The translations under genes and the position numbers were made by a program. From assembly GCF_000025325.1 (NCBI RefSeq), contig NC_013743.1, positions 868,001 through 932,000 of the forward strand: a stretch of DNA of 64,000 nucleotides, read 5' to 3'. This document shows, in pieces, positions 1 through 64,000 of this stretch. A model generated the notes under the pieces. The model was not told the DNA's origin. It did not search any database and saw nothing but the letters and a program-made list of their open reading frames with translations. Every line of letters begins with the position of its first letter. The first letter of the stretch is position 1. The DNA is from Haloterrigena turkmenica DSM 5511. GTDB taxonomy: Archaea > Halobacteriota > Halobacteria > Halobacteriales > Natrialbaceae.

Positions 1-2
1 TC

Positions 3-461
3 GAGCGCGCGCTCGCGGCCGCCGGCGACGTCGACCTGCTCGAGAACGACGACGCTCGAGCGTACCAGCGGACGTATCCCGAAGCGCCCGATTCGGGACC
101 GACCATCGAGCGCGGAACGACCGTCTGCGGCGACGAGTTCTGGCACGGCCCCCGCTACGCGCGGGAGGTAGCGGAGCTCTGCGAGGCCTACGGTGTCGGC
201 CCCTACGTGACGACTCAGATGGAAGACGCCGCGACGGCGCGGGCGCTCGAGCGGTTCGGCCTGCGCGATCGGTATCTGAGCGTGCGGGCCGTCTCGAACT
301 ACGATCGCCCGGCCCCCGGCGAGTCGGTCACCGAGAGCTTCGACGGCGATCCGGCGAGTCTCGCGCTGGCGATCGACAACGCCGCCCGCGTCGGGAGGAG
401 GGTCGTCGAGGTACTGATCGAGACGGATCCGCTCGGAATCGGCGCAGAGCGCTCCGCGTAA
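3..461 (+). CDS. Purine nucleoside permease family protein, 5' end cut off by window edge
   Basis: Only the last ~152 residues are present; the frame is open from the window edge. Visible hallmarks of the NUP family (PF06516) are a GTTVCGDEFWHG block, the YVTTQMEDAATARAL block and a SNYDRPAPG block near the C terminus. NUP proteins are implicated in purine nucleoside uptake or handling and are usually exported; any signal peptide would lie upstream of the window. Ends in TAA. Nothing downstream looks co-transcribed. The family call is fairly firm; the substrate is inferred from the family only. Confidence 0.8.
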   Translation, partial: ERALAAAGDVDLLENDDARAYQRTYPEAPDSGPTIERGTTVCGDEFWHGPRYAREVAELCEAYGVGPYVTTQMEDAATARALERFGLRDRYLSVRAVSNYDRPAPGESVTESFDGDPASLALAIDNAARVGRRVVEVLIETDPLGIGAERSA

Positions 462-686
462 CAGTAGATGGTAGCGCGATTTCTTTATTCGGATCTGCGG
501 GGGAATACAGTCGGGAATTTCGGTAACCGTGTGTGCTTACTGACCGCCGGCGATTTTACCAGTTCCAAGAACTGTTCTTCTCAGCGTGCTGCACACAGAG
601 CGTACAATCACCTTTTATGACAGACTAAACAGGTCGAGAAATTACGTGTGGTGTTTATTATGATCGATGATGAAGAACACCTCGTA

Positions 687-1016
687 ATGTCCGACCCAAC
701 CGATCGCGAACGCGTCAGAGAACTCGGGGTCGAATTCGGCCCCCTCGCCCACCAGCTCAATCAGCACGAGTATCCGACGACGTGCGAAGAACTGGTCGAG
801 GCATACGGGAGCGCGGTCCTCGGGTTCCAAAACGGCGAACAGACGCTTGCGGAGGTGCTGAGCCCGGTGCCTGAAGAGCAGTTCAATTCGGCTACGGAAG
901 CCCGTGCAGCCATCTTCAGCAACGTTCCCGAAGGCGCCATCGGACGCAAAGGCTACAGTGATCGCACGCCGCCAGCGCTCGGTGAGCAAAGCGAAGAATC
1001 GGACGAATCGTTCTGA
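687..1016 (+). CDS. DUF5789-like small haloarchaeal protein
   Basis: Acidic protein of about 109 residues with the pattern LGVEFGPLAHQLNQHEYPTT..ELVEAYG..., then a Leu-rich middle and a C-terminal VPEGAIGRKGYSDR motif. This matches my memory of the DUF5789 family of small haloarchaeal proteins, whose function is unknown. I chose the ATG at 687 because family similarity starts right after it; in-frame starts at 660 (ATG) and 648 (GTG) are possible. A TATA-like TTTATGA at 614-620 would give a transcript starting near 640, which leaves the upstream starts open. The C terminus is a Glu/Ser-rich tail. Confidence 0.7.
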   Translation: MSDPTDRERVRELGVEFGPLAHQLNQHEYPTTCEELVEAYGSAVLGFQNGEQTLAEVLSPVPEEQFNSATEARAAIFSNVPEGAIGRKGYSDRTPPALGEQSEESDESF

Positions 1017-1202
1017 GTGCTCCTGAAAGACACATTCTCTGTATTCCGCATGCAGCTTTTTACAGCTACTGGAGAGATGAACAGCCGCACTGGCACCTAC
1101 TCGGCCCGTATTGAGCACCACTTTCACGCCCAACTTTGAGCAACGAATTCGGTTACCAACAACTGATACCGCTCCCGATCCGGTAACTCGCACCTGCGAA
1201 AG

Positions 1203-1799
1203 TCAGAGCACGCCGTCGTCTCGGAGCGCCTCGAGGGCGGCGACGACGTCCCCGCGCTCGTCGTCACGGACGGCCCGGCTCTGCTCGAGTTGCAGGCCGC
1301 CCGCACCGTCCCGCGAGAGCCAGTTGACGAAGTTGTTCGGACTGACGCCGGCGTAGGGGCCCGAGGAGACCGACTCGACGGGATCCGAAACTGCCGTCTC
1401 GAGGCGGTCACTGACGCGGCGTTTCGTCTCGGCGTCGGTGGCGCCGCCGACGAGCACGCGATCGTCGCCGAGGCCGTGGAAGCTGACGACCGTCTCGAAG
1501 CCTCGGTCGGCGATCTCGCCGAGCAGCGGATACGCCTCGGGGGAGAAGGCGCTCGAGGGCGGATGCCACAGCTCGAACGGCTTCCGCTGGTCGTCGTAGC
1601 CGAGACAGGCCCAGCAGCTGGCGGACGGGAGACGCGCCGTCAGTTCGACCGCCTGCTCGGCGGTCCAGGGCTCGACCTGGCCGCCGTGGGCGGCACAGAC
1701 CAGTACCTCGTCGTTTTCCCCGTCGTCGTACAGTAACTCGGTGTAGTGGCCGGTGTCGGTCTCCTCGAGTCGGTGGGTCCGAAACGTCGCTCGAGTCAC
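1203..1799 (-). CDS. Poly-gamma-glutamate hydrolase family protein
   Basis: 198 residues from a GTG start. The N-terminal CAAHGGQVEPWTAEQA and the central VVSFHGLGDDRVLVGG blocks match the zinc-dependent PGA-hydrolase/DUF867 family (PF05908), known from phage and Bacillus enzymes that cut poly-gamma-glutamate. The histidines of AAHGG and SFHG and the Glu of VEPW are the expected zinc ligands. No signal peptide is visible, so an intracellular role is likely. The cytosolic substrate in haloarchaea is unknown; some natrialbal haloarchaea make poly-gamma-glutamate, so turnover is plausible but is inference. Monocistronic, followed at 41 bp by the end of the Nramp-like gene on the same strand. Confidence 0.75.
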   Translation of the reverse strand: MTRATFRTHRLEETDTGHYTELLYDDGENDEVLVCAAHGGQVEPWTAEQAVELTARLPSASCWACLGYDDQRKPFELWHPPSSAFSPEAYPLLGEIADRGFETVVSFHGLGDDRVLVGGATDAETKRRVSDRLETAVSDPVESVSSGPYAGVSPNNFVNWLSRDGAGGLQLEQSRAVRDDERGDVVAALEALRDDGVL

Positions 1800-1840
1800 G
1801 ACGCCGGGTATGCGACCGACCGAAAAAATTCTCGGCCCGT

Positions 1841-3082
1841 CTAGAGCCAGCCGGCGAGGGTCGTCGCGAGCGACTCGGCCGTCAGGGCGCTGCCGACCAG
1901 TAGGACGAGCGCGACGAGCGCGAAGGCGACGTTTTCCTTCCTCGAGACGTCACCGTATCGGTTGACGGCGCCGATGAGTCCGAGGACGGTGACCGGCAGG
2001 GCGATCAGCCCGTTGATCGCGGGCATGATGATCGCCATCCGGACGGGCGTGAGGCCGGTATTGGCGAGCAGCCAGAACGCGGCCAGCGCCGAGAGGACGA
2101 TGAGGCCGACGACGGTCGCGCGAAAGCGCGCGTCGCCGAAGACGGTGTGGTGACCCAGCGCCTGCGGGACCATGTAGCCGGCGCCGAACAGCGTCCCGGT
2201 CGCCGAGCTGAAGCTGGCCAGCAGCGCCGCGATCAGGAAGACGTAGAGCGCGCCCTGGCCGAGGCTCTCCGCGAGGGGTTCGCCGGGGCCGGTCAGCGTC
2301 ATCGCGCCCTCGGTCAGCGTGACCGCCGAGACGATCATCACGAACGCGCCGATGGTGAGCGTGGTCATGATCCCGGCGGCGTTGTCGCGCCGGTAACTGT
2401 TGACGTCGGTCCACTCCTTGGTCGGGCCCATGCTCGACTGGATGAAGAAGTTCGGCCAGTAGACGGTCGTCCCGAGCAGCGCGATGACCGCCGTCAGGTA
2501 GCCGATATCGCTGGTCAGCGCCGGCACGAGGCCGGCGGCGACGTCACCGATCGGAATGTCGAGGCCGACCAGCAGCAGGCCGTAGGAGGCGAAGACGGCG
2601 ATCACCATCGCGGCGATCGCGCCCTCGATGCGCTCGTAGACCCGCAGTTGGACGAGCGCGACCCCGACACCGGAGGCCAGCAGGATGCCGATGAGGACGT
2701 TGTCCAGTCCCGGAACGAGCCACGCCAGCGCCGCGCCGGCGATCGCGTAGTTCGAGATCGACCAGAGGGCGCTCATCGCGGCCATCGCGACGATGAGGGC
2801 GCGGCCGCTGACGCCGGGCAGGTAGTCGACGATGTAGTCGGTCAGCGGTTCTCGGGAGACCGCAAGCCGGGCCGACATGTCGTGGAGGGCGATGTCGATG
2901 AGGAAGGCCAGCGGGAGGACCCACAGCAGCGCGAACGCGAAGTTCGCGCCGGTGTCGGCCAGGATGTAGACCGATCCCGCGCCGAAGACGTTCGCCGCGA
3001 ACAGCACGCCGAGCCCGTACGTTTCCAGGAGATCGGCGACCGTCGCCTGTACGCCGCCGACCTCGTACGTTTCACTCGCCAT
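1841..3082 (-). CDS. Nramp (SLC11)-like membrane transporter lacking canonical metal ligands
   Basis: 413 residues with about 11 hydrophobic helices; starts MASETYEV at the ATG at 3082 (an upstream in-frame extension has no transporter character). The first helix aligns with Nramp TM1 through the ANFAFALLW end, but the metal-binding DPGN is GAGS here. In helix 6 the MPHN motif reads YWPN (TTVYWPNFFIQSS). So the Asp and Met that coordinate Mn/Fe in true Nramps are both missing. Fold assignment is good; substrate is open (another cation such as Mg2+, a proton-coupled solute, or a lost function). An inverted repeat sits about 40 bp upstream of the start. Confidence 0.75.
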   Translation of the reverse strand: MASETYEVGGVQATVADLLETYGLGVLFAANVFGAGSVYILADTGANFAFALLWVLPLAFLIDIALHDMSARLAVSREPLTDYIVDYLPGVSGRALIVAMAAMSALWSISNYAIAGAALAWLVPGLDNVLIGILLASGVGVALVQLRVYERIEGAIAAMVIAVFASYGLLLVGLDIPIGDVAAGLVPALTSDIGYLTAVIALLGTTVYWPNFFIQSSMGPTKEWTDVNSYRRDNAAGIMTTLTIGAFVMIVSAVTLTEGAMTLTGPGEPLAESLGQGALYVFLIAALLASFSSATGTLFGAGYMVPQALGHHTVFGDARFRATVVGLIVLSALAAFWLLANTGLTPVRMAIIMPAINGLIALPVTVLGLIGAVNRYGDVSRKENVAFALVALVLLVGSALTAESLATTLAGWL

Positions 3083-3422
3083 CGGTGACCACCTCCGGAC
3101 ATCGGCCGGAACGCGTGTGACGGTGGACTGCAGCGAATCGTGATTCCATACCCACCAAACAGGCAAGATGGGGGAGTGGGTTCGGCTTGCACCGTCCACC
3201 GTCGGATAAATGGGCGGCAGCTGCAAGCTCCCGGAAATCAACGATAGCCGAACAGTCGATCCTCGAGACGAATTACGACGAACCGGCTACCGGGGAGCCA
3301 CCGAGAGAACGAAGCGACGGATAGCGGATGACAGCGCTCGATGTGCGTCGATTACGCGCCAGTACTCGCCACGGTAGAAAACGGCGCGCGCCTCGAGTCG
3401 ATGGAGAACGATCGCAGACGGG
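3083..3422. other. 340-bp intergenic region with a 10-bp inverted repeat
   Basis: No gene is supported here. It holds GACGGTGGAC at 3119-3128 and its exact inverse GTCCACCGTC at 3194-3203, plus a leftward TATA-like ATTTATCC around 3202-3210 that would place a transcript start near 3180 for the Nramp-like gene (leader of ~95 nt). The rest, up to the ADH synthase stop at 3423, shows nothing I recognise. Confidence 0.4.
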
Positions 3423-4220
3423 TCAGGCCTGCAGCGCCAGTCCGGCCGCGTCCAGCGCTTCGTCGGTCGACAGATCGTCGTGGACGACGCCGGAGACGGC
3501 GGTCGCGATGGCTTCGGGGTCCTCGTGCTGGAAGATCGATCGACCCATCGAGATGCCGGAACCGCCGGCGTCCATCACGCCGCGGACCATCTCGATCGTT
3601 TCGCGGTCGGTGCCTTTCGAGCCGCCGGCGATGACGACCGGCAGTCTGGTCGACTCGACGACGTGGCGGAAGCTCTCGGCGTCGCCGCTGTAGCCCGTCT
3701 TGACGATGTCGGCGCCGAGCTCCTCGGCGAGGCGGACGGCGTGGCCGAGCGCCTCGGGATCCGCGGAGTCGATGCCCGGACCGCGGGCGTAGGCCATTGC
3801 GAGGACCGGCATGCCGAATCGCTGAGCGTCTTCGGTGACCTCCGCGAGCTGGGTGATCTGGTCGGGTTCGTGGTCGGAGCCGACGTTGATGTGGAAGGAG
3901 ACGGCGTCGGCGCCGACGCGGACGGCCTCCTCGACGGTGCCGGTCATCCGTTTGTCCTGCTCGTCGGGGCCGATCGTCGTCGATCCGTTGAGGTGGACGA
4001 TGTACCCCTTGTCGTTTTTGTTCTCGTGGACGCGGGGCGCGACGCCCTTCTGCGTGAGGACCGCGTCCGCGCCGCCGCGGGTGACACCGTCGATGGTCGC
4101 TTCGATGTCTTTCAGTCCCTGAACGGCCCCCATCGTGATCCCGTGATCCATCGGGATGATTACGTAGGAGTCGTCTGTGCCGATTCTGTCGAGTCGCGCG
4201 TCAATACCTGTGGTAGTCAT
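3423..4220 (-). CDS. 2-amino-3,7-dideoxy-D-threo-hept-6-ulosonate (ADH) synthase / class I aldolase family
   Basis: 265 residues of DeoC/FbaB-type TIM barrel. Landmarks: IPMDHGITMGA near residues 22-32, SFHINVGSD in the middle, VKTGYSGD carrying the probable Schiff-base lysine, and phosphate-binding GGSKG and GISMGRSIFQ. In archaea lacking the DAHP route, this family (MJ0400 type) makes ADH, the precursor of dehydroquinate. It is the fourth gene behind trpC-trpB-trpA, 24 bp after trpA, which favours the aromatic-pathway role over fructose-bisphosphate aldolase activity. Its partner, dehydroquinate synthase II, is not in this window. Confidence 0.85.
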   Translation of the reverse strand: MTTTGIDARLDRIGTDDSYVIIPMDHGITMGAVQGLKDIEATIDGVTRGGADAVLTQKGVAPRVHENKNDKGYIVHLNGSTTIGPDEQDKRMTGTVEEAVRVGADAVSFHINVGSDHEPDQITQLAEVTEDAQRFGMPVLAMAYARGPGIDSADPEALGHAVRLAEELGADIVKTGYSGDAESFRHVVESTRLPVVIAGGSKGTDRETIEMVRGVMDAGGSGISMGRSIFQHEDPEAIATAVSGVVHDDLSTDEALDAAGLALQA

Positions 4221-4244
4221 TGCGAGTGTGTAGCAATCTTGCGG

Positions 4245-5117
4245 TTATGGCTGTTCTGGTTCCGGTGTATCTTCCGTATCGACCGTGACGGTCTCCGCGC
4301 CGCGGATCGCGCCGCGTTTGAGTTCCTCGGCTTTCGCCTCAAGGTCGGCCGCCGGATCGTCGCTGCTGGCCACGATGTCGATCAGCGCGCTGCCGACGAT
4401 GACGCCGTCGGCGTCGGCTTCGATGATCTCGGCCGCGTGGTCGCCCTCGCTGACGCCGAAGCCGACCGCCTTGGGCACGTCGTACTCCGCGAGGCGCGCT
4501 AAGCTCTCGTGGGTCGCCGTCGAGACGTCCGCGCGGGCGCCCGTCGTCCCGAGGCGGGCCTGGACGTAGGCGAAGCCCGAGACCTGCGACATAATCGTCT
4601 CGAGGCGCTCGCCTTCGGTCGTCGGCGCGACGATGAAGACCAGATCGAGGCCGTGGTCGTCGCAGGCCTCGCGCAGCGGGTCGGCCTCCTCGGCGGGGAG
4701 GTCGGGGACGATGATCCCCGAGAGGCCGGCCTCGGCCGCGCGCTCGACGAAGGGACGAACGTCCGGTTCGTCTCCGTATTGCAGGATCATATTGTAGTAG
4801 GTCATCACCAGCAGCGGCGCCTCGGTCTCGAGTTCGTCGACCAGCTCGAAGAAGCCCTCGGGGGTCGTCCCGGCCTCGAGCGCGCGGTTGATCGCGGCCT
4901 GGATCGTCGGCCCCTCCGCGATCGGCTCCGAGAACGGGAGGCCGAGTTCGATCAGGTCCGCGCCGCCGCGGTCGAGGGCCTCGACGTACGCTTTGGTGTC
5001 CTCGAGGGAGGGGTCGCCCGCCGTGAGGTAGGTGATCAGGGCGGGGTGGTTCTCGCGGATGGCTGCCTCGATGTCGCTGTCGTACTCGCCGGTGGCCGAC
5101 GGTACGTCGTCAGTCAC
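4245..5117 (-). CDS. trpA: Tryptophan synthase alpha chain
   Basis: 290 residues from a GTG start that overlaps the trpB stop by 8 bp, so translation is probably coupled. Converts indole-3-glycerol phosphate to indole and glyceraldehyde-3-phosphate; partners with TrpB. TIM-barrel blocks are visible: [73 protein letters not shown], and KAVGFGVS with [12 protein letters not shown]. The catalytic Glu49 equivalent is Glu57. The Asp60 equivalent is a Glu (Glu68, in SEPIAEGP instead of SDPLADGP). The C terminus has an acidic tail. Confidence 0.95.
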
Positions 5118-6429
5118 GGTCGAACACCTCGACTTCGGGCGCGGCCTCGAGATCGCGTTTCTCCGTCTCCTCGAGGACCGTCTCTAAGTCCTTGTCGCCC
5201 CGGCCGGAAACGTTGACGACGACGAGGTCGCCGAGTTCGTCGTGCGCTTCTTCCACGTAACCCAGCGCGTGACTCGACTCGAGGGCGGGGATGATCCCCT
5301 CGAGTCGCGAGAGCCGGTGGAAGCCGTTGAGCGCGGCCTCGTCATCGACGCTGACTGGCGTGACGCGGCCCGTCTCGGCGAGATACGAGAGTTCGGGGCC
5401 GACGCCGGCGTAGTCGAGTCCCGCGCTGACGCTGTGGGATTCCATGATCTGACCCTCCTCGCTTTGGAGGAGCTTGGTCATCGCGCCGTGGAGGACGCCG
5501 TCGGTCCCCGTCGAGAGCGTCGCGGAGTTCGGCGCGAGTCCCTCCTCGGCGTCGATCTCGAGGCTCGAGCCGCCGGCCTCGACCGCATAGAGGGCCACGT
5601 CGTCGTCTCGCGGGCTTCGCCCGCTCGATTCGTTCGCGAACCGTGGGTCCGCGCAGTCCGGAACGAACTCGTGGAACGTCCCCATCGTGTTCGAGCCGCC
5701 GCCGGCGCAGGCGACGACGCTGTCGGGCAGGCGGCCGGCCTTCTCTCGGATCTGCTCGCGGGCCTCGCGGCCGATGACGGCCTGAAAGTCCCGGACCAGC
5801 TTCGGGAACGGGTGCGGGCCGACCACGCTACCGATCACGTAGTGGGTGTTCTCGACGGTCGTCGCCCAGTCGCGCATCGTCTCGTTGATCGCCTCCTTTA
5901 ACGTGCCACTGCCGGCCTCGACCGGATTCACCTCGGCGCCGTTCATCCGCATCCGGTAGACGTTCGGCCGCTGGCGGTTGACGTCCGTCCGGCCCATGTA
6001 GATCTCGCAGGGCATGTCGAGGTGGGCCGCGGCCATCGCGGTCGCGGTGCCGTGTTGGCCGGCCCCGGTCTCGGCGATGATCCGCTCCTTGCCCATATAC
6101 TTCGCCAACAGCACCTGTCCGAGCGCGTTGTTCAGCTTGTGGGCGCCGCCGTGGACCAGATCCTCGCGCTTGAGGTAGATCTCGCGGTCGTAGCGCTCGC
6201 TGAGTCGGTCCGCGCGCTGGAGCGGCGTCGGCCGCCCGCCGAAATCGCGCATCCGCTCGCGGAACTCGTCCATGAACCCGTCCTCGTTTTCCAGGACGTA
6301 GCGCTCGTATGCCTCCTCGAGTTCCTGCAGCGCCGGCATCAGGGCCTCGGGAACGTACTGGCCGCCGTAGTCGCCGAACGTGGCCTCGCTGTCGCGCTCG
6401 CGGTTGCGTTCGGGATCGCTCGTGCTCAT
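5110..6429 (-). CDS. trpB: Tryptophan synthase beta chain
   Basis: 439 residues, PLP enzyme joining indole and serine. The PLP lysine is Lys98 in [13 protein letters not shown]; the [12 protein letters not shown] loop carrying the catalytic Glu, the phosphate-binding GGGSNTMG and a C-terminal [10 protein letters not shown] (Ser contacting the pyridine nitrogen) are all present. Compared with typical TrpB, about 15 extra residues ([17 protein letters not shown]) follow the GGGSN region; the DNA there is a palindromic mini-repeat (see 5607-5641). A 12-codon mini-ORF overlaps its start codon. Order trpC-mini-ORF-trpB-trpA-ADH synthase on the minus strand. Confidence 0.95.
5607..5641 (-). repeat. 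Palindromic mini-repeat inserted in frame in trpB
   Basis: The stretch contains GCGGGC-ttc-GCCCGC at 5611-5625 followed by ATTCGTTCGCGAA. On the coding strand it reads CGAATCGAGCGGG, loop, CCCGCG. It encodes the [12 protein letters not shown] segment that other TrpB proteins lack. The same GAATCG.GCGGG...CCCGCG layout is seen in the hairpin elements near 40.8 kb and, more loosely, 55.6 kb. Reading it as a REP/MITE-like insertion kept in frame is inference. Confidence 0.5.
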
Positions 6430-6464
6430 TGCTCGTCTCCGTCGGTGGGTGTGTGCTCGCTCAT
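6426..6464 (-). CDS. 12-codon mini-ORF between trpC and trpB
   Basis: Encodes [12 protein letters not shown]. Its ATG overlaps the trpC stop (ATGA) and its TGA overlaps the trpB start (ATGA), so ribosomes could pass from trpC to trpB by termination-reinitiation. It contains no Trp codon, so it is not a classical attenuator leader. It may be a translational coupler rather than a functional peptide. The overlap geometry is seen directly; translation is not shown. Confidence 0.35.
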
Positions 6465-7249
6465 GTCTCGTCGTCCTCCGCCTCGACCAATCGCCGGGTG
6501 TTCTCGGTCACGTCGCTGTCGCCCGCGCCGTGGTCCATGATGGCGCTGCCGACCAGCAGGGCGTCGGCGCCAGCCGCCCGCATCTGTCGGACGTCCGCGG
6601 GCGAGGACACGCCGCTCTCGGCGATCAGCGTCACGTCGTCCGGAACCTCGGGCGCCACCGACTCGAAGGTTTCGAGGTCCACCTCGAGTCGCGCCAGATC
6701 CCGGTTGTTGACGCCGATTATCTCGGCGCCAGCCTCGAGAGCGGTCTCGAGTTCCGCCCGGTCGTGTACCTCCACGAGGGGCTGGAAGCCGCGTTCGCGG
6801 GCCGCGGCCACGAGGTCTGCGAGCGTCTCGGGCTCGAGGAAGCGGACGATCAGCAACAGGAGATCGGCCGCGACGGCGTCCAACTGCTCCTCGCGGAGGA
6901 CGAAGTCCTTCCGGAGGACGGGGACATCGACGGCCTCGCGGATCCGGGTCAGCGACTCGGTGGACCCGCCGAAGTGACTCGGCTCGGTGAGCACCGAGAT
7001 GGCCGTCGCGCCGCCCTCGACCATCGCCTCGGCGAGTTCGACGGGGTCGTCGTCGCGCGTCCCGTCGGCGGTGGGGCTCGTCGGCTTTACCTCGGCGATC
7101 ACCGGAACGCGGCCGTCGGCCTCCGCCCGCGCGACGGCGTCGGGCAGCGACCGCGCGTCGACGTCGACCACCTCGTCGCCTCCGGGACGCTCCCGGGCGG
7201 CCTCGAGGATCGACTCGACCGCCGGTGCGAGATCCGTATCAGTCTCCAT
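6461..7249 (-). CDS. trpC: Indole-3-glycerol phosphate synthase
   Basis: 262 residues; first gene of the operon. Catalyses ring closure of CdRP to indole-3-glycerol phosphate. Blocks seen: [15 protein letters not shown] (catalytic Lys), [32 protein letters not shown] (catalytic Lys), [34 protein letters not shown] and [12 protein letters not shown]. Starts METDTDL at the ATG at 7249. A TATA-like CATAT lies about 25 bp upstream, which predicts a leaderless mRNA. Two TGTACA boxes overlap this promoter. Confidence 0.95.
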
Positions 7250-7252
7250 TGT

Positions 7253-7278
7253 TGTACATCGACGTACTCATATGTACA
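7253..7278 (-). promoter_or_regulatory. trp operon promoter with two TGTACA boxes 20 bp apart
   Basis: TGTACA occurs at 7253-7258 and 7273-7278, exactly 20 bp (about two helical turns) apart, just upstream of the trpC ATG. The outer box coincides with the TATA element (TTGTACATATG on the coding strand). TGTACA is the TRP-box sequence bound by the TrpY repressor in Methanothermobacter (established knowledge). Its use here by a TrpY-like or other regulator is inference. Confidence 0.5.
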
Positions 7279-7401
7279 AAAGGCTTGCGTCATCGGACTG
7301 CGCGAGCGGTGACGGAGCGGAGAGTCGTCTCTCGCTCGGCCGCGTTTCGCTCGAGCGCGTCGACCGGCGATTATTCAAGTCCCTACCACCTACGACGACG
7401 T

Positions 7402-7872
7402 ATGGAGGACGTCACGGACGCCGGAATCTACGCGCGGGAATCGTCGTACCTCGATCGACACGTCCAGCTCGGCGCCGCCAGCGGGCGCGTGCTGAGCGTC
7501 GCGTTTCCCGAGCACCCCGACGACGACGCCGAGGCGGACCACCCCGTGCTCAAGCGCATCTTCGAGTACCTCGACGGACTCGAGGAGATCACGTTCGACG
7601 ACGTACAGGTCGCCCTGACGATGCCGACCGATCAGCGGGCCGTCCTCGAGTCGGTCCGGGAGATCCCCTACGGCGATCAGGTCACCGTCGACACGCTCGC
7701 GCGGATGACCTCCGGACTCGACCACGAGGACGAGGACGACATCATCCTCGTGCGAACCGCGCTGGACCAGAATCCGGCACCGATCCTTATTCCGGACCAT
7801 CGCGTGCGCGACGGCCCCAGCGCCGCTCCCCCGGCCGTCGAACAGAAGCTGCGCTCGCTCGAAGAACTGTAA
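7402..7872 (+). CDS. MGMT-family (alkyltransferase-like) protein with Cys replaced by Asp
   Basis: 156 residues; starts MEDVTDAG at the ATG at 7402. The C-terminal half follows the MGMT DNA-binding domain: VREIPYGDQVTVDTLARMTSG (helix-turn-helix with IPYG), then PAPILIPDHRVRDGPSAAP. In active O6-alkylguanine transferases the last motif is PCHRV with the alkyl-acceptor Cys; here it is PDHRV. So it cannot act by the known Cys mechanism. It could bind alkylated DNA like ATL proteins (which carry Trp at this spot) or have another task. Divergent from trpC, sharing a ~150 bp promoter region. Confidence 0.75.
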   Translation: MEDVTDAGIYARESSYLDRHVQLGAASGRVLSVAFPEHPDDDAEADHPVLKRIFEYLDGLEEITFDDVQVALTMPTDQRAVLESVREIPYGDQVTVDTLARMTSGLDHEDEDDIILVRTALDQNPAPILIPDHRVRDGPSAAPPAVEQKLRSLEEL

Positions 7873-7919
7873 CCGCTTTCGAGTTCGGTAGCGGCGCTCA
7901 AGACACTGAACGCTCCCCG

Positions 7920-8279
7920 TCAGTCGACGATCCAGACGACGTAGATGTACAGCCCGATGCCGGCGAAGACGGCGAAGGAGGACGCCTGATCGAGCGACGG
8001 CACCCGGGTAAACAGAAACGAGAGCTGGAGGACGCCGCCGACGACGAGACAGGCGGCCGCGGCGAGGATCGCCCGCGAGGCCCGCGTCGCCTCGCGTTGC
8101 AAGAAGAGGACGGTTCCGACGCCGATCGCGATCACGCCGAAGACGAACTCGGCGGCGTAGGTCGCCAGCGGCTCGGCGGCGACCTGTCCGTAAACCAGGA
8201 GGACGAAGTAGAAGACGACGGCGAGGAAGATCCCGCGGTAGACCGCCGCCGGAATCTCGTCGGGCCCGTTCGTAGCCAT
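7920..8279 (-). CDS. Small membrane protein, four TM segments
   Basis: 119 residues starting MATNGPDEIP at the ATG at 8279. Four hydrophobic helices: AVYRGIFLAVVFYFVLLVYG, TYAAEFVFGVIAIGVGTVLFL, AILAAAACLVVGGVLQLSF and FAVFAGIGLYIYVVWIVD. I do not recognise a named family. It lies 25 bp downstream of the CPBP protease gene on the same strand and is probably the last cistron of lonB-CPBP-this gene, which hints at a membrane quality-control setting. Confidence 0.6.
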   Translation of the reverse strand: MATNGPDEIPAAVYRGIFLAVVFYFVLLVYGQVAAEPLATYAAEFVFGVIAIGVGTVLFLQREATRASRAILAAAACLVVGGVLQLSFLFTRVPSLDQASSFAVFAGIGLYIYVVWIVD

Positions 8280-8304
8280 ACCAACATCGACCGAGTCCAC
8301 CCCC

Positions 8305-9432
8305 TTAGCTTTCGAGGGTCTCGGCCCAGTCGAACTCGAGGCCCTCGTGGACGACGAACTCGAGGGCGTTGATCAGATAGTGGGCGACGACGACGACCAG
8401 GAAGCTCCCGGTGACGACGAAGATCGCCGCGAGGACGAACCCGAGCAGTCCGGTGACGAGGATGCCGACCGACCCCTGCATCCCGTGGCCGAGAGCGAAC
8501 GCGATCGAGGAGACGACCGCCAGCAGCCACGGATCAAGGCCGAAGCCGGTCGAGAGCGCGCCGATCAGCGCCGCCCGGAACAGCAACTCTTCGAAGCCGG
8601 CGATCAGCGGAAGGACGAACGCCAGCAGCATCAGCCACTGCCGCGTCGTGTCCGGCGCCAGCAGCGTCCGTAACTGCTCGTCGTGGTCGAATCCGACGTG
8701 CGTCGCCGCCGCGGCGCCGATCTCGTTGGCCGCGTAGAGGACGAGGCCGATCGCTATGCCCCACGCGAGCCCCTGCGAGAGGTACGCTACCGAGAACTCG
8801 ACCCCCAGTGCGCTGACGGGGATGCCCGTGTAGACGACCGCCCCGAGGAGGACGCCCGCGAACAGTCCCTGCGAGAGCGCGACGTTCGCCAGCAGCTCTC
8901 CCGCGGACAGCGACTGCGGATCGAGTTCCTGCCGCGGCCGTCGGTCGGTGTGCGCGCCGGACCCGGGTCCCGTCGCGGATTCGGAGGGCGACCGCGCCCG
9001 CTGCGTCTCGACCGCTCGCTCGGCGGTCGTCGGATCGTTCGTGTTGGGCGGAGCGTCGGCGGGTGTCGGATCGTTGGAGGACGTCGGTTCGTCGGGGGTC
9101 GCGTCTCGACCGTCGCGATCGCTCGTCGCGTCGGACCACGATTCGACCGTCGCACCCGTGTCCGCATCCGTACTCGAGTCGGCGCCCTCCGACTCGTCGC
9201 TGTCGACGGGCGCTGCCGAATCGGTCGAGTCGCGGCGATCGCTTCCCGAGTCGAGTTCAGATGTGTCGCCTCGAGCGCTCGAGGCGGACGCGGACGGCGA
9301 AGACGCGCTATCGGCGCCGTCGCTGGCAGTCGACTCGTCGTCGGAGAACGCGCTCTGTGTCAGGTGTGAGAGAACGAGCAGCAAAACGAGGACGACGCCC
9401 GTAACGCCCGCGAACGTCGCCCACTGAGCCAT
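8305..9432 (-). CDS. CPBP (CAAX/Abi) family intramembrane metalloprotease with long acidic linker
   Basis: 375 residues. One N-terminal TM (VTGVVLVLLLVLSHL) is followed by about 140 residues very rich in Ser, Asp and Thr, then a multi-TM CPBP domain. The three family motifs are there: GFEELLFRAALIG (EExxxR), FALGHGMQG and VAHYLINALEF (HxxxN). Members cleave or modify membrane substrates; in archaea the targets are mostly unknown. The gene starts 6 bp after the lonB stop, so both membrane proteases are likely co-expressed. The linker is low complexity and probably disordered. Confidence 0.8.
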   Translation of the reverse strand: MAQWATFAGVTGVVLVLLLVLSHLTQSAFSDDESTASDGADSASSPSASASSARGDTSELDSGSDRRDSTDSAAPVDSDESEGADSSTDADTGATVESWSDATSDRDGRDATPDEPTSSNDPTPADAPPNTNDPTTAERAVETQRARSPSESATGPGSGAHTDRRPRQELDPQSLSAGELLANVALSQGLFAGVLLGAVVYTGIPVSALGVEFSVAYLSQGLAWGIAIGLVLYAANEIGAAAATHVGFDHDEQLRTLLAPDTTRQWLMLLAFVLPLIAGFEELLFRAALIGALSTGFGLDPWLLAVVSSIAFALGHGMQGSVGILVTGLLGFVLAAIFVVTGSFLVVVVAHYLINALEFVVHEGLEFDWAETLES

Positions 9433-9438
9433 TGATCG

Positions 9439-11634
9439 TTACTGCGGGCTCGGGTTGGAGCCGCTGCCGACGGAGCCCTGGCTCCCCTCGAACGCGTTGC
9501 TGGTGATCGACTTGAGGCGATCGACCAGGGAGTCCTTCTTGGGTTCGCCCATCAGCGCGACGTCGAGCACTTCGCTGATGTTCGAACACGGGATGATCTC
9601 GATCATCTCCTCGTACTCGTCTTCGATCATCACGTCCTGCTCGTTGGCCTTCGGGATGATGACCTTCGTACAGCCGGCCTTCGCAGCGGCCTCGATCTTG
9701 TGGGTGACCCCGCCGACCGGGAGCACGTCGCCCCGGACCGACAGCGAGCCGGTCATCGCGACCGTCTGGTCGACCGGGATGTCCTCCAAGGCGCTGATGA
9801 CGGCGGTCGCCACCGTGATGGAGGCGGAGTCGCCGTCGACGCCCTGTTGGCCGGCCTGGACGAACTGGATGTGGATGTCCTTCTCCGAGAGATCGACGTC
9901 GGAGAACTTCTTGATGATCGCGGAGACGTTCTGGACCGACTCCTCGGCCATCTCCTTGAGCTTCCCGGTGGCGATCACCTGACCGCCGCCCTGTGCGGGC
10001 GCGATCTCGGCCATGACCGGGAGCATGATCCCGGAGTCCTCGCCCATGACGGCGAGGCCGTTGACCCGTCCCTCGACGCCGCCCTCGGCGACCTCGAGTT
10101 CGTAGTCCTTGCGGCGCTCGATGTAGTCGTCGGCGAGCTGTTGCTCGATCGAGCGCGAGCGGCCCTTGGCCTGCAGGACGTCCTCGCGGGTGGTGAACTC
10201 CCGGTCCTCCGAGCGGGCGATGTCGCCCGCGACGCGGACGAGCCCGCCCAGCGTCCGGAAGTGCAGCGTGAGGTGATTCTTCCGACCCGAGCGACGTTTG
10301 GCCTCGAGGATGACCTCCTCGACGGCGTCGTCGGTGAAGTGGGGGAGGCGACCGTCGCGTTCGACCTCCTGAGCGATGAAGCGCGCGTACTTGCGCCGCA
10401 TCTCGGGGGTGTCCTCGATGGTGTCCTCCATGTAGACCTCGTACCCGTACCCCTTGATACGGTTCCGGAGCGCGGGGTGCATGTTCTCCATCGCGTCCAG
10501 GTTGCCGGCCGCGATCATGATGAAGTCACAGGGGACGGGCTCGGTCTGGACCATCGCGCCCGAGGAGCGCTCGGACTGGCCCGTGATGGCGAACTCGCCC
10601 TCCTGGATCGCGGTCATCAGCTTCTGCTGGGTGCGGATGTCGAGCGTGTTGATCTCGTCGACGAACAGCACGCCCTTGTTGGCCTGATGGATCGAGCCGG
10701 GTTCGACGCGGTCGTGGCTCGGCGTCTCCATGCCGCCGGACTGGAACGGGTCGTGGCGGACGTCGCCCAGCAGCGCGCCGGCGTGGGCGCCGGTCGCGTC
10801 CTCGAAGGGCGCGGTGCGCTTGTCGCCGTTGTTGACGATCATGTTGGGCACCATCGCGTCGCTGCCGCGGTTCGTGTAGCGGAAGATCAGCCAGACGATC
10901 CCGGCTGCGAGGATGCCGAGCAAGATGTTCCCGACGACGAGGATCGCGTACGCGAGGATGATCGCGACGATGATCCACATCAGAATCGAGCGCATCTGGT
11001 TGCGCTTGCGGGCTTCCTCCTTGTGGGCGTCGATGATCTGTTCGCCCTTCCCTGCCGGGACGGTTCGGACCTTCGGCTCGTTGCCGTCGTCCGGGTTGTG
11101 GTAGACTAAGACGTCCTGGAGATCCTCCTGGGGGAGCAGCTGACTCATCGCCTTCGCCAGCATCGACTTGCCGGTCCCCGGCGAGCCGATCATCATGACG
11201 TGGCGACGCTGCTTGGCTGCCTTGATGATGATATCGCGTGCTTCGTCCTGGCCGATGACCTGGTCGACGAGTCGGTCGGGAACCTCGATCTCCTCCGTCG
11301 AATCGATCTTGAGACCGCCGAGCAGATCGTCCTCGGCGATATCCTCGTCGATTTCGACGCCCGGATCGACCTCGACCTCGCTGCCGAGATCCTCGACGGT
11401 TTCGATGTCGTCGCCCTCGCCCGAGTCCGGTTCGAACTCGTCGATGGGATCGTCGAACTCGTCCCCGTCGTCGACGTCGTCGCGCTGGTCACCGTCCTTC
11501 TCGAGCGGCGACCGTTCTCCCTGACGCTCCGACTCCGGCTCCGTGTCCTGGGGCCGTGGCTGGGCCTGCTCCTCGTCAGGTCCAGCGTCGGTGGCGTCTT
11601 CGGGAGGGTCGTCAACGTTCGTATCGTTACTCAT
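9439..11634 (-). CDS. lonB: Archaeal membrane-anchored ATP-dependent protease LonB
   Basis: 731 residues starting MSNDTNVDD. Order: ~100-residue extremely acidic leader, AAA+ module with Walker [10 protein letters not shown], two adjacent TM helices inserted in the AAA domain (around residues 215-260), Walker [10 protein letters not shown], then the Lon protease domain with the Ser in [12 protein letters not shown] (near 600) and the Lys in [14 protein letters not shown] (near 645). The catalytic Ser-Lys dyad is intact. LonB is the essential membrane protease of haloarchaea and controls lipid and carotenoid enzymes in Haloferax (established for the family). A TATA box at 11673-11680 gives a short leader. 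Confidence 0.95.
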
Positions 11635-11672
11635 AGAACTCTGTTCAGTACCTGTTTCGAAGGGATTGGGAC

Positions 11673-11680
11673 TGATATAC
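11673..11680 (-). promoter_or_regulatory. Probable lonB TATA box
   Basis: GTATATCA on the minus strand, centred ~43 bp upstream of the lonB ATG, predicts a transcript start near 11650 and a leader of roughly 15 nt. The 11635-11901 gap also holds the nadM promoter on the other strand; I see no gene in it. Confidence 0.45.
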
Positions 11681-11901
11681 TTTCTCCATGCGGAGGATGG
11701 TGACAGTGGCTGAATATCGGCCCCACAGCGGCCGACGGGGTGGTTCAGCGATTCGAGGCGGCGTCCTCGGCGAGCGGTATGTCGTCCGGAAACGTATGGT
11801 AGCATACCTCACAATATTGCGCCGGTCGCGACGGTCGCCGCCCTCGACGACGCGTCGGCGAACTCGCCACGCTTATGCACGCCGCCCGAGCACGTTCCGG
11901 C

Positions 11902-12420
11902 ATGACCCGGGGGTTCTACATCGGCCGGTTTCAGCCCTTCCACAACGGCCACCTCAGCATGGTCGAGCAGATCGCCGAGGACGTCGACGAACTCGTGCTC
12001 GGGATCGGGAGCGCCGACGACTCGCACACCGTCCGCAACCCGTTCACGGCGGGCGAACGCATTATGATGATCACGAAGTCGCTCGTCGACTACGACCTCG
12101 TCACCTACGCCGTTCCGATCGAGGACTTAGAACGGAACTCGGTGTGGGTGAGCCACGTCCAGAGCATGAGCCCGGACTTCGACATCGCCTACTCGAACAA
12201 TCCGCTGGTCATCCAACTCTTTCGCGAGGCCGACATCGATATCCGCCAGTCCCCGATGTTCAACCGCGAAGTCCTGGAGGGCAGCGAGGTCCGCGAGCGG
12301 ATGATCACCGGCGGCGACTGGGAGTCGCTGGTCCCCGAACCCGTCGTCGACACCGTCAACGAGATCGGCGGCATCGAACGGATCCAGATGATCAGCGACT
12401 CGGACTCGAACGGCGACTGA
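11902..12420 (+). CDS. nadM: Nicotinamide-nucleotide adenylyltransferase
   Basis: 172 residues starting MTRGFYIGRFQPFHNGHLSM. This carries the nucleotidyltransferase GRFQPFHNGH motif (HxGH type), IGSADDSHTVRNPFTAGER, and the C-terminal SGSEVRERM-like EGSEVRERMITGGDW (ISTxxR equivalent). It joins NMN and ATP to NAD+. Length is as expected for archaeal NadM. Start chosen because the family starts at this Met; the upstream in-frame Met would add an unrelated leader. Ends with a DSDSNGD tail. Followed 117 bp later by the SAM-hydroxide adenosyltransferase gene. Confidence 0.92.
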   Translation: MTRGFYIGRFQPFHNGHLSMVEQIAEDVDELVLGIGSADDSHTVRNPFTAGERIMMITKSLVDYDLVTYAVPIEDLERNSVWVSHVQSMSPDFDIAYSNNPLVIQLFREADIDIRQSPMFNREVLEGSEVRERMITGGDWESLVPEPVVDTVNEIGGIERIQMISDSDSNGD

Positions 12421-12537
12421 CCGCCCTCGAGTCCCGTCCCTGGCAGAACGAACTGGAAACGAGGCCGCCCGGGGCCCGAGACGGCCGGCCGACGCCGAGA
12501 CGGATCGATTTTCACCGCTCGCCTCCTATCGGCGCCC

Positions 12538-13419
12538 ATGATCACGCTCGCGTCGGATTTCGGGACGCCGTATCCCGCGGCGATGAAGGGAGTGCTCTGT
12601 CGGCGAACGGACGCCAGACTGGTCGACGTCGCCCACGATTTCCCCCGACAGGACGTCCGCGCCGCCGCGTTCTGGCTTCGGGAGGTGTTGCCCTATTTCC
12701 CGCCGGCGGTCCACCTGGTCGTGGTTGACCCCGGCGTCGGCACCGACCGCAATGCGTTAGTCGTCCGCGCGGGCGACCACGCGCTCGTCGGGCCCGACAA
12801 CGGCGTCCTGCTCCCCGCCGCGCGCCGACTCGCCGGCGACGGCCGCCTCGAGACCTCCGTCGTCGACGAGAGCCGTCTCGAGCCGGTCGAGCCCGCCGGC
12901 GGCTCGTTCGGACCGAGCGCGACCGCGCTCTCGAGCGGTGGTGATGCCGGCGACGGCGACAACGGCGGCGACCGCGAGGGTCCGGCCAGCGCCACCTTCC
13001 ACGGTCGAGACGTCTTCGCGCCGGCCGCCGGCGACGTCCACGAGGCCGGACTCGAGGCCCTCGCCGATCTGGAGTGGCTCGCGTCCCTCGAGAGCGACCC
13101 GGTCGACTGCCGACTCCCCGACCCGACCCTCGAGGACGACCGCGCGACGGGCGAGGTGCTAGTCGTCGACGACTTTGGCAACGCCATTACGAACCTTCCC
13201 GGCGACGTTCTGGCGGGACACGACCGGATCGTCGCGAACGGCGAGCCGGTTCCCGTCGGCGAGACCTTCGCCGCCGTGCCGGTCGGCCAGCGCCTCGCGA
13301 CCGTCGGGAGCCACGGCTACGTGGAACTCGACGTCAATCGGGGACGCGGCGACGAGGCGTTCGGTCTCGAGGCCGGCGATCGCGTCGTCCTCGAACCGCC
13401 CGCGGACGACGCGGGCTGA
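12538..13419 (+). CDS. SAM hydroxide adenosyltransferase (DUF62 / SAM_HAT)
   Basis: 293 residues. Cleaves S-adenosylmethionine to adenosine and methionine using water (family function, PF01887). Motifs: ITLASDFGTPYPAAMKG at the N terminus, VDVAHDFPRQDVRAAAFWLRE, VHLVVVDPGVGTDR, GPDNGVLLPAA, TFHGRDVFAPAAG, and VLVVDDFGNAITNL in the C-terminal domain. Between residues ~125 and 155 there is a Gly/Asp/Ser-rich loop not needed by the family, which looks like a haloarchaeal low-complexity expansion. Start ATG at 12538. Confidence 0.85.
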   Translation: MITLASDFGTPYPAAMKGVLCRRTDARLVDVAHDFPRQDVRAAAFWLREVLPYFPPAVHLVVVDPGVGTDRNALVVRAGDHALVGPDNGVLLPAARRLAGDGRLETSVVDESRLEPVEPAGGSFGPSATALSSGGDAGDGDNGGDREGPASATFHGRDVFAPAAGDVHEAGLEALADLEWLASLESDPVDCRLPDPTLEDDRATGEVLVVDDFGNAITNLPGDVLAGHDRIVANGEPVPVGETFAAVPVGQRLATVGSHGYVELDVNRGRGDEAFGLEAGDRVVLEPPADDAG

Positions 13420-13442
13420 CGGGCACCCGCTCTCGCGAGCGG

Positions 13443-13811
13443 TCAGCCGTCGATCGGTCGAACGCGTTGGCTCGCGGGTTCGACCACGATCTCGCCGCTC
13501 GAGCGCACCGTTACCGTGTGCGCAGCATAGGAAAACGTGACCGTGCCGACGGCCGTCCCCGCAGCGCGTCGCCAGCGGCCGACGAGCGCGTCCAGCGCGT
13601 CCGGATCGACGGCGTCCGAGAGCGCCTCGAGTTCGTCGGGTTCGACCTCGAGTATCGACGCGACGGCGATGACGACGGCCGTACTCGCCGGTTCGTAGGC
13701 GTCGTCGTCACACCACGCGTGATAGGTTCCCCGATCCTCGTCGGCGTAGATCGTGTGACCGCCAACGTCGTCGATCGGCGTCAGGGTCGCCCTCGGATCG
13801 GTTCGTGACAT
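13443..13811 (-). CDS. HalOD1 output-domain protein
   Basis: 122 residues. The core SILEVEPDELEALSDAVDPDALDALVGRW followed by GTVTFSYAAHTVTVRSSGEIVVEP is the haloarchaeal output domain HalOD1 (PF18545 as I recall), found alone or at the end of response regulators and predicted to act in signal output. The N-terminal HTIYADEDRGTYHAWCDDDAYEPAS is typical of stand-alone versions. Converges with the SAM_HAT gene (24 bp between stops). No receiver domain is attached. Confidence 0.75.
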   Translation of the reverse strand: MSRTDPRATLTPIDDVGGHTIYADEDRGTYHAWCDDDAYEPASTAVVIAVASILEVEPDELEALSDAVDPDALDALVGRWRRAAGTAVGTVTFSYAAHTVTVRSSGEIVVEPASQRVRPIDG

Positions 13812-13955
13812 AATACCGCTAACTAACGAACGCTGACGCTTAACAGTGGTGGCCGATCGGCGGACTGCACGCTACCGGTCGAAAACGAACCGGACGAACC
13901 GCGACCGAAAAACCGCAGAAACGGAACTGGGCCGAGCGACGGTGTGGCGGGCGCG

Positions 13956-15533
13956 TTATTCGGCGGCGATGACGTCGTCGATGCGGGCGATCATCGTCGC
14001 GGCCTCGGTGGCGCTCTCGATGGCCTCGCGCTTGACGTCGGCCGGATCGATGACGCCGTAGTCGAACGGATCGTCGATCGTGACCTCCTCGCCGCTAGTG
14101 ATCAGGCCGGCTCGCCCCGTCGAGTCGTGGGCGGAGCGGAGATCGACGAGCGCGTCGATGGGGTCTCGGCCGGTGTTGGCTGCCAGCGTGCGCGGGACGA
14201 TGTCCAGCGCGTCGGCGAAGGCGTTGACGGCCAGCTGCTTGCGGCCTTCGATGCCGGCGGCTTCCTCGCGGATCTTGTCCGCGATGGCGATCTCGGTCGC
14301 GCCGGCGCCGGGGACGACCTCTCCGGAGGCCAGCGCGGTCGCGACGACGTCGAGCGCGTCGCCGATGGCGCGCTCGAGTTCGTCGACGACGTGTTCGGTG
14401 CCACCGCGGACGAAGACGGTGACCGTCTCGGCCGCTGCGCCGCCCTCGACGAACGCGAGGTCGTCGTCGCCGTAGTTCTCGGCGCTGATGCGGTCGGCCT
14501 GACCGAAGTCGGTTTCCTCGAGGTCGTCGAGGGCGCCGACGCGGGTGGCGCCGGTCGCGGAGACGATGTCCTTGGCGTCGCTGTCGCCGATGCCCTCGAA
14601 GACAAGCACGCCCTCGCTGGCGAGATAGGAAGCGACGCGGTCGTCGACGTCCTCGGTCGTGAAGACGACGTCGGCGCCGCTCTCGGCGACGGTCTCGGCG
14701 TAGCCGCGGACCTCGCTCTCCTCGGCGTCGATGGCGGTGTTGAGCTGGTCGATCGAGTCGATCGAGTACTCCGCGTCGATCTCGCCGGTGCGGACGCCGA
14801 GCTCGACGTCGAGGACGGCGAGCGACGCGTCCTCGACCTCGCCGGGCATGCCGTCGTGGGCGGGCTCCTCGTCGATGACGATCCCCGGGACGAGCTCTGT
14901 CGCGTTCGAGGAGGCGCCGATCTGGGTGTGGACGGTGACGTTGTCGCGGGCGACGCCGTCCTCGAGTTCGACGTGACGGATCGCTTCGACGACCGTCTCG
15001 GCCAGCGACTCGGCGGTGAGACCGCCGGTGCCCTTGCCGGTCATGCTCGATTCGGCGACCTGCTTGAGCACCTCGTCGTCGACGACCTCTTCGCTGACCT
15101 GTTCCGAGATCGCCTCGAGGGCGATCTCGCTGGCCTCGTGGTAGCCCTCGACGATCGTCGTCGCATGGACGTCCTGTTCGATGAGGTCCTCGGCCTCACC
15201 GAGCAGGTTGCCAGCGATCACAGCCGCGGTCGTCGTCCCGTCGCCGACCTCCTCCTCCTGGGAGTCGGCGACCTCGACGATCATCTGGGCCGCGGGGTGC
15301 TCGATGTCCATCTCGTTGAGAATCGTCGCACCGTCGTTGGTGATGACGACCTCGCCGCTGGAGTCGACGAGCATCTTGTCCATCCCGCGGGGGCCCAGTG
15401 TCGTGCGTACCGACTCGGCGACGGCCTTGCCGGCCATGATGTTCGACGACTGGGCGTCGCGGCCCTGCGTTCGCTGACTATCCTCGCTCATAATGAACAT
15501 AGGCTGTCCGCCCATGCGTCGCTGTTGTGCCAT
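13956..15533 (-). CDS. Thermosome (group II chaperonin) subunit
   Basis: 525 residues starting [18 protein letters not shown] at the ATG at 15533. Hallmarks: [38 protein letters not shown] (ATPase loop), and [12 protein letters not shown]-type [15 protein letters not shown] in the equatorial return; the apical domain lies between. Folds cytosolic proteins as a double-ring complex. It ends [12 protein letters not shown] without the Gly/Met-rich or acidic tail that many haloarchaeal thermosome subunits have, so the tail is missing rather than truncated mid-domain. A strong TATATAAAA box precedes it. Confidence 0.95.
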
Positions 15534-15568
15534 AGTTGAATCCTCACTACCTATGTCGTCAGCACTTC

Positions 15569-15577
15569 TATATAAAA
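15569..15577 (-). promoter_or_regulatory. Thermosome gene TATA box
   Basis: TATATAAAA (plus-strand reading; TTTTATATA on the coding strand) centred 40 bp upstream of the ATG. This matches the strong, heat-inducible type of haloarchaeal chaperonin promoter and predicts a leader of about 10-15 nt. Confidence 0.6.
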
Positions 15578-15798
15578 GTTTCCCACTCGTCACCGCTCCC
15601 TCTGGCGATTGCGAGAATGAGAACGTCACTCATTGTACCCGATGTTCCCCGGTTTCGTCCCGTGAACCGCGGACTCCGGTGTCAGCGTCGGCGTGTCAGT
15701 CGCGGTCGAGCGTACCGAGACGTGACCCCCCACCGCCGATGCCGACCGCTCCGCGGGCCGGTAGGGAAATATTGGTTCGGTGGAAAGAGCCGGCAGGA

Positions 15799-16626
15799 AT
15801 GCTCGAGCTGGAACACGGGTTTCGCATCGTCGACGTCTACGCGCGGCTCTCGCCCGGCGATACCGGTCCGCGCGTCGACGGTCGCTCGGTCACGCCCGAT
15901 CAGCTCGAGCGGGAGATGCACCAGTCGGGGATCACGAAATCAGTCGTTTTCCCGCCCGTGCGCTCGGACCGGCGCTACCTCGCCCCGAACAACGGCGTCG
16001 CCCGCCGCAGCGTCGATCGTCCGTTCGTCGCCTTCGCGCGGATCAACGGCACGCGGCGGCCGACGGCGTCGGCGACCGATCGGCTGCGCAACGCGGTCCG
16101 GAGCCGCGACGACCACCACACGTCGCCGGCGGATATCGAGCGCTACGCCTACGACGACCGGTTCCACGGGTTCGTCCTCGATCCCGGAGTCGACGAGTAC
16201 CCCGACGAGGATGTCCTCGCGGCCCTCGAGGCCGTCGGCCTCCCCGTCATCGTCCGCGGTGGCACCGACGCCACTCCCGAAACCCTCGCGTCAACCCTGC
16301 TCGAGCGCTCGTTTCCCGTCGTCGTCGCCCACTTCGGCGGCCACCCGCTCGACCGGTCGCTCATGCACGACCTGATCGACCTGCTCGAGGAGTACGACGA
16401 CTGCTATCTGGAGACGTCCTTCGTCCGCTACCGCGACCCCCTCGAGCGCGCCCTGCTCGAACACCCCGATCGGGTCCTGTTCGGCAGCGGCGCGCCCGCC
16501 TGCCACCCCGACGTCGCCGTCATGGAGATTCTCACGCTCGACGTCTCCGAGGACAAGCTGTGGCGCGTCTTCTCGAAGAACGCCTGCCGAGTCGTCGACG
16601 CGCTCGCACCGGCCAGCGACGCGTGA
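15799..16626 (+). CDS. Amidohydrolase-2-like TIM-barrel protein with degenerate metal site
   Basis: 275 residues from MLELEHGFRIVDVYARLSP. The fold pattern is that of amidohydrolase-2 proteins: REMHQSGITKSVVFPP, YAYDDRFHGFVLDPG, PVVVAHFGGHPLDR, CYLETSFVRY, RVLFGSGAPACHP, and a C-terminal KNACRVVDAL. The N-terminal HxH metal motif is YAR here and the final GSDxP Asp is GSGAP. It therefore looks like a pseudoenzyme or has shifted chemistry. The TATA-like GAAATATTGG ~28 bp before the ATG supports a leaderless start at 15799. Confidence 0.7.
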   Translation: MLELEHGFRIVDVYARLSPGDTGPRVDGRSVTPDQLEREMHQSGITKSVVFPPVRSDRRYLAPNNGVARRSVDRPFVAFARINGTRRPTASATDRLRNAVRSRDDHHTSPADIERYAYDDRFHGFVLDPGVDEYPDEDVLAALEAVGLPVIVRGGTDATPETLASTLLERSFPVVVAHFGGHPLDRSLMHDLIDLLEEYDDCYLETSFVRYRDPLERALLEHPDRVLFGSGAPACHPDVAVMEILTLDVSEDKLWRVFSKNACRVVDALAPASDA

Positions 16627-16706
16627 CCGGATTCAACACCTATCACTTCGTTGTTGCTTGGGCGAAAGGCTCATGTTTCAACGGACGAAGATATTTTCGA
16701 TCTCGC

Positions 16707-16826
16707 ATGGCGGAGTACGCGGCCGAGCGATGCGCCGACTGTAACGGGAAGCAAAAGCGACGCGCGGACGGCTCGATCTGGTGTCCGAACTGCGCGCTGT
16801 TTCGACCGACGCCGCTGAAGCCGTGA
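16707..16826 (+). CDS. 39-residue zinc-ribbon microprotein
   Basis: Encodes MAEYAAERCADCNGKQKR... with two CxxC pairs (CADC and CPNC) 14 residues apart, a classic small zinc ribbon. Ends RPTPLKP. The short length and paired CxxC are typical of haloarchaeal zinc-finger microproteins, several of which affect motility, biofilm or stress in Haloferax. Its own role is unknown. It starts 80 bp after the amidohydrolase-like gene, same strand. Confidence 0.6.
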   Translation: MAEYAAERCADCNGKQKRRADGSIWCPNCALFRPTPLKP

Positions 16827-17035
16827 GCTGGAACCCGTCCGTCCGACGGTGACCGCTCGTCAAAGTCGCTGCCGACGCCGCGGGTCGGCTACGGATTCGT
16901 CTGCGCGCGCCCCGGTTTCGCTCCCGTCGCTACGCCGTCTCGAGTCGAGCCGCGGCGGACACAGCGCACGAATCGAACGCTGAGTCGATGCGGACGTTCT
17001 TGCCGCGGGGGACTCGAGATAGCTGTACTGAAGAG

Positions 17036-17164
17036 ATGGCCTCGAGATCTGCGACGCGCGGTTCGGCACGCCCCATTTCACCGGTTATCGGCGTCGGCCT
17101 CGCCGTCGCGATCACGCTGGCGGCAGCGATCGCCGTCGGCTTCCTCGCCGTGGTCGTGGTCTGA
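17036..17164 (+). CDS. 42-residue pilin-N-domain-like microprotein
   Basis: Encodes a Ser/Arg-rich start, then ARPISPVIGVGLAVAIT and a hydrophobic run AAAIAVGFLAVVVV, then stop. This matches the N-terminal H-domain of haloarchaeal type IV pilins (SPVIGVILMVAITVILAA type, DUF1628/PF07790), including basic residues before the cleavage region, but there is no globular domain after it. An in-frame ATG at 16988 would give 58 residues. It may be a mini-pilin, a free H-domain peptide or a remnant. No homologous coding continues after the TGA. Confidence 0.4.
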   Translation: MASRSATRGSARPISPVIGVGLAVAITLAAAIAVGFLAVVVV

Positions 17165-17265
17165 GAAGACGGCGGCCGCTGTGTACTGTTCTGCAACTAC
17201 GGCGACACGCGTTCCGCCGGCCCGTCCAGAAAACTCGTCGAAAAGAACGTGAGTCGGCGGCCCGC

Positions 17266-18042
17266 TCAGCCGATGTACCGGAGGTCGTCGTCCGTCGGCA
17301 CGTCCATCTGCTGTTGTTGCTGTTGCTGTTCCATCTCTTGGATCTTGCCGATGACTTCCTCCATCTCGTCGGCCCGCTCGTCTAAGGACTCGTACTCGAG
17401 GTCGAAGCCGAGGGTTTCCTCGAGGACCTCGAGGACCGCGCGGGCGCTCTTGGGGTCGACCAGATAGCCGCTGGTCTCGCCCATCAGACACGCCCCGTCG
17501 AACCCGCGGCGGCCGCCGAGGCCGAGCAGGAGTCCGGAGACGCCGACGATCCCGCCGGCGGGTTCGTCCTCGCGGAACTCGACGCCGACCTCCTCTAACT
17601 CCTCGAGCAGGGACTCGTCGCTGACGGCACCGACGACGGCGTACTCCTCGATGAGTTCGCCGGTCGGGACGCCGCCCAGCGCGTAGACCTCGCTCGCGCC
17701 GAACTCCTCGGCGATATCCAGAAAGGCGTCGGTCAGCACGTAGTGGCCGTCGTTGGTCTGGGCCTGATGGTCCCCGGTCAACAGTAACAGATCGCGGCCG
17801 TCGGGGACGGTGACGGCGTGAATTTCGGCGCACGTGAGGTCCGCGACGCCGTCTTCGACGCTCACCTGCGGCGGGAACTCCTGGGAGTAGACCCGGCGCA
17901 CGAGCGTGCTGTCGGCCTCGAGCTCCTCGAGCAGATGCTCGACGGCGAGGCTTCCGACGTGTCCCACACCCGGCAGCCCCTCGACGAGGACGGGGTCGTC
18001 CAGTTCGACCTCGGCGACTGCGTCGATCTCGAGTTCGTCCAT
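17266..18042 (-). CDS. PAC2-family proteasome assembly chaperone-like protein
   Basis: 258 residues. N-terminal PVLVEGLPGVGHVGSLAVEHLLEEL and SQEFPPQ, central LLLLTGDHQAQTNDGHY and YALGGVPTGEL, and a C-terminal coiled coil fit the PAC2 family (PF09754; PbaA/PbaB type in archaea). These help assemble or regulate the 20S proteasome; the C-terminal DDLRYIG resembles a docking tail of the HbYX kind, though it is not an exact one. A run of seven Gln (MEQQQQQQQM) sits before the tail. Last gene of the L44e-S27e-aIF2alpha-Nop10 operon, only 6 bp after Nop10. Confidence 0.85.
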   Translation of the reverse strand: MDELEIDAVAEVELDDPVLVEGLPGVGHVGSLAVEHLLEELEADSTLVRRVYSQEFPPQVSVEDGVADLTCAEIHAVTVPDGRDLLLLTGDHQAQTNDGHYVLTDAFLDIAEEFGASEVYALGGVPTGELIEEYAVVGAVSDESLLEELEEVGVEFREDEPAGGIVGVSGLLLGLGGRRGFDGACLMGETSGYLVDPKSARAVLEVLEETLGFDLEYESLDERADEMEEVIGKIQEMEQQQQQQQMDVPTDDDLRYIG

Positions 18043-18048
18043 ACCGTA

Positions 18049-18228
18049 TCAGCGACGGCGACGTTTAAGAGCGCGTCGGTACTCGCCGTACGGATCGTTC
18101 GGATCGAACGGCGCTGGCGCGCTGTTTTCCGCGTCGGCGCCGCAGTCTGGACAGGAGTCAGAGAGGGTATACACCGGGCGGTCGTGTGCGTCGCGCCACG
18201 CCGAACACACCCGGATGTCTGATTTCAT
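18049..18228 (-). CDS. nop10: H/ACA ribonucleoprotein protein Nop10
   Basis: 59 residues starting MKSDIRVCSAWRDAHDRPVYTL. The pattern of one CxxC zinc site (CPDCG), the PAPFDPNDPYGEYRR block and a C-terminal KRRRR is diagnostic of Nop10, which binds Cbf5 in box H/ACA RNPs that make pseudouridine in rRNA. Lies 15 bp after aIF2alpha and 6 bp before the PAC2 gene. The first Cys pair of some homologues is reduced to a single Cys here (VCSA). Confidence 0.92.
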   Translation of the reverse strand: MKSDIRVCSAWRDAHDRPVYTLSDSCPDCGADAENSAPAPFDPNDPYGEYRRALKRRRR

Positions 18229-18243
18229 GGGTTATCGAGTCGA

Positions 18244-19044
18244 TTACTCGTCGTCGGTGCGACGCTCGCGGTGATACTCGCCCGAACCGCCTTCGGACTC
18301 GATCGCTCGGACCGCGCGCTGAGCGCTCTCCTCGAGCTGGCTCTCGGCGGTCTTGTAGTTGGGCGCCTGCACCTCGATGCGGTACTCTGGCGCGCCGACG
18401 TAGCTGACCTCGAGGTCGACTTCCTCGGGCACTTCGCCGTTGCCTTCGGCGGCCTCGAGCGCGGTTCGGATGCCGTCGACGCCGCTCGGCGACGGGTTCT
18501 CGAGGTCGACGTAGCCGGTGACGTTGACGTACGGCACCGAGACGTTCTCGCGGGCCGTGTCGACGATCGACTCGATCTCGTCGTCGGAGAGATCGGTGTC
18601 CTCGAGGGCCTCCTCGCCGTGGATCGCGGCCTGCTTGAAGCCGTCGTAGAGGCTTCCGTGGGCGCCGATCAGCTCGTTTGCGATTGCGGTGTAGCTCTCG
18701 TCGTCGACGTCCTCGCCCAGCGCGATACCCATCCAGTTGTCGGCTTTCTGCTCGTTTTTCCACTCCTGGATCTTATCCGAGCGCTGGTGGTCGTTGACGT
18801 CTTTCAGCGAGAGATCGATCTGCTGGGATTCCTCGTCGATCTCGAGGACCTTGCAGACGACGATCTGGCCCTCGCGGACGTGATCGCGGACGTTCTTGAT
18901 CCACCCCGAGGCGACCTCGGAGATGTGGATCAGGCCGCGCTTGTCCCGGTACTCCTCGAGATCGACGAAGACGCCGAAGTCCTCGATTTCGTCGATCTTC
19001 CCGACGACGAGTTCGCCGGGGTCGGGCCAGCCGCTGTACTTCAT
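18244..19044 (-). CDS. Translation initiation factor 2 subunit alpha (aIF2-alpha)
   Basis: 266 residues starting [25 protein letters not shown]-terminal S1 (OB) domain with [28 protein letters not shown], helical middle domain, and a C-terminal alpha/beta domain ([23 protein letters not shown]) that contacts aIF2-gamma. Part of the ternary complex delivering initiator tRNA. Its ATG overlaps the S27e stop (ATGA), so the two are translationally coupled. Confidence 0.95.
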
Positions 19045-19214
19045 CGTGACTCGACTGTTTCGACGATCTCGTGTTCGATCTCGGCTTTGCCGCCGGTCGG
19101 TCGCACGAGCGTCGTGCCGCAGACGGCACACGCGACCTCCGAGGAGGCTTTGCCGAAGACGGTCTGTTCGTTCTCGCAGTCACCGCATCGAACGCTGTAG
19201 AAATTTCCTGCCAT
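19041..19214 (-). CDS. 30S ribosomal protein S27e
   Basis: 57 residues, [25 protein letters not shown]..., with the zinc-binding CGDC and CAVC pairs and the [10 protein letters not shown] segment typical of S27e. The start at 19214 fits the conserved N terminus and follows L44e by 5 bp. Stop overlaps the aIF2-alpha start. Confidence 0.95.
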
Positions 19215-19219
19215 TGGAA

Positions 19220-19501
19220 TCACTCCTGGAACTCGAGTCGGCCGGTGCGCCATCCCTCGCGGAGGTGGGCCTTGCCGCACTCGCTGCAGCGGTATTTGAG
19301 GTCGGTCTTCTTGGTAGGCTTTTCGCCGACCGGCACCTTCGAGAAGCGACCGGAGTTACCGATGCTCGAGGTGCTTCGTCGGGTTCGGCGAGCGTCCCAC
19401 TTGAGACCACTCGAGCGGCCCGTTCGGGACTTTTCGACTTCGTGTTCGTGGTGTTCGTTGCAGTGCGGACAGTACGTATTGAATCGGCGTGGCATCTGCA
19501 T
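19220..19501 (-). CDS. 50S ribosomal protein L44e
   Basis: 93 residues, [24 protein letters not shown]..., ending [24 protein letters not shown]. The two CxxC zinc pairs (CPHC, CSEC) and the [11 protein letters not shown] block are diagnostic. First gene of the five-gene leftward operon. A TTTTAAA box about 39 bp upstream serves as promoter. Confidence 0.95.
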
Positions 19502-19536
19502 GGTTATCTCACTTGGCGTGGGCTAAGGCAGCGCTG

Positions 19537-19543
19537 TTTAAAA
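19537..19543 (-). promoter_or_regulatory. TATA box of the L44e-S27e-aIF2alpha-Nop10-PAC2 operon
   Basis: TTTTAAA on the minus strand, centred 39 bp before the L44e ATG; predicts a transcript start near 19513 with a ~12-nt leader. Confidence 0.5.
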
Positions 19544-19560
19544 CCCGTTTGGTTCGTCGC

Positions 19561-19617
19561 CGTCAGTCGATCGGACGCGGAAACTGTCATCCAGCAATAA
19601 GTGACCGGCGACTGACG
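19561..19617. promoter_or_regulatory. Inverted repeat upstream of NO reductase gene
   Basis: CGTCAGTCG at 19561-19569 is matched by its exact inverse CGACTGACG at 19609-19617, 63 bp before the NO reductase ATG. It could be an operator or a fold-back element. No known NO- or oxygen-responsive haloarchaeal site is obvious to me. Confidence 0.3.
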
Positions 19618-19679
19618 TGCGTATGCTTACCTCAATGTTTGGAAACAGATAGCACGGTAACAGAGTGTGACAGCACGCG

Positions 19680-22600
19680 ATGAGTCTCAGCACTCTCCTC
19701 CCGGATTCCGGCCGTCTCGGGACGGACGGCCGGCGGGAAGCGACCGGTTCCGTGACGAATCGACTCGAGTCGAGCGCCGAAACGGTCGGCGAACTGTCGA
19801 CGCGGGTTCGCGACGCAGCGAGTCGGCGGGCGACCGACGTCGCCGAGCGCGCCGTCGACGAACTCCTCGAGCGCGCCGTCGATCGAAGCGCGGACGACCT
19901 GCTGGCGGCGTCGGAGGTCGGCGGCGGCGGTAACGGCGCCGCTGAGCTCGGATCGGACGACCCGCTCGATCGGGCGCTCGAGAACTTCCTGCGGCGCTAC
20001 GGCCTCGACGGGGATCGGCTGGACGACCGCACGCTGGACGCGATCCGGACCCGGTTGTCGGTCGCTGGCGCCGACGCGGACGCCGAAGACCTGCTCGAGG
20101 AGGTTCTGAGCGATCGATCAACGTCAGGAGCCGAGTCGGCCGACGGGACGGACCTCCCGGCCGACGATCCGTTCGCCGAGGCGTGTTCGCGACTCCGCGC
20201 GCGACTGGACGGGACGGCGGAGCGCCCCGTCGACCGCTTGCTCGAGGACCTGCTCGAGCGCGACGCCGTGGTCGTCGGCCACGAACTCGAGCGCGCGCTC
20301 ACCGAGGAACTGCCGTCGCTCGTGGCAGACCTGGAGGCGGAACTGGCGCAGATGGAGTCGAGCGGTTCGGCGCCCTCGAGAGCGAGAACGCTCGACGCAG
20401 GCTCGAACGACGACCCCGACGACGGGCCCGCGGGACGCGGTCGATCGATGAGCGTCCGGTCGGCCGTTACGATGGCCGTCGCGGCGACGACGCTGCTTTC
20501 CGATGGTGACGGCGTCGACCCCGCGGTCGGGGAGTTGGCGACGAGCCTGTTGCAGGTCAGCGACGGCGGCGTTCCGATCGAACGCGTCTTTAGCGAGCTG
20601 GTCCCGTTACTGGTGCGGTCGGGGGCGGAGCGCGATCGCGGCCTCGACGCGCTCCGTTCGAACTCGGCCGGGTCGCTGGCGCTTGTGGGACTGTTCGTCG
20701 CCAACCTCGCCGCGATGACGCTCGGGGCCTACGTCTCCCGGAAGCGGGCGCCGCCGATCCCCAACGAGATCCGCGGCCCGAACGGCGAACCCGTCGTGAC
20801 CGACGAGCAGGTCCGGACGGGAAAGAAGGCGTTCCAGGCGAACGGGCTCATGAATCAGGGATCGGTCCTGGGCAACGGCTCGTACTTCGGGGTCGATCTG
20901 ACGGCCGACGCGCTCGAGTCGAAAGCCGAATATATGCGAGAGTACTACGCGCGCCAGCGCGGGAGCGACTCCTTCGAGTCCCTCTCGGAGGGCGACCGGG
21001 CGGCCGTCGAACGGCGCGTGGAACGGGAACTCGACGCCGACGCGCCCAAGGACGACGTCGCTCGCTACTCGGCGGCTGAGGTCTACGCTCACCGGCGGCT
21101 CCGTGAGGCGTACGTCGACCGCTACTACGGGGGTTCCCCCGAGCGGGGGATTCCACAGGGCTACGTCGACTCGCCCGAGGAGGCCGCCCGGATCGCCGAC
21201 TTCGCCTGCTGGACGGCGTGGATGGCCCACACCAACCGGCCGGATTCCGACCACTCCTTCACGAACGACTGGCCGTACGTGCCCGGGACCGGGAACCGAC
21301 CGACCGGACAGGTCGTCGTCTGGAGTACGATCAGCGTCGTCCTACTGATCGCCGGTGGCGGGTTCGGCGTCTGGGCCTACCACTCCTTCGACGTCGCCGA
21401 GCCGACGACCGACCTCGTCGACGTTCCCTCGCCCGACTCGGTGTCGGTCACGCCGTCCCAGTACGCCGCGGCGCGGTACGTCCCCGTCGCGGGCGCGCTG
21501 TTCGTCGCCCAGGCCCTCGTCGGGGCTTATTTGGCCCACTACTACGTCGAACGCACCGGCTTCTACGGCATCGGCGAGGCGTTAGGGATCGACCTCGTCT
21601 CCTTGCTGCCGTTCTCCGTGGGACGCGCCTGGCACGTCAATCTCGGCATCCTCTGGATCACGACGCTGTGGCTCGCGGGCGGACTCTTCTTGCCGGGCCT
21701 GTTCACCGAGCGCGACCCGCCCTGGCAGGCCGAGGGCGCGACCGCGCTGCTGGGCGCGCTCGTCGCCATCACGGTCGGCGCGTTCGCCGGCGTCTGGCTC
21801 GGTACCCGCGGCGCGTTCGGTTCGCCCGGATCCGGCGACGACGGCGACCTCTGGTGGTGGCTCGGCAGCGAAGGCCTCGAGTACCTCGAGGTCGGCCGCG
21901 TCTGGAAGCTGGGCCTGCTCGCCGGGTTCGCCACCTGGACGGGACTGGTGCTCCGCGGCGTTCGCCAGCTGGACGAACCCGCGACGGGACTGGGCCACTT
22001 CGTGACCTACGCGGGCGGCTCCATCGCGCTCATGTTCGCCGCGAGCATGCTCTACACGCCCGAGACGAACATGGCGGTGACGGAGTTCTGGCGCTGGTGG
22101 GTCGTTCACATGTGGGTCGAGGGCGTCTTCGAGTTCTTCGTCACCGCCGTTATCTCCGCCGCGCTGGTCTCGATGGACCTGATCGAGAAGGCCGACGCCG
22201 AGCGGGCCATCCTCTTCGAGGTGTTCGCGATCATGGCCGCCGGTATCGTCGGCGTTTCCCACCACTACTGGTGGGTCGGCCTCCCCGACATCTGGGTGCC
22301 GATCGGCACTACGTTCTCGACGCTCGAGTTCGTCCCGCTGGTCTTCGTCCTCTACCGAAGTCTCGGCGAATACCGCTCGCTGCGGGCCCAGGGCGAGGAG
22401 TTCCCCTACACGCTGCCGCTCCTGTTCATCCTCGGCTCCTCCGTCTGGAACTTCGTCGGCGGCGGCGTGCTAGGCTTCTTCATCAACCTGCCGCTGATCA
22501 ACTACTACGAGCACGGGACCTACCTGACCGTCGCTCACGCCCACACCGCGACGTTCGGCGCCTTCGGCCTGCTCGCGCTCGGGCTGGGCACGTACATCCT

Positions 22601-22913
22601 GCGCGTGGTCACTCCCGAATCGGCGTGGAACCCCGCGTGGTTCCGCGGCGCGTTCTGGCTGACTAATATCGGCCTCACCGTTATGACCGTCGCCTCGCTG
22701 CTCCCCGTGGGCTTCCTGCAACTGCAGGCCGCCTATCAGGACGGCTACGCCGCCGCGCGCAGCCTCGAGTTCTACGAACAGGACCACGTCCAGACGCTGC
22801 TGTGGGCGCGGACGCTCGGCGACACGCCGATGATCCTCGGCGCGCTCGCCTTCACCGCGGCGTCGGTACGCCACCTCTGGGACGCCCGAAAGCGGCGACT
22901 CGAGGCGGCGTAG
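19680..22913 (+). CDS. norB: Quinol-dependent nitric oxide reductase (qNOR) with ~325-residue N-terminal extension
   Basis: 1077 residues; usual qNOR length is about 750. From residue ~329 it follows qNOR: first TM (AGSLALVGLFVANLAAMTLGAY), the extracytoplasmic NGLMNQGSVLGNGSYFGVDLTADAL region, then a 12-helix heme-copper-type core. Metal ligands are visible: HVNLGILW (near 653), HMWVEGVFEF (near 810), the HH pair in GVSHHYWW (near 861) and HAHTATFG (near 953-955). It reduces NO to N2O with quinol electrons. Residues 1-328 are acidic, helical, soluble-looking and include two similar segments (DPLDRALENFLRR... and DPFAEACSRLRAR...) of unknown role. Confidence 0.9.
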   Translation: MSLSTLLPDSGRLGTDGRREATGSVTNRLESSAETVGELSTRVRDAASRRATDVAERAVDELLERAVDRSADDLLAASEVGGGGNGAAELGSDDPLDRALENFLRRYGLDGDRLDDRTLDAIRTRLSVAGADADAEDLLEEVLSDRSTSGAESADGTDLPADDPFAEACSRLRARLDGTAERPVDRLLEDLLERDAVVVGHELERALTEELPSLVADLEAELAQMESSGSAPSRARTLDAGSNDDPDDGPAGRGRSMSVRSAVTMAVAATTLLSDGDGVDPAVGELATSLLQVSDGGVPIERVFSELVPLLVRSGAERDRGLDALRSNSAGSLALVGLFVANLAAMTLGAYVSRKRAPPIPNEIRGPNGEPVVTDEQVRTGKKAFQANGLMNQGSVLGNGSYFGVDLTADALESKAEYMREYYARQRGSDSFESLSEGDRAAVERRVERELDADAPKDDVARYSAAEVYAHRRLREAYVDRYYGGSPERGIPQGYVDSPEEAARIADFACWTAWMAHTNRPDSDHSFTNDWPYVPGTGNRPTGQVVVWSTISVVLLIAGGGFGVWAYHSFDVAEPTTDLVDVPSPDSVSVTPSQYAAARYVPVAGALFVAQALVGAYLAHYYVERTGFYGIGEALGIDLVSLLPFSVGRAWHVNLGILWITTLWLAGGLFLPGLFTERDPPWQAEGATALLGALVAITVGAFAGVWLGTRGAFGSPGSGDDGDLWWWLGSEGLEYLEVGRVWKLGLLAGFATWTGLVLRGVRQLDEPATGLGHFVTYAGGSIALMFAASMLYTPETNMAVTEFWRWWVVHMWVEGVFEFFVTAVISAALVSMDLIEKADAERAILFEVFAIMAAGIVGVSHHYWWVGLPDIWVPIGTTFSTLEFVPLVFVLYRSLGEYRSLRAQGEEFPYTLPLLFILGSSVWNFVGGGVLGFFINLPLINYYEHGTYLTVAHAHTATFGAFGLLALGLGTYILRVVTPESAWNPAWFRGAFWLTNIGLTVMTVASLLPVGFLQLQAAYQDGYAAARSLEFYEQDHVQTLLWARTLGDTPMILGALAFTAASVRHLWDARKRRLEAA

Positions 22914-23065
22914 CCCCGATCTGAACGACGGATATCGCAGACTCGAGGCACGTCCGAAGCGGGTCGACGGTTCGGCGTCCCCCGCTCTCGATATCGAGTT
23001 GCTCGAGAACGCGACTAACGCCGAAAGACAGAAGGCTTAATCCACTCTCGCGAGAAGTCGCCGAC

Positions 23066-23332
23066 ATGAAGCAGCTCATCATCCACGGCGATCCCGGGAT
23101 CCGGAAGGGGGCCATCGTCGACTACGACGGGACGGAACTGATCTGCTTCGGGATCAACCGCAACGGCGAGTGGCACGGTCCCGAGGAGGTCCAGCTGTGG
23201 TGTACCGTCGGCACCGAAGACGAGTACGAGGACTACGAGAAGCGCAACTACACGCCTCACTTCCTCGACGTCGACCGCGTCGACGCCGAAGACGTCGACG
23301 TCATCCGGGCGAAGGCCGACCTCGCGATCTGA
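23066..23332 (+). CDS. HAH_0734-family conserved haloarchaeal protein
   Basis: 88 residues: MKQLIIHGDPGIRKGAIVDYDG..., VQLWCTVGTEDEYEDYEKRNY, ending DVDVIRAKADLAI. I recognise it as the conserved HAH_0734 family; the function is unknown. Strongly acidic, no TM. A TATA-like CTTAATC ~30 bp upstream supports a near-leaderless start. Monocistronic. Confidence 0.75.
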   Translation: MKQLIIHGDPGIRKGAIVDYDGTELICFGINRNGEWHGPEEVQLWCTVGTEDEYEDYEKRNYTPHFLDVDRVDAEDVDVIRAKADLAI

Positions 23333-23534
23333 ACGCGCCCGCCGATCCGGCGCTGGCGCCGACGTCTCTCCGAATTCTTTTGTGTGCGCGGTCGATACTG
23401 TCGCGACCACGGACAGATGCGTCGCGTCCCCGATCCCCAGGGATCGAAACTCCGAAACCGATGCTCCGGGCAATGATCGACAGAGCCGTGTTCACCGACC
23501 GAGATCGCCGGCCGAGCCGCCGCCGGAGTTCACG

Positions 23535-23981
23535 ATGAGCGATTCGTTCGCGGAGGCCGTTCGGACCCGGTTTCGCGCGTTGCTCTCGACGGCGCGGTTT
23601 AGCCAGTTCGCCGGCGTCGGGATCGTCGGCGCGACGGTCGATATCGTCGGCCTCGCGCTGCTGGTCGACGTGTTCGACCTCTGGTATCTGGGGGCGAAGA
23701 CGATCTCGTGGGAGCTGTCGATCGTGGTTATCTTCGCGATCAACGAACACTGGACGTTCGCCACCTACGGCGACATGACGCCTCGAGCGCTGGCGCGGCG
23801 ATTCCTGCGTTCGAACGCGGTGCGGTTCGCCGGCTTCCTGGTCACGTTGACGGTGTACGGCGTGCTAGTCGATCGGTTCGGCGTCTGGTATCTGACGGCG
23901 AACGTCGTCGGGATCGCGGTCGGCTTCTTCGTCAACTACACCTGCGAGAGTCTCTACACGTGGAAAGTCCATCACGACTGA
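23535..23981 (+). CDS. GtrA-family membrane protein
   Basis: 148 residues starting MSDSFAEAVRTRF. Four TM helices with family landmarks FSQFAGVGIVGATVDIVGLALL, FAINEHWTFA (NxxWTF motif, usually NRxWTF), FLRSNAVRFAGFLVTLTVY and a C-terminal FFVNYTCESLYTWK (NFxxxxxWVF-like). GtrA proteins (PF04138) act in transfer of lipid-linked sugars across membranes or cell-surface polysaccharide work. No glycosyltransferase is adjacent. The ATG at 23535 is chosen as the first Met before the family region. Confidence 0.85.
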   Translation: MSDSFAEAVRTRFRALLSTARFSQFAGVGIVGATVDIVGLALLVDVFDLWYLGAKTISWELSIVVIFAINEHWTFATYGDMTPRALARRFLRSNAVRFAGFLVTLTVYGVLVDRFGVWYLTANVVGIAVGFFVNYTCESLYTWKVHHD

Positions 23982-24018
23982 CGGTAGAAACCCCCATACG
24001 GCACCCGAATCATAACCC

Positions 24019-24027
24019 TTAACTAGT
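24019..24027 (+). promoter_or_regulatory. Probable promoter of initiator tRNA-Met
   Basis: CTTAACTAG, an A/T-rich TATA-like box about 25 bp upstream of the mature tRNA 5' end, in an otherwise GC-rich stretch. Confidence 0.35.
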
Positions 24028-24047
24028 GCACTCGGGTATGATATGGT

Positions 24048-24122
24048 AGCGGGATGGGATAGCCAGGAGATTCCGGCGGGCTCATAACCCGCAGACCGGT
24101 AGTTCAAATCTACCTCCCGCTA
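24048..24122 (+). tRNA. Initiator tRNA-Met (CAU)
   Basis: 75 nt. Acceptor stem AGCGGGA pairs with TCCCGCT and the discriminator base is A; CCA is not encoded. Anticodon loop CTCATAA gives CAU. The anticodon stem ends in three G:C pairs (GGG/CCC) and the 1:72 pair is A:U, both marks of the archaeal initiator. The T arm contains GTTCAAATC. The variable and D arms are normal length and there is no intron. Its 3' 21 nt are repeated at 24243-24263. Confidence 0.95.
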
Positions 24123-24263
24123 CTTTTCAGGGATTCAACGACGAACGACGAGCGAAGCAAGGAGTGAGTTCTGACTCTCTGAAAATACGCCGAGTAGATT
24201 TGAAGTAGACGACGAGGGAGCGACGCGACTGACGTCGGCGTGGTTCAAATCTACCTCCCGCTA
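24102..24263 (+). repeat. Direct repeat of the tRNA-iMet 3' end (att-like), copies at 24102-24122 and 24243-24263
   Basis: The last 21 nt of the tRNA gene (T arm plus 3' acceptor strand, core CAAATCTACCTCCCGC) recur exactly at 24243-24263, 141 bp downstream, with no tRNA body in front. This is the layout left by tRNA-targeting integrases. The DNA between the copies is only ~120 bp and has no ORF, so this would be a scar or a cassette deletion. GTAGATTTGAA at 24194-24204 is also the exact inverse of TTCAAATCTAC at 24244-24254. Confidence 0.6.
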
Positions 24264-24573
24264 TGTTTTGGCGCGAACAAACTCGTGAGCGCCATCCATA
24301 GCACGGTGGTCGTTTGAGTGAGAGTGTCGGCGTAGTTCGAATCACTCTCTGACCGAATCCGCACCGGCCATCGATAGCATGCGATTCGTTTAACCGCCGG
24401 GCGTCCGAATAAAGGAAGGGTAAGAACAAGAACGCGATTCGACCGTCCGTACCGCGCTCGTGACGGCACATCGTACCGCTCGCTCCGGTGTTCGTCTTAT
24501 ACGACGGTAAATATCACGGCACCGGTTCGCAAAATTGTTATATTTGAAACGCAGACTCAACTAGTAGCCCTGG
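24123..24573. other. 450-bp non-coding region downstream of tRNA-iMet (integration scar)
   Basis: No gene is supported. Besides the duplicated tRNA end, a second T-arm-like unit lies at 24331-24350 (GTTCGAATC inside an AGAGTG...CACTCT stem, 24321-24348). It shares GTCGGCGT.GTTC.AATC with the first copy. The last part holds the TATA-like TTATATTTG at 24537-24545 that serves the SBP gene. Confidence 0.5.
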
Positions 24574-26349
24574 ATGACCCTCCCGTCGGATCGGTCTGAC
24601 GACCGAGTAAGTAGACGTGCCGTGCTCGCCGCTGGAAGTACTGGGATTGCCGGTTCCGTAGCCGGCTGTATGGACCGTATTCAGCGGCTCATCACCGGTG
24701 CGGCCAGCGATCAACTCTCGATAACTATCCTCACGCTGCCCACTGATAACGACCGACAGGCGATTCAGATCGCCCGCCAGCTCGAGAAGAACCTCAACGC
24801 GGTTGGTATCAACGTCCGGATCGAACCCCGCGCCAACGCCGAGTTGCTGCAGACGGTCTTGCTCGAGCACGACTTCGATTGTTACATCAGCAGCCACCCG
24901 GGCGGCTACGACCCCGACTTTCTGTACGAGACGTTTCACTCGAAGTTCGCCCCCGAATCCGGCTGGCAGAACCCCTACGGGTTCGTAGATACCGAGATCG
25001 ACGAGGTACTCGAGCGACAGCGCTCGACAACGGGGTCGGAACGAAAGGACGCCGTCGGCGAAGCGCTCGACCGACTGGCGCAAACGCACCCGATCGTGCC
25101 CATCTGCATTCCCGACGAGCGGCGACTCGTCAGAACGGATCGGTTCGACGGCTGGAACGACCACCACCTCGGGACCCAACTCGGCTACCTCGGTCTCGAG
25201 CCCGACGAGGACGACTTCGAGGACGAGGTGGTCCTGAACGCGGTGATCACCGACTCGAGCCCGTCGAGAAACCTCAACCCGCTTGCGGCGCCGTACCGCT
25301 ACCGGGGCCCGTTCATCGATCTCCTCTATGATTCGATTGCGACCGAAGACAACGGGGAACTCCGGCCGTGGCTCGCCGAGTCCTTGGAGTGGGACGGCTC
25401 GACCGCGACGGTCACGCTCCGATCGAACTGTCGGTTCCACGACGGCGAGCCGGTGTCCGCCGACGACGTCAAATTCACGTACGAATTTCTGGACGACACG
25501 TCACTCGGCGTCCGCGACGGACAGTCTCCGGCGCCGAGATACCGCGGACTGGGCGACGCCGTTGAATCGGTGACGGCCGTCGACGATCTGACCCTCCGGA
25601 TGCGATTCGGGACGAGCGACGAAGTCGGCAAACTGGCCTTTACGGTCCCGATTCTCCCGAAACACATCTGGAAGACGGCGGTCGAAGACCGCCTCGAAAA
25701 CGGCGCCGAGCCCATCCAGGGGACGTGGGATATCGTGACCACCGACGAGATCTCGCCGATCGGCAGCGGTCCGTACGCACTCGCCGAGCGGGAGCCACGG
25801 TCGCACATTCGATTCGAGCGCTTCGGCGATCATTTCACCAGTCGCGAGTACGTCGACCTGCCGGAACCCCGCGTCGACGAACTCGTCTTTCACGTCGAGC
25901 CGAACAGTAGCGCGGCCATCGAACAACTCGAGGCGGGGAACGCCGATGTGACGGCCTCCAGTCTCGGAGCGGAAACGGTCGGGGACGCTCCGTCCGGCCT
26001 CGAACTCGTCGAGTCCAAGTCGTGGTCGTTCTATCACATCGGGTTCAACGTCCGGAACTCGCCGTTCAGCAACCTCCACTTCCGACGAAACGTCGCGCGA
26101 TTGATCGACAGGGAATCGCTCGTGGCGGACGTCTTCAACGGGCAGGCGAGCCCGTCCGTCACACCGGTTACGGAGGAGTGGGTACCGGACGACCTCGAGT
26201 GGGACGGTGCCGCACCATACGCGCCCTTTTTCCGTGATGAAACGAACAGTGGGGATACGGGAGAACTGGACGTCGAACGGGCGAAGCGATCCTTCGAACG
26301 GCACGGATTTCAGTACGACGAAGAGGGAGAATACATCGTGAGGTCCTGA
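24574..26349 (+). CDS. ABC transporter substrate-binding protein (SBP family 5), circularly permuted
   Basis: 591 residues. Tat lipoprotein signal: VSRRAVLAAGSTGIAGSVAGC. Residues ~48-200 (LSITILTLPTDNDRQ..., ELLQTVLLEHDFDCYISS, GYDPDFLYETF, DTEIDEVLERQRS, ALDRLAQTHPIVPI) correspond to the C-terminal part of DppA/OppA proteins. Residues ~225-591 (RNLNPLAAPYRYRG, ELRPWLAESLEWDG, DDVKFTYEF, PIGSGPYAL, NLHFRRNVARLIDRESLVADVF, DVERAKRSFERHGF) correspond to their N-terminal part. So the normal order is swapped. Binds peptides or similar solutes outside the cell. Its stop overlaps the PAP2 start. Confidence 0.85.
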   Translation: MTLPSDRSDDRVSRRAVLAAGSTGIAGSVAGCMDRIQRLITGAASDQLSITILTLPTDNDRQAIQIARQLEKNLNAVGINVRIEPRANAELLQTVLLEHDFDCYISSHPGGYDPDFLYETFHSKFAPESGWQNPYGFVDTEIDEVLERQRSTTGSERKDAVGEALDRLAQTHPIVPICIPDERRLVRTDRFDGWNDHHLGTQLGYLGLEPDEDDFEDEVVLNAVITDSSPSRNLNPLAAPYRYRGPFIDLLYDSIATEDNGELRPWLAESLEWDGSTATVTLRSNCRFHDGEPVSADDVKFTYEFLDDTSLGVRDGQSPAPRYRGLGDAVESVTAVDDLTLRMRFGTSDEVGKLAFTVPILPKHIWKTAVEDRLENGAEPIQGTWDIVTTDEISPIGSGPYALAEREPRSHIRFERFGDHFTSREYVDLPEPRVDELVFHVEPNSSAAIEQLEAGNADVTASSLGAETVGDAPSGLELVESKSWSFYHIGFNVRNSPFSNLHFRRNVARLIDRESLVADVFNGQASPSVTPVTEEWVPDDLEWDGAAPYAPFFRDETNSGDTGELDVERAKRSFERHGFQYDEEGEYIVRS

Positions 26350-27317
26350 TGCTCGCCGAGTTACTGACGCAGGTAGCGGTCGTCATCGCCGTCCTACTCG
26401 TCGGGTTCGTCCCCCTGTGTATCGGCCGACGCCGGCTGCGGGCGACCCGCCGCGAGTGGCGGGACCGAATGCGAGAGTCCGCCCCCGTCGCGAGCGTGGT
26501 GCTCGTCGTGTTACTCGCGAACCGATTCACTCGACAGCATCTTCCCGATCTCTCCTGGGCGATCGACTGGAACCTGACGCCGACGTTTTACGCCATCGAG
26601 GGAGAGGCGATCATCTGGTTCCAACAGTTCGCCAGCCCGACGGTGACGCAGTACTTTTCGTTCGTCTACATCTACGGCTACGTCTTCATTCTGATCTTCC
26701 CCGTGATCGCGTACTTCGCGCTGTCGGATACGCGCCCGCTCCGGGAGCTGCTGTCCGCATACGCGCTGAACTACCTGCTCGGACTGTTCCTCTACCTCCT
26801 GGTGATCGCGTACGGGCCGCGAAACATCATGCCCACCGAGATCGGGACCGTGCTGTACGATTTCCGACCGCAGTATCAGTACCTGACGGGGGAGGTCAAC
26901 CACAACACCAACGTCTTCCCGTCGTTGCACACCTCGCTGTCAGCGACGATCGCGATCTTCGCCTACCGAACGAGAGAGGAGTACCCGATCTGGTTCGCCG
27001 TTGCGGTCCCGCTGGCGGCGAGTATCGTGATCTCGACGATGTATCTGGGGATTCACTGGGCGATCGACGTCGTCGCGGGCATCCTGCTCGCGGCCTTTAC
27101 GGTGTACGCCGCCGACCGTCTCGTCGGCCGCTGGTCGCTCTCGGAGGACTTCGGCATCGAGGTAGACGAGTACGCGGCCCGAATCCGGCGGGTCGCCGGA
27201 ACGAGCGCACCGACCGATCCCTCCCCGTCCGCCGAGGACGACGAGTACGGCGAGACCGACGGGACCGACGTCGAGAGCCCCTCGAGCGACGAGCCGTCGA
27301 CGAGTCGCCGGTCGTAA
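26349..27317 (+). CDS. PAP2-family membrane phosphatase / phosphotransferase (Aur1/Ipt1-like)
   Basis: 322 residues, about six TM helices. PAP2 signature pieces: YGPRNIMP (motif 1 remnant), VFPSLHTSLSATI (PSxHT motif 2) and STMYLGIHWAIDVVAGIL (SxxxxxxHxxxD motif 3). Such enzymes cut or transfer phosphate on lipid-linked or inositol-phosphate substrates. The C-terminal ~60 residues are an acidic, Ser/Pro-rich cytoplasmic tail. The ATG overlaps the SBP stop by one base (TGATG), so the two form one operon; why an SBP is paired with a lipid phosphatase is unclear. Confidence 0.82.
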   Translation: MLAELLTQVAVVIAVLLVGFVPLCIGRRRLRATRREWRDRMRESAPVASVVLVVLLANRFTRQHLPDLSWAIDWNLTPTFYAIEGEAIIWFQQFASPTVTQYFSFVYIYGYVFILIFPVIAYFALSDTRPLRELLSAYALNYLLGLFLYLLVIAYGPRNIMPTEIGTVLYDFRPQYQYLTGEVNHNTNVFPSLHTSLSATIAIFAYRTREEYPIWFAVAVPLAASIVISTMYLGIHWAIDVVAGILLAAFTVYAADRLVGRWSLSEDFGIEVDEYAARIRRVAGTSAPTDPSPSAEDDEYGETDGTDVESPSSDEPSTSRRS

Positions 27318-27369
27318 CGGGACGCGATCGACGCCCGCGCGAATCCGAGCGGTCGTTCGCGCTCGAGGC

Positions 27370-27900
27370 TCACTCCCGGATTTCGATCTCGGTCGCGGCG
27401 ACGAGGCCGCGGTCGGCCGCGTCGTCTCGATTGACTCGCGCTGTGAGCGTGTAGCAACCGGGATCGACGGGTGCCCACTCGTTCTCGGCGATCCGGATGC
27501 GCTGGGGCCACTCGCGGCTGAATCGCTTGCGCTCGCCGCGGGCGAAGGAAAACGCGTCGGGACGGTCGGGTACCGGACGCTCGAGCCGCGAGGCGGCCGT
27601 CGCTCCGTCGACGGCCCAGACCCACCGCTCGGGGGAGTCGGTCCGCAGCCGGATCGGAAACGGGAGCCGATTGCGGAACTCGACGCGGACGGCGACGGGG
27701 TCGCCGCGCTCGTAGACGTCGCGGTCGGTCGCGATCGAGACCGCGACGGCCCGCGTGCGGAGCGCGACGGGCACGAACGCGTGGCTGAACGCGTCCCAGT
27801 TGATCGTGCGGCCAGTCTCGTCCGCGCTCGACGCGGGCGCGAACGGATCGTCCGCGTCCCGTTCGAGCGCGTTCGAGTCGTCGACTCGTTTTCGCGTCAT
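27370..27900 (-). CDS. BsuPI-like domain protein, last gene of dpp operon
   Basis: 176 residues, starts MTRKRVDDSN; its ATG overlaps the dppF stop (ATGA). No signal peptide. The C-terminal ~120 residues read as one Ig-like beta sandwich: VSIATDRDVYERGDPVAVRVEFRNRLPFPIRL, WVWAVDG, FARGERKRFSREW, VDPGCYTLTARVN, resembling the BsuPI proteinase-inhibitor/DUF domain. Conserved as a trailing gene of haloarchaeal peptide transporters as far as I recall. Function unknown; maybe modulates the ATPase it is coupled to. Confidence 0.55.
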   Translation of the reverse strand: MTRKRVDDSNALERDADDPFAPASSADETGRTINWDAFSHAFVPVALRTRAVAVSIATDRDVYERGDPVAVRVEFRNRLPFPIRLRTDSPERWVWAVDGATAASRLERPVPDRPDAFSFARGERKRFSREWPQRIRIAENEWAPVDPGCYTLTARVNRDDAADRGLVAATEIEIRE

Positions 27901-29207
27901 CGGTGTGGTGTCTCCGTCTCGGGGTCGTCCGGCAGGTGGTCCGCGTACGCGTCGTCGAACCGGTGACAGGCGATCGAACGGTCGCCGTCGCCGCCGTCGA
28001 CCGGCTCGAGTCGCGGCCGATCGGTCTCGCACGGCGTCGCGAAGGCCGAGGCGAGTCGCGCCCGCCCGTCGGCGATATCGCCGGCCGCGATGGCCTCGAG
28101 TGCGTCCGCGAGGACGCGGTCGGCGTCGTCGTCCCGAAGTTCGGTCGGGATGTCGAACGCGTCGCGGATCGCGGCGGGAACGTCCTCATCGGCCACCGAG
28201 GTAGCGAGTACCGACTCGAGGCCGTCTTCGGCGTCGGCGAGTCGTCTCCGCAAGCGGAGGATCCCCCGAATCGCGTCGGACTCGAGGTCGTACTCGGCGG
28301 GCGGGAGCACCGACGGACAGCGCGTGTGGAACCGGCAGCCCGACGGACAGTCGCCCGGGGAGGGGACGGCGCCCTCGAGGACGATCCGGTCGCCCTCCCA
28401 GCGTGGATCGGGTTCGGGGATCGCCGAGCGCAGCGCCGCCGTGTAGGGGTGTGACGGGTCGTCGAAGACCGCCTCGGTCGGGCCGACGTCGACGATCTTC
28501 CCGAGGTACATCACGGCGACTCGGTCCGCGACGTGCGCGACGATCGAGAGGTCGTGAGCGATGAAGAGATAGGCGAGTCCGAACTCGTCTTGCAGGTCGG
28601 CCAGCAGGTTGCAGAGCTGGGCCTGGACCGAGACGTCCAGCGACGACACCGGTTCGTCGCAGACGACGAGTTCCGGTTCGACGGCCAGCGCGCGGGCGAT
28701 GGCGATTCGCTGTTGCTGGCCGCCGGAGAACTCGTGAGGGTACCGCTCAGCGTGGCCTGGCGCGAGCCCGACGGTCTCGAGCAGGTTGCGGACGCGGGCG
28801 TCGCGCTCCGACGGCGGGACGACGTCGTGCACTTCGAGGGGTTCGCCGATGGTGTCGCCGACGGTCAACCGCGGGTTCAGGCTCGCGCCGGGGTTCTGCG
28901 GGACGTACTGGACGTCCGTCCGCACCGCTCGGAGTTCGGATCGGGAGCAGGCGGTCAGGTCGGTGCCGCGGTAGGACACCGTGCCGGCGGTCGGCTCGGT
29001 GAGCCGAAGCAGCGAGCGGGCCAGCGAACTCTTGCCGCAGCCGCTCTCTCCGACCAGTCCGAGCGTCTCCCCCTCGCGGATCTCGAGATCGACGCCGTCG
29101 ACGGCCCTGATCGTGCGTTCGTTGCCCAGCAGTCGGTCGAGGACGCCGTCGGCCGTCACGTACTCCTTCTCGAGGCCCTCGACGCGGAGCAGCGGTTCGT
29201 TGCTCAC
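27897..29207 (-). CDS. dppF: Oligopeptide/dipeptide ABC transporter ATP-binding protein (DppF type) with extended C terminus
   Basis: 436 residues. Walker A GESGCGKSS, Q-loop, signature FSGGQQQRIAIARAL, Walker B LVVCDEPVSSLD and switch His in IAHDLSIV are intact. After the oligo_HPY Cys cluster (CPSGCRFHTRCPSVLPP) there are ~105 extra residues (acidic, helical) before the terminal CETDRP...ACHRF piece, i.e. an insertion inside the usual iron-sulfur-like Cys module. Energises uptake with DppD. ATGA overlap with dppD on one side and the BsuPI-like gene on the other. Confidence 0.88.
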   Translation of the reverse strand: MSNEPLLRVEGLEKEYVTADGVLDRLLGNERTIRAVDGVDLEIREGETLGLVGESGCGKSSLARSLLRLTEPTAGTVSYRGTDLTACSRSELRAVRTDVQYVPQNPGASLNPRLTVGDTIGEPLEVHDVVPPSERDARVRNLLETVGLAPGHAERYPHEFSGGQQQRIAIARALAVEPELVVCDEPVSSLDVSVQAQLCNLLADLQDEFGLAYLFIAHDLSIVAHVADRVAVMYLGKIVDVGPTEAVFDDPSHPYTAALRSAIPEPDPRWEGDRIVLEGAVPSPGDCPSGCRFHTRCPSVLPPAEYDLESDAIRGILRLRRRLADAEDGLESVLATSVADEDVPAAIRDAFDIPTELRDDDADRVLADALEAIAAGDIADGRARLASAFATPCETDRPRLEPVDGGDGDRSIACHRFDDAYADHLPDDPETETPHR

Positions 29208-30271
29208 TCGGACTCACCCCCGTCTCCGTCCTCGCCCCTGACGACGACATCGTAGTCCAGCCCGTCCTCGAGGACGCCGGTGTACTCGTGGCAGGCCGCG
29301 AGGTGGGCGTCGGGGGCCGCTTCGAGCGGCGTCGCGGCCGTCCCGGTCTCCGCGTCGACGAGCGGCGGGTCCCGGGTCGCACAGCAGGACTCGGCGTACG
29401 GACAGCGCGGGTGGAACCGACAGCCCGTCGGGGGATCGACGAGGTCGGGCGCGCTGCCGGGGATCGTCGCCAGTCGGTCGCGGTCGTCACCGAAGCGGGG
29501 GATCGACGCCATCAGCCCGACCGTGTAGGGGTGTTTGGGATCGTAGTAGAGGTCGTCGACGGTCGCACGCTCGACGATCTGGCCGGCGTACATGACCAGC
29601 ACGCGATCGCAGCGTTCGGCGACGACGCCGAGGTCGTGGGAGACGAACTGGATCGCCGTCTCGAACTCCGCGGCGAGCTCCTCGAGCAACTCGAGAATCT
29701 GCGCTTCGATCGTGACGTCGAGCGCCGTCGTCGGCTCGTCGCAGACGAGCAGGTCGGGCTCGCAGGACAGCGCCATCGCGATGACGATCCGCTGTTGCTG
29801 GCCGCCGGAGAACTCGTGGGGGTAGTCCGCGTAGCGGCGCTCGGCGTCGGGAATGCCGACACGCTCCAGGAGTTCGACCGTCCGTCGGCGGGCTCGCTCG
29901 TCGGTGACGTCCCTGTGGGCGCGGATCGCCTCGGCGATCTGTTCGCCGACGGAGTAGACGGGGTTGAGCGCCGTCTCGGGGTCCTGAAACACCATCGCGA
30001 TCTCGTCGCCGCGGAGCGATCGCAGCTCCGAATCGGAGCACTCCAAGATGTTCCGGTCTCGAAAGCGGATCTCGCCGCCGACGATCTCGCCGGGCTCGTC
30101 GATCAGCCCCAGCAGGGCGAGGCTGGCGACGGTCTTGCCGGCGCCGCTCTCGCCGACGACGGCGAGGCGTTCGCCGCGTTCGATCTCGTAGCTGATCCCG
30201 TCGACCGCGCGGACCACGCCGTCTTCGGTGTAAAACTGGACGACGAGGTCCTCGACTTCGAGCAGCGCCAC
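29204..30271 (-). CDS. dppD: Oligopeptide/dipeptide ABC transporter ATP-binding protein (DppD type)
   Basis: 355 residues. Walker A GESGAGKTV, signature FSGGQQQRIVIAMAL, Walker B LLVCDEPTTALDV, switch His in VSHDLGVVAE, and the oligo_HPY tail with CRFHPRCPYAESCC...CHEY. Normal length. Starts 1 bp after the dppC stop region and overlaps dppF by 4 bp. Confidence 0.9.
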   Translation of the reverse strand: MALLEVEDLVVQFYTEDGVVRAVDGISYEIERGERLAVVGESGAGKTVASLALLGLIDEPGEIVGGEIRFRDRNILECSDSELRSLRGDEIAMVFQDPETALNPVYSVGEQIAEAIRAHRDVTDERARRRTVELLERVGIPDAERRYADYPHEFSGGQQQRIVIAMALSCEPDLLVCDEPTTALDVTIEAQILELLEELAAEFETAIQFVSHDLGVVAERCDRVLVMYAGQIVERATVDDLYYDPKHPYTVGLMASIPRFGDDRDRLATIPGSAPDLVDPPTGCRFHPRCPYAESCCATRDPPLVDAETGTAATPLEAAPDAHLAACHEYTGVLEDGLDYDVVVRGEDGDGGESE

Positions 30272-30272
30272 G

Positions 30273-31343
30273 CTACCGGCGCCTCCGTTCGGCGGTCTCG
30301 CCTCGCGGATCGAGGGCGTCGTTGATCCCGTCGCCGACGAGGTTGATTGCCATCACGAACAGGAAGATCGCCAGCCCGGGGAAGACGGTGCGGTGCCAGT
30401 GGCCGCCGGCGATCGAATCGCGGCCGTCCGCGAGCATCGACCCCCACTCGGCGGTGCTCGGCTCGAGGCCGAGGCCCAGGAATCCCAGCGCCGCGGCCGT
30501 CAGGACGACCGTCCCGACGTTCAGCGTCGCCTGGACGATGACGGGGGCGACGGCGTTCGGAAGGACGTGTCTGGCGATGACGGTTCGATCCGGCGTCCCG
30601 AGGGCCCTCGCGGCGGTGACGTACTCGCGTTCTTTCACCGAGAGGACCTCGCCGCGCAACAGGCGAGCGTAGCCGATCCAGCCGGTCAGCGCGAGCGCGG
30701 CGACGATATTCCAGTAGCCGCGGCCGACGACCGCGACGACGGCGATCGCGAGCACCAGGAACGGGAACGCGTAGAGGGTGTCGACGACCCGCATGACGAG
30801 TTCGTCGACCCAGCCGCCGAAGTAGCCGGCGATCGCGCCCAGCGGAACCCCGACGACGAGCGCGAGCGCGACGGCGACGACCCCGATGCTGAGGCTGAAC
30901 CGCCCGCCGACGAGGACCCGAGAGAACAGGTCCCGGCCCGCCCAGTCGGTCCCGAAGGGGTGGGCCACCGACGGCCCGGCGTTGGGCGGCCCGACGTACA
31001 TCTCGGCGGGATCGTACGGCGCCAGCGAGAACGGCTGGACCGTGATCGTGTACTCGGCCGTCGAGAACGCGATCGGTCGGGCGAAGACCGCGACGATCGA
31101 GAGCACCGCGATGATCGCGAGGCCGAGCATCGCTGTCCGATTCGATCGAAATCGACTCCAAGCATCTTCGAACCGGCCTCGAGACAGGGGCGCGGCGTCG
31201 ACTGCCCGGCCGTCAGTCGCTCGACCGTCGACCCAGGGATCGACGGCGGCGTCGTCGCGGTCGGCCGCGACCGCCTCGTCGAACCCCTCGATGCGAATCC
31301 GGCCGCGCTCGGTCGTCGATCGATCTCGTGTCTCTCGGGTCAT
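30273..31343 (-). CDS. dppC: Oligopeptide/dipeptide ABC transporter permease (DppC type)
   Basis: 356 residues. A ~65-residue charged cytoplasmic leader is followed by six TM helices. Contains FGTDWAGRDLFSRVLVGGRFSLSIG and the EAA loop (REYVTAARALGTPDRTVIARHVLPNAVAPVIV). An N-terminal OppC-type TM comes before the large loop. The long N-terminal leader is more extended than in bacterial DppC. Forms the membrane channel with DppB. Confidence 0.9.
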   Translation of the reverse strand: MTRETRDRSTTERGRIRIEGFDEAVAADRDDAAVDPWVDGRATDGRAVDAAPLSRGRFEDAWSRFRSNRTAMLGLAIIAVLSIVAVFARPIAFSTAEYTITVQPFSLAPYDPAEMYVGPPNAGPSVAHPFGTDWAGRDLFSRVLVGGRFSLSIGVVAVALALVVGVPLGAIAGYFGGWVDELVMRVVDTLYAFPFLVLAIAVVAVVGRGYWNIVAALALTGWIGYARLLRGEVLSVKEREYVTAARALGTPDRTVIARHVLPNAVAPVIVQATLNVGTVVLTAAALGFLGLGLEPSTAEWGSMLADGRDSIAGGHWHRTVFPGLAIFLFVMAINLVGDGINDALDPRGETAERRRR

Positions 31344-31353
31344 CGGTCGTATC

Positions 31354-32307
31354 TCACCGTTCGTCTCTGATCCGCGGGTCGAGTACGGCGTAGGCGATAT
31401 CGACGAGCAGGTTCGCGACGACGACCGAGACGGCGATGACCAGCACCGTCGCCTGGACGGTCGGGAAGTCGCGCTGTCCGATGGCGCCGACCAGGAGCCG
31501 CCCCATGCCGGGCCAGGAGAACACCTGCTCGACGACGACCGCGCCGTCGACGAGGAGGGTCAACTGGAGGCCGGCGACGGTGACGACGGCGATCAGGGAG
31601 TTGCGCAGGACGTGTTTGCAGATCACCGTCCGCTCGCGCAGCCCCTTCGCGCGGGCCGTCCGGACGTACGGCGCGTTCAGTTCCCGGAGCATCGACGAGC
31701 GCAGCAGGCGCGCGACGAGCGCGGCCGAGGCCGTCCCGAGCGTGATCGTCGGTAGGACCAGAAACCACAGCGTCTCGAGGCTCAAAAGCGGCGCGTCGGG
31801 CGGAATAACCCGGAACCAGCCGAGGTGAACGCCGAAGACGAACAGGAGGACCAGCCCCAGCCAGAAGTTCGGCGTCGCGATGCCGGCCAGCGCCGCGATG
31901 CGGCTGACCTCGTCGGCGGGTTCGCCCCGCTTGACGGCCGAAACGACGCCGACGGGAATCCCAATCAGGAGCGAACAGAGCCACGCCGCGCCCCCGAGTA
32001 CGAACGTGTAGGGCAACCGATCGGCGATCGTCGCCCCGACGTCGCGACCCGTGATCGGCGACCGGCCGAACTCGAGGACGAGCGCGTCGCGCAGCCAGAA
32101 CAGATACTGCTCCCAGACCGGGCGATCGAGGTTGTACTCGGCTTCCAGGGATTCCCTGACGGCCGGGTCGACCTCCCGAAAGCCGAGGACGGCGTCGATC
32201 GGATCCCCCGGCGTCAAGTGGAGCAAGGAAAACGTCAGGGCCGTCACACCCAGCAGTACCGGAACCGAAACCAGCACCCGCTTTAGGACGTAGTTGGCCA
32301 GCGTCAT
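31354..32307 (-). CDS. dppB: Oligopeptide/dipeptide ABC transporter permease (DppB type)
   Basis: 317 residues, six TM helices. N-terminal NYVLKRVLVSVPVLLGVTALTF, LTPGDPIDAVLG, and the EAA loop SMLRELNAPYVRTARAKGLRERTVICKHVLRNSL. Twenty-four bp after the SBP stop; 10 bp before dppC. Confidence 0.9.
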   Translation of the reverse strand: MTLANYVLKRVLVSVPVLLGVTALTFSLLHLTPGDPIDAVLGFREVDPAVRESLEAEYNLDRPVWEQYLFWLRDALVLEFGRSPITGRDVGATIADRLPYTFVLGGAAWLCSLLIGIPVGVVSAVKRGEPADEVSRIAALAGIATPNFWLGLVLLFVFGVHLGWFRVIPPDAPLLSLETLWFLVLPTITLGTASAALVARLLRSSMLRELNAPYVRTARAKGLRERTVICKHVLRNSLIAVVTVAGLQLTLLVDGAVVVEQVFSWPGMGRLLVGAIGQRDFPTVQATVLVIAVSVVVANLLVDIAYAVLDPRIRDER

Positions 32308-32331
32308 TTAGAGCCGAGTTGCGAGCGGTGG

Positions 32332-33975
32332 TTAGCTGAAGTACTCCTCGACGATTCGCGCTTCGAACTCTGGACCGACGAAGGTCTCGTGGGTCGGCGA
32401 GATCGGCGTGTAGGCCACGGTGCCGGCGCCGTGGAACACGTCCTCGATGATCCGCTCGCGCGGGATGAGTTGGCCGATCCCGCGCCGAACCTTCGGATTG
32501 GAAAACGGCTCGCGGTAGCTCGGATAGCCGAGGAAGTCGACGGCGGCGCCGGTCGTTCGGTCGACGACGAACGCGTCGTCGGCTTCGAACGTCTCGAGGC
32601 TCTCGTTCGGGAGCCCCGTGGTCAGGTGAATATCGCCCGCCTCGAGGGCGCCGCGCCGGGCCGACGATTCGGTGACGATCCGCATCGTCACGGTCTCGAT
32701 CGGCGGCGTCTCGGGGACGCCGTTGCTCCCGTCGTGCCAGTGGTCCTCGTTGGCGACCAGCCGCCAGAGGGTGGCGGGCTCGTGTTCCTCGAACGCGTAC
32801 GGGCCGGTTCCGACCGGTCGCTCGGTGATGTCGTGCGTGCCGTCCGCGACGGCCTTCGGGAGGATCGGCACCTGCGCGATCGCCGTTTCCAGCGGCCCGT
32901 ACGGCCGCCGGAGGGAAATTTCGATCTCGTGGTCGCCGAGGATCTCTGCGCTCTCGTACCAGTTGTACACGTCCTGCTCGCTCGGCGACCCCTCGTATCG
33001 CTCGAGGGTCGCACGGACGTCCGCGGCGGTAAACGGCTCGCCGGTGTGAAATTGGACGCCCTCTCGCAGGTCGAACCGCCAGGTCGTCTCGTCGATCCGG
33101 TGCCAGTCGGTCGCGAGCAGCGGCCGAGCGCTCCCGTCGAAGTCGATCTCGAGGAGCTGTTCGTAGAGCAGGCCGGTGGCCATATACGAGACGTCGTCGG
33201 CCGCCCGGACCGGATCGTAGCTGTCGATCTTCGTCCCTGCGTCGCCGACGAGCTCGGTCTCGTCGGTGGTGAGCTCCGTGTACACGCCGAGCGTCGGCGC
33301 GTAGATCGACTTGTACTCATCGCCGGGGACCGGATACGTCCGGAATCCGTCGATCGCGTCGGCTCGGTAGGTGACGATCTCTTCGGGCGCGCGAACGAAC
33401 GACAGCGGCGATTCCTTGACGAGGAGTTCCTGCAACTCCTCGTAGATCGCGACGCGCTCGTCGCCGTCGACGGTCGCAACGCCTTCGTCGATGAGCTCGT
33501 CGACCCGCTCGTTCTCGTAGTGGTTGATGTTGAGGCCGGTCGGAGCGAAACTGTCGGAGTGAAAGCCAGGATAGACGTACTGATGCGGATCCCAGCCGCC
33601 GATAAACCCCAGACAGACGAGCGCGTTCTCCTCGTTGGCGGCCATGTTGTTGACCAGATCGATGTAGGACGTCCACTCGAGGGTCTCGAACTCGACGTCG
33701 AACAGATCGGTGCCGTCCAGTTCGTGCTGGACCAACTGCGCCCACCGCTTTCGCCCCTCGGTCTCGGCGTTCGAGTAAATCGTCGTCTCGACGGGCGGTT
33801 CGACGCCCGCCTCCTGAAAGCCCTCGAAGATGAGTCTCTCGGGGTCGCTATCGAGGTCGATCCCGATATCGGTGCTGATACAGCCGGCCGCACCGGCCAT
33901 GCCGAACCCCCCAAGTCCGGCGAGCACCGATCGACGAGGGATTCGGTCAGAATCACCCTCACCAGTGTGTGCCAT
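32332..33975 (-). CDS. ABC transporter substrate-binding protein (SBP family 5), circularly permuted, second copy
   Basis: 547 residues; Tat lipoprotein signal (IPRRSVLAGLGGFGMAGAAGC). Residues ~42-215 (DPERLIFEGFQEAGVE, VQHELDGTDLFDVEFE, GFIGGWDPHQYVYPGFHS, NERVDELIDEGV, YEELQELLVKESPLSFV) match the C-terminal region of DppA-type SBPs. Residues ~245-547 (SYDPVRAADDVSYMATGLLYEQLLE, RPLLATDWHRIDETTWRFDLREGVQFHTGEPFTAADV, PVGTGPYAF, PFSNPKVRRGIGQLIPRERIIEDVFHGAG) match the N-terminal region. First gene of dppBCDF. The break point differs from that of the 24.5-kb SBP: here the DPEKA-type segment lies at the N terminus. Confidence 0.85.
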   Translation of the reverse strand: MAHTGEGDSDRIPRRSVLAGLGGFGMAGAAGCISTDIGIDLDSDPERLIFEGFQEAGVEPPVETTIYSNAETEGRKRWAQLVQHELDGTDLFDVEFETLEWTSYIDLVNNMAANEENALVCLGFIGGWDPHQYVYPGFHSDSFAPTGLNINHYENERVDELIDEGVATVDGDERVAIYEELQELLVKESPLSFVRAPEEIVTYRADAIDGFRTYPVPGDEYKSIYAPTLGVYTELTTDETELVGDAGTKIDSYDPVRAADDVSYMATGLLYEQLLEIDFDGSARPLLATDWHRIDETTWRFDLREGVQFHTGEPFTAADVRATLERYEGSPSEQDVYNWYESAEILGDHEIEISLRRPYGPLETAIAQVPILPKAVADGTHDITERPVGTGPYAFEEHEPATLWRLVANEDHWHDGSNGVPETPPIETVTMRIVTESSARRGALEAGDIHLTTGLPNESLETFEADDAFVVDRTTGAAVDFLGYPSYREPFSNPKVRRGIGQLIPRERIIEDVFHGAGTVAYTPISPTHETFVGPEFEARIVEEYFS

Positions 33976-34095
33976 TGGTGACGGATAGCCAGTCCGCTAC
34001 TATATTCCTTGTTACCGAGCGCTCTGCTGCCGATTCAGTAACTACTGGTGATAGCCGACGGTCCGAGAACGACTCCCTCGTCGAGTGCGCGACGC

Positions 34096-34665
34096 CTACG
34101 AGTCGCCGTCCTCGTCGACGATGACGACCTCCCCGTCGACGACGTCGACGTTGATCAGCGTCTTGACGTCGTGGCCGGCGTCCGCGGCCTTGTTCTCGCC
34201 ACCGACCTTCTTGATGACCGCGACCGTGTCGATGACCTCGGCGCCGATCTCGTCGAGGGCGTCGAGGACGGCTGCGAGCGTGCCGCCCGTCGAGAGGACG
34301 TCGTCGAGCACGAGCACCTTCTCGCCCTCGCGGACGTCGTTGATGTACATCTCGTTCTCCGAGTAGCCGGTCTGCTGGGAGATGGCGACCTCGTCGTCGA
34401 GACCGTACTCGCGCTTCCGGATGACGGTCAGCGGGATGTCGGTCATCAGCGAGACCGCGGTCGAGATGTGGATCCCCATCGCGGCGGGCGTGACGATCCG
34501 ATCGACGTCCTCGAGTTTCGCTTTCCGAATGATTCGGATGACGATCTCCCGGAGCAGGCCGGGGTCGAGTTTCGGGACGCCGTCGCTGATCGGGTGGACG
34601 AAGTAGTGATAACCGTTTTTCTCGATGATCGGCGCCTCGAGAAGCGACCGCTTTAACTGATCCAT
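34096..34665 (-). CDS. hpt: Hypoxanthine/guanine phosphoribosyltransferase-like protein
   Basis: 189 residues starting [31 protein letters not shown]. The PRTase PRPP loop [44 protein letters not shown] and [11 protein letters not shown] are those of the archaeal GfcR/HGPRTase-like group. Those include purine salvage enzymes and PRTase-like regulators (GfcR is an activator with an extra HTH; this protein has no HTH, so salvage of hypoxanthine/guanine or adenine is more likely). Start at 34665 agrees with the family N terminus. Confidence 0.85.
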
Positions 34666-34766
34666 GTCGTGGGTCGGACGGTAGCGGAGTAAAAGTTGAC
34701 GATCCACTCGAGCCGTGTGTCGGACCCCCACCGCGGGTCGGCGCGCCGGCGGATCGAGGGCGAGCG

Positions 34767-35414
34767 CTACTTGTCGCTCGTGTAACTGAGTTCGGGCGGC
34801 TGGTCGCCGTGGCCGAGTCGCATATTCCGTTCGTGGTAGATGTGTGCCGCCGCCGCCAGCGTGACCGTCACGGCGATGATCCCGGCCCACGTCAGATCGG
34901 AGAGCATCGTTAGCGGATAGATCTCGAGCCACAGCGCGGCCACCAGGGCGGAACTGATCGCCCCGAGCGAGAGGTACAGCTCTCGCCAGGCGAACTCGCG
35001 ACCGGGGACGATCTCCAGGTAGACGCTGATGTCCCGGGTTCGGTCGGTCGCCTCGATGACGCCCGCGTCGGAGTCGAACAGGAGGATACCGGACTCGTCC
35101 ATCTTCGGAAGATGGGTCTGCTGAAGTGTCGTGTAGACACGTTTGCGCTGTTCGGGCGTCACCTTCTCGGGGATCGTGTCGTACTCCCAGGCGGCGACCT
35201 GCTGGGCGAGATCGCCGAGTTCGACGGGGCGACCGTCCTGTTTCAGATACTGGAGGACGTAGCGTCGCCGCTGGTTTCGCAGCACTTCGAAGATTTCGCC
35301 CTTCGAAAGCGGGCCGCCGTCGTCGGCTTCCGCCGTTCCGTCAGTGTCATCCGGTCCATCGGTACCGCCCGTGTCGTCGGTTTCTTCGGGTCGTCGTCGC
35401 TGTTGTTGGGCCAC
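34767..35414 (-). CDS. Winged-helix (DUF7344-like) membrane protein
   Basis: 215 residues. Order: Thr/Asp/Gly-rich leader (1-35), a winged-helix domain ([42 protein letters not shown], then [24 protein letters not shown]), then two TM helices ([23 protein letters not shown] and [21 protein letters not shown]). This is the common haloarchaeal layout of a DNA-binding domain tethered to the membrane. Probably a sensor-regulator; target unknown. Confidence 0.7.
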
Positions 35415-35609
35415 GCTGAGTCACCTCACGCTGCCAACTGAGTTCCGCTCGGACCCGTCGGGGGCGACGAAATCCCATCCCGAACTCGAACCACTAATTA
35501 AGACTGTTCGCATAGCTGTTACGTCGTCGCACGAACGCCTCATATATAATTCTCTTGCCCCCGCTCGGCTGCGATTTCGGAAACCCCAATTCAGTTACAA
35601 CAAGTTGTT

Positions 35610-36815
35610 TCAGACGATCGCCGCGATCGAGTCGGCGATCTCGCCGCCCAGTCCCGCCTTCGTCCCCTCGTAGCGAGCGGCGTCGGCGTCGTGGACCAGC
35701 AGCGCCGCGGTCCGATCCGACCCCATTACGCTCGCGTCGTTAGCGACGACGAAGGCCAGCCCAGCGCGCTCGAGGGTCTCGCGGGCCTGCTCGATCATCG
35801 CCGTCTCGTCGCCCGAGGTCTCGGTCTTGAAGCCGACGATCGGCAGGTCGGGTCTCGCCTCGCGGATCTCGTCGATGAGCTTCGGCGTCGGCTCGAGGTC
35901 GAGCGAGCGCTCCTGACCCGAGCGGATCTTCTCGTCGCTGCCCTCGACGGTGTAGTCGCCGATCGCGGCCGCCGAGACCAGCGCGTCGGCGTCCGCACAG
36001 ACCTCGCGAGTCGCCGTGAGCATCTCGCTCGCGCTCTCGACGTGTCGGACAGTGGCGTAGGGGAGGTTCCCGTCGCCGTCGGTCTCGGGCGGTCCGTCGC
36101 CGTCCCCGATCGGCCGCGGGCCGACGACGCCGTGGACCAGTGTCACCTCGGCGCCGCGAGCGTAGCAGGCCCTCGCGACCGCGCGTCCCATCTTCCCCGA
36201 CGAGCGATTCGTGATCACGCGCACGGGATCGATCGCCTCGGCGGTCGCGCCGCTGGTGACGACGACGCGCTCGCCCTCGAGCGACCGCTCGCCGGCCGCG
36301 CGCGCGACGTCGCAGACGATCGCCTCCTCGCTGGCGATCTTGGCCTTCCCCTCCTCTATGCGCGGATCGACGAAGTCGACGCCCCAGGCCGCGACGGTGT
36401 CGATGGCCTCGAGGACGCCGGGGTGGTCGTACATCGGTTCGTGCATCGCGGGGGCGATCACGACCGGCGTATCCGCACCGAGCGCGGTCGTCGCGCAGGT
36501 CGTCACGGGCGTGTCGTCGACCGCGCCGGCGATCTTGCCGACCGTGTTCGCCGTCGTTGGTGCGATCAGGAACACGTCGGCCCAGCCGTCGTTGCCGCAG
36601 AGCTCGACGTGCTCGACGCTGCCGGTGATCTCGGTGACGACCTCGTTGTCCGTCGCGAACTCCACGGCCCAGGGATGGATGATTCCCTGTGCGCTGCCGG
36701 TCATGACGCCGCGCACCTCGGCCCCCTGCCGTCGCAACTCGTGGGCCAGTTCGACCGTCTTGACGGCCGCGATCGACCCCGTCACCCCGAGCGCGACGTT
36801 GACTCCCTCGAGCAT
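35610..36815 (-). CDS. coaBC: Bifunctional phosphopantothenoylcysteine decarboxylase / phosphopantothenate-cysteine ligase
   Basis: 401 residues. N-terminal flavoprotein CoaC: VNVALGVTGSIAAVKTVELAHELRRQG, TANTVGKIAGAVDDTP, PVVIAPAMHEPMYDHP. C-terminal CoaB: VVVTSGATAEAIDPVRVITNRSSGKMGRAVARAC, DALVSAAAIGDYTV, PDLPIVGFKTETSG, VANDASVMGSDRTAALLV. Two steps of CoA synthesis. Normal fused length. A ~195-bp gap precedes the winged-helix gene on the same strand; its own promoter lies in the short gap before 36870. Confidence 0.93.
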   Translation of the reverse strand: MLEGVNVALGVTGSIAAVKTVELAHELRRQGAEVRGVMTGSAQGIIHPWAVEFATDNEVVTEITGSVEHVELCGNDGWADVFLIAPTTANTVGKIAGAVDDTPVTTCATTALGADTPVVIAPAMHEPMYDHPGVLEAIDTVAAWGVDFVDPRIEEGKAKIASEEAIVCDVARAAGERSLEGERVVVTSGATAEAIDPVRVITNRSSGKMGRAVARACYARGAEVTLVHGVVGPRPIGDGDGPPETDGDGNLPYATVRHVESASEMLTATREVCADADALVSAAAIGDYTVEGSDEKIRSGQERSLDLEPTPKLIDEIREARPDLPIVGFKTETSGDETAMIEQARETLERAGLAFVVANDASVMGSDRTAALLVHDADAARYEGTKAGLGGEIADSIAAIV

Positions 36816-36869
36816 TCGTCCGCTATTCTCTCTCGAAGTGTGTTAAGCGTAGCGAGGCGGTTCCGGGAG

Positions 36870-37604
36870 CTACGCTTCCGGGACGAGGTCGAGCCGGTCG
36901 GCGAGCCACTCGAGGGTCCGATCGACGGTCTCGGGATCGGTACCGGTCACCTTCAACCGGTTTCGCCGCTCCGTGTCCGGATAGCTGCCGATCGTCACGT
37001 CGAAGCGCTCGCGAGCGTCGGCGATCGCGTCGACGACCGACGCCTCCGGCTGCGGCGTGTAGACGGTCCTCGAGACGGCGTCGCCGCTAAATTCCCCAGC
37101 GACCCGCTCGAACAGCGCTTTCAGCTCCGCGGGCACGCCCGGGAAGGCGTACACGTTCTCGAGGACGCAGCCGGGGCAGAGCCCCTCCGGATTCAGCAGC
37201 GGTCGGCTCCCGACGGGTAGCGCCGCCCAGGCGTCGACGTCGAAGTCGATCGCCTCGGGCGTGACCGACTCGGGGTCGAGGTCCCGGTACTCCGCGACGG
37301 TCTCGAGGACGTCCCGGCGGACGGACTCGTCGACGACGAGCTCGCGGTCGAACGCGTCCGCGAGGGAATCGGCGGTGACGTCGTCGTGAGTACCGCCGAG
37401 CCCGCCGGTCACGATCACGGCGTCGAGAGCGTCCGTCCACTCCCGGATCGTCGCCGCGATGCGGTCGCGATCGTCGGGGAGGGTGAGAATTCGATCGACG
37501 GTCGCGCCGCGATCGGTCAACCGGTTCGCGAGCCACTTCGCGTTCGTATTCGCGATGTCGCCGGCGAGCACTTCGTCGCCGACGGTGAGAATGGCGACAT
37601 CCAT
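36870..37604 (-). CDS. CinA N-domain / MoaB-like molybdopterin-binding fold protein
   Basis: 244 residues starting MDVAILTVGDEVLAGDIANTNAKWLANRLTDRG. The TVGDEVLAGDIANTN and VIVTGGLGGTHDDVTADSLADAF motifs define the MoCF-biosynthesis fold as found in CinA (competence/damage-inducible A). The canonical CinA C-terminal deamidase domain is missing; instead there is a ~75-residue domain typical of archaeal stand-alone versions. May act on NAD-related or molybdopterin compounds; not resolvable from sequence. Confidence 0.82.
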   Translation of the reverse strand: MDVAILTVGDEVLAGDIANTNAKWLANRLTDRGATVDRILTLPDDRDRIAATIREWTDALDAVIVTGGLGGTHDDVTADSLADAFDRELVVDESVRRDVLETVAEYRDLDPESVTPEAIDFDVDAWAALPVGSRPLLNPEGLCPGCVLENVYAFPGVPAELKALFERVAGEFSGDAVSRTVYTPQPEASVVDAIADARERFDVTIGSYPDTERRNRLKVTGTDPETVDRTLEWLADRLDLVPEA

Positions 37605-37655
37605 CGAGCGAATCGACGCGGAGAACGGCAAAAAGGGTGGCGTCGAGTCGGTTCG

Positions 37656-39818
37656 CTACCGGTCGGACGGAGAGAGGGGATTCGACACCTCGCTCGTGAC
37701 GTACTCGTGGCGTTTGCCCCGTAGTCGCATCGCCGTCAGCGCCTTGTGCGTCGCCGGCTCGTCGAACAGCGCGCGTTCGTCGCGCCGGATGCGATCCTCC
37801 GGAACGTCCCCGTCGGCGCGAAGCTCCGCGAACGCTCGGTCGCACTGGTCGCGAATCCGCGTCCAGCACGCGCGCTCGTCGACGCCGAGTTCGTGACAGA
37901 CCGTCGCGACCAGTTCGGCGAGGTGGTTCTGGAAGAGCGCGTAGTACAGTTTCCGGTGAAGGTCCGCCTCGCCGTCGGCCTCGAGGTCCGAATCCGGATA
38001 CGGCTCGAGCGAGAGTCCGCGGGTCTCGAGCCGTCGGCCGTGAACCCGAATTCCGCCGAGGTCCCGGACCAGCGTCGCCGTCGGGGTCGCGTCCGCGGCG
38101 TCGAAGACGACCAGGCTGTTCTGGAGGTGGCTCTCGAGAGCGATGCCGTACGCGGTACACAGCCGCAACTGGTCGGGGACGACGACCGCAGCGTAGCGCT
38201 CGAGGAATTCGAGGGCGGCGTCCGACCGGTCCGATCGGCCCCGCGCCGTCGCGTACCGCTCGATCAGGTCGCAGACGAGGGGACGGTTCGTGGCCGGCGA
38301 GTCGGCGACGAGACTCGAGGCGACGACAGGTATCGCGTCGTCCGGGCCGTTCCGGACGAGCGGGTGCGCTGCGGGATTCGTTCGCAGCAGTCCCGACAGG
38401 TGCCGAGCGTCGTCGTACGCCTCGCCGCACGGCCGGGGGCCGCCGGGCGCGTGGTAGCAGGTCGCCGCGGGTTCGGCCAGCAGCCCCAGCGACTCGAAGG
38501 ACTCCCGCTCCGCGATCGTCGTCACGATGGCGGTAACTCGCGGCCCGTTGGCCACGGCCTGGGGCGACAGCGTCCGCACGACGTTGGTCGTCTGGACGGG
38601 AATCGCGAGTTTGAGATGCGGCAGCGGCCCGTCGACGTGGAACGTTCGGTCGGTGTCGTACGGAACCACCGTGCGGAGATTCAGCTGCGGCGTCGCCGGG
38701 TGTGCGTAGTCGGGAATCGGAACGACGCGACCGTCGTCGATTCGGCCGGCGTAGCGGTCCGGAACTGTCCGGTGATACTGGAGGGGGTGGACGGGAACGA
38801 CGGCGTACGCGTCGGGGTCGCGGCCCGTCGGCAGCGCTCGCTCGAGGGCGCCCTCGAGGCCGTCGAACATCGCGGACAAGCGGTCGGTGAGCTGTTTGCC
38901 GTCGTCCCCGTCTTCGTTCTCGTTCCCGCCGTCCGCGTGCTCCCCGGCGCGCGTCTCGAGGGCGTACTCCCGATCGACGGCGACGAACCGGAGATCGATC
39001 CGGTCGGTGAACTCGGGCGCGTAGGCCAGCCCCTCCGCCGGGGTCATTCCGCGTCGGATCTTGCCGCTCGGATGGAACGGATGGCCGTCGGTGACGATCC
39101 GCTCGAACGCGGCGGCGTCGTCGGCCGCCGGAATGCCGTCCGCGACGGCCTTGAGGGGCGATTCGCTCGTGCCGCCACCGTCGTAGTCGACCCGTCTCCC
39201 GTGAACGGTCCCCGCCAGCCGCGCGAGCGCGAGGTTGGCGACGCTCTCGGCCACTTCCCCGCGGATCCGCTCGGCCTGCTCGGGGTCGCTGAACGCGCCC
39301 TCGCACTCGAGGATCGGAACGAGGTCGACCGGATGCGCCAGTTCCGTACTTTCATCCTCGGACCAGCGGAGGACCGGCCCGGTCAACCGGAACCGATCAT
39401 AGCCGTGTCGGGCCGCGATCGGGACGACGAGCGCGCTCCCGGAGGCCAGACACGGAACGATGCTGAGTTTCCGACACGTCTCGGGGACCGCACCGCGGAC
39501 GTCCTCGACGATCGCTCGCAGAGTGGCTCCCTCGAGCGGGTCGCGGGGCGTCGATACGAGGTGCTCTCGCGGAGCGGCCGACTCGAGATCGACGAATCGG
39601 GCGGCGCGGACGCCGTCCGGATCGCCGCGGAGCACCCCGCGTGCGAACCGATGGAGAATCTCGCGGCGAGCGTCCTCGAGGGCCTCGAGGTAGGCCGCCT
39701 CGACAGGCCTCGAGAGATCGTGCTGTCGGGCGTAGTCGACCGCGGCGCCGAACGCCGCTCGGTCGGCGCCCGTACGAAGGGTGACGCGATCATGCGGCCC
39801 GCGGTTCGTCCCAGTCAT
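37656..39818 (-). CDS. IucA/IucC-family siderophore synthetase (NIS)
   Basis: 720 residues. NIS-synthetase marks: GHPFHPSGKIRRGMTPAEGLAYAPEF (ATP-binding HP..HP..K motif, near 245), VVPVHPLQ, TPQLNLRTVV, HLKLAIPVQTTNVVRTL, and the second-domain ALESHLQNSLVVF (usually EAHxQN) and DLGGIRV. The C-terminal FhuF-like iron-reductase segment is not obvious. It joins polyamine or hydroxamate amines to citrate or its acids. No decarboxylase, N-hydroxylase or acyltransferase is next to it, so it may work with unlinked genes. Acidic insertion NENEDGDDGK in the middle. Confidence 0.88.
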   Translation of the reverse strand: MTGTNRGPHDRVTLRTGADRAAFGAAVDYARQHDLSRPVEAAYLEALEDARREILHRFARGVLRGDPDGVRAARFVDLESAAPREHLVSTPRDPLEGATLRAIVEDVRGAVPETCRKLSIVPCLASGSALVVPIAARHGYDRFRLTGPVLRWSEDESTELAHPVDLVPILECEGAFSDPEQAERIRGEVAESVANLALARLAGTVHGRRVDYDGGGTSESPLKAVADGIPAADDAAAFERIVTDGHPFHPSGKIRRGMTPAEGLAYAPEFTDRIDLRFVAVDREYALETRAGEHADGGNENEDGDDGKQLTDRLSAMFDGLEGALERALPTGRDPDAYAVVPVHPLQYHRTVPDRYAGRIDDGRVVPIPDYAHPATPQLNLRTVVPYDTDRTFHVDGPLPHLKLAIPVQTTNVVRTLSPQAVANGPRVTAIVTTIAERESFESLGLLAEPAATCYHAPGGPRPCGEAYDDARHLSGLLRTNPAAHPLVRNGPDDAIPVVASSLVADSPATNRPLVCDLIERYATARGRSDRSDAALEFLERYAAVVVPDQLRLCTAYGIALESHLQNSLVVFDAADATPTATLVRDLGGIRVHGRRLETRGLSLEPYPDSDLEADGEADLHRKLYYALFQNHLAELVATVCHELGVDERACWTRIRDQCDRAFAELRADGDVPEDRIRRDERALFDEPATHKALTAMRLRGKRHEYVTSEVSNPLSPSDR

Positions 39819-39890
39819 AATGAATGGCGACGAACCGAGGTTCCACGCACGCGGGGTTAATTTTCCGGGCGGCGGTTCACGGGACGCGAA

Positions 39891-40637
39891 TCAGTCCTCG
39901 TCGTCGCGGTCGACGCTCGGGTGCATCGTCGGCTGTTCGTCGAGCGGTTCGGCGAAGGCCTCTCGCATCGTCTCGCGGGCCCGCTCGTCGCGCTCGAGCC
40001 GTTCCTCGTCGTCGATCTCCTCGCAGCCCGGCGGCACGTCGCGGTCGCGGCCGGTGAAGTAGCCCTCGGGCGTGACCCAGTCCTGATAGAAGGCGACGTC
40101 GGCGTCGTAGATGACCGCGAGGGCGACTTTCGCTCCGTGGCCGGCCGCGACGACGGCCTGATGGGGTTCGTCGGCGATTCGGCCCGCGGCGTAGACGCCG
40201 TCGACGGCCGTCCGTCCGCCCTCGTCGACGCTCACGAAGTGCTTGTTACCCCGTTGCATCCGCCCGACGTCCAGCGGCTCGAGGTAGTCGCTGTTCGGCC
40301 ACGAGGCCGCGACGATGCGACGCGTCTCGAGGGGGTCGCCGCCCTCGGTCTCGAGGACGAACCCGTTCTCGAGTTCGCCTTCGGTGACCGGTTCGGCGTG
40401 GGTCACGCGTCCGAGTTCGAATTCGGCACCCGCGTTCCGCGCCTGTTCGCGGCTCAGTTGCAGGTACCGACGGGCGTCGACGCCGTCCGGGAAACCAGGG
40501 TAGTTCTCGAGGCTGGCGTTTCGTGCGAGGATGGATTCGCCCCCGTCGATGACGAGGGTGTCCAGGCCCGCTCGAGCGGTGAAGATCGACGCGGCGAGGC
40601 CGGCGACGCCGCCACCGACGATGCAGAGATCTCGCAT
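39891..40637 (-). CDS. FAD-dependent oxidoreductase, thioredoxin-reductase-like
   Basis: 248 residues starting MRDLCIVGGGVAGLAASIFTARAG (FAD dinucleotide-binding GGGVAGL). NYPGFPDGVDARRYLQLSREQARN and the second FAD site VDGVYAAGRIADEPHQAVVAAGHGAKVALAVI belong to the thioredoxin-reductase superfamily. The NADPH domain and the redox CxxC are absent, so it is a minimal FAD module, possibly accepting other reductants. Upstream in-frame codons run into the hairpin repeat and are not part of it. Acidic C terminus. 73 bp separate it from the siderophore synthetase; co-transcription is possible. Confidence 0.75.
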   Translation of the reverse strand: MRDLCIVGGGVAGLAASIFTARAGLDTLVIDGGESILARNASLENYPGFPDGVDARRYLQLSREQARNAGAEFELGRVTHAEPVTEGELENGFVLETEGGDPLETRRIVAASWPNSDYLEPLDVGRMQRGNKHFVSVDEGGRTAVDGVYAAGRIADEPHQAVVAAGHGAKVALAVIYDADVAFYQDWVTPEGYFTGRDRDVPPGCEEIDDEERLERDERARETMREAFAEPLDEQPTMHPSVDRDDED

Positions 40638-41037
40638 GGCGCGTCGTTGTGCGCGGCGCGTATAGAAGATTATCCTCTCTCGAACGTCGCAACTGTGCGA
40701 ACGAGCATCGCTCATTACCTGGGAATTACCTCCGTCCGCTGGCAACGGGGATTTCCACACCCACCCCAGCCGATTTCTCCTCACGGGTGCGAAGCACCCG
40801 TTCGGATGGTTCGCGGGACCGACGGTCCCGCGCGATTCGCGTTTCGAGGCGCTCCCTTCGGTCGCGCCTCGCCGACAGCGCGCGCCACCGCCCATCGGTT
40901 CGACGGTCTTGAGTCCACGCTTTCCCTCCATCTGTCGATCACGCGAGTCGCTATGGACACTGGTTGTGTTTGCAGACGCCGTGGTAATGTGGGTGGCCCG
41001 ACACTATTTTCCATCGCGGCACCGAAGTAGTCGGGCG
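40638..41037. other. 400-bp intergenic region carrying hairpin repeat copy 1
   Basis: Divergent promoters of the FAD enzyme (leftward) and the M48 peptidase (rightward), with the multi-hairpin element at 40741-40871 between them. Open frames across it on both strands are repeat translations, not genes. Confidence 0.5.
40741..40871 (-). repeat. Multi-hairpin RNA-like repeat element, copy 1
   Basis: Read on the minus strand: stem-loop GAGGCGC...GCGCCTC (40846-40871), stem-loop GCGGGACC.../GGTCCCGC (40814-40832), stem-loop ACGGGTGC-tt-GCACCCGT (about 40782-40802), then a GGGTGTGGAAATCCCC box and TTGCC to 40741. The last ~100 nt match copy 2 at 55.5 kb box for box. There is no ORF of known type. 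Possibly the transposase-free right end of an IS200/IS605-type element (omega-RNA-like), a MITE, or an unrelated structured repeat. Confidence 0.55.
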
Positions 41038-42228
41038 ATGTTCGCGACCATCGCGTTCGTGCTCGCGCTAGCTCTCGGCCCCTTCGTCGCCTTCCGCGCG
41101 TACGCTCGTCGGGTCGAGGCGACGGACGCACCGGTCGAGGATCGCCTCCACCGACTCAGACGGGTCCAGCAGGCCGGCGGCTTCGTCCTGCCGATCGCCG
41201 CCGTGATCGGCCTTCACTTCCTCGAGTTGATCGGCCGACCGAACGCCGTCGTCGGATCAGCGGGTCCCGAACTGTTCGGGATCGACGTCCTCGAGTTCGT
41301 CGCCATTACGGTCGTCTCGTTCGGGGTGGCGACCCTTCCACTCCTTTCGATGGCGCTTGGCACGTACCCGGCGGTCAGCTCGCTGCGGGACACCTCGGCG
41401 TCGGCGTGGCGGATCGTGAAGGGCGTCCTCGCGGCGATGGCGGCCGTCGCCGTCACGGTCGCGGTATCGATCGGGGGCCTGCTCGCGCTCGTCTCGACGG
41501 TCGGCTCGTCGCTGTCGGTTCTCGTCGGCGGCTTCGCCGTTCTCATCGCCGCCAGCTACGGCCTCTCGCCGTACCTGATCGCCGTCTTCCAGGACCGGGT
41601 GCCCCTCGAGGGTGCGGACCGCGAGCGCGTCGAGCGGCTCTGTACGGAACTGGGCTATCGGCCCCGCAGCCTCTATCTGTTCGAGGGCGGGTCGACCAAG
41701 ACCGCGAACGCCCTCGTCGCGGGCACGGTTCCGGGGTTCCGGTACGTCTTCCTCACCGACTACCTCCTCGAGGCGTGCGACGACGACGAACTGCGGGCGA
41801 TCCTCGCCCACGAATTCGGTCACGTCGCCGGCCGCCACCTCTGGCAGCGGGGGCTCCTGGCGGTGGCCGTCTTCGGTGGCTGGACGGTCGCGGTCGAGAT
41901 TCTCGGCGTCGGCATCCTCGAGGACCGATTCGGATTCCTCGGGATCTTCCTGCCGCTGATGGCGGTGTTCGGGCTCTACCAGGTCGTCTTCCTCGGCGGC
42001 CTCGCGCGCTGGCAGGAGTTTCGGGCCGACGCCTACGCGGCCCGTCGGGCGGGTCGCGACGCGACGATCGCGGCCCTCGAGACGCTCGCCGACGCGAACG
42101 ACACCCGCCGCGACGCGGGGCTGCTCTACAGTCTCGCGACCCAGCACCCGCCGATCGACGACCGACTCGAGGCGATCCGCGACGGGAGCGACGGCGCGGA
42201 TCGGTCGCCGGTGACCCCGACCGAGTGA
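41038..42228 (+). CDS. M48-family zinc metalloprotease, membrane
   Basis: 396 residues starting MFATIAFVLALAL. Four N-terminal TM helices, then LAHEFGHVAGRH (HExxH-type HEFGH, His near 258), two more TM segments and ARWQEFRADAYAARR (third zinc ligand Glu in the EFRAD motif), then THPPIDDRLEAI-like QHPPIDDRLEAI. This layout is that of HtpX/Ste24-type M48 peptidases, acting on membrane or misfolded proteins. GVPGFRYVFLTDYLLE-like VPGFRYVFLTDYLLEACDDDEL precedes the motif as expected. Start ATG at 41038 is the first Met after the repeat. Confidence 0.88.
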   Translation: MFATIAFVLALALGPFVAFRAYARRVEATDAPVEDRLHRLRRVQQAGGFVLPIAAVIGLHFLELIGRPNAVVGSAGPELFGIDVLEFVAITVVSFGVATLPLLSMALGTYPAVSSLRDTSASAWRIVKGVLAAMAAVAVTVAVSIGGLLALVSTVGSSLSVLVGGFAVLIAASYGLSPYLIAVFQDRVPLEGADRERVERLCTELGYRPRSLYLFEGGSTKTANALVAGTVPGFRYVFLTDYLLEACDDDELRAILAHEFGHVAGRHLWQRGLLAVAVFGGWTVAVEILGVGILEDRFGFLGIFLPLMAVFGLYQVVFLGGLARWQEFRADAYAARRAGRDATIAALETLADANDTRRDAGLLYSLATQHPPIDDRLEAIRDGSDGADRSPVTPTE

Positions 42229-42286
42229 GCGGCGACCGCTCGTAGAAAAGCGAATTCTTACTTTCAGTTCCGTTGTAAGGGGGATC

Positions 42287-42808
42287 GTGGATAGAATTCT
42301 CCTCAGCACGCTCGCCTATCGCCCGCCCGAGGAGGTCTTTCCGTACGTGCGGTCGTTTACCGACTACCCGCGGTACACGGAACACCTCAAGGAGGTTCGC
42401 GTTCACGGCGACGGCGACGTCGGTTCGATCTACGACCTGAAACTGGCGTGGTGGAAGCTCAGCTACACCGCCCGCTCGAAGGTCGTCGCCATCGACGCGC
42501 CGTCGTCGCTCGAGTGGCGGCTGACCAACGACATCGACGCCCGCGGCGAGTGGCGCGTCGAACCGGAGCCCGAATCGGCCCCCGAGGGCGAGGAGACGGC
42601 GAGTCGGATCTACTTCGAGGCGATCTACGACCCGCACTCGGCCGACGAGAACACGCTCTCGCTGCCCCGGTTCGTCTCGCTGGACTGGGTCGTCAAGAAA
42701 GTCGAGCCGAAACTGCTCGGAGAGGCCCAGACGGTCGTCGAACGGCTCGTCGCGGACATCGAAGGCGAGCCCCGCGACGTCGAGTTGACGGTCCACGAGA
42801 TGCCCTGA
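42287..42808 (+). CDS. SRPBCC (START-like) family protein
   Basis: 173 residues from a GTG start, MDRILLSTLAYRPPEEVFPYVRSFTDYPRYTEHLKEVRVHGDGDVGSIYDLKLAWW. The N-terminal beta-alpha pattern with PPEEVFPYVRSFTDYPRY and the C-terminal amphipathic helix AQTVVERLVADIEG fit the helix-grip ligand-binding fold (polyketide-cyclase/coenzyme Q-binding type). Ligand unknown; binds hydrophobic molecules. 58 bp after the M48 gene and possibly in its operon. Confidence 0.75.
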   Translation: MDRILLSTLAYRPPEEVFPYVRSFTDYPRYTEHLKEVRVHGDGDVGSIYDLKLAWWKLSYTARSKVVAIDAPSSLEWRLTNDIDARGEWRVEPEPESAPEGEETASRIYFEAIYDPHSADENTLSLPRFVSLDWVVKKVEPKLLGEAQTVVERLVADIEGEPRDVELTVHEMP

Positions 42809-42876
42809 CCGGCGGGACGGCCGGGGTGACGGTTTTCGGCCCGATGTATCCAATTTCGATCTGAGTCGGATTCTCA

Positions 42877-44103
42877 CTAACGTCGGCCGACGCCCCGACG
42901 ACCGATGAGCACCAGGAACAGGACGAACGCGACGAGCGTGGCGCACGCGAGCAGCGTCCACGCGTCGTCGTAGCCGCGAGCGTCGACGAGGTAGCCGAAC
43001 GCCGGCGGCGCGACGAGCGCGCCCGAATTGAGCGCGAGTTGCCCGCCCGCCGTGGCGCTTCCGATCCCGTCGTTCGGCACGATCGAGCCGATACACGAGT
43101 AGTAGACGCCGGTGAAACCGAGGATGAACGCGCCGAGCAGCGCGAACAGTCCCAGGACGACGAGCGGCGGTTCGACGAACGGGATCGCCGCGAAGAGGAC
43201 CGCCGAGACGCCCGCCTGAATCGCCAGGAGCACCAGCGTCGAGCGCGTCAGCGATCCGAACCAATTGTCGGCGATCCAGCCGAACCCGATGCGGCCGACG
43301 CTCCCGCTGGCCTGCGCGGCGGCGAGGGTCGCCCCGGCGAAGACCGAACTCGCGCCGACGACGTCGGTCACGTAGAGGAGCGTGTAGCCGACCGTGGTGA
43401 ACAGCCCCGCGCCGAGGAAGAACCCCGCGGCGACGAGCAGTGCGTACTCCGGGTCCCCGACGTGCGTCCGGAGGGACGTTCCGGACTCGTCGGCGTCGCC
43501 GGTTCCGGCGTCGTAGCAGACGCGGAATGCGACGGTGACGACGGCCGCGACCGCGCCGGCCCCGAGAAACGCGACTTCCCAGCCGACGCGACTGGCGCTG
43601 AGCGGCACCAGTAGCGAGCTGAGGCCGCTCCCGGCGGTCACGCCCATCTGTTTGATGCCCATCGAGACGTTGAGCCGCTCGGCGGGGATCGCGTTGAAGA
43701 CGGCCTTATTCGTCCCGGGGATCGCCGTCGCGTAGAAGGCTCCGAGGACGGCGACGGCACCCAGCAGAAGGGGGTACGTCGAAACGGCGGTTACGAGGAC
43801 GGTCGTCGCGCCGAGGCCGGTTAGGCCGACGATCAGCACTCGAGCCTCACCGTACCGGTCGATGAGGCGGCCGACGGGCGCGACGCAGATCGTGTACCCG
43901 AGCATCAGCGCGGTCAACAGGAACCCGATCCGAGTTGTCGAAACGCCGAACTGCGCTCGAACGAACGGCGTGACCGCGTAGACGGCGTAGAAACAGCCGC
44001 TCGCGGCGACCTGCCAGGCGAGGATGAGGGCGGTGTACCCCTTCCAGCTCCGCGGCTGCAGATCGAGGGCGGTGCCCGGCACGGACTCGGTCGGCACGTT
44101 CAT
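42877..44103 (-). CDS. MFS transporter
   Basis: 408 residues starting MNVPTESVPGTALDLQPRSWKGYTALILAWQ; twelve TM helices with the MFS motif A-like GRLIDRYGEARV after helix 2 and a weaker repeat after helix 8 (GFGWIADNWFGS). Also YATAIPGTNKAVFNAIPAERLNVSMGIKQMG, seen in oxalate/formate or sugar-type MFS. Substrate unknown. Its ATG overlaps the stop of a 54-codon ORF upstream (ATGA). Confidence 0.85.
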   Translation of the reverse strand: MNVPTESVPGTALDLQPRSWKGYTALILAWQVAASGCFYAVYAVTPFVRAQFGVSTTRIGFLLTALMLGYTICVAPVGRLIDRYGEARVLIVGLTGLGATTVLVTAVSTYPLLLGAVAVLGAFYATAIPGTNKAVFNAIPAERLNVSMGIKQMGVTAGSGLSSLLVPLSASRVGWEVAFLGAGAVAAVVTVAFRVCYDAGTGDADESGTSLRTHVGDPEYALLVAAGFFLGAGLFTTVGYTLLYVTDVVGASSVFAGATLAAAQASGSVGRIGFGWIADNWFGSLTRSTLVLLAIQAGVSAVLFAAIPFVEPPLVVLGLFALLGAFILGFTGVYYSCIGSIVPNDGIGSATAGGQLALNSGALVAPPAFGYLVDARGYDDAWTLLACATLVAFVLFLVLIGRRGVGRR

Positions 44104-44264
44104 CGTCGCGTCTCGGCCTCCGTCCGTTCGCCGGCGTCGTCTCGATCGGAGCGGGTACGCGACGCTCGAGGGGAGAGCGCCGCGTTCGGTCCGCGGTCGT
44201 CGCTCCCGTAGTACCATCGCGCCGTCGCGCTGGGCGTCGGCGTCGATTGCTTCGTGTCAGTCAT
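44100..44264 (-). CDS. 54-residue hypothetical protein coupled to the MFS gene
   Basis: MTDTKQSTPTPSATARWYYGSDDRG..., Thr/Ser-rich then Arg/Asp-rich, no TM, no known motif. Its TGA overlaps the ATG of the MFS gene in ATGA form, which is how real haloarchaeal operons are often joined. Alternatively it is chance coding upstream of the MFS. Only the overlap and the start support it. Confidence 0.35.
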   Translation of the reverse strand: MTDTKQSTPTPSATARWYYGSDDRGPNAALSPRASRTRSDRDDAGERTEAETRR

Positions 44265-44406
44265 CGATCGTGATAGGGAGTACGCGTAGCTCGTCGGTCT
44301 CGAGGCTCGGTCAGCCGCGCACGTGATCTCGTACTCGGTTCCGCCGGGTTCGATCGCGAGAGGATCCAGCGATGCGCGACCCTCTCGCGGCGCCGCGCGA
44401 TCGAAC

Positions 44407-46017
44407 TCACCACAGCGTGTGCGGCCAGACGAAGGTGAACAGGAACCAGATGAGGCCGGTCAGAACCGCTGTCATGATGGCGTTCAGGATGAGTCCCGTT
44501 CGCAGCATGTGGCGCTGCTCGACGTAGCCACTCCCGAACACGATGGCGTTCGGCGGCGTCGCGACCGGAAGCGCGAACGCGAAACTCGCGGCGATCGTGC
44601 CGGCCACGGCGAGGAACAGCGACGTCGAGAAGTCGGTGAGGCCGAGCGTCGCCGAGAAGACGCTCCCGAGACTGATCAGGATGGGGACGATGATACTCGT
44701 CGTCGCGGCGTTGGACGTCATCTCGGTCAGGAAGATGACCAGCAGGACGACCACGGCGATGATGAGGACGATGGGCGACCCGACGAGCCCCCCGAAGACC
44801 GTCTCGGCGATCCACTCCGTCGCGCCGGTGTCCGCGAGGGCGTTCGCCAGCGAGATGCCGCCGCCGAACAGCAGCAGCGTTCCCCAGTCGATATCGACCA
44901 GTTCGTCCCACTCCATCGTGTCGGCCAGCACGAGCGCGGGCACCGCGGCGACGCCGACCAGCACGTAGTACAGCAGCCCCTGATGGCCGTCGACGCCGAA
45001 GACCGTCGCCCCCTCGCCGCCGAACAGCGACGTCATCCAGACGGTCGAGAGGTGCGGTTCGAAGAACTCACCGAGCCCGCCGACCATCCAGAGGCCGGCC
45101 GTCGCGGCGAAGATCACGGCGACTCGCTTGCCGCGCGTACTGAGTTCGCCCTCCGCAGCGAGTTGCTCCCTGGCGGTCGCTCGAGCCTCGGTGACGTCCG
45201 GAACCTCCGGCGGATAGAGGACGTAAGTGAGGAGGAGCCAGACCAGCGGGAGCGTCACGACGACGATCGGAAAGCCGACGAGGAACCAGTCGGCGAAGCC
45301 GACTTCGTAGTCCAGAACGGCGTTCAGCTGGCCGACGAGGATCGCGTTCGGCGGCGTGCCGATGATCGTGCCGACGCCGCCGACGCTCGCCGCGTAGGCG
45401 GTTCCCAGCAACATCGAGATCTGGATGTTCGTGAACTCGTTCGTCGTCGCCGATTCGACGGTTCCGCCGTCGGCGGCCGTTTCGGTCGGCTGATCGTCGG
45501 GGACCGGATCGTCGACCGAGGCGAGATCGTCGCGATCGAGCACCTGCGTGAGGACGCCGACCGCGATCGGCGTCATCATCGCCGTCGTCGCGGTGTTCGA
45601 GACCCACATCGACAACGTGGCGGTCACAACCATGATCGCGAGGATCAGCCGACGGGGCGAACTGCCCATCTTGGCGATGGTGTACAGCGCGATCCGCCGG
45701 TCGATGTCGTACTTCTGGATCGCGTTCGCGAGCATGAAGCCCGCCAGAAACAGAAAGATGATGTGATCGGCGAACCCCGATAGCGCGACGTCCATGTCGT
45801 CGTAGACGCCGGTGCCGGTCAGCAACAGCGGGATCGTCAACGCGGTAACCGCCAGCGGGAAGGTGCCCGTCACCCAGAGGAAGCCCGCGAAGAACATCGT
45901 CGCGAGCGCGTACTGGCCCGCTATCGAAAGACCGGTCGGAGACGGTGCGGCCGCGATCGCGACCGTCCCGATAACTGCGACGAGGAACTTGACGATTCGC
46001 TTGTTAGACTGGCTCAT
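44407..46017 (-). CDS. SLC13/DASS-family anion (dicarboxylate or sulfate) transporter
   Basis: 536 residues starting MSQSNKRIVKFLVAVIG. About 11 hydrophobic segments with the two SNT-type sodium-anion motifs: LSMWVSNTATTAMMTP (first repeat) and LTEMTSNAATTSIIVP (second repeat), and VATPPNAIVFGSGYV at the end. Probably Na+-coupled uptake of di/tricarboxylates or sulfate. It has an acidic cytoplasmic loop (DRDDLASVDDPVPDDQ) around residues 165-190. A short HTH gene lies 95 bp upstream on the same strand. Confidence 0.85.
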   Translation of the reverse strand: MSQSNKRIVKFLVAVIGTVAIAAAPSPTGLSIAGQYALATMFFAGFLWVTGTFPLAVTALTIPLLLTGTGVYDDMDVALSGFADHIIFLFLAGFMLANAIQKYDIDRRIALYTIAKMGSSPRRLILAIMVVTATLSMWVSNTATTAMMTPIAVGVLTQVLDRDDLASVDDPVPDDQPTETAADGGTVESATTNEFTNIQISMLLGTAYAASVGGVGTIIGTPPNAILVGQLNAVLDYEVGFADWFLVGFPIVVVTLPLVWLLLTYVLYPPEVPDVTEARATAREQLAAEGELSTRGKRVAVIFAATAGLWMVGGLGEFFEPHLSTVWMTSLFGGEGATVFGVDGHQGLLYYVLVGVAAVPALVLADTMEWDELVDIDWGTLLLFGGGISLANALADTGATEWIAETVFGGLVGSPIVLIIAVVVLLVIFLTEMTSNAATTSIIVPILISLGSVFSATLGLTDFSTSLFLAVAGTIAASFAFALPVATPPNAIVFGSGYVEQRHMLRTGLILNAIMTAVLTGLIWFLFTFVWPHTLW

Positions 46018-46111
46018 TCGACCGTGTATCATTGATACAGTCGATGATTATCATTATCGTCCTTAAGTCTTGTCATGGGGTCACATCCTGCGAAGCGCCG
46101 CCGAACGGCCG

Positions 46112-46363
46112 CTAAAAGTGACGAACGATCGCGCGGATCTGGTCTTCGGTGAGCTCCTCGCTGTAGAGTTCGAGGAGCGTTTGCCGGCGGGACCGGGAGA
46201 GGGACCGATTTCCGTTCTCGAGCATCGAGATGTGGGCCTGCATGAGCTCGGGAACCTCCCGCTCGACCGCCCGCTGCTCGTAGCCGGCCGCCACCCGAAG
46301 CAGCCGCCAGCCGAGGGGCGAGATCCGGTCCAGATCCAGATCCGGAACGTCAGAAGATGTCAT
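46112..46363 (-). CDS. Small helix-turn-helix (XRE-like) protein
   Basis: 83 residues: PLGWRLLRVAAGYEQRAVEREVPELMQAHISMLENGNRSLSRSRRQTLLELYSEELTEDQIRAIVRHF. The HTH core (AAGYEQRAVEREVPELMQAHISMLENGNRSLS) is XRE/Cro-like with the conserved ISMLENG turn. Single domain with no ligand domain. It is directly upstream of the DASS transporter, same strand, and may regulate it. A 150-bp gap upstream leads to the M42 peptidase stop. Confidence 0.65.
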   Translation of the reverse strand: MTSSDVPDLDLDRISPLGWRLLRVAAGYEQRAVEREVPELMQAHISMLENGNRSLSRSRRQTLLELYSEELTEDQIRAIVRHF

Positions 46364-46513
46364 ACGTAGTCGGTGCAGTGAGTGTCAAAAGGCTTTGTTG
46401 AAATCGTTCGGCCGACGGCACTGTCTTTCCGCCCGATACGGTCGGGACGAAACAGGACGATCGGCGATCGACGATGGTCGATGACGATCGCTCGAAACCT
46501 CCCCGGGTCGGTC

Positions 46514-47581
46514 TCAGAGAGTGTAGTCCTCCTTGCCGTCCTCGCTCGAGAGGAACGCCTCGAGGAGATCGATCATCGCCGCGACGTCGTCGACGTGGGC
46601 GGCCTCGGTCGGCGTGTGGAGGTATCGCGTCGGAATCGAGATCGCGCCGACGGGTTTGGCGCCGTTGGAAAGCTGGAAGCCGGCCGTGTCGGTGCCCCCG
46701 GCGGGGAGGATCTCGCGCTGGTAGTCGATTTCCGCCTCGTCGGCGACCGACTGGAGCCGCTTGTGGACCTTCGGGTTCGTGATGACGCTCCCGTCCTTGA
46801 GTTTGATCGCCGCGCCGTCGCCGAGTTCGGTGACGCGATCGCCGGCCTCGAAGCCGGGGATGTCGTTGGCGACGGTGACGTCGAGCGCGAGCGCCAGATC
46901 GGGATCGACGTCGACGCCCAGCGCGCGGGCGCCCCGCAGGCCGACCTCCTCCTGGACGGTCGCACAGAAGTGGATCGTCACGTCGGGCTCGGTGATCCGG
47001 CGAGCCGCCTCGAGCATCGCGAACAGACAGATCCGGTCGTCGAGCGCCTTGCCGGTGACCGTCTCACCGACGCGCTCGGTCGTCTGATCCATCGTCACGA
47101 GGTCACCGGGCGAGACCCGCTCCTCGAGGTCCTCGTAGGGGAGACCGACGTCCACGACGACGTCCTCGACCTCGGGAGTCTTCTCGCGGTCCTCGTCGCT
47201 CAAGGTGTGTGGCGGCGGCGAACCGATGACCCCCGGCAGGTCGCCGTCGTCGGTGTGGATCGTCACCCGCTGGGCCTTGAGGACGCGCGCGTCCCAGCCG
47301 CCCAGCGCGTCGAGTTCGACGAAGCCGAAGCCGTCCTCGCTGCCCTTGAGGTGGCGGACCATGAAGCCGATCTCGTCCATGTGGGCCGCGACGGCGACCG
47401 AATAGTCGGACTCGCCCTCGAGCGTCCCCACGACGTTCCCCATCGCGTCGGTTCGGATCCGGTCGACGTTCTCCTCGAACTCGTCGACGACGAGGTCACG
47501 GACGCGGTCCTCGTAGCCGGGGACGCCACTCGTCTCGGTCAGTTCCGTGAGAAATTCGAAATCGAACGGGACGGATTCCAT
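46514..47581 (-). CDS. M42-family (tetrahedral) aminopeptidase
   Basis: 355 residues. Zinc ligands and catalytic residues visible: AAHMDEIGFMVRHL (His), GKALDDRICLFAMLEAA (Asp), CATVQEEVGLRGARAL (Glu-Glu), LALDVT (Asp), and C-terminal PTRYLHTPTEAAHVDDV (His). These TET-like enzymes trim peptides in the cytosol as dodecamers. Length is normal for the family. Monocistronic. Confidence 0.92.
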   Translation of the reverse strand: MESVPFDFEFLTELTETSGVPGYEDRVRDLVVDEFEENVDRIRTDAMGNVVGTLEGESDYSVAVAAHMDEIGFMVRHLKGSEDGFGFVELDALGGWDARVLKAQRVTIHTDDGDLPGVIGSPPPHTLSDEDREKTPEVEDVVVDVGLPYEDLEERVSPGDLVTMDQTTERVGETVTGKALDDRICLFAMLEAARRITEPDVTIHFCATVQEEVGLRGARALGVDVDPDLALALDVTVANDIPGFEAGDRVTELGDGAAIKLKDGSVITNPKVHKRLQSVADEAEIDYQREILPAGGTDTAGFQLSNGAKPVGAISIPTRYLHTPTEAAHVDDVAAMIDLLEAFLSSEDGKEDYTL

Positions 47582-47760
47582 GACCGATCTTGTGAGCGGT
47601 TCGACTATAAACCCGCGGATGGCGAGCCCGCGACGAGCTCGGTCCGCGAAATCGATTCGCGGGTCGCTCGCGGGCCACGCGTGTGAATCACGTGACGGTC
47701 GTAGCGGGTTTCCATATTAACCGCGGAGTATTAACGCGGTGGTCCACTAAACGTGTGTAT

Positions 47761-48927
47761 ATGAGTGACGTACGTGTCGCAGGTGTCGGCCTGACTCCGT
47801 TCGGAAACGCGCCCGAGCGGACCAGCCGGGACCTCTTCGGGGAAGCGAGTATCGCGGCGTTCGAGGACAGCGGTGTCCCTCGAGACGACGTGGACGCCCT
47901 CCTCTACGGCAACTTCATGGGCGAGCTATCCGAACATCAGGGTCACCACGGGCCCCTCATGGCCGAGGCCGCGGGCGTGAGGGCGCCGGCGACCCGCTAC
48001 GAGTCCGCCTGCGCCTCGAGCGGCACGGCCGTCCGGGACGCCGTCATGCGGCTCCGCAACGGCGAGGACGACGTGATCCTCGTCGGCGGCGCCGAGCGGA
48101 TGACCAACCTCGGCACCGCGGGCGCGACCGAGGCGCTCGCGATCGCCGCCGACGACCTCTGGGAGGTCCGCGCGGGGATGACCTTCCCCGGCGCCTACGC
48201 GTTAATGGCCCAGGCCTACTTCGACGAGTACGGCGGCGAACACGAGGATCTGGCCCACATCGCCGTCAAGAACCACGAGAACGCACTGAACAACGAGAAG
48301 GCCCAGTACCAGAGCGCGATCGAGGTTAGCGACGTCCTCGAGGCTCCGCAGGTCTCCAGCCCGCTGGGACTGTACGACTCCTGTCCGATCTCCGACGGCG
48401 CGGCCGCCGTGGTCCTCACGAGCGAGGAGTACGCCGAAGAACACGGCCTCGAGGCACCGGTCTCGATCAGCGGCACCGGACAGGGCGGCGACCGGATGGC
48501 CCTCCACGACCGCGAGTACCTCGCGCGCTCGCCCGCGGCCCGCGAGGCGGGCGAAGAGGCGTACGCCGACGCCGGCGTCGAGTCCGCGGACGTCGACTTC
48601 GCGGAGGTCCACGACTGCTTCACGATCGCCGAAGTGCTCGCGATCGAGTCGCTCGATCTGTTTCCGATCGGCGAGGGCATCTCGGCGGCCCGCGACGGCC
48701 GGACGACCGCCGACGGCGAGACGCCGATCAACCTCTCGGGCGGCCTGAAGGCCAAGGGCCACCCGGTCGGCGCGACCGGCGCCTCCCAGATCGCCGAGGT
48801 GACCAAACTGCTCTCCGGGAACCACCCCAACAGCGAGTTCGTCGAGGACGCGACGACCGGCGTCGCCCACAACGCGGGTGGCACCGTCGCGAGTGCAACT
48901 GTCCACGTGCTGGAGGTGAGCGAGTGA
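47761..48927 (+). CDS. Thiolase-domain protein (acetyl-CoA acetyltransferase / SCP-x-like)
   Basis: 388 residues starting MSDVRVAGVGLTPFG. Catalytic Cys84 in ESACASSGTAV, His in EVHDCFTIAE and the GH in LKAKGHPVGATGASQ are present; the typical C-terminal CGG is reduced to HNAGGTVA, as is common in archaeal and SCP-x-type thiolases. In archaea such thiolases pair with a DUF35/OB protein, and with HMG-CoA synthase in the mevalonate pathway. Here the DUF35 gene follows directly (TGATG overlap) but no HMG-CoA synthase is adjacent, so acyl-CoA metabolism is equally likely. Confidence 0.88.
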   Translation: MSDVRVAGVGLTPFGNAPERTSRDLFGEASIAAFEDSGVPRDDVDALLYGNFMGELSEHQGHHGPLMAEAAGVRAPATRYESACASSGTAVRDAVMRLRNGEDDVILVGGAERMTNLGTAGATEALAIAADDLWEVRAGMTFPGAYALMAQAYFDEYGGEHEDLAHIAVKNHENALNNEKAQYQSAIEVSDVLEAPQVSSPLGLYDSCPISDGAAAVVLTSEEYAEEHGLEAPVSISGTGQGGDRMALHDREYLARSPAAREAGEEAYADAGVESADVDFAEVHDCFTIAEVLAIESLDLFPIGEGISAARDGRTTADGETPINLSGGLKAKGHPVGATGASQIAEVTKLLSGNHPNSEFVEDATTGVAHNAGGTVASATVHVLEVSE

Positions 48928-49322
48928 TGAGCGAGACTGACTCCGAAACCCGAGACGCCGGCTTCGACGAGTGGCTCGACGCCGCCGAGGAGGACCGAGC
49001 GTACTACCTCGCGTGCCCGAACGACCACGGCTCCCTGCCGCCCCGTCGGGTCTGTCCCGACTGCGGTGCGACCGAACTCGAAGAGCTCGAGTTACCCGAG
49101 AGCGGCGAAATCCAGACGTTCACCGTCACGCACGTCCCGACGCCGGCGTTCGAGGAGGACGCCCCCTACGCGACGGCCATCGCGAACTTCGGTCCCGTGC
49201 GCATCACGGGACAGGTCGTCGGCATCGGCCCCGCGGACGTCGAGACCGGACTCGAGGTCGAACTCGAGGTCACGGTGTCGGAGACGACAGGCGAGCGCGT
49301 GCTCGGGTTCAGCCCAGTATAG
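48927..49322 (+). CDS. Zn-ribbon/OB-fold (DUF35) acyl-CoA-associated protein
   Basis: 131 residues. N-terminal helices, a rubredoxin-like zinc ribbon with only one full Cys pair (CPDCGA; the first pair reads ACPNDHG), and a C-terminal OB fold (IQTFTVTHVPTPAFEEDAPYATAIANFGPVRITGQVVG). DUF35 proteins shuttle CoA intermediates by forming complexes with thiolases. TGATG overlap with the thiolase gene (ATG at 48927). Confidence 0.85.
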   Translation: MSETDSETRDAGFDEWLDAAEEDRAYYLACPNDHGSLPPRRVCPDCGATELEELELPESGEIQTFTVTHVPTPAFEEDAPYATAIANFGPVRITGQVVGIGPADVETGLEVELEVTVSETTGERVLGFSPV

Positions 49323-49410
49323 CGGCTCGAATCGCTGTTTTCGGCACTGTTTGATACACGATCACATTGAGTTTTGCGGACGGAGTCTCCCCCGCCGACG
49401 CGAGATAAAT

Positions 49411-49452
49411 CGGTGGACAGAAACCGCGAGTACCCCTACCCGCTGTCCACCG
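49411..49452. repeat. 10-bp inverted repeat in the 49.3-49.6 kb gap
   Basis: CGGTGGACAG at 49411-49420 and its exact inverse CTGTCCACCG at 49443-49452, loop 22 nt. Lies between the ends of the DUF35 gene (rightward) and the alpha/beta hydrolase (leftward), so it could be a bidirectional terminator or structure. The rest of the 49323-49593 gap has no supported gene. Confidence 0.35.
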
Positions 49453-49593
49453 TCCTACTCGGCGAGTCACACTTCGATGGAATATGCTTTATGGCTCAGC
49501 TCGCGACTCGATCGGTGAGTCGCACGCACTGAACGACGGCGCGATAGGCGGGTACCTGTCGCGAAAGTCGACAGAATTCCGCCATAACTGCCG

Positions 49594-50556
49594 TTACTCC
49601 CCGATATCGACGTCGACGTATGGCAGCTCCGCGGTCAGGTACTCGACGAACTTGTCGGGGTGCTCGGCGTGGGGCAGTTGCGTCGCGTAGTCGATGACGA
49701 CGAGGTCGGTGTCGGCGGCCTCGGCGAGGTCCCGCCCCTCGCGCAGCGGCACGAGGTCGGCGTCGCGACCCCAGACGAGCGTGGTCGGGGTCTCGAGGCC
49801 GGCCAGTTCGGTCTGCAGGTCGAAGTCGGGGTCGAGGGTGCCGCTACTGAAGGAGGCGGTCGCGTAGCGGGCGCCGGGCTGGTGGGCGCTCCGCCAGGCG
49901 TAGTCGACCGCCTCGTCGTCGATCCGGTCGGAATCGTAGTAGCCGTCGCGGTCGTAGAAGTAGCGAATCGAGGGTTTGCTCGCCAGCAGGTTGTAGAGCG
50001 TCGTCCCGACGACGGGCGCTCGGACGAGGGTCCGAACCCACGGCCGTTCGTCGGTGGTCTCGTCGGTCGGACAGATCAACACGAGCTGTTCGAAGTTATC
50101 CCGATCGGAGGCCTCGGTCTCCGCGGCGGCCTCGACGGCGAAGGAGCCGGTCAGCGAGGAGGTGACGACGATCGGTTCGTCGGCCACGTCCGCGGCGAAA
50201 TCGCGGAGGAACTCGGCGTAGAGCGTCGACGAGTAGACCAGCGGCGGTCGCTCGGATCGGCCGAACCCGGGGAGATCGACGGCGATCACGTGGTACTTCT
50301 CGGCCAACCGCTCGACGATCGACCGGAACTCGTGGCTGCTCGCGCCCGCGTAGATCCCGTGACAGAGGAGCAGATCGGGATCGTTCGGATCGCCGGCGAC
50401 GGTGTAGCGCGTCTCGATGCCGCGCCAGCGATACGTCCGCTCGATCCCGACGAGGGGATTCTCGAGGTCGCCCGCTCGCTTCGTGAGGAGGCGATTGCCG
50501 AGGACAGCTGCGCCGACGGTGCCGACCGCTGCGCCGAGGACTGTTCGGGCTTTCAT
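49594..50556 (-). CDS. Alpha/beta hydrolase with altered nucleophile elbow
   Basis: 320 residues. N-terminal hydrophobic helix (TVLGAAVGTVGAAVLGNRLL), LLLCHGIYAGASSHEFRSIV (oxyanion HG), IAVDLPGFGRSERPP, VVTSSLTGSFAVEAAA at the nucleophile elbow, TTLVWGRDADLVPL (acid) and LPHAEHPDKF (His). The usual GxSxG is SSLTG here: the Ser is kept but both glycines are not. Small-molecule esterase or epoxide-hydrolase-like roles are both possible. A GTG just upstream (50559) is an alternative start. Confidence 0.8.
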   Translation of the reverse strand: MKARTVLGAAVGTVGAAVLGNRLLTKRAGDLENPLVGIERTYRWRGIETRYTVAGDPNDPDLLLCHGIYAGASSHEFRSIVERLAEKYHVIAVDLPGFGRSERPPLVYSSTLYAEFLRDFAADVADEPIVVTSSLTGSFAVEAAAETEASDRDNFEQLVLICPTDETTDERPWVRTLVRAPVVGTTLYNLLASKPSIRYFYDRDGYYDSDRIDDEAVDYAWRSAHQPGARYATASFSSGTLDPDFDLQTELAGLETPTTLVWGRDADLVPLREGRDLAEAADTDLVVIDYATQLPHAEHPDKFVEYLTAELPYVDVDIGE

Positions 50557-50646
50557 CACCGATCGGTACGACCGCGAGCGTCTTAGATTTGCGGTTGGAA
50601 CGCAGTCGCCGACACCGGAATCGCCGCCGATACCGCGTCGATTCGG

Positions 50647-51720
50647 TCACCCGTCATCGATCTCGAGGTCCTCGAGACAGGTCTCGATGGGGGCCAGCAC
50701 GTCGTCGGCGATGGAGTAGGGATCAGTCTCGCCCTGCCGGACCGCTTCGGCGAGGTCGTCGACGCCGCCGGCGGCCGCGAGCCGGTCCTCGAGCACGGCG
50801 TTGACGTCCTCGCGCAGCAGCGTGCGGATCTCCTCGGCGTAGCGGCCGCGGACCTGTTCGGCGTGCTCGCCGGAGTCGACGAGGTACTGCCGGTGGTCGG
50901 CGAACGCCTCGAGGAGGTCGTCGACCCCCTCGCCGCGCGTGGCGACGGTCTCGACGATGGGGGTGGTCCACCGCTCGGCGTCGGCGTCGTCGACGTCGTC
51001 CTCGGGATCCCAGTCGTCGTGGGCGTCGATGACCTCCTGGCTGTGGTGGCCGCCACCGCCGCCCATGCCACCACCCTCGTCGAGCTGGATCATATCGCGC
51101 AGTTCCTGGACGGTCCGGTCGGCGCCGTCGCGGTCGGCCTTGTTGACTACGAAGACGTCTGCGATCTCGAGGATGCCGGCTTTCAGCGTCTGGATCTCGT
51201 CGCCCGACCCCGGCGGGACGAGGACGGCGACGGTGTCGGCGGTCCGGACGATGTCGATCTCGTTCTGGCCGGCGCCGACGGTCTCGATGATGATCTTGTC
51301 CTTTCCGAAGGCGTCCATCGCCTTGACGGCGTCCGCGGTGGCGGTCGACAGCCCACCGAGGGTCCCGCGGGCGCTCATCGAGCGCACGAAGACGTCCATG
51401 TCACCGACCGTCGAGGCCATCCGGATGCGGTCGCCCAGCACCGCGCCGCCGGTAAACGGCGAGGAGGGGTCGATCGCGATGACGCCGACCGTCTCGCCGC
51501 GGTCGCGGTAGGTCTCCGCGAGTTTGTCGACCAGCGTTGACTTCCCCGCGCCGGGGCTGCCCGTGATGCCGATCACGTCGGCGTCGCCGGTGTGCGCGTA
51601 CAGTTCGGAGACGAGGTCGCGGTAGCCCGGCGATCGGTTCTCGATCTTCGAGATGACTCGAGCCAGCGCGCGGTGTTTCCCCGCGAGCAGGTCCTCGAGC
51701 AACTCCTCGTCGGCGCTCAT
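50647..51720 (-). CDS. meaB: Methylmalonyl-CoA mutase-associated GTPase MeaB
   Basis: 357 residues. Walker A GSPGAGKSTLVDKL, switch region DPSSPFTGGAVLGDRIRM, Walker B IIIETVGAGQNEIDI and NKADRDGADR (NKxD), as in MeaB/ArgK chaperones that load and protect B12 in methylmalonyl-CoA mutase. A His/Gly/Asp-rich insert (GGGMGGGGGHHSQ..., near 222-250) is unusual and might bind metal. It overlaps the mutase small-subunit gene by ATGA; the large subunit is not in this window. Confidence 0.92.
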   Translation of the reverse strand: MSADEELLEDLLAGKHRALARVISKIENRSPGYRDLVSELYAHTGDADVIGITGSPGAGKSTLVDKLAETYRDRGETVGVIAIDPSSPFTGGAVLGDRIRMASTVGDMDVFVRSMSARGTLGGLSTATADAVKAMDAFGKDKIIIETVGAGQNEIDIVRTADTVAVLVPPGSGDEIQTLKAGILEIADVFVVNKADRDGADRTVQELRDMIQLDEGGGMGGGGGHHSQEVIDAHDDWDPEDDVDDADAERWTTPIVETVATRGEGVDDLLEAFADHRQYLVDSGEHAEQVRGRYAEEIRTLLREDVNAVLEDRLAAAGGVDDLAEAVRQGETDPYSIADDVLAPIETCLEDLEIDDG

Positions 51721-52133
51721 CGCTGGGGAGCGTTCTCGCGGACGAACTCGATGGTCTCCTCGATCGACGTGCCGGGACCGAAGACGGCCGAGACGCCCTC
51801 CGCCATCAGTTCCTCGCGGTCCTCTTCGGGGATGACTCCGCCGGCCAGGACGAGCGTGTCCTCCTTGGCGCCGTACTCCTCGAGTCCGTCCATGATCTTC
51901 GGAATGAGCGTGTCGTGGGCTCCCGAGAGGATGGAGATCCCCAGCACGTCGACGTCCTCCTGAACGGCCGCCTGGACGATCTCTTCGGGCGCCTTGTGCA
52001 GGCCGGAGTAGATGACCTCGAAGCCGGCGTCACGGAACGCCCGCGCGATGACGTGGGCCCCCCGATCGTGGCCGTCGAGACCGACTTTGGCGACGAGACA
52101 TCGGATCGACTCCTGCTCCTGTTCGCTACTCAT
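51717..52133 (-). CDS. Methylmalonyl-CoA mutase B12-binding subunit
   Basis: 138 residues starting MSSEQEQESIRCLVAKVGLDGHDRGAHVIARAF. The DGHDRG sequence (DxHxxG) carries the cobalt-ligating His; DVLGISILSGAHDTLIPKIM and VLAGGVIPEED follow, as in the B12 domain of the mutase. In haloarchaea the large catalytic chain is a separate protein. ATGA overlap with meaB supports a shared task in propionate / 3-hydroxypropionate-type metabolism. Confidence 0.92.
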   Translation of the reverse strand: MSSEQEQESIRCLVAKVGLDGHDRGAHVIARAFRDAGFEVIYSGLHKAPEEIVQAAVQEDVDVLGISILSGAHDTLIPKIMDGLEEYGAKEDTLVLAGGVIPEEDREELMAEGVSAVFGPGTSIEETIEFVRENAPQR

Positions 52134-52353
52134 ACCCACCCTTTCCCCGGCCGTCGCTTTGATTCTAACGGATATTCATGCTATTTGCGGCCAACACCGG
52201 TTGTGTCCCTCTCGAGTCGCAGGCGGGCGCCGGGGATACCGGCCGACGAACGTATCAAAAAAATGCACTGCGCAACTGAACCAAAGGCTAAAGAGCGAAA
52301 CGACCTAACATTCCGGTAATGACTATCGTTCGTTTACTGCGGAGGGATCTCTC

Positions 52354-53028
52354 GTGGGCGTCGAAATAAAAGAGACCAGGGTGTCCGACGCCGAGTTCGA
52401 GGAGATGAAAGGGTTCGTCTTCGAGTATCTCGCGGCCAGCGTGGAGAAGGAAGAGGAGGGCGGCCGGATGCGCTGGTATCCCTGGCACTCCGCGGAGTAC
52501 CGACACAACCACATCCTCAACGTGGTCGAACTCGCCACCGAGATTGCACACGAGGAAGGCGCCGACGTCGACGTCACCCGCGTCGCCGCGCTCTTTCACG
52601 ACGTCGCAAAACTAGAGACCGATCAGGAGCTCCACGCCGAGGCCGGCGCGCGCGTCGCCCGGGAGTACCTCGAGTCCCGCGCGGACTATCCCGAGTCGTT
52701 CATCGAACAGGTCTGTCGGGCCATCGAACACCACTCCTACCAGGGCGATCTGACCGATCTCACGCTCGAGGCCCAGTGTCTCATCGAGGCCGACCTCCTC
52801 GACAAGGTCGGCGCCAACGGCACCGCCCTGATGCTGTTGCGGATGGGCTACGAGGCGCGCACCCACATGGACTGCGACGAGATGGTTGACCGCGTCTTGG
52901 AGCGCGGCTACGACGCCGCCTCCCGCGTCCAGAGCGACACCGCCGAGGGAATCGCCCACCGCCGACTGAAGCGCGTGAAGTGGTTCCGGGAGTGGCTCGA
53001 GGACGAAATCGCCGCGATGGGCGAGTAG
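52354..53028 (+). CDS. HD-domain metal-dependent phosphohydrolase-like protein
   Basis: 224 residues from a GTG start with a good Shine-Dalgarno GGAGGGA (52341-52347) six bases before it, which decides the start. HD residues: WYPWHSAEYRHNHILNVVELATEIA (His), ALFHDVAKLE (HD), AIEHHS (His) and LIEADLLDKVG (Asp). HD proteins act on nucleotides or phosphates; specificity is unknown. Free-standing gene. Confidence 0.82.
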   Translation: MGVEIKETRVSDAEFEEMKGFVFEYLAASVEKEEEGGRMRWYPWHSAEYRHNHILNVVELATEIAHEEGADVDVTRVAALFHDVAKLETDQELHAEAGARVAREYLESRADYPESFIEQVCRAIEHHSYQGDLTDLTLEAQCLIEADLLDKVGANGTALMLLRMGYEARTHMDCDEMVDRVLERGYDAASRVQSDTAEGIAHRRLKRVKWFREWLEDEIAAMGE

Positions 53029-53343
53029 CGCATCGGTCACATCCCGTTCGACCGGCCGAGGAATGCCCTTCTCGAGCGACCAGCCGCTGAATCGGCCGTT
53101 ACAACGAACTCGACGTCACCTCGAGCGGCCAGCCCGCCGATACCTGACGAGAGTCGTTGATCGCTTTGCGAGGACCGTCCGCTCGAGAGCGACGCTATCG
53201 GATTCGTCCGGCAACTGAAACGCTTCGGCGGTCGATGGCTCGTCCGGCGAGTTCCGACGGACGAACGGAACGTTTCAGAGTTCAATCAGACCGGGTCGAG
53301 TCGGCCGTTGCGTTCATGGCAATGTAGTCTCGAATCGGTGGTA
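53029..53343. other. 315-bp intergenic region, nothing recognised
   Basis: Between the HD protein and the secreted protein. A frame of about 80 codons exists on the minus strand, but with poor composition and no motif. Probably carries the secreted gene's promoter. Confidence 0.3.
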
Positions 53344-53919
53344 ATGGAACGCGTTCGCCGAACCGGCCTCGTCGTGTGTTTCTGCCTAGCTATACTGATA
53401 GTCGGGCCGGTCGCCGGGGCCGCACAGCAGTCGGCGGCCGTCGCCGACGGATCGCCCGCCGCGAGTCAACCGAAGGTCGACGCCGACGGACAGCAGGCGA
53501 CGGCCTGTTTCGACGCCGGAGGCACCGAGTTTGTCACCGGTTCCGCGGACGGAACGAACATCTGGGTCCGCCTCCACGCCGGGCCGCTTACCGGTTCCGG
53601 CTGGGCGATCGGCGCCGAACTGATCGGCTCGACCGGGGGGACCTCGATCGTCGAGGTCGTCGCCGGGATCCAGTTCGTCGGCGACGGCTTCCTCAATCTC
53701 CTCTCGAGTCCCGGGGAGTCGATCGAACTGATCAGCGGGTTCGACTTCCAGTTGCCGATGCTCGAGATGGCCTCGAGCGGACTCGGAGCCGACGAGGCCG
53801 CCGGGAGCGACGGCGGCGCCGAAAACGAGAGCGGAGACAGTGCCGCGAACGAGAGCGACGACGGGCAACGCGGTGACCAACGGGCCAGCGACAGCCCGTT
53901 CGAGATGATTCGGTGCTGA
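53344..53919 (+). CDS. Secreted or membrane-anchored haloarchaeal protein of unknown function
   Basis: 191 residues starting MERVRRTGLVVCFCLAILIVGPVAGAAQQ, a Sec-type signal. Then ACFDAGGTEFVTGSADGTNIWVRLHAGPLTGSGWAIGAELIGS, beta-rich, one IVEVVAGIQFVGDGF repeat, and an acidic Ser/Asp/Asn-rich tail ending FEMIRC. Resembles DUF7332-type haloarchaeal proteins from memory. A Cys in the beta domain and a C-terminal Cys could pair. Confidence 0.55.
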   Translation: MERVRRTGLVVCFCLAILIVGPVAGAAQQSAAVADGSPAASQPKVDADGQQATACFDAGGTEFVTGSADGTNIWVRLHAGPLTGSGWAIGAELIGSTGGTSIVEVVAGIQFVGDGFLNLLSSPGESIELISGFDFQLPMLEMASSGLGADEAAGSDGGAENESGDSAANESDDGQRGDQRASDSPFEMIRC

Positions 53920-53923
53920 ATTC

Positions 53924-54604
53924 TCAGACGACTCGAAGCGTCCCGATCGCCAGGAAGACCAGTCCGAACCCGACGAGGACGACGGCGCTCAACGCCGCGA
54001 CGACGGGCGCGAAGGCGTCGACGCGGCGGCCGACCGCGTCCAGCGTCACCGGATAGACGACGATCCAGAGCCCGATCCCCGCGAAGAAGCCAGTCAACAG
54101 CACGGGAGAGCCGGTTTCAACGACCAGCGCCCCCTCGAGGGTCGACCCGGCGGCGGGGACGTGCGAGAGGACGTCGAGCGTTCCGGGCCGGAGCAGGCCG
54201 ACGCCGACGGTGAGCCAGAAGCCGATCTGGTAGGGGTTGGTCAGCGAGAGCACGAACGTCTTGCGAAAGCCCGACGCCTCGTCACTCTCGCCGGCGTCGG
54301 TGAAGGAGGCGGTGTTTCTGGCCTCCGCGATCGCACCGACGGCGAAGTACAGCATCAGCAGTCCGCCGGCGAGGTAGAGCGCGGGTCGGGCGGCCGGATA
54401 GCGGTCGATCACCGCGACGGCGCCGGCTAGCGTCAGGACGAAGAACAGCGCGTCCGCGCTCATCGCGCCCAGCCCGGCTCGGAAGCCGGCGACCCAGCCG
54501 CGGATGACGCTCTCTTCGGCGATAATCGCGTTCATTGGGCCCGGTGGCGCGGCGAGCGCGAACCCGAAGACCACGCCCGCGAGTGCGGTGGTGATAACGC
54601 TCAC
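53924..54604 (-). CDS. LysE/RhtB-family exporter
   Basis: 226 residues; six TM helices. N-terminal GVVFGFALAAPPGPMNAIIAEESVIRGWVAGFRAGLGAMSADALFF is the LysE signature (PGP motif after the first helix); KTFVLSLTNPYQIGFWL is the second. Exports amino acids or similar solutes. GTG start at 54604 (GTG at 54613 also in frame). Convergent with the secreted-protein gene, 4 bp apart. Confidence 0.88.
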   Translation of the reverse strand: MSVITTALAGVVFGFALAAPPGPMNAIIAEESVIRGWVAGFRAGLGAMSADALFFVLTLAGAVAVIDRYPAARPALYLAGGLLMLYFAVGAIAEARNTASFTDAGESDEASGFRKTFVLSLTNPYQIGFWLTVGVGLLRPGTLDVLSHVPAAGSTLEGALVVETGSPVLLTGFFAGIGLWIVVYPVTLDAVGRRVDAFAPVVAALSAVVLVGFGLVFLAIGTLRVV

Positions 54605-54730
54605 AGTTCTCACTGAGAGTCGGCGACGTTGCGTGAAAAGCTCGCTGAATTCGAACTCCTCCGGATATCGGCCGCCCGAGGCGCGCACTCGAGACGACGG
54701 CTTTGATACCCGGGCCGACGAAGGGAAACC

Positions 54731-55399
54731 ATGGTCGACGTGCTTTCGGACGACATCGATCGCTTCGTTCGTGCGGTCGGGCCGGAACCGGACGAAACGC
54801 TGCGCGAGATGGACGACTACGCCCGGCGCGAGGGGTTCCCCACTGTCGGGCCCGACGTCGGCGCCACCCTCCGCCTGCTCGCCCGGCTGACCGACGCCGA
54901 GCGGATCTTCGAGTTCGGCTCCGGTTACGGCTACTCGGCCTACTGGATGGCCGAAGCGCTCTCCAACGACGGCGAGATCGTCCTCACCGAGGTCGACGCG
55001 GACGAACTCGAGCTGGCCCGCGAGTACATGCGCGAGGGCGGCTACGACGACCTCGCGCGGTACGAACTGGGAGACGCGCTCGAGACGATCGACGACTACG
55101 ACGGCCCGTTCGACATGGTCCTGATAGACTGCCAGAAACACCGCTACCGCGACGCGTTCGAGGCCGTCCGCGAGAAGGTGTCGCCCGGCGGCGTCGTCGT
55201 CGGGGACAACGCGATCACTGCGGGCCCGATGGACTTCGAACACCTGCTCGCGCTCGTCGAGGGCGAGGCCCCCGACGACGTCGACGAACACACGCGGGGG
55301 ATCGCCGACTACCTCGAGCGCGTGACCGACGACCCCGACTTCGAAACCATCGCCCTGCCGCTGGGCGAGGGGATCGCGGTCAGTTATCGGCTCGAGTGA
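54731..55399 (+). CDS. SAM-dependent O-methyltransferase
   Basis: 222 residues, ATG at 54731. FEFGSGYGYSAYWMAEAL (SAM motif I), IVLTEVDADELELAREYM (acidic beta2), FDMVLIDCQKHRYRDAFEAV (metal/substrate loop), VVGDNAIT. This is the COMT/CCoAOMT-like family (PF01596) that methylates catechol-like hydroxyls. The acceptor in archaea is not known. Divergent from the LysE gene. Confidence 0.88.
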   Translation: MVDVLSDDIDRFVRAVGPEPDETLREMDDYARREGFPTVGPDVGATLRLLARLTDAERIFEFGSGYGYSAYWMAEALSNDGEIVLTEVDADELELAREYMREGGYDDLARYELGDALETIDDYDGPFDMVLIDCQKHRYRDAFEAVREKVSPGGVVVGDNAITAGPMDFEHLLALVEGEAPDDVDEHTRGIADYLERVTDDPDFETIALPLGEGIAVSYRLE

Positions 55400-55858
55400 C
55401 GGCGACTCGAGGAACGCGGAGGTCGGTTTCGCCGCTCGAGATCGATCCCCAAAGTCGGCCGGCGCTGGCGGCCGCTGTCCCACTCTAACCGTCAAACCGG
55501 CGTGCGGTGGCGCACGCCGGGCCGCGGTGAACGGTCAGTGAATCGCGGCCCGATATCGTGCGAGGGATGAGTGAAGGAATAGCGCGGGACCTTCGTTCCC
55601 GCGGACCATGCGAACGGGCGCGAAGCGCCCGTGAGCAGACGAAGTGACTGACCGAATCGGTTGGGGAGGGTGTGGAAATCCCCCTTGCCGCGATAGCAGC
55701 GTGCTTCATACACCGTCGAGGGGACAGATACTCGCCACGGCAGGAAGCATACCCGAATAGATCGAAGAAGCGGCGGGTTCTGATCAGGCAGCGGTACGTT
55801 CTACTCGAGTCTCGAGTACGCAAACCGAACGAAGACGGTGAAAAACGACCGGGAACCG
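55400..55858. other. 460-bp non-coding stretch with hairpin repeat copy 2
   Basis: Contains the repeat at 55497-55690. The remainder to 55858 (A/G-mixed, no ORF of known type) is unexplained. Open frames here on the minus strand are repeat-derived and should be ignored. Confidence 0.5.
55497..55690 (+). repeat. Multi-hairpin RNA-like repeat element, copy 2
   Basis: In order: perfect stem CCGGCGTGCG/CGCACGCCGG (55497-55520); GGGCCGCG...CGCGGCCC (55519-55551); GCGGGA...TCCCGC around the CCTTCGT loop (55584-55602); perfect ACGGGCGC-gaa-GCGCCCGT (55613-55631); then a ~30-nt spacer and GGTTGGGGAGGGTGTGG/AAATCCCCCTTGCC. The last ~105 nt repeat copy 1 (40741-40835, opposite strand) including GGACCAT.CGAACGGG. 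The extra 5' stems are only here. Same interpretations as copy 1. Confidence 0.6.
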
Positions 55859-56314
55859 TTACTGCGTCGAGTAGTCGGAGTCGCCCTCGAGGACCTGTTC
55901 CTCGGGCGAATCGGCGCTGGTGGTGGCGCCGTACTCGCGGAAGCCGAGGAACGTCGTCGCGGCGACGGCGGTCAGCAGCGTCGCCCACGTGACCGCGGTC
56001 AGCGAGTGGGCGATCGTCGCCCCGTTTCCAGGCACGGTCGCGCCGACGGTCTCGAGGCCGACGCCGTGGAGCGCGGCGATCGCGAGGAAGCCGAGCCAGA
56101 GGGCGAGCGCGAGATCGGCGAGCGTCCGTCGGGAGACGCGAGTTGCGTACCGGGCGACACAGTAGACGCCTGTGATGGCGACCGCCGTCGCCCCGATCGT
56201 CGGCATGAGCGCCTCGACGCTACCGGTTGCGATGCCAGCGATGGCAAAGCAGGCGAACGATACGGCCAGCAACAGCCGATCCGAACGGATTGAAGTCGGA
56301 ATCACGTCGTGCAC
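55859..56314 (-). CDS. Small four-TM membrane protein, kinase-flanking family
   Basis: 151 residues from a GTG start. Four hydrophobic helices (AVSFACFAIAGIATG, TIGATAVAITGVYCVA, DLALALWLGFLAIAALHGVGL, TWATLLTAVAATTFLGFREYG) and a C-terminal SPEEQVLEGDSDYSTQ. The protein at 60131-60583 ends YGVHPGGPSPEERVLADGGDE and has the same length and layout, so the two look paralogous, flanking the kinase. Function unknown. Confidence 0.6.
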   Translation of the reverse strand: MHDVIPTSIRSDRLLLAVSFACFAIAGIATGSVEALMPTIGATAVAITGVYCVARYATRVSRRTLADLALALWLGFLAIAALHGVGLETVGATVPGNGATIAHSLTAVTWATLLTAVAATTFLGFREYGATTSADSPEEQVLEGDSDYSTQ

Positions 56315-56389
56315 CGCTTTGCCGGGATGAATAGGCGGTCGGATATATAGCTGTTGGCTCGGTTCGTCGACCGCGACTCGCGCGACGGT

Positions 56390-59300
56390 TCAGTCGTCAG
56401 CGGCCGGCAGCGTCACCGAGAACGTCGAGCCCTCGCCGGGTTCGGACTCGACGCGGATCTCGCCGCCGTGGCGCTCGACGATCCGTTGACAGAGCGCCAG
56501 CCCGATGCCGGTCCCGTCGTGCTCCTCGCGACCGTGCAGGCGCTGGAAGATCTCGAAGACGCGGTCCGCGTCTTCGGGATCGATCCCGATCCCCTCGTCC
56601 GTGACCGACACCCGCCATCGGTCTCCCTTGCGTTCGGCCTCGAGGTGGATTCGCGGCGGCTCCGGCCCGCTGTACTCGATCGCGTTCGACAGCAGGTTCT
56701 GGAAGACCTGTCGCAACTGGCTCGGATCGCCGCGGACGCGGGGCAGCGAGTCGGCGGTGATCTCGGCGTCGGACTCCTCGATCTGCAGTTCGAGGTCCCG
56801 CCGGACCGCTTCGAGGGTCTCCTCGAGATCGACCGGTTCGAACGGGTCGCCCCGCGTCTCGACCCGGGAGTACGCGAGCAGGCCCTCGATCATCTCGCGC
56901 ATGCGCTCGGCGCCGTCGACCGCGAAGTCGATGAACTCTCGCCCGTCCGCGTCGAGCTCGTCGGCGTACCGGTTCTCGATCAACTGCAGGTAGCTCGTCA
57001 CCATCCGCAGGGGTTCCTGCAGATCGTGGCTCGCGGCGTAGGCGAACTGCTCCAGTCGCTCGTTGGACTCCTCGAGTTTGCGCTGGTACTCCGCGCGCTC
57101 GGTGACGTCCTGGACGACGAGCATCCCTGCCCGAACGTCGCCGGCCGTCCGGACGGGCAGGGTGTGTGCCGACAGTCGCCGACCGTAGTAGCTCACCTCG
57201 AAGGACCGTTCCTCGCCCGCGAGGGCGGCCCGGAAGTGGGGTTCGATCTCCGCGAGGATGTCGTCGGGGTAGCGGTCGTGGATCCGCTGTCCGATCGCGT
57301 TCTCCTGGTCGATCCCGAGCTGATCGACGAGTTGCCCCCCGGCGGCCGTGTACCGCAACTCGTCGTCGTACAGCGCGACGATCCCGTTCGGGAAGTTCTC
57401 CGCGAGGGTGCGGTAGCGCTGCTCGCTGGCCTCGAGTTTGCGCTGGCGCTCCCTCCGGTCGGTGATGTCGCGGACGACGCCGACCCGTTCGCGACCGTCG
57501 GTCGCCGCGAGCGTCGCCACCGACGCTTCGACCGGAACGCGCGAGCCGGATTTCGTCTCGAGTTCGGTCTCGATCGTCGGAATCTCGCGGTCGTCGGTCG
57601 CGACCGTCTGCGCTCGGTCCATGGCCGATTCGGTGACGACGGTCGAGGCGTGGGCCCCGAGCAGCTCCTCGCGGTCGTAGCCGGTCAGTTCGGCGTAGGT
57701 CTCGTTGACGGTCGTGAACCGCTCGTCCTCGTCTAAGACGTAGATGCCGTCCTCGACGGTCTCGACGATCGTCTCGTAGGTCGTCAGCTCGCGCTCGCGG
57801 GCCTTGCGCTCGCTGATATCGCGGAAGTAGATCGATAGCCCCGTCTCGGAGGGGTAGACCTGCACCTGCGCCCAGATGCCGAGGGGCCTGGAGCGGCGTT
57901 CGAACGAGAGCGACTGCTGCGTCTCGAGGGCTTCGCGATACCGGTCTTCGAGGTCCGAACCGACCGCCTCGGGGAAGACGTCCCACAGCACGGTCCCGAG
58001 CAGTTCCGCGCGAGAGCGGCCCAGCAGTTCCTCGGCCGTCTCGTTGACGTGGGTGAACCGGAACTCGTCGTCGAGCGCGTAGAAGCCGTCCGAGACGCGA
58101 CCGAGGATCTCGCTCAGTTCGGTCTCGAGCTCGCTCTTGCGCCGCTGGAGGCGCTGCTTCTGGACTTTCAGTTCAGTGATCTCCTCTCCGACCGAGACGA
58201 CTCGCTCGAGCGCCCCGTCGGCGTCGAAGACGGGCGCGGCGTTCAGCGAGAACCATCGCCGTTCCCCGTCCGGTCCCTCGAGGACGATCTCCTGGTTGAA
58301 CATCGGCTCGCCGGTCGCCCGCACCCGCGCCGCCGGCGACTCGTCGGAAGCGACGGTCTCGTCGACGTCGCGGACGTCCCGACCGCCGATCGTCGCCGCG
58401 TCGATCGGACTGCCGTCGGCCGCGCCGAGGGTCTCCCGCGCGCGCTGGTTCGCCCGCACGAGTTCGCCGTCGGCGTTCCGGACCGAGATGGCGACCGGTG
58501 CCGTCTGGAAGAGCTGTTCTGTCTGGGCGCGTTCGCGCTCGAGGGAGCGCTCGTGGCGAAGACGATCGAAGATCGCCTCGAGGCTCGAGGCGACGACCTT
58601 CGCCAGCGAGAGGTCGGCGTCGTCGAAGGCGTCGCGCCGCTCGGAGCCGATGATGACGACGCCGTGGTCGCCGATCGGGAGACAGATCTCGCTCCGGATG
58701 GGCGTCTCCGGGTTGTAGACGTCCGGATCAGCGGTGACGTCGTCGTCGATCTCCGCCCGTCCGCTGTCGAAGACCCGCCAAGCGATCCCCTCGCCCTCCG
58801 CGAACGTCGGAATCTCGCCGATCGCCGCCGCGGCCGGCTCCGACCAGGCGACCGGTCGGAGTTCCCGCGCGTCCGGGTCGTGGAGGAAGACGCCGTTGAT
58901 CTCGAGGCCGAGGATGTCGACGAGCTGTTCGGTGGCGCGCTCGGCGACCGCCTCGCGACTGTCGCTCGCCAGCCACTCGCGGACGGCCTCGTTCAGCCGG
59001 CGTAACTGGTAGGCTCGGCGGTGCTGGTCGGTGACGTCGTAGTAGAGTTCGATCCGCCCGCCGGCGTAGGGCCCGGACTCGATCGGCCGGCCCCGGAACT
59101 CGAGCCAGCGTTCCGCGCGATCCCCGGCGGCGGTCACGTGACACTCGGAGCGTTCGGCGGCCGCCCCGTCGTCGGTCGCGGTGACGGCGTCGCGAAACGC
59201 CGCCGGGTCGGCGACGCGATCCCCGAGCGTCTCGTCGATGACGCTCTCTCTGTTCCGACCGAGCACGGTCTCGCGGTCGATGCCGAAGTATCGCTCTGCC

Positions 59301-59950
59301 GCCGCGTTGAGCCACGCGACCTCGGTGGCCTCGTCGAACACGAAGACGCCGACCGCGGCATCCTCGAAAACCGTTGCGGCCGCTTCGGTCGGCGTTTCCG
59401 TCGGTCGAGCGGTCTCGCGGTCGGGCTCGGAGTCGACTCTCTCGCGGTCGGCGTCGGATCCGGCTCCTCCGCTGCTGGTGTCAGACTCGGAACGCTCGCG
59501 GACGACGCCGATCGAACCGCGGAACTCGCCGTCGACCCGAACCGGCGCGAGTCGAAGCCGGTAGGGTACTGCCGTCCCGTCGGCGGTCCGAAGCGCGCAC
59601 TCGAGGGTCGTGACGGATTCCGGACCCCGACGCGCGTCGGCATCGTCTCGCCGCTCGAGGTCGGCGCGGTCCTTCCCTTCGGCCTCGGAGTGAGTCTGCC
59701 TCGCGGCGTCGAGTTGCGCCGCCTCGTCCGTCGACAGCAGCGTCGAGACGTGTTCGCCGAGCAGCGCCTCGCGGTCGCAGCCCGCCGTCGACAGCAACGT
59801 CTCGTCGACCGCGACGAACCGATCGTCGGCGTCCAGCCGGAAGACCCCGTCGTCGACTACGTCGACGAGCGCTCGCGTACACTGGCGGGCCGTGCGGTCG
59901 TCGCCGACCGCCCAGTCCGTCGCGTTCGCCGACTCCGATCGTTCGCTCAT
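56390..59950 (-). CDS. Multi-PAS/GAF sensor histidine kinase
   Basis: 1186 residues, starting MSERSESANATDWAVG at the ATG at 59950; no TM, so cytosolic. Order: PAS (~25-140), PAS (~175-300), GAF (~325-480), then four PAS domains (~485-960), HisKA with ASHDLQEPLRMV (His near 975), HATPase_c with NLLSNAIEYSG (N box near 1085), VTDEGIGIDPEDADRVFEIFQRL and GTGIGLALCQRIV (G boxes near 1146). All residues for phosphotransfer are intact. Acidic Ser-rich linkers join the first PAS pair. No response regulator is adjacent. Input signals (light, redox, small ligands) are not predictable. Confidence 0.93.
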   Translation of the reverse strand: MSERSESANATDWAVGDDRTARQCTRALVDVVDDGVFRLDADDRFVAVDETLLSTAGCDREALLGEHVSTLLSTDEAAQLDAARQTHSEAEGKDRADLERRDDADARRGPESVTTLECALRTADGTAVPYRLRLAPVRVDGEFRGSIGVVRERSESDTSSGGAGSDADRERVDSEPDRETARPTETPTEAAATVFEDAAVGVFVFDEATEVAWLNAAAERYFGIDRETVLGRNRESVIDETLGDRVADPAAFRDAVTATDDGAAAERSECHVTAAGDRAERWLEFRGRPIESGPYAGGRIELYYDVTDQHRRAYQLRRLNEAVREWLASDSREAVAERATEQLVDILGLEINGVFLHDPDARELRPVAWSEPAAAAIGEIPTFAEGEGIAWRVFDSGRAEIDDDVTADPDVYNPETPIRSEICLPIGDHGVVIIGSERRDAFDDADLSLAKVVASSLEAIFDRLRHERSLERERAQTEQLFQTAPVAISVRNADGELVRANQRARETLGAADGSPIDAATIGGRDVRDVDETVASDESPAARVRATGEPMFNQEIVLEGPDGERRWFSLNAAPVFDADGALERVVSVGEEITELKVQKQRLQRRKSELETELSEILGRVSDGFYALDDEFRFTHVNETAEELLGRSRAELLGTVLWDVFPEAVGSDLEDRYREALETQQSLSFERRSRPLGIWAQVQVYPSETGLSIYFRDISERKARERELTTYETIVETVEDGIYVLDEDERFTTVNETYAELTGYDREELLGAHASTVVTESAMDRAQTVATDDREIPTIETELETKSGSRVPVEASVATLAATDGRERVGVVRDITDRRERQRKLEASEQRYRTLAENFPNGIVALYDDELRYTAAGGQLVDQLGIDQENAIGQRIHDRYPDDILAEIEPHFRAALAGEERSFEVSYYGRRLSAHTLPVRTAGDVRAGMLVVQDVTERAEYQRKLEESNERLEQFAYAASHDLQEPLRMVTSYLQLIENRYADELDADGREFIDFAVDGAERMREMIEGLLAYSRVETRGDPFEPVDLEETLEAVRRDLELQIEESDAEITADSLPRVRGDPSQLRQVFQNLLSNAIEYSGPEPPRIHLEAERKGDRWRVSVTDEGIGIDPEDADRVFEIFQRLHGREEHDGTGIGLALCQRIVERHGGEIRVESEPGEGSTFSVTLPAADD

Positions 59951-60130
59951 TGCTCTTACCAGCGCTCCCGACAGCATAAGTTCAGCGTCAGCCGTAGAGA
60001 CGTGCGAGTCGGAGACACGGCTCCCGTCCATCGAGCGCGACACGCTCCGCCGCGACCGACGCCGACCCGGTCGTGACGGGCGATGACGTCGCCGGAGACG
60101 GTCGGGCGTCCGTCGGCCGAGTCGACCGCG

Positions 60131-60583
60131 TTACTCGTCTCCGCCGTCCGCGAGAACGCGTTCCTCGGGCGACGGTCCTCCGGGATGGACGCCGTAGCTG
60201 GCGAAGCCGTACAGCACCGTCACGGCTACCGCACAGCAGACGACCGCGCCCGAGATCGACTCGAGGACGAGCGGGACCGGCGGGACGGCGAGCGCGTCGC
60301 TGACGGCCGCCGCCGAATCGCTCGCGGGGGCCGCGACCAGCGCGTAGGGCAGAAACGCGACGAACGCGACGACCCACCAGCGCTTCGCCGCCAGTCGGAG
60401 TCGATCGACGCCGTAGTCGCGGACGAAGTTCGCGACGCCGGCGACGCCGAGCGTCATCAGAAGCAGGGAGGGGAGCAACCGGTGCGGCGAGTCCAACCCG
60501 GTATTACTCGCGACGCCGACGGCCACGAGCGCGACGGAGCCGACGAGTACCGGGCGGAGGGGTGACGTGAACGGGCGGTTCAT
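60131..60583 (-). CDS. Small four-TM membrane protein, kinase-flanking family
   Basis: 150 residues starting MNRPFTSPLRPVLVG. TM helices VLVGSVALVAVGVASN, LLPSLLLMTLGVAGVANFV, WWVVAFVAFLPYALVAA, SGAVVCCAVAVTVLYGFASYG; C-terminal GPSPEERVLADGGDE. Shares layout, length and the SPEE.VL tail with 55859-56314. Together they bracket the histidine kinase, all on the minus strand. Confidence 0.6.
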   Translation of the reverse strand: MNRPFTSPLRPVLVGSVALVAVGVASNTGLDSPHRLLPSLLLMTLGVAGVANFVRDYGVDRLRLAAKRWWVVAFVAFLPYALVAAPASDSAAAVSDALAVPPVPLVLESISGAVVCCAVAVTVLYGFASYGVHPGGPSPEERVLADGGDE

Positions 60584-60761
60584 GGCTGCAAATCGGTAGC
60601 GAGCCGTTGTACAAAACGTTCTCGAACTCGGCTCGCTCGACGACGGGGGACGTGACCACGGCACGGTCGCGGTCGACAACAAAGAACGTATTACCGGTGT
60701 CGACGAGACGAAGGTAAGAACGAATGCGGTCCACAATTCGATCGACCCCGGAGGGCGATTC

Positions 60762-61172
60762 GTGCAGTTCGTAAAACGACTCTGGAAACGACACGTACGG
60801 GAACGGCCGGACGAGTATCAGGCGTACGTGTCCCTCCCGACGAGCGACGACGACCCGTCGTTCGGGGAGGTCCACGACTGTATCGAACGCCTGGAACACG
60901 TCTTCGAAGGCCGCCTCGACGTGTACGCGCGAGTGCGACGGCTCGCGGTCGTTTCCGACCCCGTCTCGGCCGACCGGTTCGACGCCGACGCGTTCGAGGC
61001 CGCCCTCGAGTCCCTCGAGGACTGTTACGAGACGCGCTCGCTCGCGCGAGTCGAGAAGTGGCGGCCGTCCGACGACGGCGTCGTCAAGTCCTACGTCGTC
61101 GTCCCGGTCAAGCCGCTGTTTCCTCGCGATCGAACGGCCGACGAGCCGCGGGTCGAGTCGGTCGTCGAGTGA
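60762..61172 (+). CDS. Conserved-looking hypothetical protein
   Basis: 136 residues from a GTG start, MQFVKRLWKRHVRERPDEYQAYVSLPTSDDDPSFGEVHDCIERLEHVFEGRLDVYARVRRLAVV. Alternating alpha/beta, charged, no TM, one Cys (CIERLEHVF) and one at CYETRSLARVEKW. I do not recognise it. The composition is typical of real haloarchaeal genes. Possibly a small alpha/beta domain; function not guessed. Confidence 0.5.
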   Translation: MQFVKRLWKRHVRERPDEYQAYVSLPTSDDDPSFGEVHDCIERLEHVFEGRLDVYARVRRLAVVSDPVSADRFDADAFEAALESLEDCYETRSLARVEKWRPSDDGVVKSYVVVPVKPLFPRDRTADEPRVESVVE

Positions 61173-61211
61173 CGGCGGTCGGCGCGGCGGACGGTGATCG
61201 TCGCGCGACGA

Positions 61212-62027
61212 TCAGTCGTCGTCGGTCGGGCCAGGTTCGGAGCCGGTGTCCCGGTCGGAGCGGCGGGACCGGCCGCTGGCAGACCGGTCGCTTCCGGTCG
61301 AGCGGCCGCCGCCCGACGCTTCTTCGTCGGGCGTGACGCTGGCGGTGCGGCCCATCCAGTTGCCGATGTTCTCGGCGACGTAGTCCTTGCCGCCCCAGCC
61401 GAAGGCGACGCCGGCGCCGATGGCGACCGCCGCGGCGAGGCCCCACGCGAGCGCTCGCGCGAAGACGTAGAGGATGCTGACGTCGATCCCCATCGTGTCG
61501 AGGCCGATGACGATGGCGGTGAAGTAGAGGAACATGCGGGCGCCGTTGGCGAACCAGTTCCCGTAGACCGTCTCGGCCGCCGCTCGCGTCCGCTCGATGA
61601 TGTCACCGACGAAGTCGGCGACGACGAAGCCGATGACGATGACGAGCAGTCCGGCGATAAAGGCCGGCAGGTACGAGACGGCCGTCGAGATCCACTCCGA
61701 CAGCAACTGGATCGCGAGGGCGTTGGCGGCCGCGAGGATGGCCAGCGAGTAGACGAACCACTTCGCGAGCGATCCGAACGCGCTGGAGACGGCCCGCTCT
61801 GTTCCGCCGAGGATGCGTCCCAGCGGCGTCTCGAGGACCATCCTGTCGAGTTCGATTCCGTCGGCGAGACTTCGGACGGCTCGCGCGGCGACGCGGCCGA
61901 TAATCCACCCGATGAAGAGGATTACCAGCGCGCCGACCAGCCGCGGGAGGAACGTGACGAGTTCCGCGATCGGGTCCTGTAACCAGTCGGGAACCGGTCC
62001 TTGCTGGGCGAGTTGCGGTTGAACCAT
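61212..62027 (-). CDS. Mechanosensitive-channel-like (conserved TM helix, CmpX type) membrane protein
   Basis: 271 residues starting MVQPQLAQQGPVPDWLQDP. Five hydrophobic segments; repeats of the TM_helix unit: LPRLVGALVILFIGWIIGRVAARAVRSLADG, YLPAFIAGLLVIVIGFVVADFVGDIIERTR, and the pore-like AVAIGAGVAFGWGGKDYVAENIGNWM. The C-terminal MscS beta domain is absent and replaced by a Ser/Arg/Asp-rich tail (GRSTGSDRSASGRSRRSD). Most likely a membrane-tension or permeability-related protein. Confidence 0.75.
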   Translation of the reverse strand: MVQPQLAQQGPVPDWLQDPIAELVTFLPRLVGALVILFIGWIIGRVAARAVRSLADGIELDRMVLETPLGRILGGTERAVSSAFGSLAKWFVYSLAILAAANALAIQLLSEWISTAVSYLPAFIAGLLVIVIGFVVADFVGDIIERTRAAAETVYGNWFANGARMFLYFTAIVIGLDTMGIDVSILYVFARALAWGLAAAVAIGAGVAFGWGGKDYVAENIGNWMGRTASVTPDEEASGGGRSTGSDRSASGRSRRSDRDTGSEPGPTDDD

Positions 62028-62603
62028 ACACTGGAGCGTGGTCCCCACGGCGTTTCGTAATTGTGTCCCTATCGAACTGTAATGAAACCAACCCTTTCGA
62101 CTCGGCGATTGAACATCGATCGAAGTGTCTGTTATCCCGAATTGCGCGTCGAACGGACGGTGGCGGGTCGATAGTGGTTTCGAGCCGCGACGACGCGGAC
62201 ACCACCGGCAACGACGCAGTAGTCGTCCCGCCGTCGTGCGATAATGTGGGTTTGGCGTTCCCGTCGCCGACCCGCCGACAGATTACGCGACGGGACCGTC
62301 GAATTCGGAGCCGAATCCCGAACGGTAACTACCGAGTTTCACGCATGACTGTTCCCGGGAGTGGCCGGGCGCCGAGACGGAACTCGAGGTCGGTTCGAAC
62401 CGCGATGCGTCGCAATTCGTCGGCCAGTTCAGATCAGCCGGCCGCGATTGCTCGGCCGGCGGACGTTTCGACGTCCGGCGTACCCACCGGACGTAATAAT
62501 GGATTAGCAACGACAGCGATCCGCCTCGGCCGTGACGGCCGAGCGCGGGCGTGGAATCGGCGCCGATTCCGGCTGAAACCGTCTCCGTGGCGTTCACACC
62601 GCG
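62028..62603. other. 576-bp non-coding region with four stem-loops
   Basis: No supported gene. Four stems cluster in 62437-62570: GCCGGCC/GGCCGGC (62437-62460), CGGACGT-ttcg-ACGTCCG (62460-62477), CTCGGCC/GGCCGAG (about 62525-62543), and the perfect 18-bp palindrome GGAATCGGCGCCGATTCC (62553-62570). They lie downstream of the creatininase-family gene (leftward). The gap's left end holds the promoter of the mechanosensitive-like gene. Confidence 0.4.
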
Positions 62604-63395
62604 CTAGCCGCGGTGTTCCGACCGCGGCTCGAGGTGGGGTTCCGGCATGAGCTCCTCGAACGGTCGGTCGTCGAGCCACTCGAGCAACGCCACCAGTTGG
62701 TCCGTCGCGGCCTCGAACAGTTCTTCGCCGATCTCGGGGGTCGCGTCGGTCTGGTCGCCGAAGATGCCGTTGGGGCTGTTCTCGATGCAGTCGTAGAACG
62801 TGGTCGCGCCGTGAACCCGTTCGGCGTCGTAGTCGAAGACCGCGCCGCCGTCGCGGGCCTCCTCGAGGCGGTCCGCGTGGACGAGTTCGTTCGCGATATG
62901 CATGATCATCGCCGTCTCCTTGGGGCCGCCGTGGGGGCCGGGGGTCTCGAAGACCTCCTCGATCAGTTCGGGGATGGACTCGTCCCACATCCACTCGATG
63001 GCGTAGGCGGTGCCGTCGTCGTGGAGCCGCCGGCCGACCTCCCGGAGATGAGCTACGTTGCCGCCGTGGGCGTTGACGTAGACGATGCGATCGATGCCGT
63101 GGTAGGTGAGGTTTCGCGAGAGGCTCTCGACGTAGTCCCGGAAAACGGGCGCCTCGACCCACATCGTCCCGGGGAACTGCCGGTGGTGGGAGCTGACGCC
63201 GATCGGGATCGGCGGCGTACAGAGGTAGCCGGTTCGATCGGTCGCTTCGCGGGCCAGCGCCTCCGCGATCATGTGATCGGTTCCTTCGGGGAGGTGCGGG
63301 CCGTGCTGCTCGGTCGAGCCCAGCGGGACGACCGCGAGCGACTCGTCCGCGACGTAGTCGCCGAGTTCCGGCCAACTCCGGTTGGCGAGGTACAT
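62604..63395 (-). CDS. Creatininase-family amidohydrolase (possibly ArfB deformylase)
   Basis: 263 residues. Metal motif PLGSTEQHGPHLPEGTDHM (Glu29, His31, Asp40 pattern), IPIGVSSHHRQFPGTM, YVNAHGGNVAHLRE, and EWMWDESIPELIEE, GPHGGPKETAMIMH are all creatininase-fold marks. In archaea this family includes ArfB, which removes the formyl group in riboflavin/F420 synthesis, so that is the leading candidate over creatininase. Length fits. Divergent from nikR. Confidence 0.85.
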   Translation of the reverse strand: MYLANRSWPELGDYVADESLAVVPLGSTEQHGPHLPEGTDHMIAEALAREATDRTGYLCTPPIPIGVSSHHRQFPGTMWVEAPVFRDYVESLSRNLTYHGIDRIVYVNAHGGNVAHLREVGRRLHDDGTAYAIEWMWDESIPELIEEVFETPGPHGGPKETAMIMHIANELVHADRLEEARDGGAVFDYDAERVHGATTFYDCIENSPNGIFGDQTDATPEIGEELFEAATDQLVALLEWLDDRPFEELMPEPHLEPRSEHRG

Positions 63396-63561
63396 AGTCG
63401 ACGCTCCCTGCGGAGCCGGAAAAGGGTGGGTGCCGCGGAACCCGTCGCCGCCGTCGGTTCGACCCCGCTCGCGCCGCCGGACCGACGGCGTTGCTATTTG
63501 ATTCCCTTCAAAACGGGCATTTATGATAACTCTTAATAGAACACACTGACCGAATTATTAT

Positions 63562-63990
63562 ATGGCAGTCGTTAGCGTCTCGATGCCGGACGAACTCCTC
63601 GAGCGACTCGATCAGTTCGCGGACGAACACGGTTACACCGGCCGGAGCGAGGTCGTCCGCGAGGCCTCGCGGAACCTGCTCGGCGAGTTCGAGGACACCC
63701 GTCTCGAGGAGCGCGATCTGATGGGGATCGTCACCGTCCTCTTCGACTACGAAACGACCAGCGTCGAGGAACAGATGATGCATCTGCGCCACGAACACGA
63801 GGACCTCGTCGCCTCGAACTTCCACAGCCACGTCGGCGACCACTACTGTATGGAACTGTTCGTCCTCGAGGGCCAACTCGAGGATATCTCGACGTTCGTC
63901 GGAAAGATCCGCGCGACCAAGGACGCGCTGACGGTCGACTACTCGGTAATTCCCGTCGACGATTTCGATCCGTTCGCACAGGGCAACTGA
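63562..63990 (+). CDS. nikR: Nickel-responsive transcriptional regulator NikR
   Basis: 142 residues. Ribbon-helix-helix N terminus ([38 protein letters not shown]) and ACT-like metal domain. The high-affinity nickel ligands are His77 (LRHEH), His88, His90 and Cys96 in HSHVGDHYC, matching His76/87/89/Cys95 of E. coli NikR. Represses nickel uptake genes when Ni is replete. No nickel transporter or urease gene is beside it in the window, so targets lie elsewhere. TATA-like TTATTATAT right before the ATG. Confidence 0.93.
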
Positions 63991-64000
63991 CACCTCTGTT

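Follow-up and report, generated by a model that had tools for sequence, protein, structure and literature searches.

Circularly permuted family-5 substrate-binding proteins in Haloterrigena turkmenica and the recurrence of order changes in the family

The window, i.e. the whole stretch of DNA analysed here, comprises 64,000 nucleotides (C1:868001-932000) of the 5.44 Mb genome of Haloterrigena turkmenica DSM 5511. It carries two genes, designated copy A and copy B, which encode substrate-binding lipoproteins of family 5 whose chains run in circularly permuted order. Copy A and the gene next to it comprise the following features, given in window coordinates.

24574..26349, + strand: copy A (P0001), circularly permuted family-5 substrate-binding lipoprotein, 591 aa
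24574..24669, + strand: copy A Tat signal peptide SRRAVLAAG and lipobox VAGC, with Cys32 (read from the sequence)
24709..25209, + strand: copy A residues 46-212, C-terminal-type segment, first in the chain (C profile, 244 bits)
25186..25233, + strand: copy A junction, about residues 205-220, old C-terminus joined to old N-terminus (low pLDDT at 196-210)
25210..26325, + strand: copy A residues 213-584, N-terminal-type segment, second in the chain (N profile, 449 bits)
26269..26310, + strand: copy A helix DVERAKRSFERHGF, residues 566-579, beside which the chain is cut (sequence, doubled profile, and the model, with helix at 567-576)
26349..27317, + strand: PAP2-superfamily (PF14378) membrane protein with conserved PSLH and T-x5-H-x3-D motifs (Pfam)

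The first-pass annotation had described copy A as a family-5 binding protein in circularly permuted order, preceded by a Tat lipobox, and this description holds in every sequence test. The open reading frame at 24574-26349 (+), the twin-arginine motif SRRAVLAAG, the lipobox VAGC and all the other motifs quoted are present. R14, R15, G31 and C32 are invariant across the alignment of the permuted set, and copy A is accordingly a predicted Tat-exported lipoprotein. Both proteins score far above the curated cut-off of 32.4 bits for the Pfam profile SBP_bac_5 (PF00496), with 183 bits for copy A and 204.7 bits for copy B. In copy A, residues 262-585 correspond to positions 1-284 of the 368 profile positions. 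When the genomic DNA was searched with the same profile, positions 290-362 were found at C1:892724-892942 and positions 1-286 at C1:893357-894334, so that the DNA for the end of the family profile precedes that for its start; both lie on one strand, within a single open frame.

Comparison with solved structures gave the same arrangement. Residues 44-203 of copy A resemble chain residues 380-536 of 6npo (E 9e-8), and residues 250-532 resemble residues 51-312 of AppA, 1xoc (E 9e-20), in which the second piece is weak (5.1 bits). The first segment also resembles the C-terminal part of normal-order family-5 proteins encoded in the same genome. A doubled profile was built by placing two copies of a 501-position profile of 32 normal-order haloarchaeal family-5 proteins one behind the other. 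Copy A gives a single continuous match to it (280 bits, residues 37-583), which starts at position 319 of the first profile copy and runs to position 331 of the second; nearly every permuted protein tested likewise produces one unbroken match. NCBIfam searches returned weak matches of the DppA, NikA, Opp and GsiB types only, far below cut-off.

Judged by sequence, copies A and B both hold the N- and C-terminal segments of the PF00496 fold. Neither has the N-terminal segment before the C-terminal one, and both are permuted variants rather than standard members; in each, the two segments are homologous to one normal-order protein, in swapped order and within one chain, which is what defines a circular permutant. 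The comparison of copy A with its counterpart in Haloterrigena salina gave dN 0.056 and dS 0.291 (103 synonymous and 73 nonsynonymous differences). As the resulting dN/dS is about 0.19, and as the order is kept in all 26 A-type proteins of the tree, from 10 haloarchaeal families, the gene is not decaying. The copy A chain consists of signal peptide, C-terminal segment and N-terminal segment; purifying selection acts on it, and the chain is conserved from one haloarchaeal family to the next.

Copy B lies downstream on the opposite strand, within an operon of transporter genes.

32332..33975, - strand: copy B (P0002), permuted family-5 substrate-binding lipoprotein, cut before the helix, 547 aa
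33298..33804, - strand: copy B residues 58-226, C-terminal-type segment, first (homology, profiles)
32356..33255, - strand: copy B residues 241-540, N-terminal-type segment, second (homology, profiles)
31354..32307, - strand: DppB-type permease of the copy B operon (Pfam, neighbourhood comparison)
30273..31343, - strand: DppC-type permease of the copy B operon (Pfam, neighbourhood comparison)
29204..30271, - strand: DppD-type ATPase of the copy B operon (Pfam, neighbourhood comparison)
27897..29207, - strand: DppF-type ATPase of the copy B operon (Pfam, neighbourhood comparison)

Both halves of copy B could be placed on one solved chain, 5u4o, with residues 269-527 on 74-331 and residues 55-202 on 356-497 (E 1e-47 overall). 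The doubled profile gives a single match of 511 bits over residues 46-537, entered at 319 and left at 305. Comparison with the relative in genome G191 yielded dN 0.045 and dS 0.187, a dN/dS of about 0.24. The dppA position of this DppB-C-D-F operon is occupied at some loci by a permuted protein (L246-L252, L254 and the frame-broken L253) and at others by a normal-order one (L255-L260); the permeases alongside are mostly 55-75% identical to their counterparts in the copy B operon. The halves of copy B share 47% (N) and 40% (C) identity with the normal-order protein of the operon partner family in genome G026, and five other genomes gave the same picture. The presence of permuted and normal B-type proteins in the same place beside DppBCDF shows that the order switched inside a working operon. 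At L253 (6061-7696, +, genome G164), the B-type permuted gene is split into an ORF for the C segment and an ORF for the N segment, through a frame break or as a pseudogene, and the adjoining DppBCDF genes are intact. A further gene after dppF (27370-28032, -), without Pfam match, is conserved in most B-type operons, permuted or normal; by eye, its product resembles a BsuPI-like inhibitor.

The site at which the chain is cut could be located closely. Copy A ends directly after the helix DVERAKRSFERHGF, in agreement with the earlier placing of the break just behind this helix (566-579) and with the exit from the doubled profile. Copy B begins with the equivalent helix (DPERLIFEGFQEAG), and its end corresponds to the position directly ahead of that helix. 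The normal-order B relative L255 has EEYLGYDTEQAATLLEEGLNEAGVETPFQTTMITN here, which places the cut of copy B between EEYL and GYDT, without obvious loss. On the doubled profile, the B types are cut before the helix (305-311) and the A, E, F and L005 types after it (mostly 326-340); within the L010 family, L312-L316 are cut before the helix and the others after it. Taken over all types, these positions mark one short region which has been used repeatedly, on either side of a single helix. The exception is the Thorarchaeota protein L391 (3898-5832, -), a family-5 protein with a C-terminal membrane anchor which is permuted elsewhere, at about profile position 190.

Permuted proteins are widespread. 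The Haloterrigena genome encodes 16 family-5 proteins, five of them permuted (A, B, L005, L008 and L010) and 11 in normal order with continuous Pfam profile matches. The search of haloarchaeal proteomes for the same order, proposed together with the initial description, found the A-type order class-wide in Halobacteria. At E 1e-20, the A-type profile has matches in 296 of 391 genomes, of which the weakest may be normal-order relatives; the matches listed are nearly all full-length. Further permuted types are the L005 type, the L010 type, the B type, the mixed group E, and F (L329, L335). At the fetched loci, the order was read in 117 permuted and 89 normal ORFs, a ratio which does not represent a frequency, since the loci were largely fetched with permuted queries.

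Beyond Halobacteria, permuted proteins occur in another archaeal family of the same phylum (L366, L367, L369 and L370). Among them, L366 (5730-7472, -) has a C-terminal membrane helix and the other three have Sec lipoboxes. In Bacillota, the phylum of Clostridium, about 15 genomes out of 199 gave continuous matches, and the complete sequences of L383-L390 were inspected. On plasmids of Alphaproteobacteria, permuted proteins were checked in Nitratireductor sp. OM-1 and Neorhizobium galegae HAMBI 540; like L385 and L386, they have plain signal peptides without a lipobox. In 16 other bacterial and archaeal genomes, the matches listed were to the N segment only, as in normal-order proteins, save for one Thorarchaeota protein. 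The permuted examples are annotated simply as 'ABC transporter substrate-binding protein'.

The permutation had first been called unusual, and the Tat lipobox had been treated as part of the phenomenon. Neither view fits a form that has five copies in one genome, spans the class Halobacteria, extends beyond haloarchaea, and includes relatives with Sec lipoboxes, a C-terminal membrane anchor or no anchor. A haloarchaea-specific permutation is ruled out by the finds in the other archaeal family, Bacillota and Alphaproteobacteria, as is a requirement for Tat export or lipoprotein status by the plain signal peptides and C-terminal anchors.

Structure prediction was performed on alignments of full-length permutants together with N-terminal fragments of normal-order proteins. 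The AlphaFold2 model of copy A (25 rows) reached a pLDDT of 76.5 and a pTM of 0.75, with most of residues 51-195 at 72-92; its weak points are the signal region, the junction at 196-210, and residues 558-561. In Foldseek, the 50 matches listed for this model were all family-5 binding proteins (best E 2.6e-15), with TM scores of 0.29-0.43 by query length. Foldseek follows chain order, and about 390 columns were confirmed, at TM 0.40-0.49. Low TM scores are as expected if an order-dependent aligner follows only the larger segment. The model of copy B was weaker (pLDDT 66.7, with residues 63-152 below 50), and superposed on 5u4o at 3.1 A over 334 columns (Foldseek, E 2e-17). No permuted family-5 protein was seen among the best 60 of 115 matches to solved structures, all of which are in normal order. 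Sequence homology and the moderate pLDDT make the placement of the first segment in the predicted copy A fold likely, and copy A would accordingly adopt the two-lobed flytrap fold common to these proteins, in which a short linker would connect the old ends.

In such a fold, the new chain ends would lie on the outer face of the C-lobe, and the lipid anchor would then hold the C-lobe instead of the N-lobe. Both natural termini of DppA are in the N-lobe, from which it follows that permuted lipoproteins should be tied to the membrane via the C-lobe. The swap may have been an adaptation to membrane tethering, in which the anchor moved from N-lobe to C-lobe, and the Tat lipoboxes of the aligned haloarchaeal permutants and the Sec lipoboxes of others are in its favour. 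We nonetheless regard this as rather unlikely, as normal-order haloarchaeal proteins are tethered as well, the Nitratireductor, Neorhizobium and L385/L386 permutants have no lipobox, and L366 and L391 have their membrane anchors at the C-terminus. With soluble and C-terminally anchored permutants in existence, tethering does not cover the whole family-5 set.

The number of order changes was estimated on trees for which the two segments were aligned separately and then joined in one order; the large ones came from fast searches over about 500 columns. In a tree of 107 proteins there are five order changes, all forced by branches with SH-aLRT >= 95, and the grouping of all permuted proteins in one clade is rejected (lnL difference 320, p-AU 2.7e-61). 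A tree of 83 proteins, to which bacterial permutants were added, has eight changes, seven of them forced by supported branches. L010-type proteins diverge too far to be included there; a tree of their own shows three order changes and rejects one permuted clade (p-AU 0.001). For the A and E types as one clade, p-AU was 0.05 (36 rows), so that a shared origin is not rejected and separate origins are not claimed. Cautiously stated, the chain order of family 5 has switched at least six times. There were several order changes in the family, and those of the B type took place inside an otherwise unchanged DppBCDF operon.

These counts do not separate gains of the permuted order from reversals to the normal one, and could also be produced by a single ancient permutation followed by several reversals. 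This scenario would accommodate a shared origin of the A and E types (p-AU 0.05) and the B group, in which the permuted L251 and L252 stand around the normal L255-L260. We consider it improbable: one clade of all permuted proteins is rejected, the cut sites differ between the B type, the other types and the Thorarchaeota protein, and reversion would have to be assumed for most bacterial relatives, whose order is normal.

Permutation by duplication is a general route to proteins of this kind (PMC3320104). A gene would be duplicated in tandem and fused in frame, giving the order N-C-N-C; if the N segment that follows the signal peptide and the C segment at the far end were then deleted, the permuted order would remain. 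The expected intermediate has a living likeness in another archaeon (L368/L392, G471 C18), in which an ORF of 1011 aa, situated in an operon that includes permeases, encodes a single signal peptide followed by two complete units in the order N-C-N-C (565 bits, residues 57-998). Whilst L368 is not itself the ancestor of the haloarchaeal permutants, we infer that the family-5 permutants arose by this route.

Alternatively, halves from different paralogues may have been fused, with no permutation of a single gene. Copy A would suit such an origin, having no known close normal-order orthologue (the nearest normal-order proteins, L337 and L338, are distant). However, both halves of copy B have their nearest relatives in one and the same normal-order operon partner family, and the fusion of neighbouring paralogues differs from permutation by duplication in the source of the two copies alone. 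We consider a fusion of different paralogues improbable.

It is highly improbable that copy A is an ordinary protein, whether its first 160 residues formed another domain or its lobes stood in normal order, either of which the first-pass annotation had named as incompatible with its reading. The first segment taken alone does score more weakly against some solved chains. Nevertheless, these residues are the family's own C-terminal segment, as matched in the genome, in 6npo and in 5u4o and by the continuous doubled-profile match, and the listed structural matches of the model belong without exception to family-5 binding proteins. That the order is an artefact of faulty assembly, of a frame error or of gene decay, for which the relative broken into two ORFs in G164 might speak, has a negligible probability, given stop-free open frames, the dN/dS values of both copies, and an order repeated in independent assemblies from many genera, including complete records of named organisms.

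The neighbourhoods suggest different roles for the permuted types. The B, E, F, L005 and L010 types adjoin DppBC(DF) genes in nearly all loci, and most likely feed ordinary peptide-type ABC importers, as DppA does. In Escherichia coli, a scoop motif of DppB contacts both lobes of DppA (PMC12136057). ABC permease and ATPase neighbours are present for copy B, whilst the A type has no adjoining permease of its own: DppB/DppC-type permeases were found at one of the 40 A-type loci (L206-L245), and that one is the copy B operon, to which the DppBCDF genes near copy A belong.

The usual neighbour of the A type, class-wide, is the PAP2 gene. It comes next on the same strand in 37 of the 40 loci, which represent 10 haloarchaeal families, and often the two genes overlap or are a few bases apart. 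In the window, its ATG overlaps the copy A stop codon at 26349, and in A-type loci the pair is often tandemly duplicated. The PAP2 proteins conserve PSLH (191-194), T230, H236, D240 and R158, thereby sharing PSLH, T-x5-H-x3-D and R158 with PAP2 phosphatases and transferases (PF14378, PF01569), and these residues are consistent with an active enzyme. The lack of a transporter of its own and the gene overlap point to a PAP2-partner role for copy A, which is most likely an extracellular lipid-anchored ligand-binding partner or subunit, or sensor, for the PAP2 enzyme. The pair suggests a haloarchaeal cell-surface system. No description of it, or of any PAP2 pairing with an orphan binding protein, was found in open-licence papers.

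Overall, copy A is very probably a functional permutant of family 5 (structural cluster C) with the usual fold and an origin by duplication, in a family whose order has switched and whose permuted members serve importers or PAP2 enzymes. The fuller proposition is about evenly balanced: the order would be labile, with a minimum of six or seven switches across archaea and bacteria, most of them at a single helix, via tandem fusions and in working operons, and the ancient A-type permutant would have abandoned ABC transport for a role as the ligand-binding subunit of a PAP2 membrane enzyme across haloarchaea.

Among known systems, DppA, OppA, AppA and NikA (PF00496, cluster C) share with the permutants both segments, the domain content and lipoprotein export, and, for copy B, the place beside DppBCDF. 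The permutants differ from them in the reversed order of the segments, in new ends beside a C-lobe helix and, for copy A, in having no adjoining permease of its own. Permutation of a binding protein has a precedent in Tp0684 (TpMglB-2) of Treponema pallidum, a circularly permuted glucose-binding lipoprotein assigned to 'cluster Bc'; it was proposed to be permuted because of membrane tethering or the requirements of export (PMC4990184). Both cases are natural circular permutations of an ABC-type binding protein, lipid-tethered in many instances. Tp0684 has the type I, cluster B sugar-binding fold, is cut in the N-lobe, and has been treated as one topological subclass (PMC4990184), whereas the family-5 permutants belong to another fold family, with another cut site and several origins; their sequence and fold matches are to family-5 proteins and not to the cluster B fold of Tp0684. 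In open-licence papers, no report of permuted family-5 or haloarchaeal binding proteins was found, in line with the initial remark that none was known from haloarchaea. A permuted type-I protein was already known, and the main interest of the family-5 case lies in its recurrence, the shared cut site, the switch inside an operon, and the A-type/PAP2 pair.

Natural circular permutation is usually regarded as rare and old. In family 5 it has recurred, and recently enough for related species to carry, at one operon, permuted and normal proteins which are about 45% alike; a living tandem-fusion form resembles the permutation intermediate. The route of permutation, the reason why one site is favoured, and whether the membrane-tied lobe matters can now be tested. 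Furthermore, automatic annotation hides the permuted class, and profile and structure searches which assume chain order undercount such proteins.

Elsewhere in the window, an ORF at 19680-22913 (+) encodes a nitric oxide reductase of the NorB type with about 360 residues ahead of the NorB cytochrome-c-like domain.

Follow-up and report, generated by a model that had tools for sequence, protein, structure and literature searches.

The window analysed here, a stretch of 64,000 nucleotides from Haloterrigena turkmenica DSM 5511 (contig NC_013743.1, positions 868,001 to 932,000), carries on its minus strand an open reading frame (ORF) that runs from position 33975 down to 32332 and encodes a protein of 547 aa, here named P0002. 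On the basis of this ORF, its Pfam match, its reversed-order alignment to the solved structure 5u4o and its dN/dS ratio, P0002 was classified as a permuted family-5 substrate-binding lipoprotein of the 'alpha' class. The original prediction placed the gene at the head of dppBCDF, and ORF and Pfam analysis agrees: directly downstream, in the order P0002, dppB, dppC, dppD, dppF and all on the minus strand, lie the importer genes for a dppB-like permease (31354..32307; BPD_transp_1), which is separated from P0002 by 24 nt, a dppC-like permease (30273..31343; BPD_transp_1 and OppC_N), a dppD-like ATPase (29204..30271; ABC_tran, oligo_HPY and the OppD/DppD models) and a dppF-like ATPase (27897..29207; ABC_tran and oligo_HPY, with model matches). 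The dppF-like ATPase continues for approximately 130 residues past its oligo_HPY match. A second permuted family-5 protein of the window, P0005 or copy A (24574..26349, plus strand), was assigned to a 'gamma' class from its alignments, its tails and its placement in a clade of its own. Near the peptide-transport genes, at 37656-39818, Pfam also identifies an IucA/IucC-type siderophore synthetase with an FhuF-like domain.

Within P0002, residues 1-32 (33880..33975) form a signal peptide with an RR pair at positions 14-15 and a lipobox ending at Cys32, as deduced from the sequence and its orthologues; R14, R15, G31 and C32 are invariant among 12 aligned orthologues, and by these motifs the region is taken to be a Tat lipoprotein signal. 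It is followed by the helix DPERLIFEGFQEA (residues 44-56, 33808..33846), which comparison of tails indicates has moved to the N-terminus with the break point just before it, and which is helical in the AlphaFold2 model. Residues 62-226 (33298..33792) correspond to the canonical C-terminal half of family 5, here placed first (5u4o 356-497; segC HMM at 67-216), and residues 241-545 (32341..33255) to the canonical N-terminal half, placed second (5u4o 74-331; model compared with 5u4o). Between the two halves, residues 227-240 (33256..33297) represent the join of the old C-terminus to the old N-terminus by only a few linker residues, as comparison with canonical termini shows.

The SBP_bac_5 profile (PF00496) recognises P0002 with 204.7 bits against a cut-off of 32.4, in two stretches of which the best joins residues 284-531 to profile positions 3-253. 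Both lobes are present and can be aligned to solved members of the family, in two stretches on 5u4o, yet the canonical N-to-C order of the lobes is reversed, and P0002 is thus a permuted variant of SBP_bac_5 rather than a standard member. Its best NCBIfam model (144 of 600 bits) is the NikA/Opp5A nickel-binding equivalog NF045468, whose score of 144.2 bits lies below the curated cut-off of 600. NCBIfam models match mainly the N-half of the permuted proteins and fall below their own cut-offs, which serves as a warning that family models mis-describe permuted family-5 proteins. The dN/dS ratio of P0002 is 0.22-0.24 relative to four same-genus orthologues and the gene is under purifying selection.

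The claim that C-lobe-type sequence comes first in P0002 and N-lobe-type sequence later was borne out by alignment to the 5u4o chain, in which residues 269-527 match positions 74-331 (i-E 5e-36) and residues 55-202 match positions 356-497 (i-E 2e-8), a reversal far beyond chance. Copy A is reversed too, its residues 250-532 aligning to 1xoc 51-312 and its residues 44-203 to 6npo 380-536. Colinear alignment to a non-permuted family, the outcome that would speak against permutation, did not occur for either protein, and no full-length colinear solved chain was present among the best 60 of 86, 60 of 69, 60 of 107 and 60 of 104 matches of four sequence searches, an absence among the matches listed that is no proof of absence. 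The AlphaFold2 model of P0002 is of middling confidence (pLDDT 70.4, pTM 0.64). Its residues 234-547 align to residues 42-345 of the 5u4o chain with a Z-score of 22.3 at 3.5 Å, and against canonical family-5 structures in general Z reaches 22.9, with the alignment covering about residues 230-547. In the fold comparison, which covered mainly residues 236-547, canonical family-5 proteins alone occupy the best 50 matches listed (TM-score by query ≤0.43), and no permuted family-5 structure is found among these. For copy A, the model predicted without an alignment was unusable (pLDDT 34.5) and was set aside.

Break points were located by comparing the tails beside each break with the linkers of canonical relatives. 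P0002 ends in ...FEARIVEEYFS and resumes, after the lipobox linker, with DPERLIFEGFQEAG, while copy A holds the equivalent helix at its C-terminus (LDVERAKRSFERHGFQYDEEGEYIVRS); in canonical relatives the P0002-type cut falls between ..EEYLG and YDPEKAATLLEEGF.., that is, just before the helix YDPExAxxLLxxG. The tails therefore uphold the proposal that the two proteins have different break points, with this helix N-terminal in one and C-terminal in the other, and the predicted spacing of some 20 residues was a fair estimate, the copy A cut lying approximately 27 residues beyond that of P0002 when counted on the tails and approximately 18 if the helix alone is counted. In the copy A class the cut follows the YDPExAxxLL helix plus the succeeding hairpin, in the beta class it directly follows the helix, the zeta class includes two forms, cut before and after the helix, and one further protein (L039) is cut inside an insert of the N-terminal lobe. 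By these comparisons the break points of P0002 and copy A are real, and are two among at least four.

The H. turkmenica genome holds 16 SBP_bac_5 genes, derived from 18 matches of which two are second stretches of permuted genes. Five of the 16 are permuted (L004, which is P0002, L005, L006, which is copy A, L008 and L010) and 11 are canonical, eight of the latter being judged by a continuous Pfam match as they lie beyond the reach of the C-segment model. Among named genera, alpha orthologues are present in Natrarchaeobius, Natrialba, Salinadaptatus, Natrinema and Natribaculum, and the other classes of permuted protein occur widely across haloarchaeal genomes. In relatives, genes of the copy A class are frequently paired in tandem, approximately 1 kb apart (G028:C3:852704-854440 and 855434-857206; G079:C1:214331-216064 and 217095-218852), and some relatives have a permuted beta-class operon and a zeta-class operon as divergent neighbours (L301, 5834-7813 on the minus and 8374-10350 on the plus strand; L302), an arrangement that recalls the alpha/gamma pair of the window. 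Some binding-protein genes are divided into two ORFs at the lobe junction, by frameshift or fission (L394, the same as L177, 1461-2186 and 2218-3093, plus strand; L302, 10217-11287 and 11312-11851, plus strand). In 69 loci (L080-L148), non-haloarchaeal save for the haloarchaeon L121 and including some that did not yield both segments, no ORF was classed as permuted. In non-haloarchaeal genomes of the same phylum, two matches spanning both lobes (L377 and L378) are permuted and all 11 other loci are canonical, while all three alphaproteobacterial loci retrieved, chosen for looking colinear, are permuted (L387-L389, plasmid genes of Nitratireductor, Ketogulonicigenium and Neorhizobium). The idea that permutation is confined to haloarchaea is ruled out by L377, L378 and L387-L389.

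Taken together, P0002 very probably serves a Dpp/Opp-type importer as a working extracellular binding lipoprotein, permuted in place, separately from copy A and as one of several such permutations. Its mature domain is circularly permuted behind a retained signal peptide and an acidic or Gly-rich linker; the new termini immediately precede the YDPExAxxLL helix of the C-terminal lobe, and the old N- and C-termini are joined almost directly. Since only a few residues join the old termini and since the model of P0002 matches canonical family-5 proteins over residues 234-547, the protein is expected to fold into the usual two-lobed clamp, which would bind a peptide-like or metal-complex ligand and deliver it to DppBC. 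Fold and function were most likely left unchanged and the permutation structurally near-neutral.

The permutation might instead have been adaptive, in that the lipid tether is attached to the second lobe instead of the first and the clamp sits differently on the permeases; tethering was suggested by the authors of the TpMglB-2 study as a reason for the permutation of that protein (PMC4990184), and the haloarchaeal cases do have an N-terminal lipobox. We nonetheless consider this explanation unlikely, given that orthologous operons use either form and that the signal peptides of the alphaproteobacterial proteins L387-L389 are without an evident lipobox, which implies that a lipid tether is not required. 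The permuted protein L377 (2233-3972, minus strand), from a non-haloarchaeal archaeon, has a C-terminal PGF-CTERM match and is possibly anchored at its other end, which likewise argues against the tether as the cause.

With regard to the relationship between P0002 and copy A, canonical-order alignments of both segments were obtained for 247 of 249 distinct proteins, and 83 of these were picked by hand for a tree. The 16 rows of the copy A class form one clade (SH-aLRT 96), the P0002 class falls in a different clade together with canonical proteins, and unpermuted proteins lie between the two. Forcing both classes into one clade was rejected (AU p=0.000237, lnL 73 lower, 83 rows), and P0002 and copy A are separate permutations. 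Of the two origins offered in the original prediction, a duplicated-then-trimmed ancestor or repeated permutation, the second is thus supported, by this rejection and by the unpermuted proteins in between, while there is no support for one duplicated ancestor shared by both window genes, since a duplicated lobe was found in none of the ORFs sampled. A single ancient permutation from such an ancestor, with trimming that shifted the break points and with the unpermuted relatives as reversions, would sit well with break points only about 27 residues apart and with the apparent possibility of reversal within beta, where the joins look alike. It is nevertheless improbable: a single clade is rejected (p=0.00024), many reversals would be required given that the outside families and most relatives are unpermuted, and the duplicated intermediate was not found among the ORFs sampled.

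Unpermuted and permuted forms interleave across haloarchaea, and the 83-row tree requires 12 changes of order, although such counts cannot separate gains from reversals. With dppB added, the sub-family trees require three order changes each in alpha (37 rows), in beta (26 of 67 rows, and likewise on all 67) and in zeta (31 rows); columns of the binding protein alone give two, three and three changes, respectively, and the adjacent dppB gene alone three, three and four. In the alpha set dppB lies no more than 500 nt downstream in all 37 rows. A single permuted clade was rejected in beta (p=0.0007) and in zeta (p=8e-41, or p=0.0002 for the helix-last subset of the zeta set), the rejection being weaker when all zeta permuted rows were joined on the 83-row tree (p=0.033), and was weakly rejected in alpha (p=0.027). 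The number of alpha permutations is unsure, since the binding-protein columns give two changes and dppB gives three. For beta, several independent gains had been considered, and after denser sampling one gain with two reversals proved as parsimonious as three gains; the similarity of the joins among permuted beta genes (..TDLSDLQEGG) tips the balance towards a single gain followed by reversals.

Direct comparison of close relatives bears on how the order was changed. The permuted L299 (from genome G096) and the canonical L300 (from G113) both head dppBCDF in the same operon order; their signal peptides are identical at 27 of 33 positions (82%), their lobes at 301/414 and 133/183 positions (73% each) with the order swapped, and their flanking DNA at 75.6% over 491 nt upstream and 74.6% over 1134 nt downstream. 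A second pair, L289 and L301, agrees in 74% of the signal over 35 residues and in 70% and 66% of the lobes. The signal peptide and the surroundings thus stay in place while the mature domain is reordered. Descent of the C-half and N-half of P0002 from two different binding proteins, through recombination or through fission and fusion, is likewise improbable. The split genes of relatives (L394/L177 in alpha, L302 in zeta) do supply the halves that a fission-fusion route needs, although they may be frameshifts. For both lobes, however, the canonical proteins nearest to P0002 are L149-L159 (49% and 41% identity to L154), which head the same operon type, and this choice of the same unpermuted relatives by both lobes counts against P0002 being a chimera of two proteins; moreover, in the close pairs one lobe is roughly as well conserved as the other (73%/73% and 70%/66%), and the lobe-split phylogeny that had been proposed as a check gave comparable counts of changes for the N-only and C-only trees (12 and 11). 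The congruence of well-supported lobe trees within each permuted clade that would exclude a chimera was largely observed. That the order of P0002 is an assembly or annotation artefact, a reading in favour of which no point was found, can practically be dismissed in view of the purifying selection on the gene and of full-length colinear ORFs of 41-92% identity in same-genus genomes, Natrinema, Natrialba, Natrarchaeobius, Salinadaptatus and Natribaculum.

For permutation in place, the mature part would most likely have been duplicated in tandem and in frame within each event, after which the leading N-half and the trailing C-half were lost; duplication in frame with subsequent loss of redundant halves is a general model of permutation (PMC3320104). 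The search for tandem-duplicated intermediates that accompanied the original prediction yielded none among 412 ORFs with the N-segment and 391 with the C-segment, in what is a limited sampling, and two flagged N-segment cases proved to be splits by an insert rather than duplications. The terminal redundancy expected after duplication amounts to at most five residues (L262) and is usually absent. Each of the separate events may still have included a duplication step.

More broadly, and tentatively, the family-5 genes of haloarchaea and of some other prokaryotes may constitute a hot spot at which circular permutation recurs and is partly reversible, and in which the mature domain flips behind a fixed signal peptide in orthologous operons at a few favoured cut sites round one helix, the forms being functionally interchangeable and their order drifting almost neutrally. 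Repeated swaps at slightly different cut sites represent a natural experiment on protein rearrangement, and the existence of canonical and permuted orthologues that are 73% identical and share locus and operon means that haloarchaea amenable to genetics offer a direct test of the mechanism, reversibility and functional cost of permutation.

Circular permutations in nature are usually encountered as single, ancient events, and that of DNA methyltransferases occurred several times. Permutation within the one methyltransferase family comes with documented duplication intermediates (PMC3320104), in contrast to family 5, for which none was found among the ORFs studied here, while the halves of ribose-binding protein treated in PMC10601554 are engineered, unlike the permutation that arose naturally in family 5. 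Searches of a library of open-licence papers listed none that describes permuted binding proteins of family 5. P0002 shares both lobes and the operon type with canonical family-5 proteins (DppA, OppA, NikA, GsiB and 5u4o) and has the opposite order of halves. The closest precedent is TpMglB-2 (Tp0684) of Treponema pallidum, a permuted ligand-binding protein of an ABC importer for which the term 'Type Ic / Cluster Bc' was proposed (PMC4990184, accessible text). P0002 likewise has, by its sequence, a circularly permuted topology, and both are natural permutations of a tethered, two-lobed binding protein; TpMglB-2 keeps ligand binding, which for P0002 is predicted. According to the same portion of that source, TpMglB-2 has a type I / cluster B sugar-binding fold permuted in its N lobe, whereas P0002 belongs to the peptide/nickel family 5 and is broken in the second lobe, and the matches listed for P0002 are family-5 by sequence and by fold, the fold part covering mainly residues 236-547. 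Unlike TpMglB-2 as described there, family 5 is cut at several places and includes orthologues that occupy the same operon unpermuted, and it is this recurrence, together with the pairs permuted in place, that is the surprising part.
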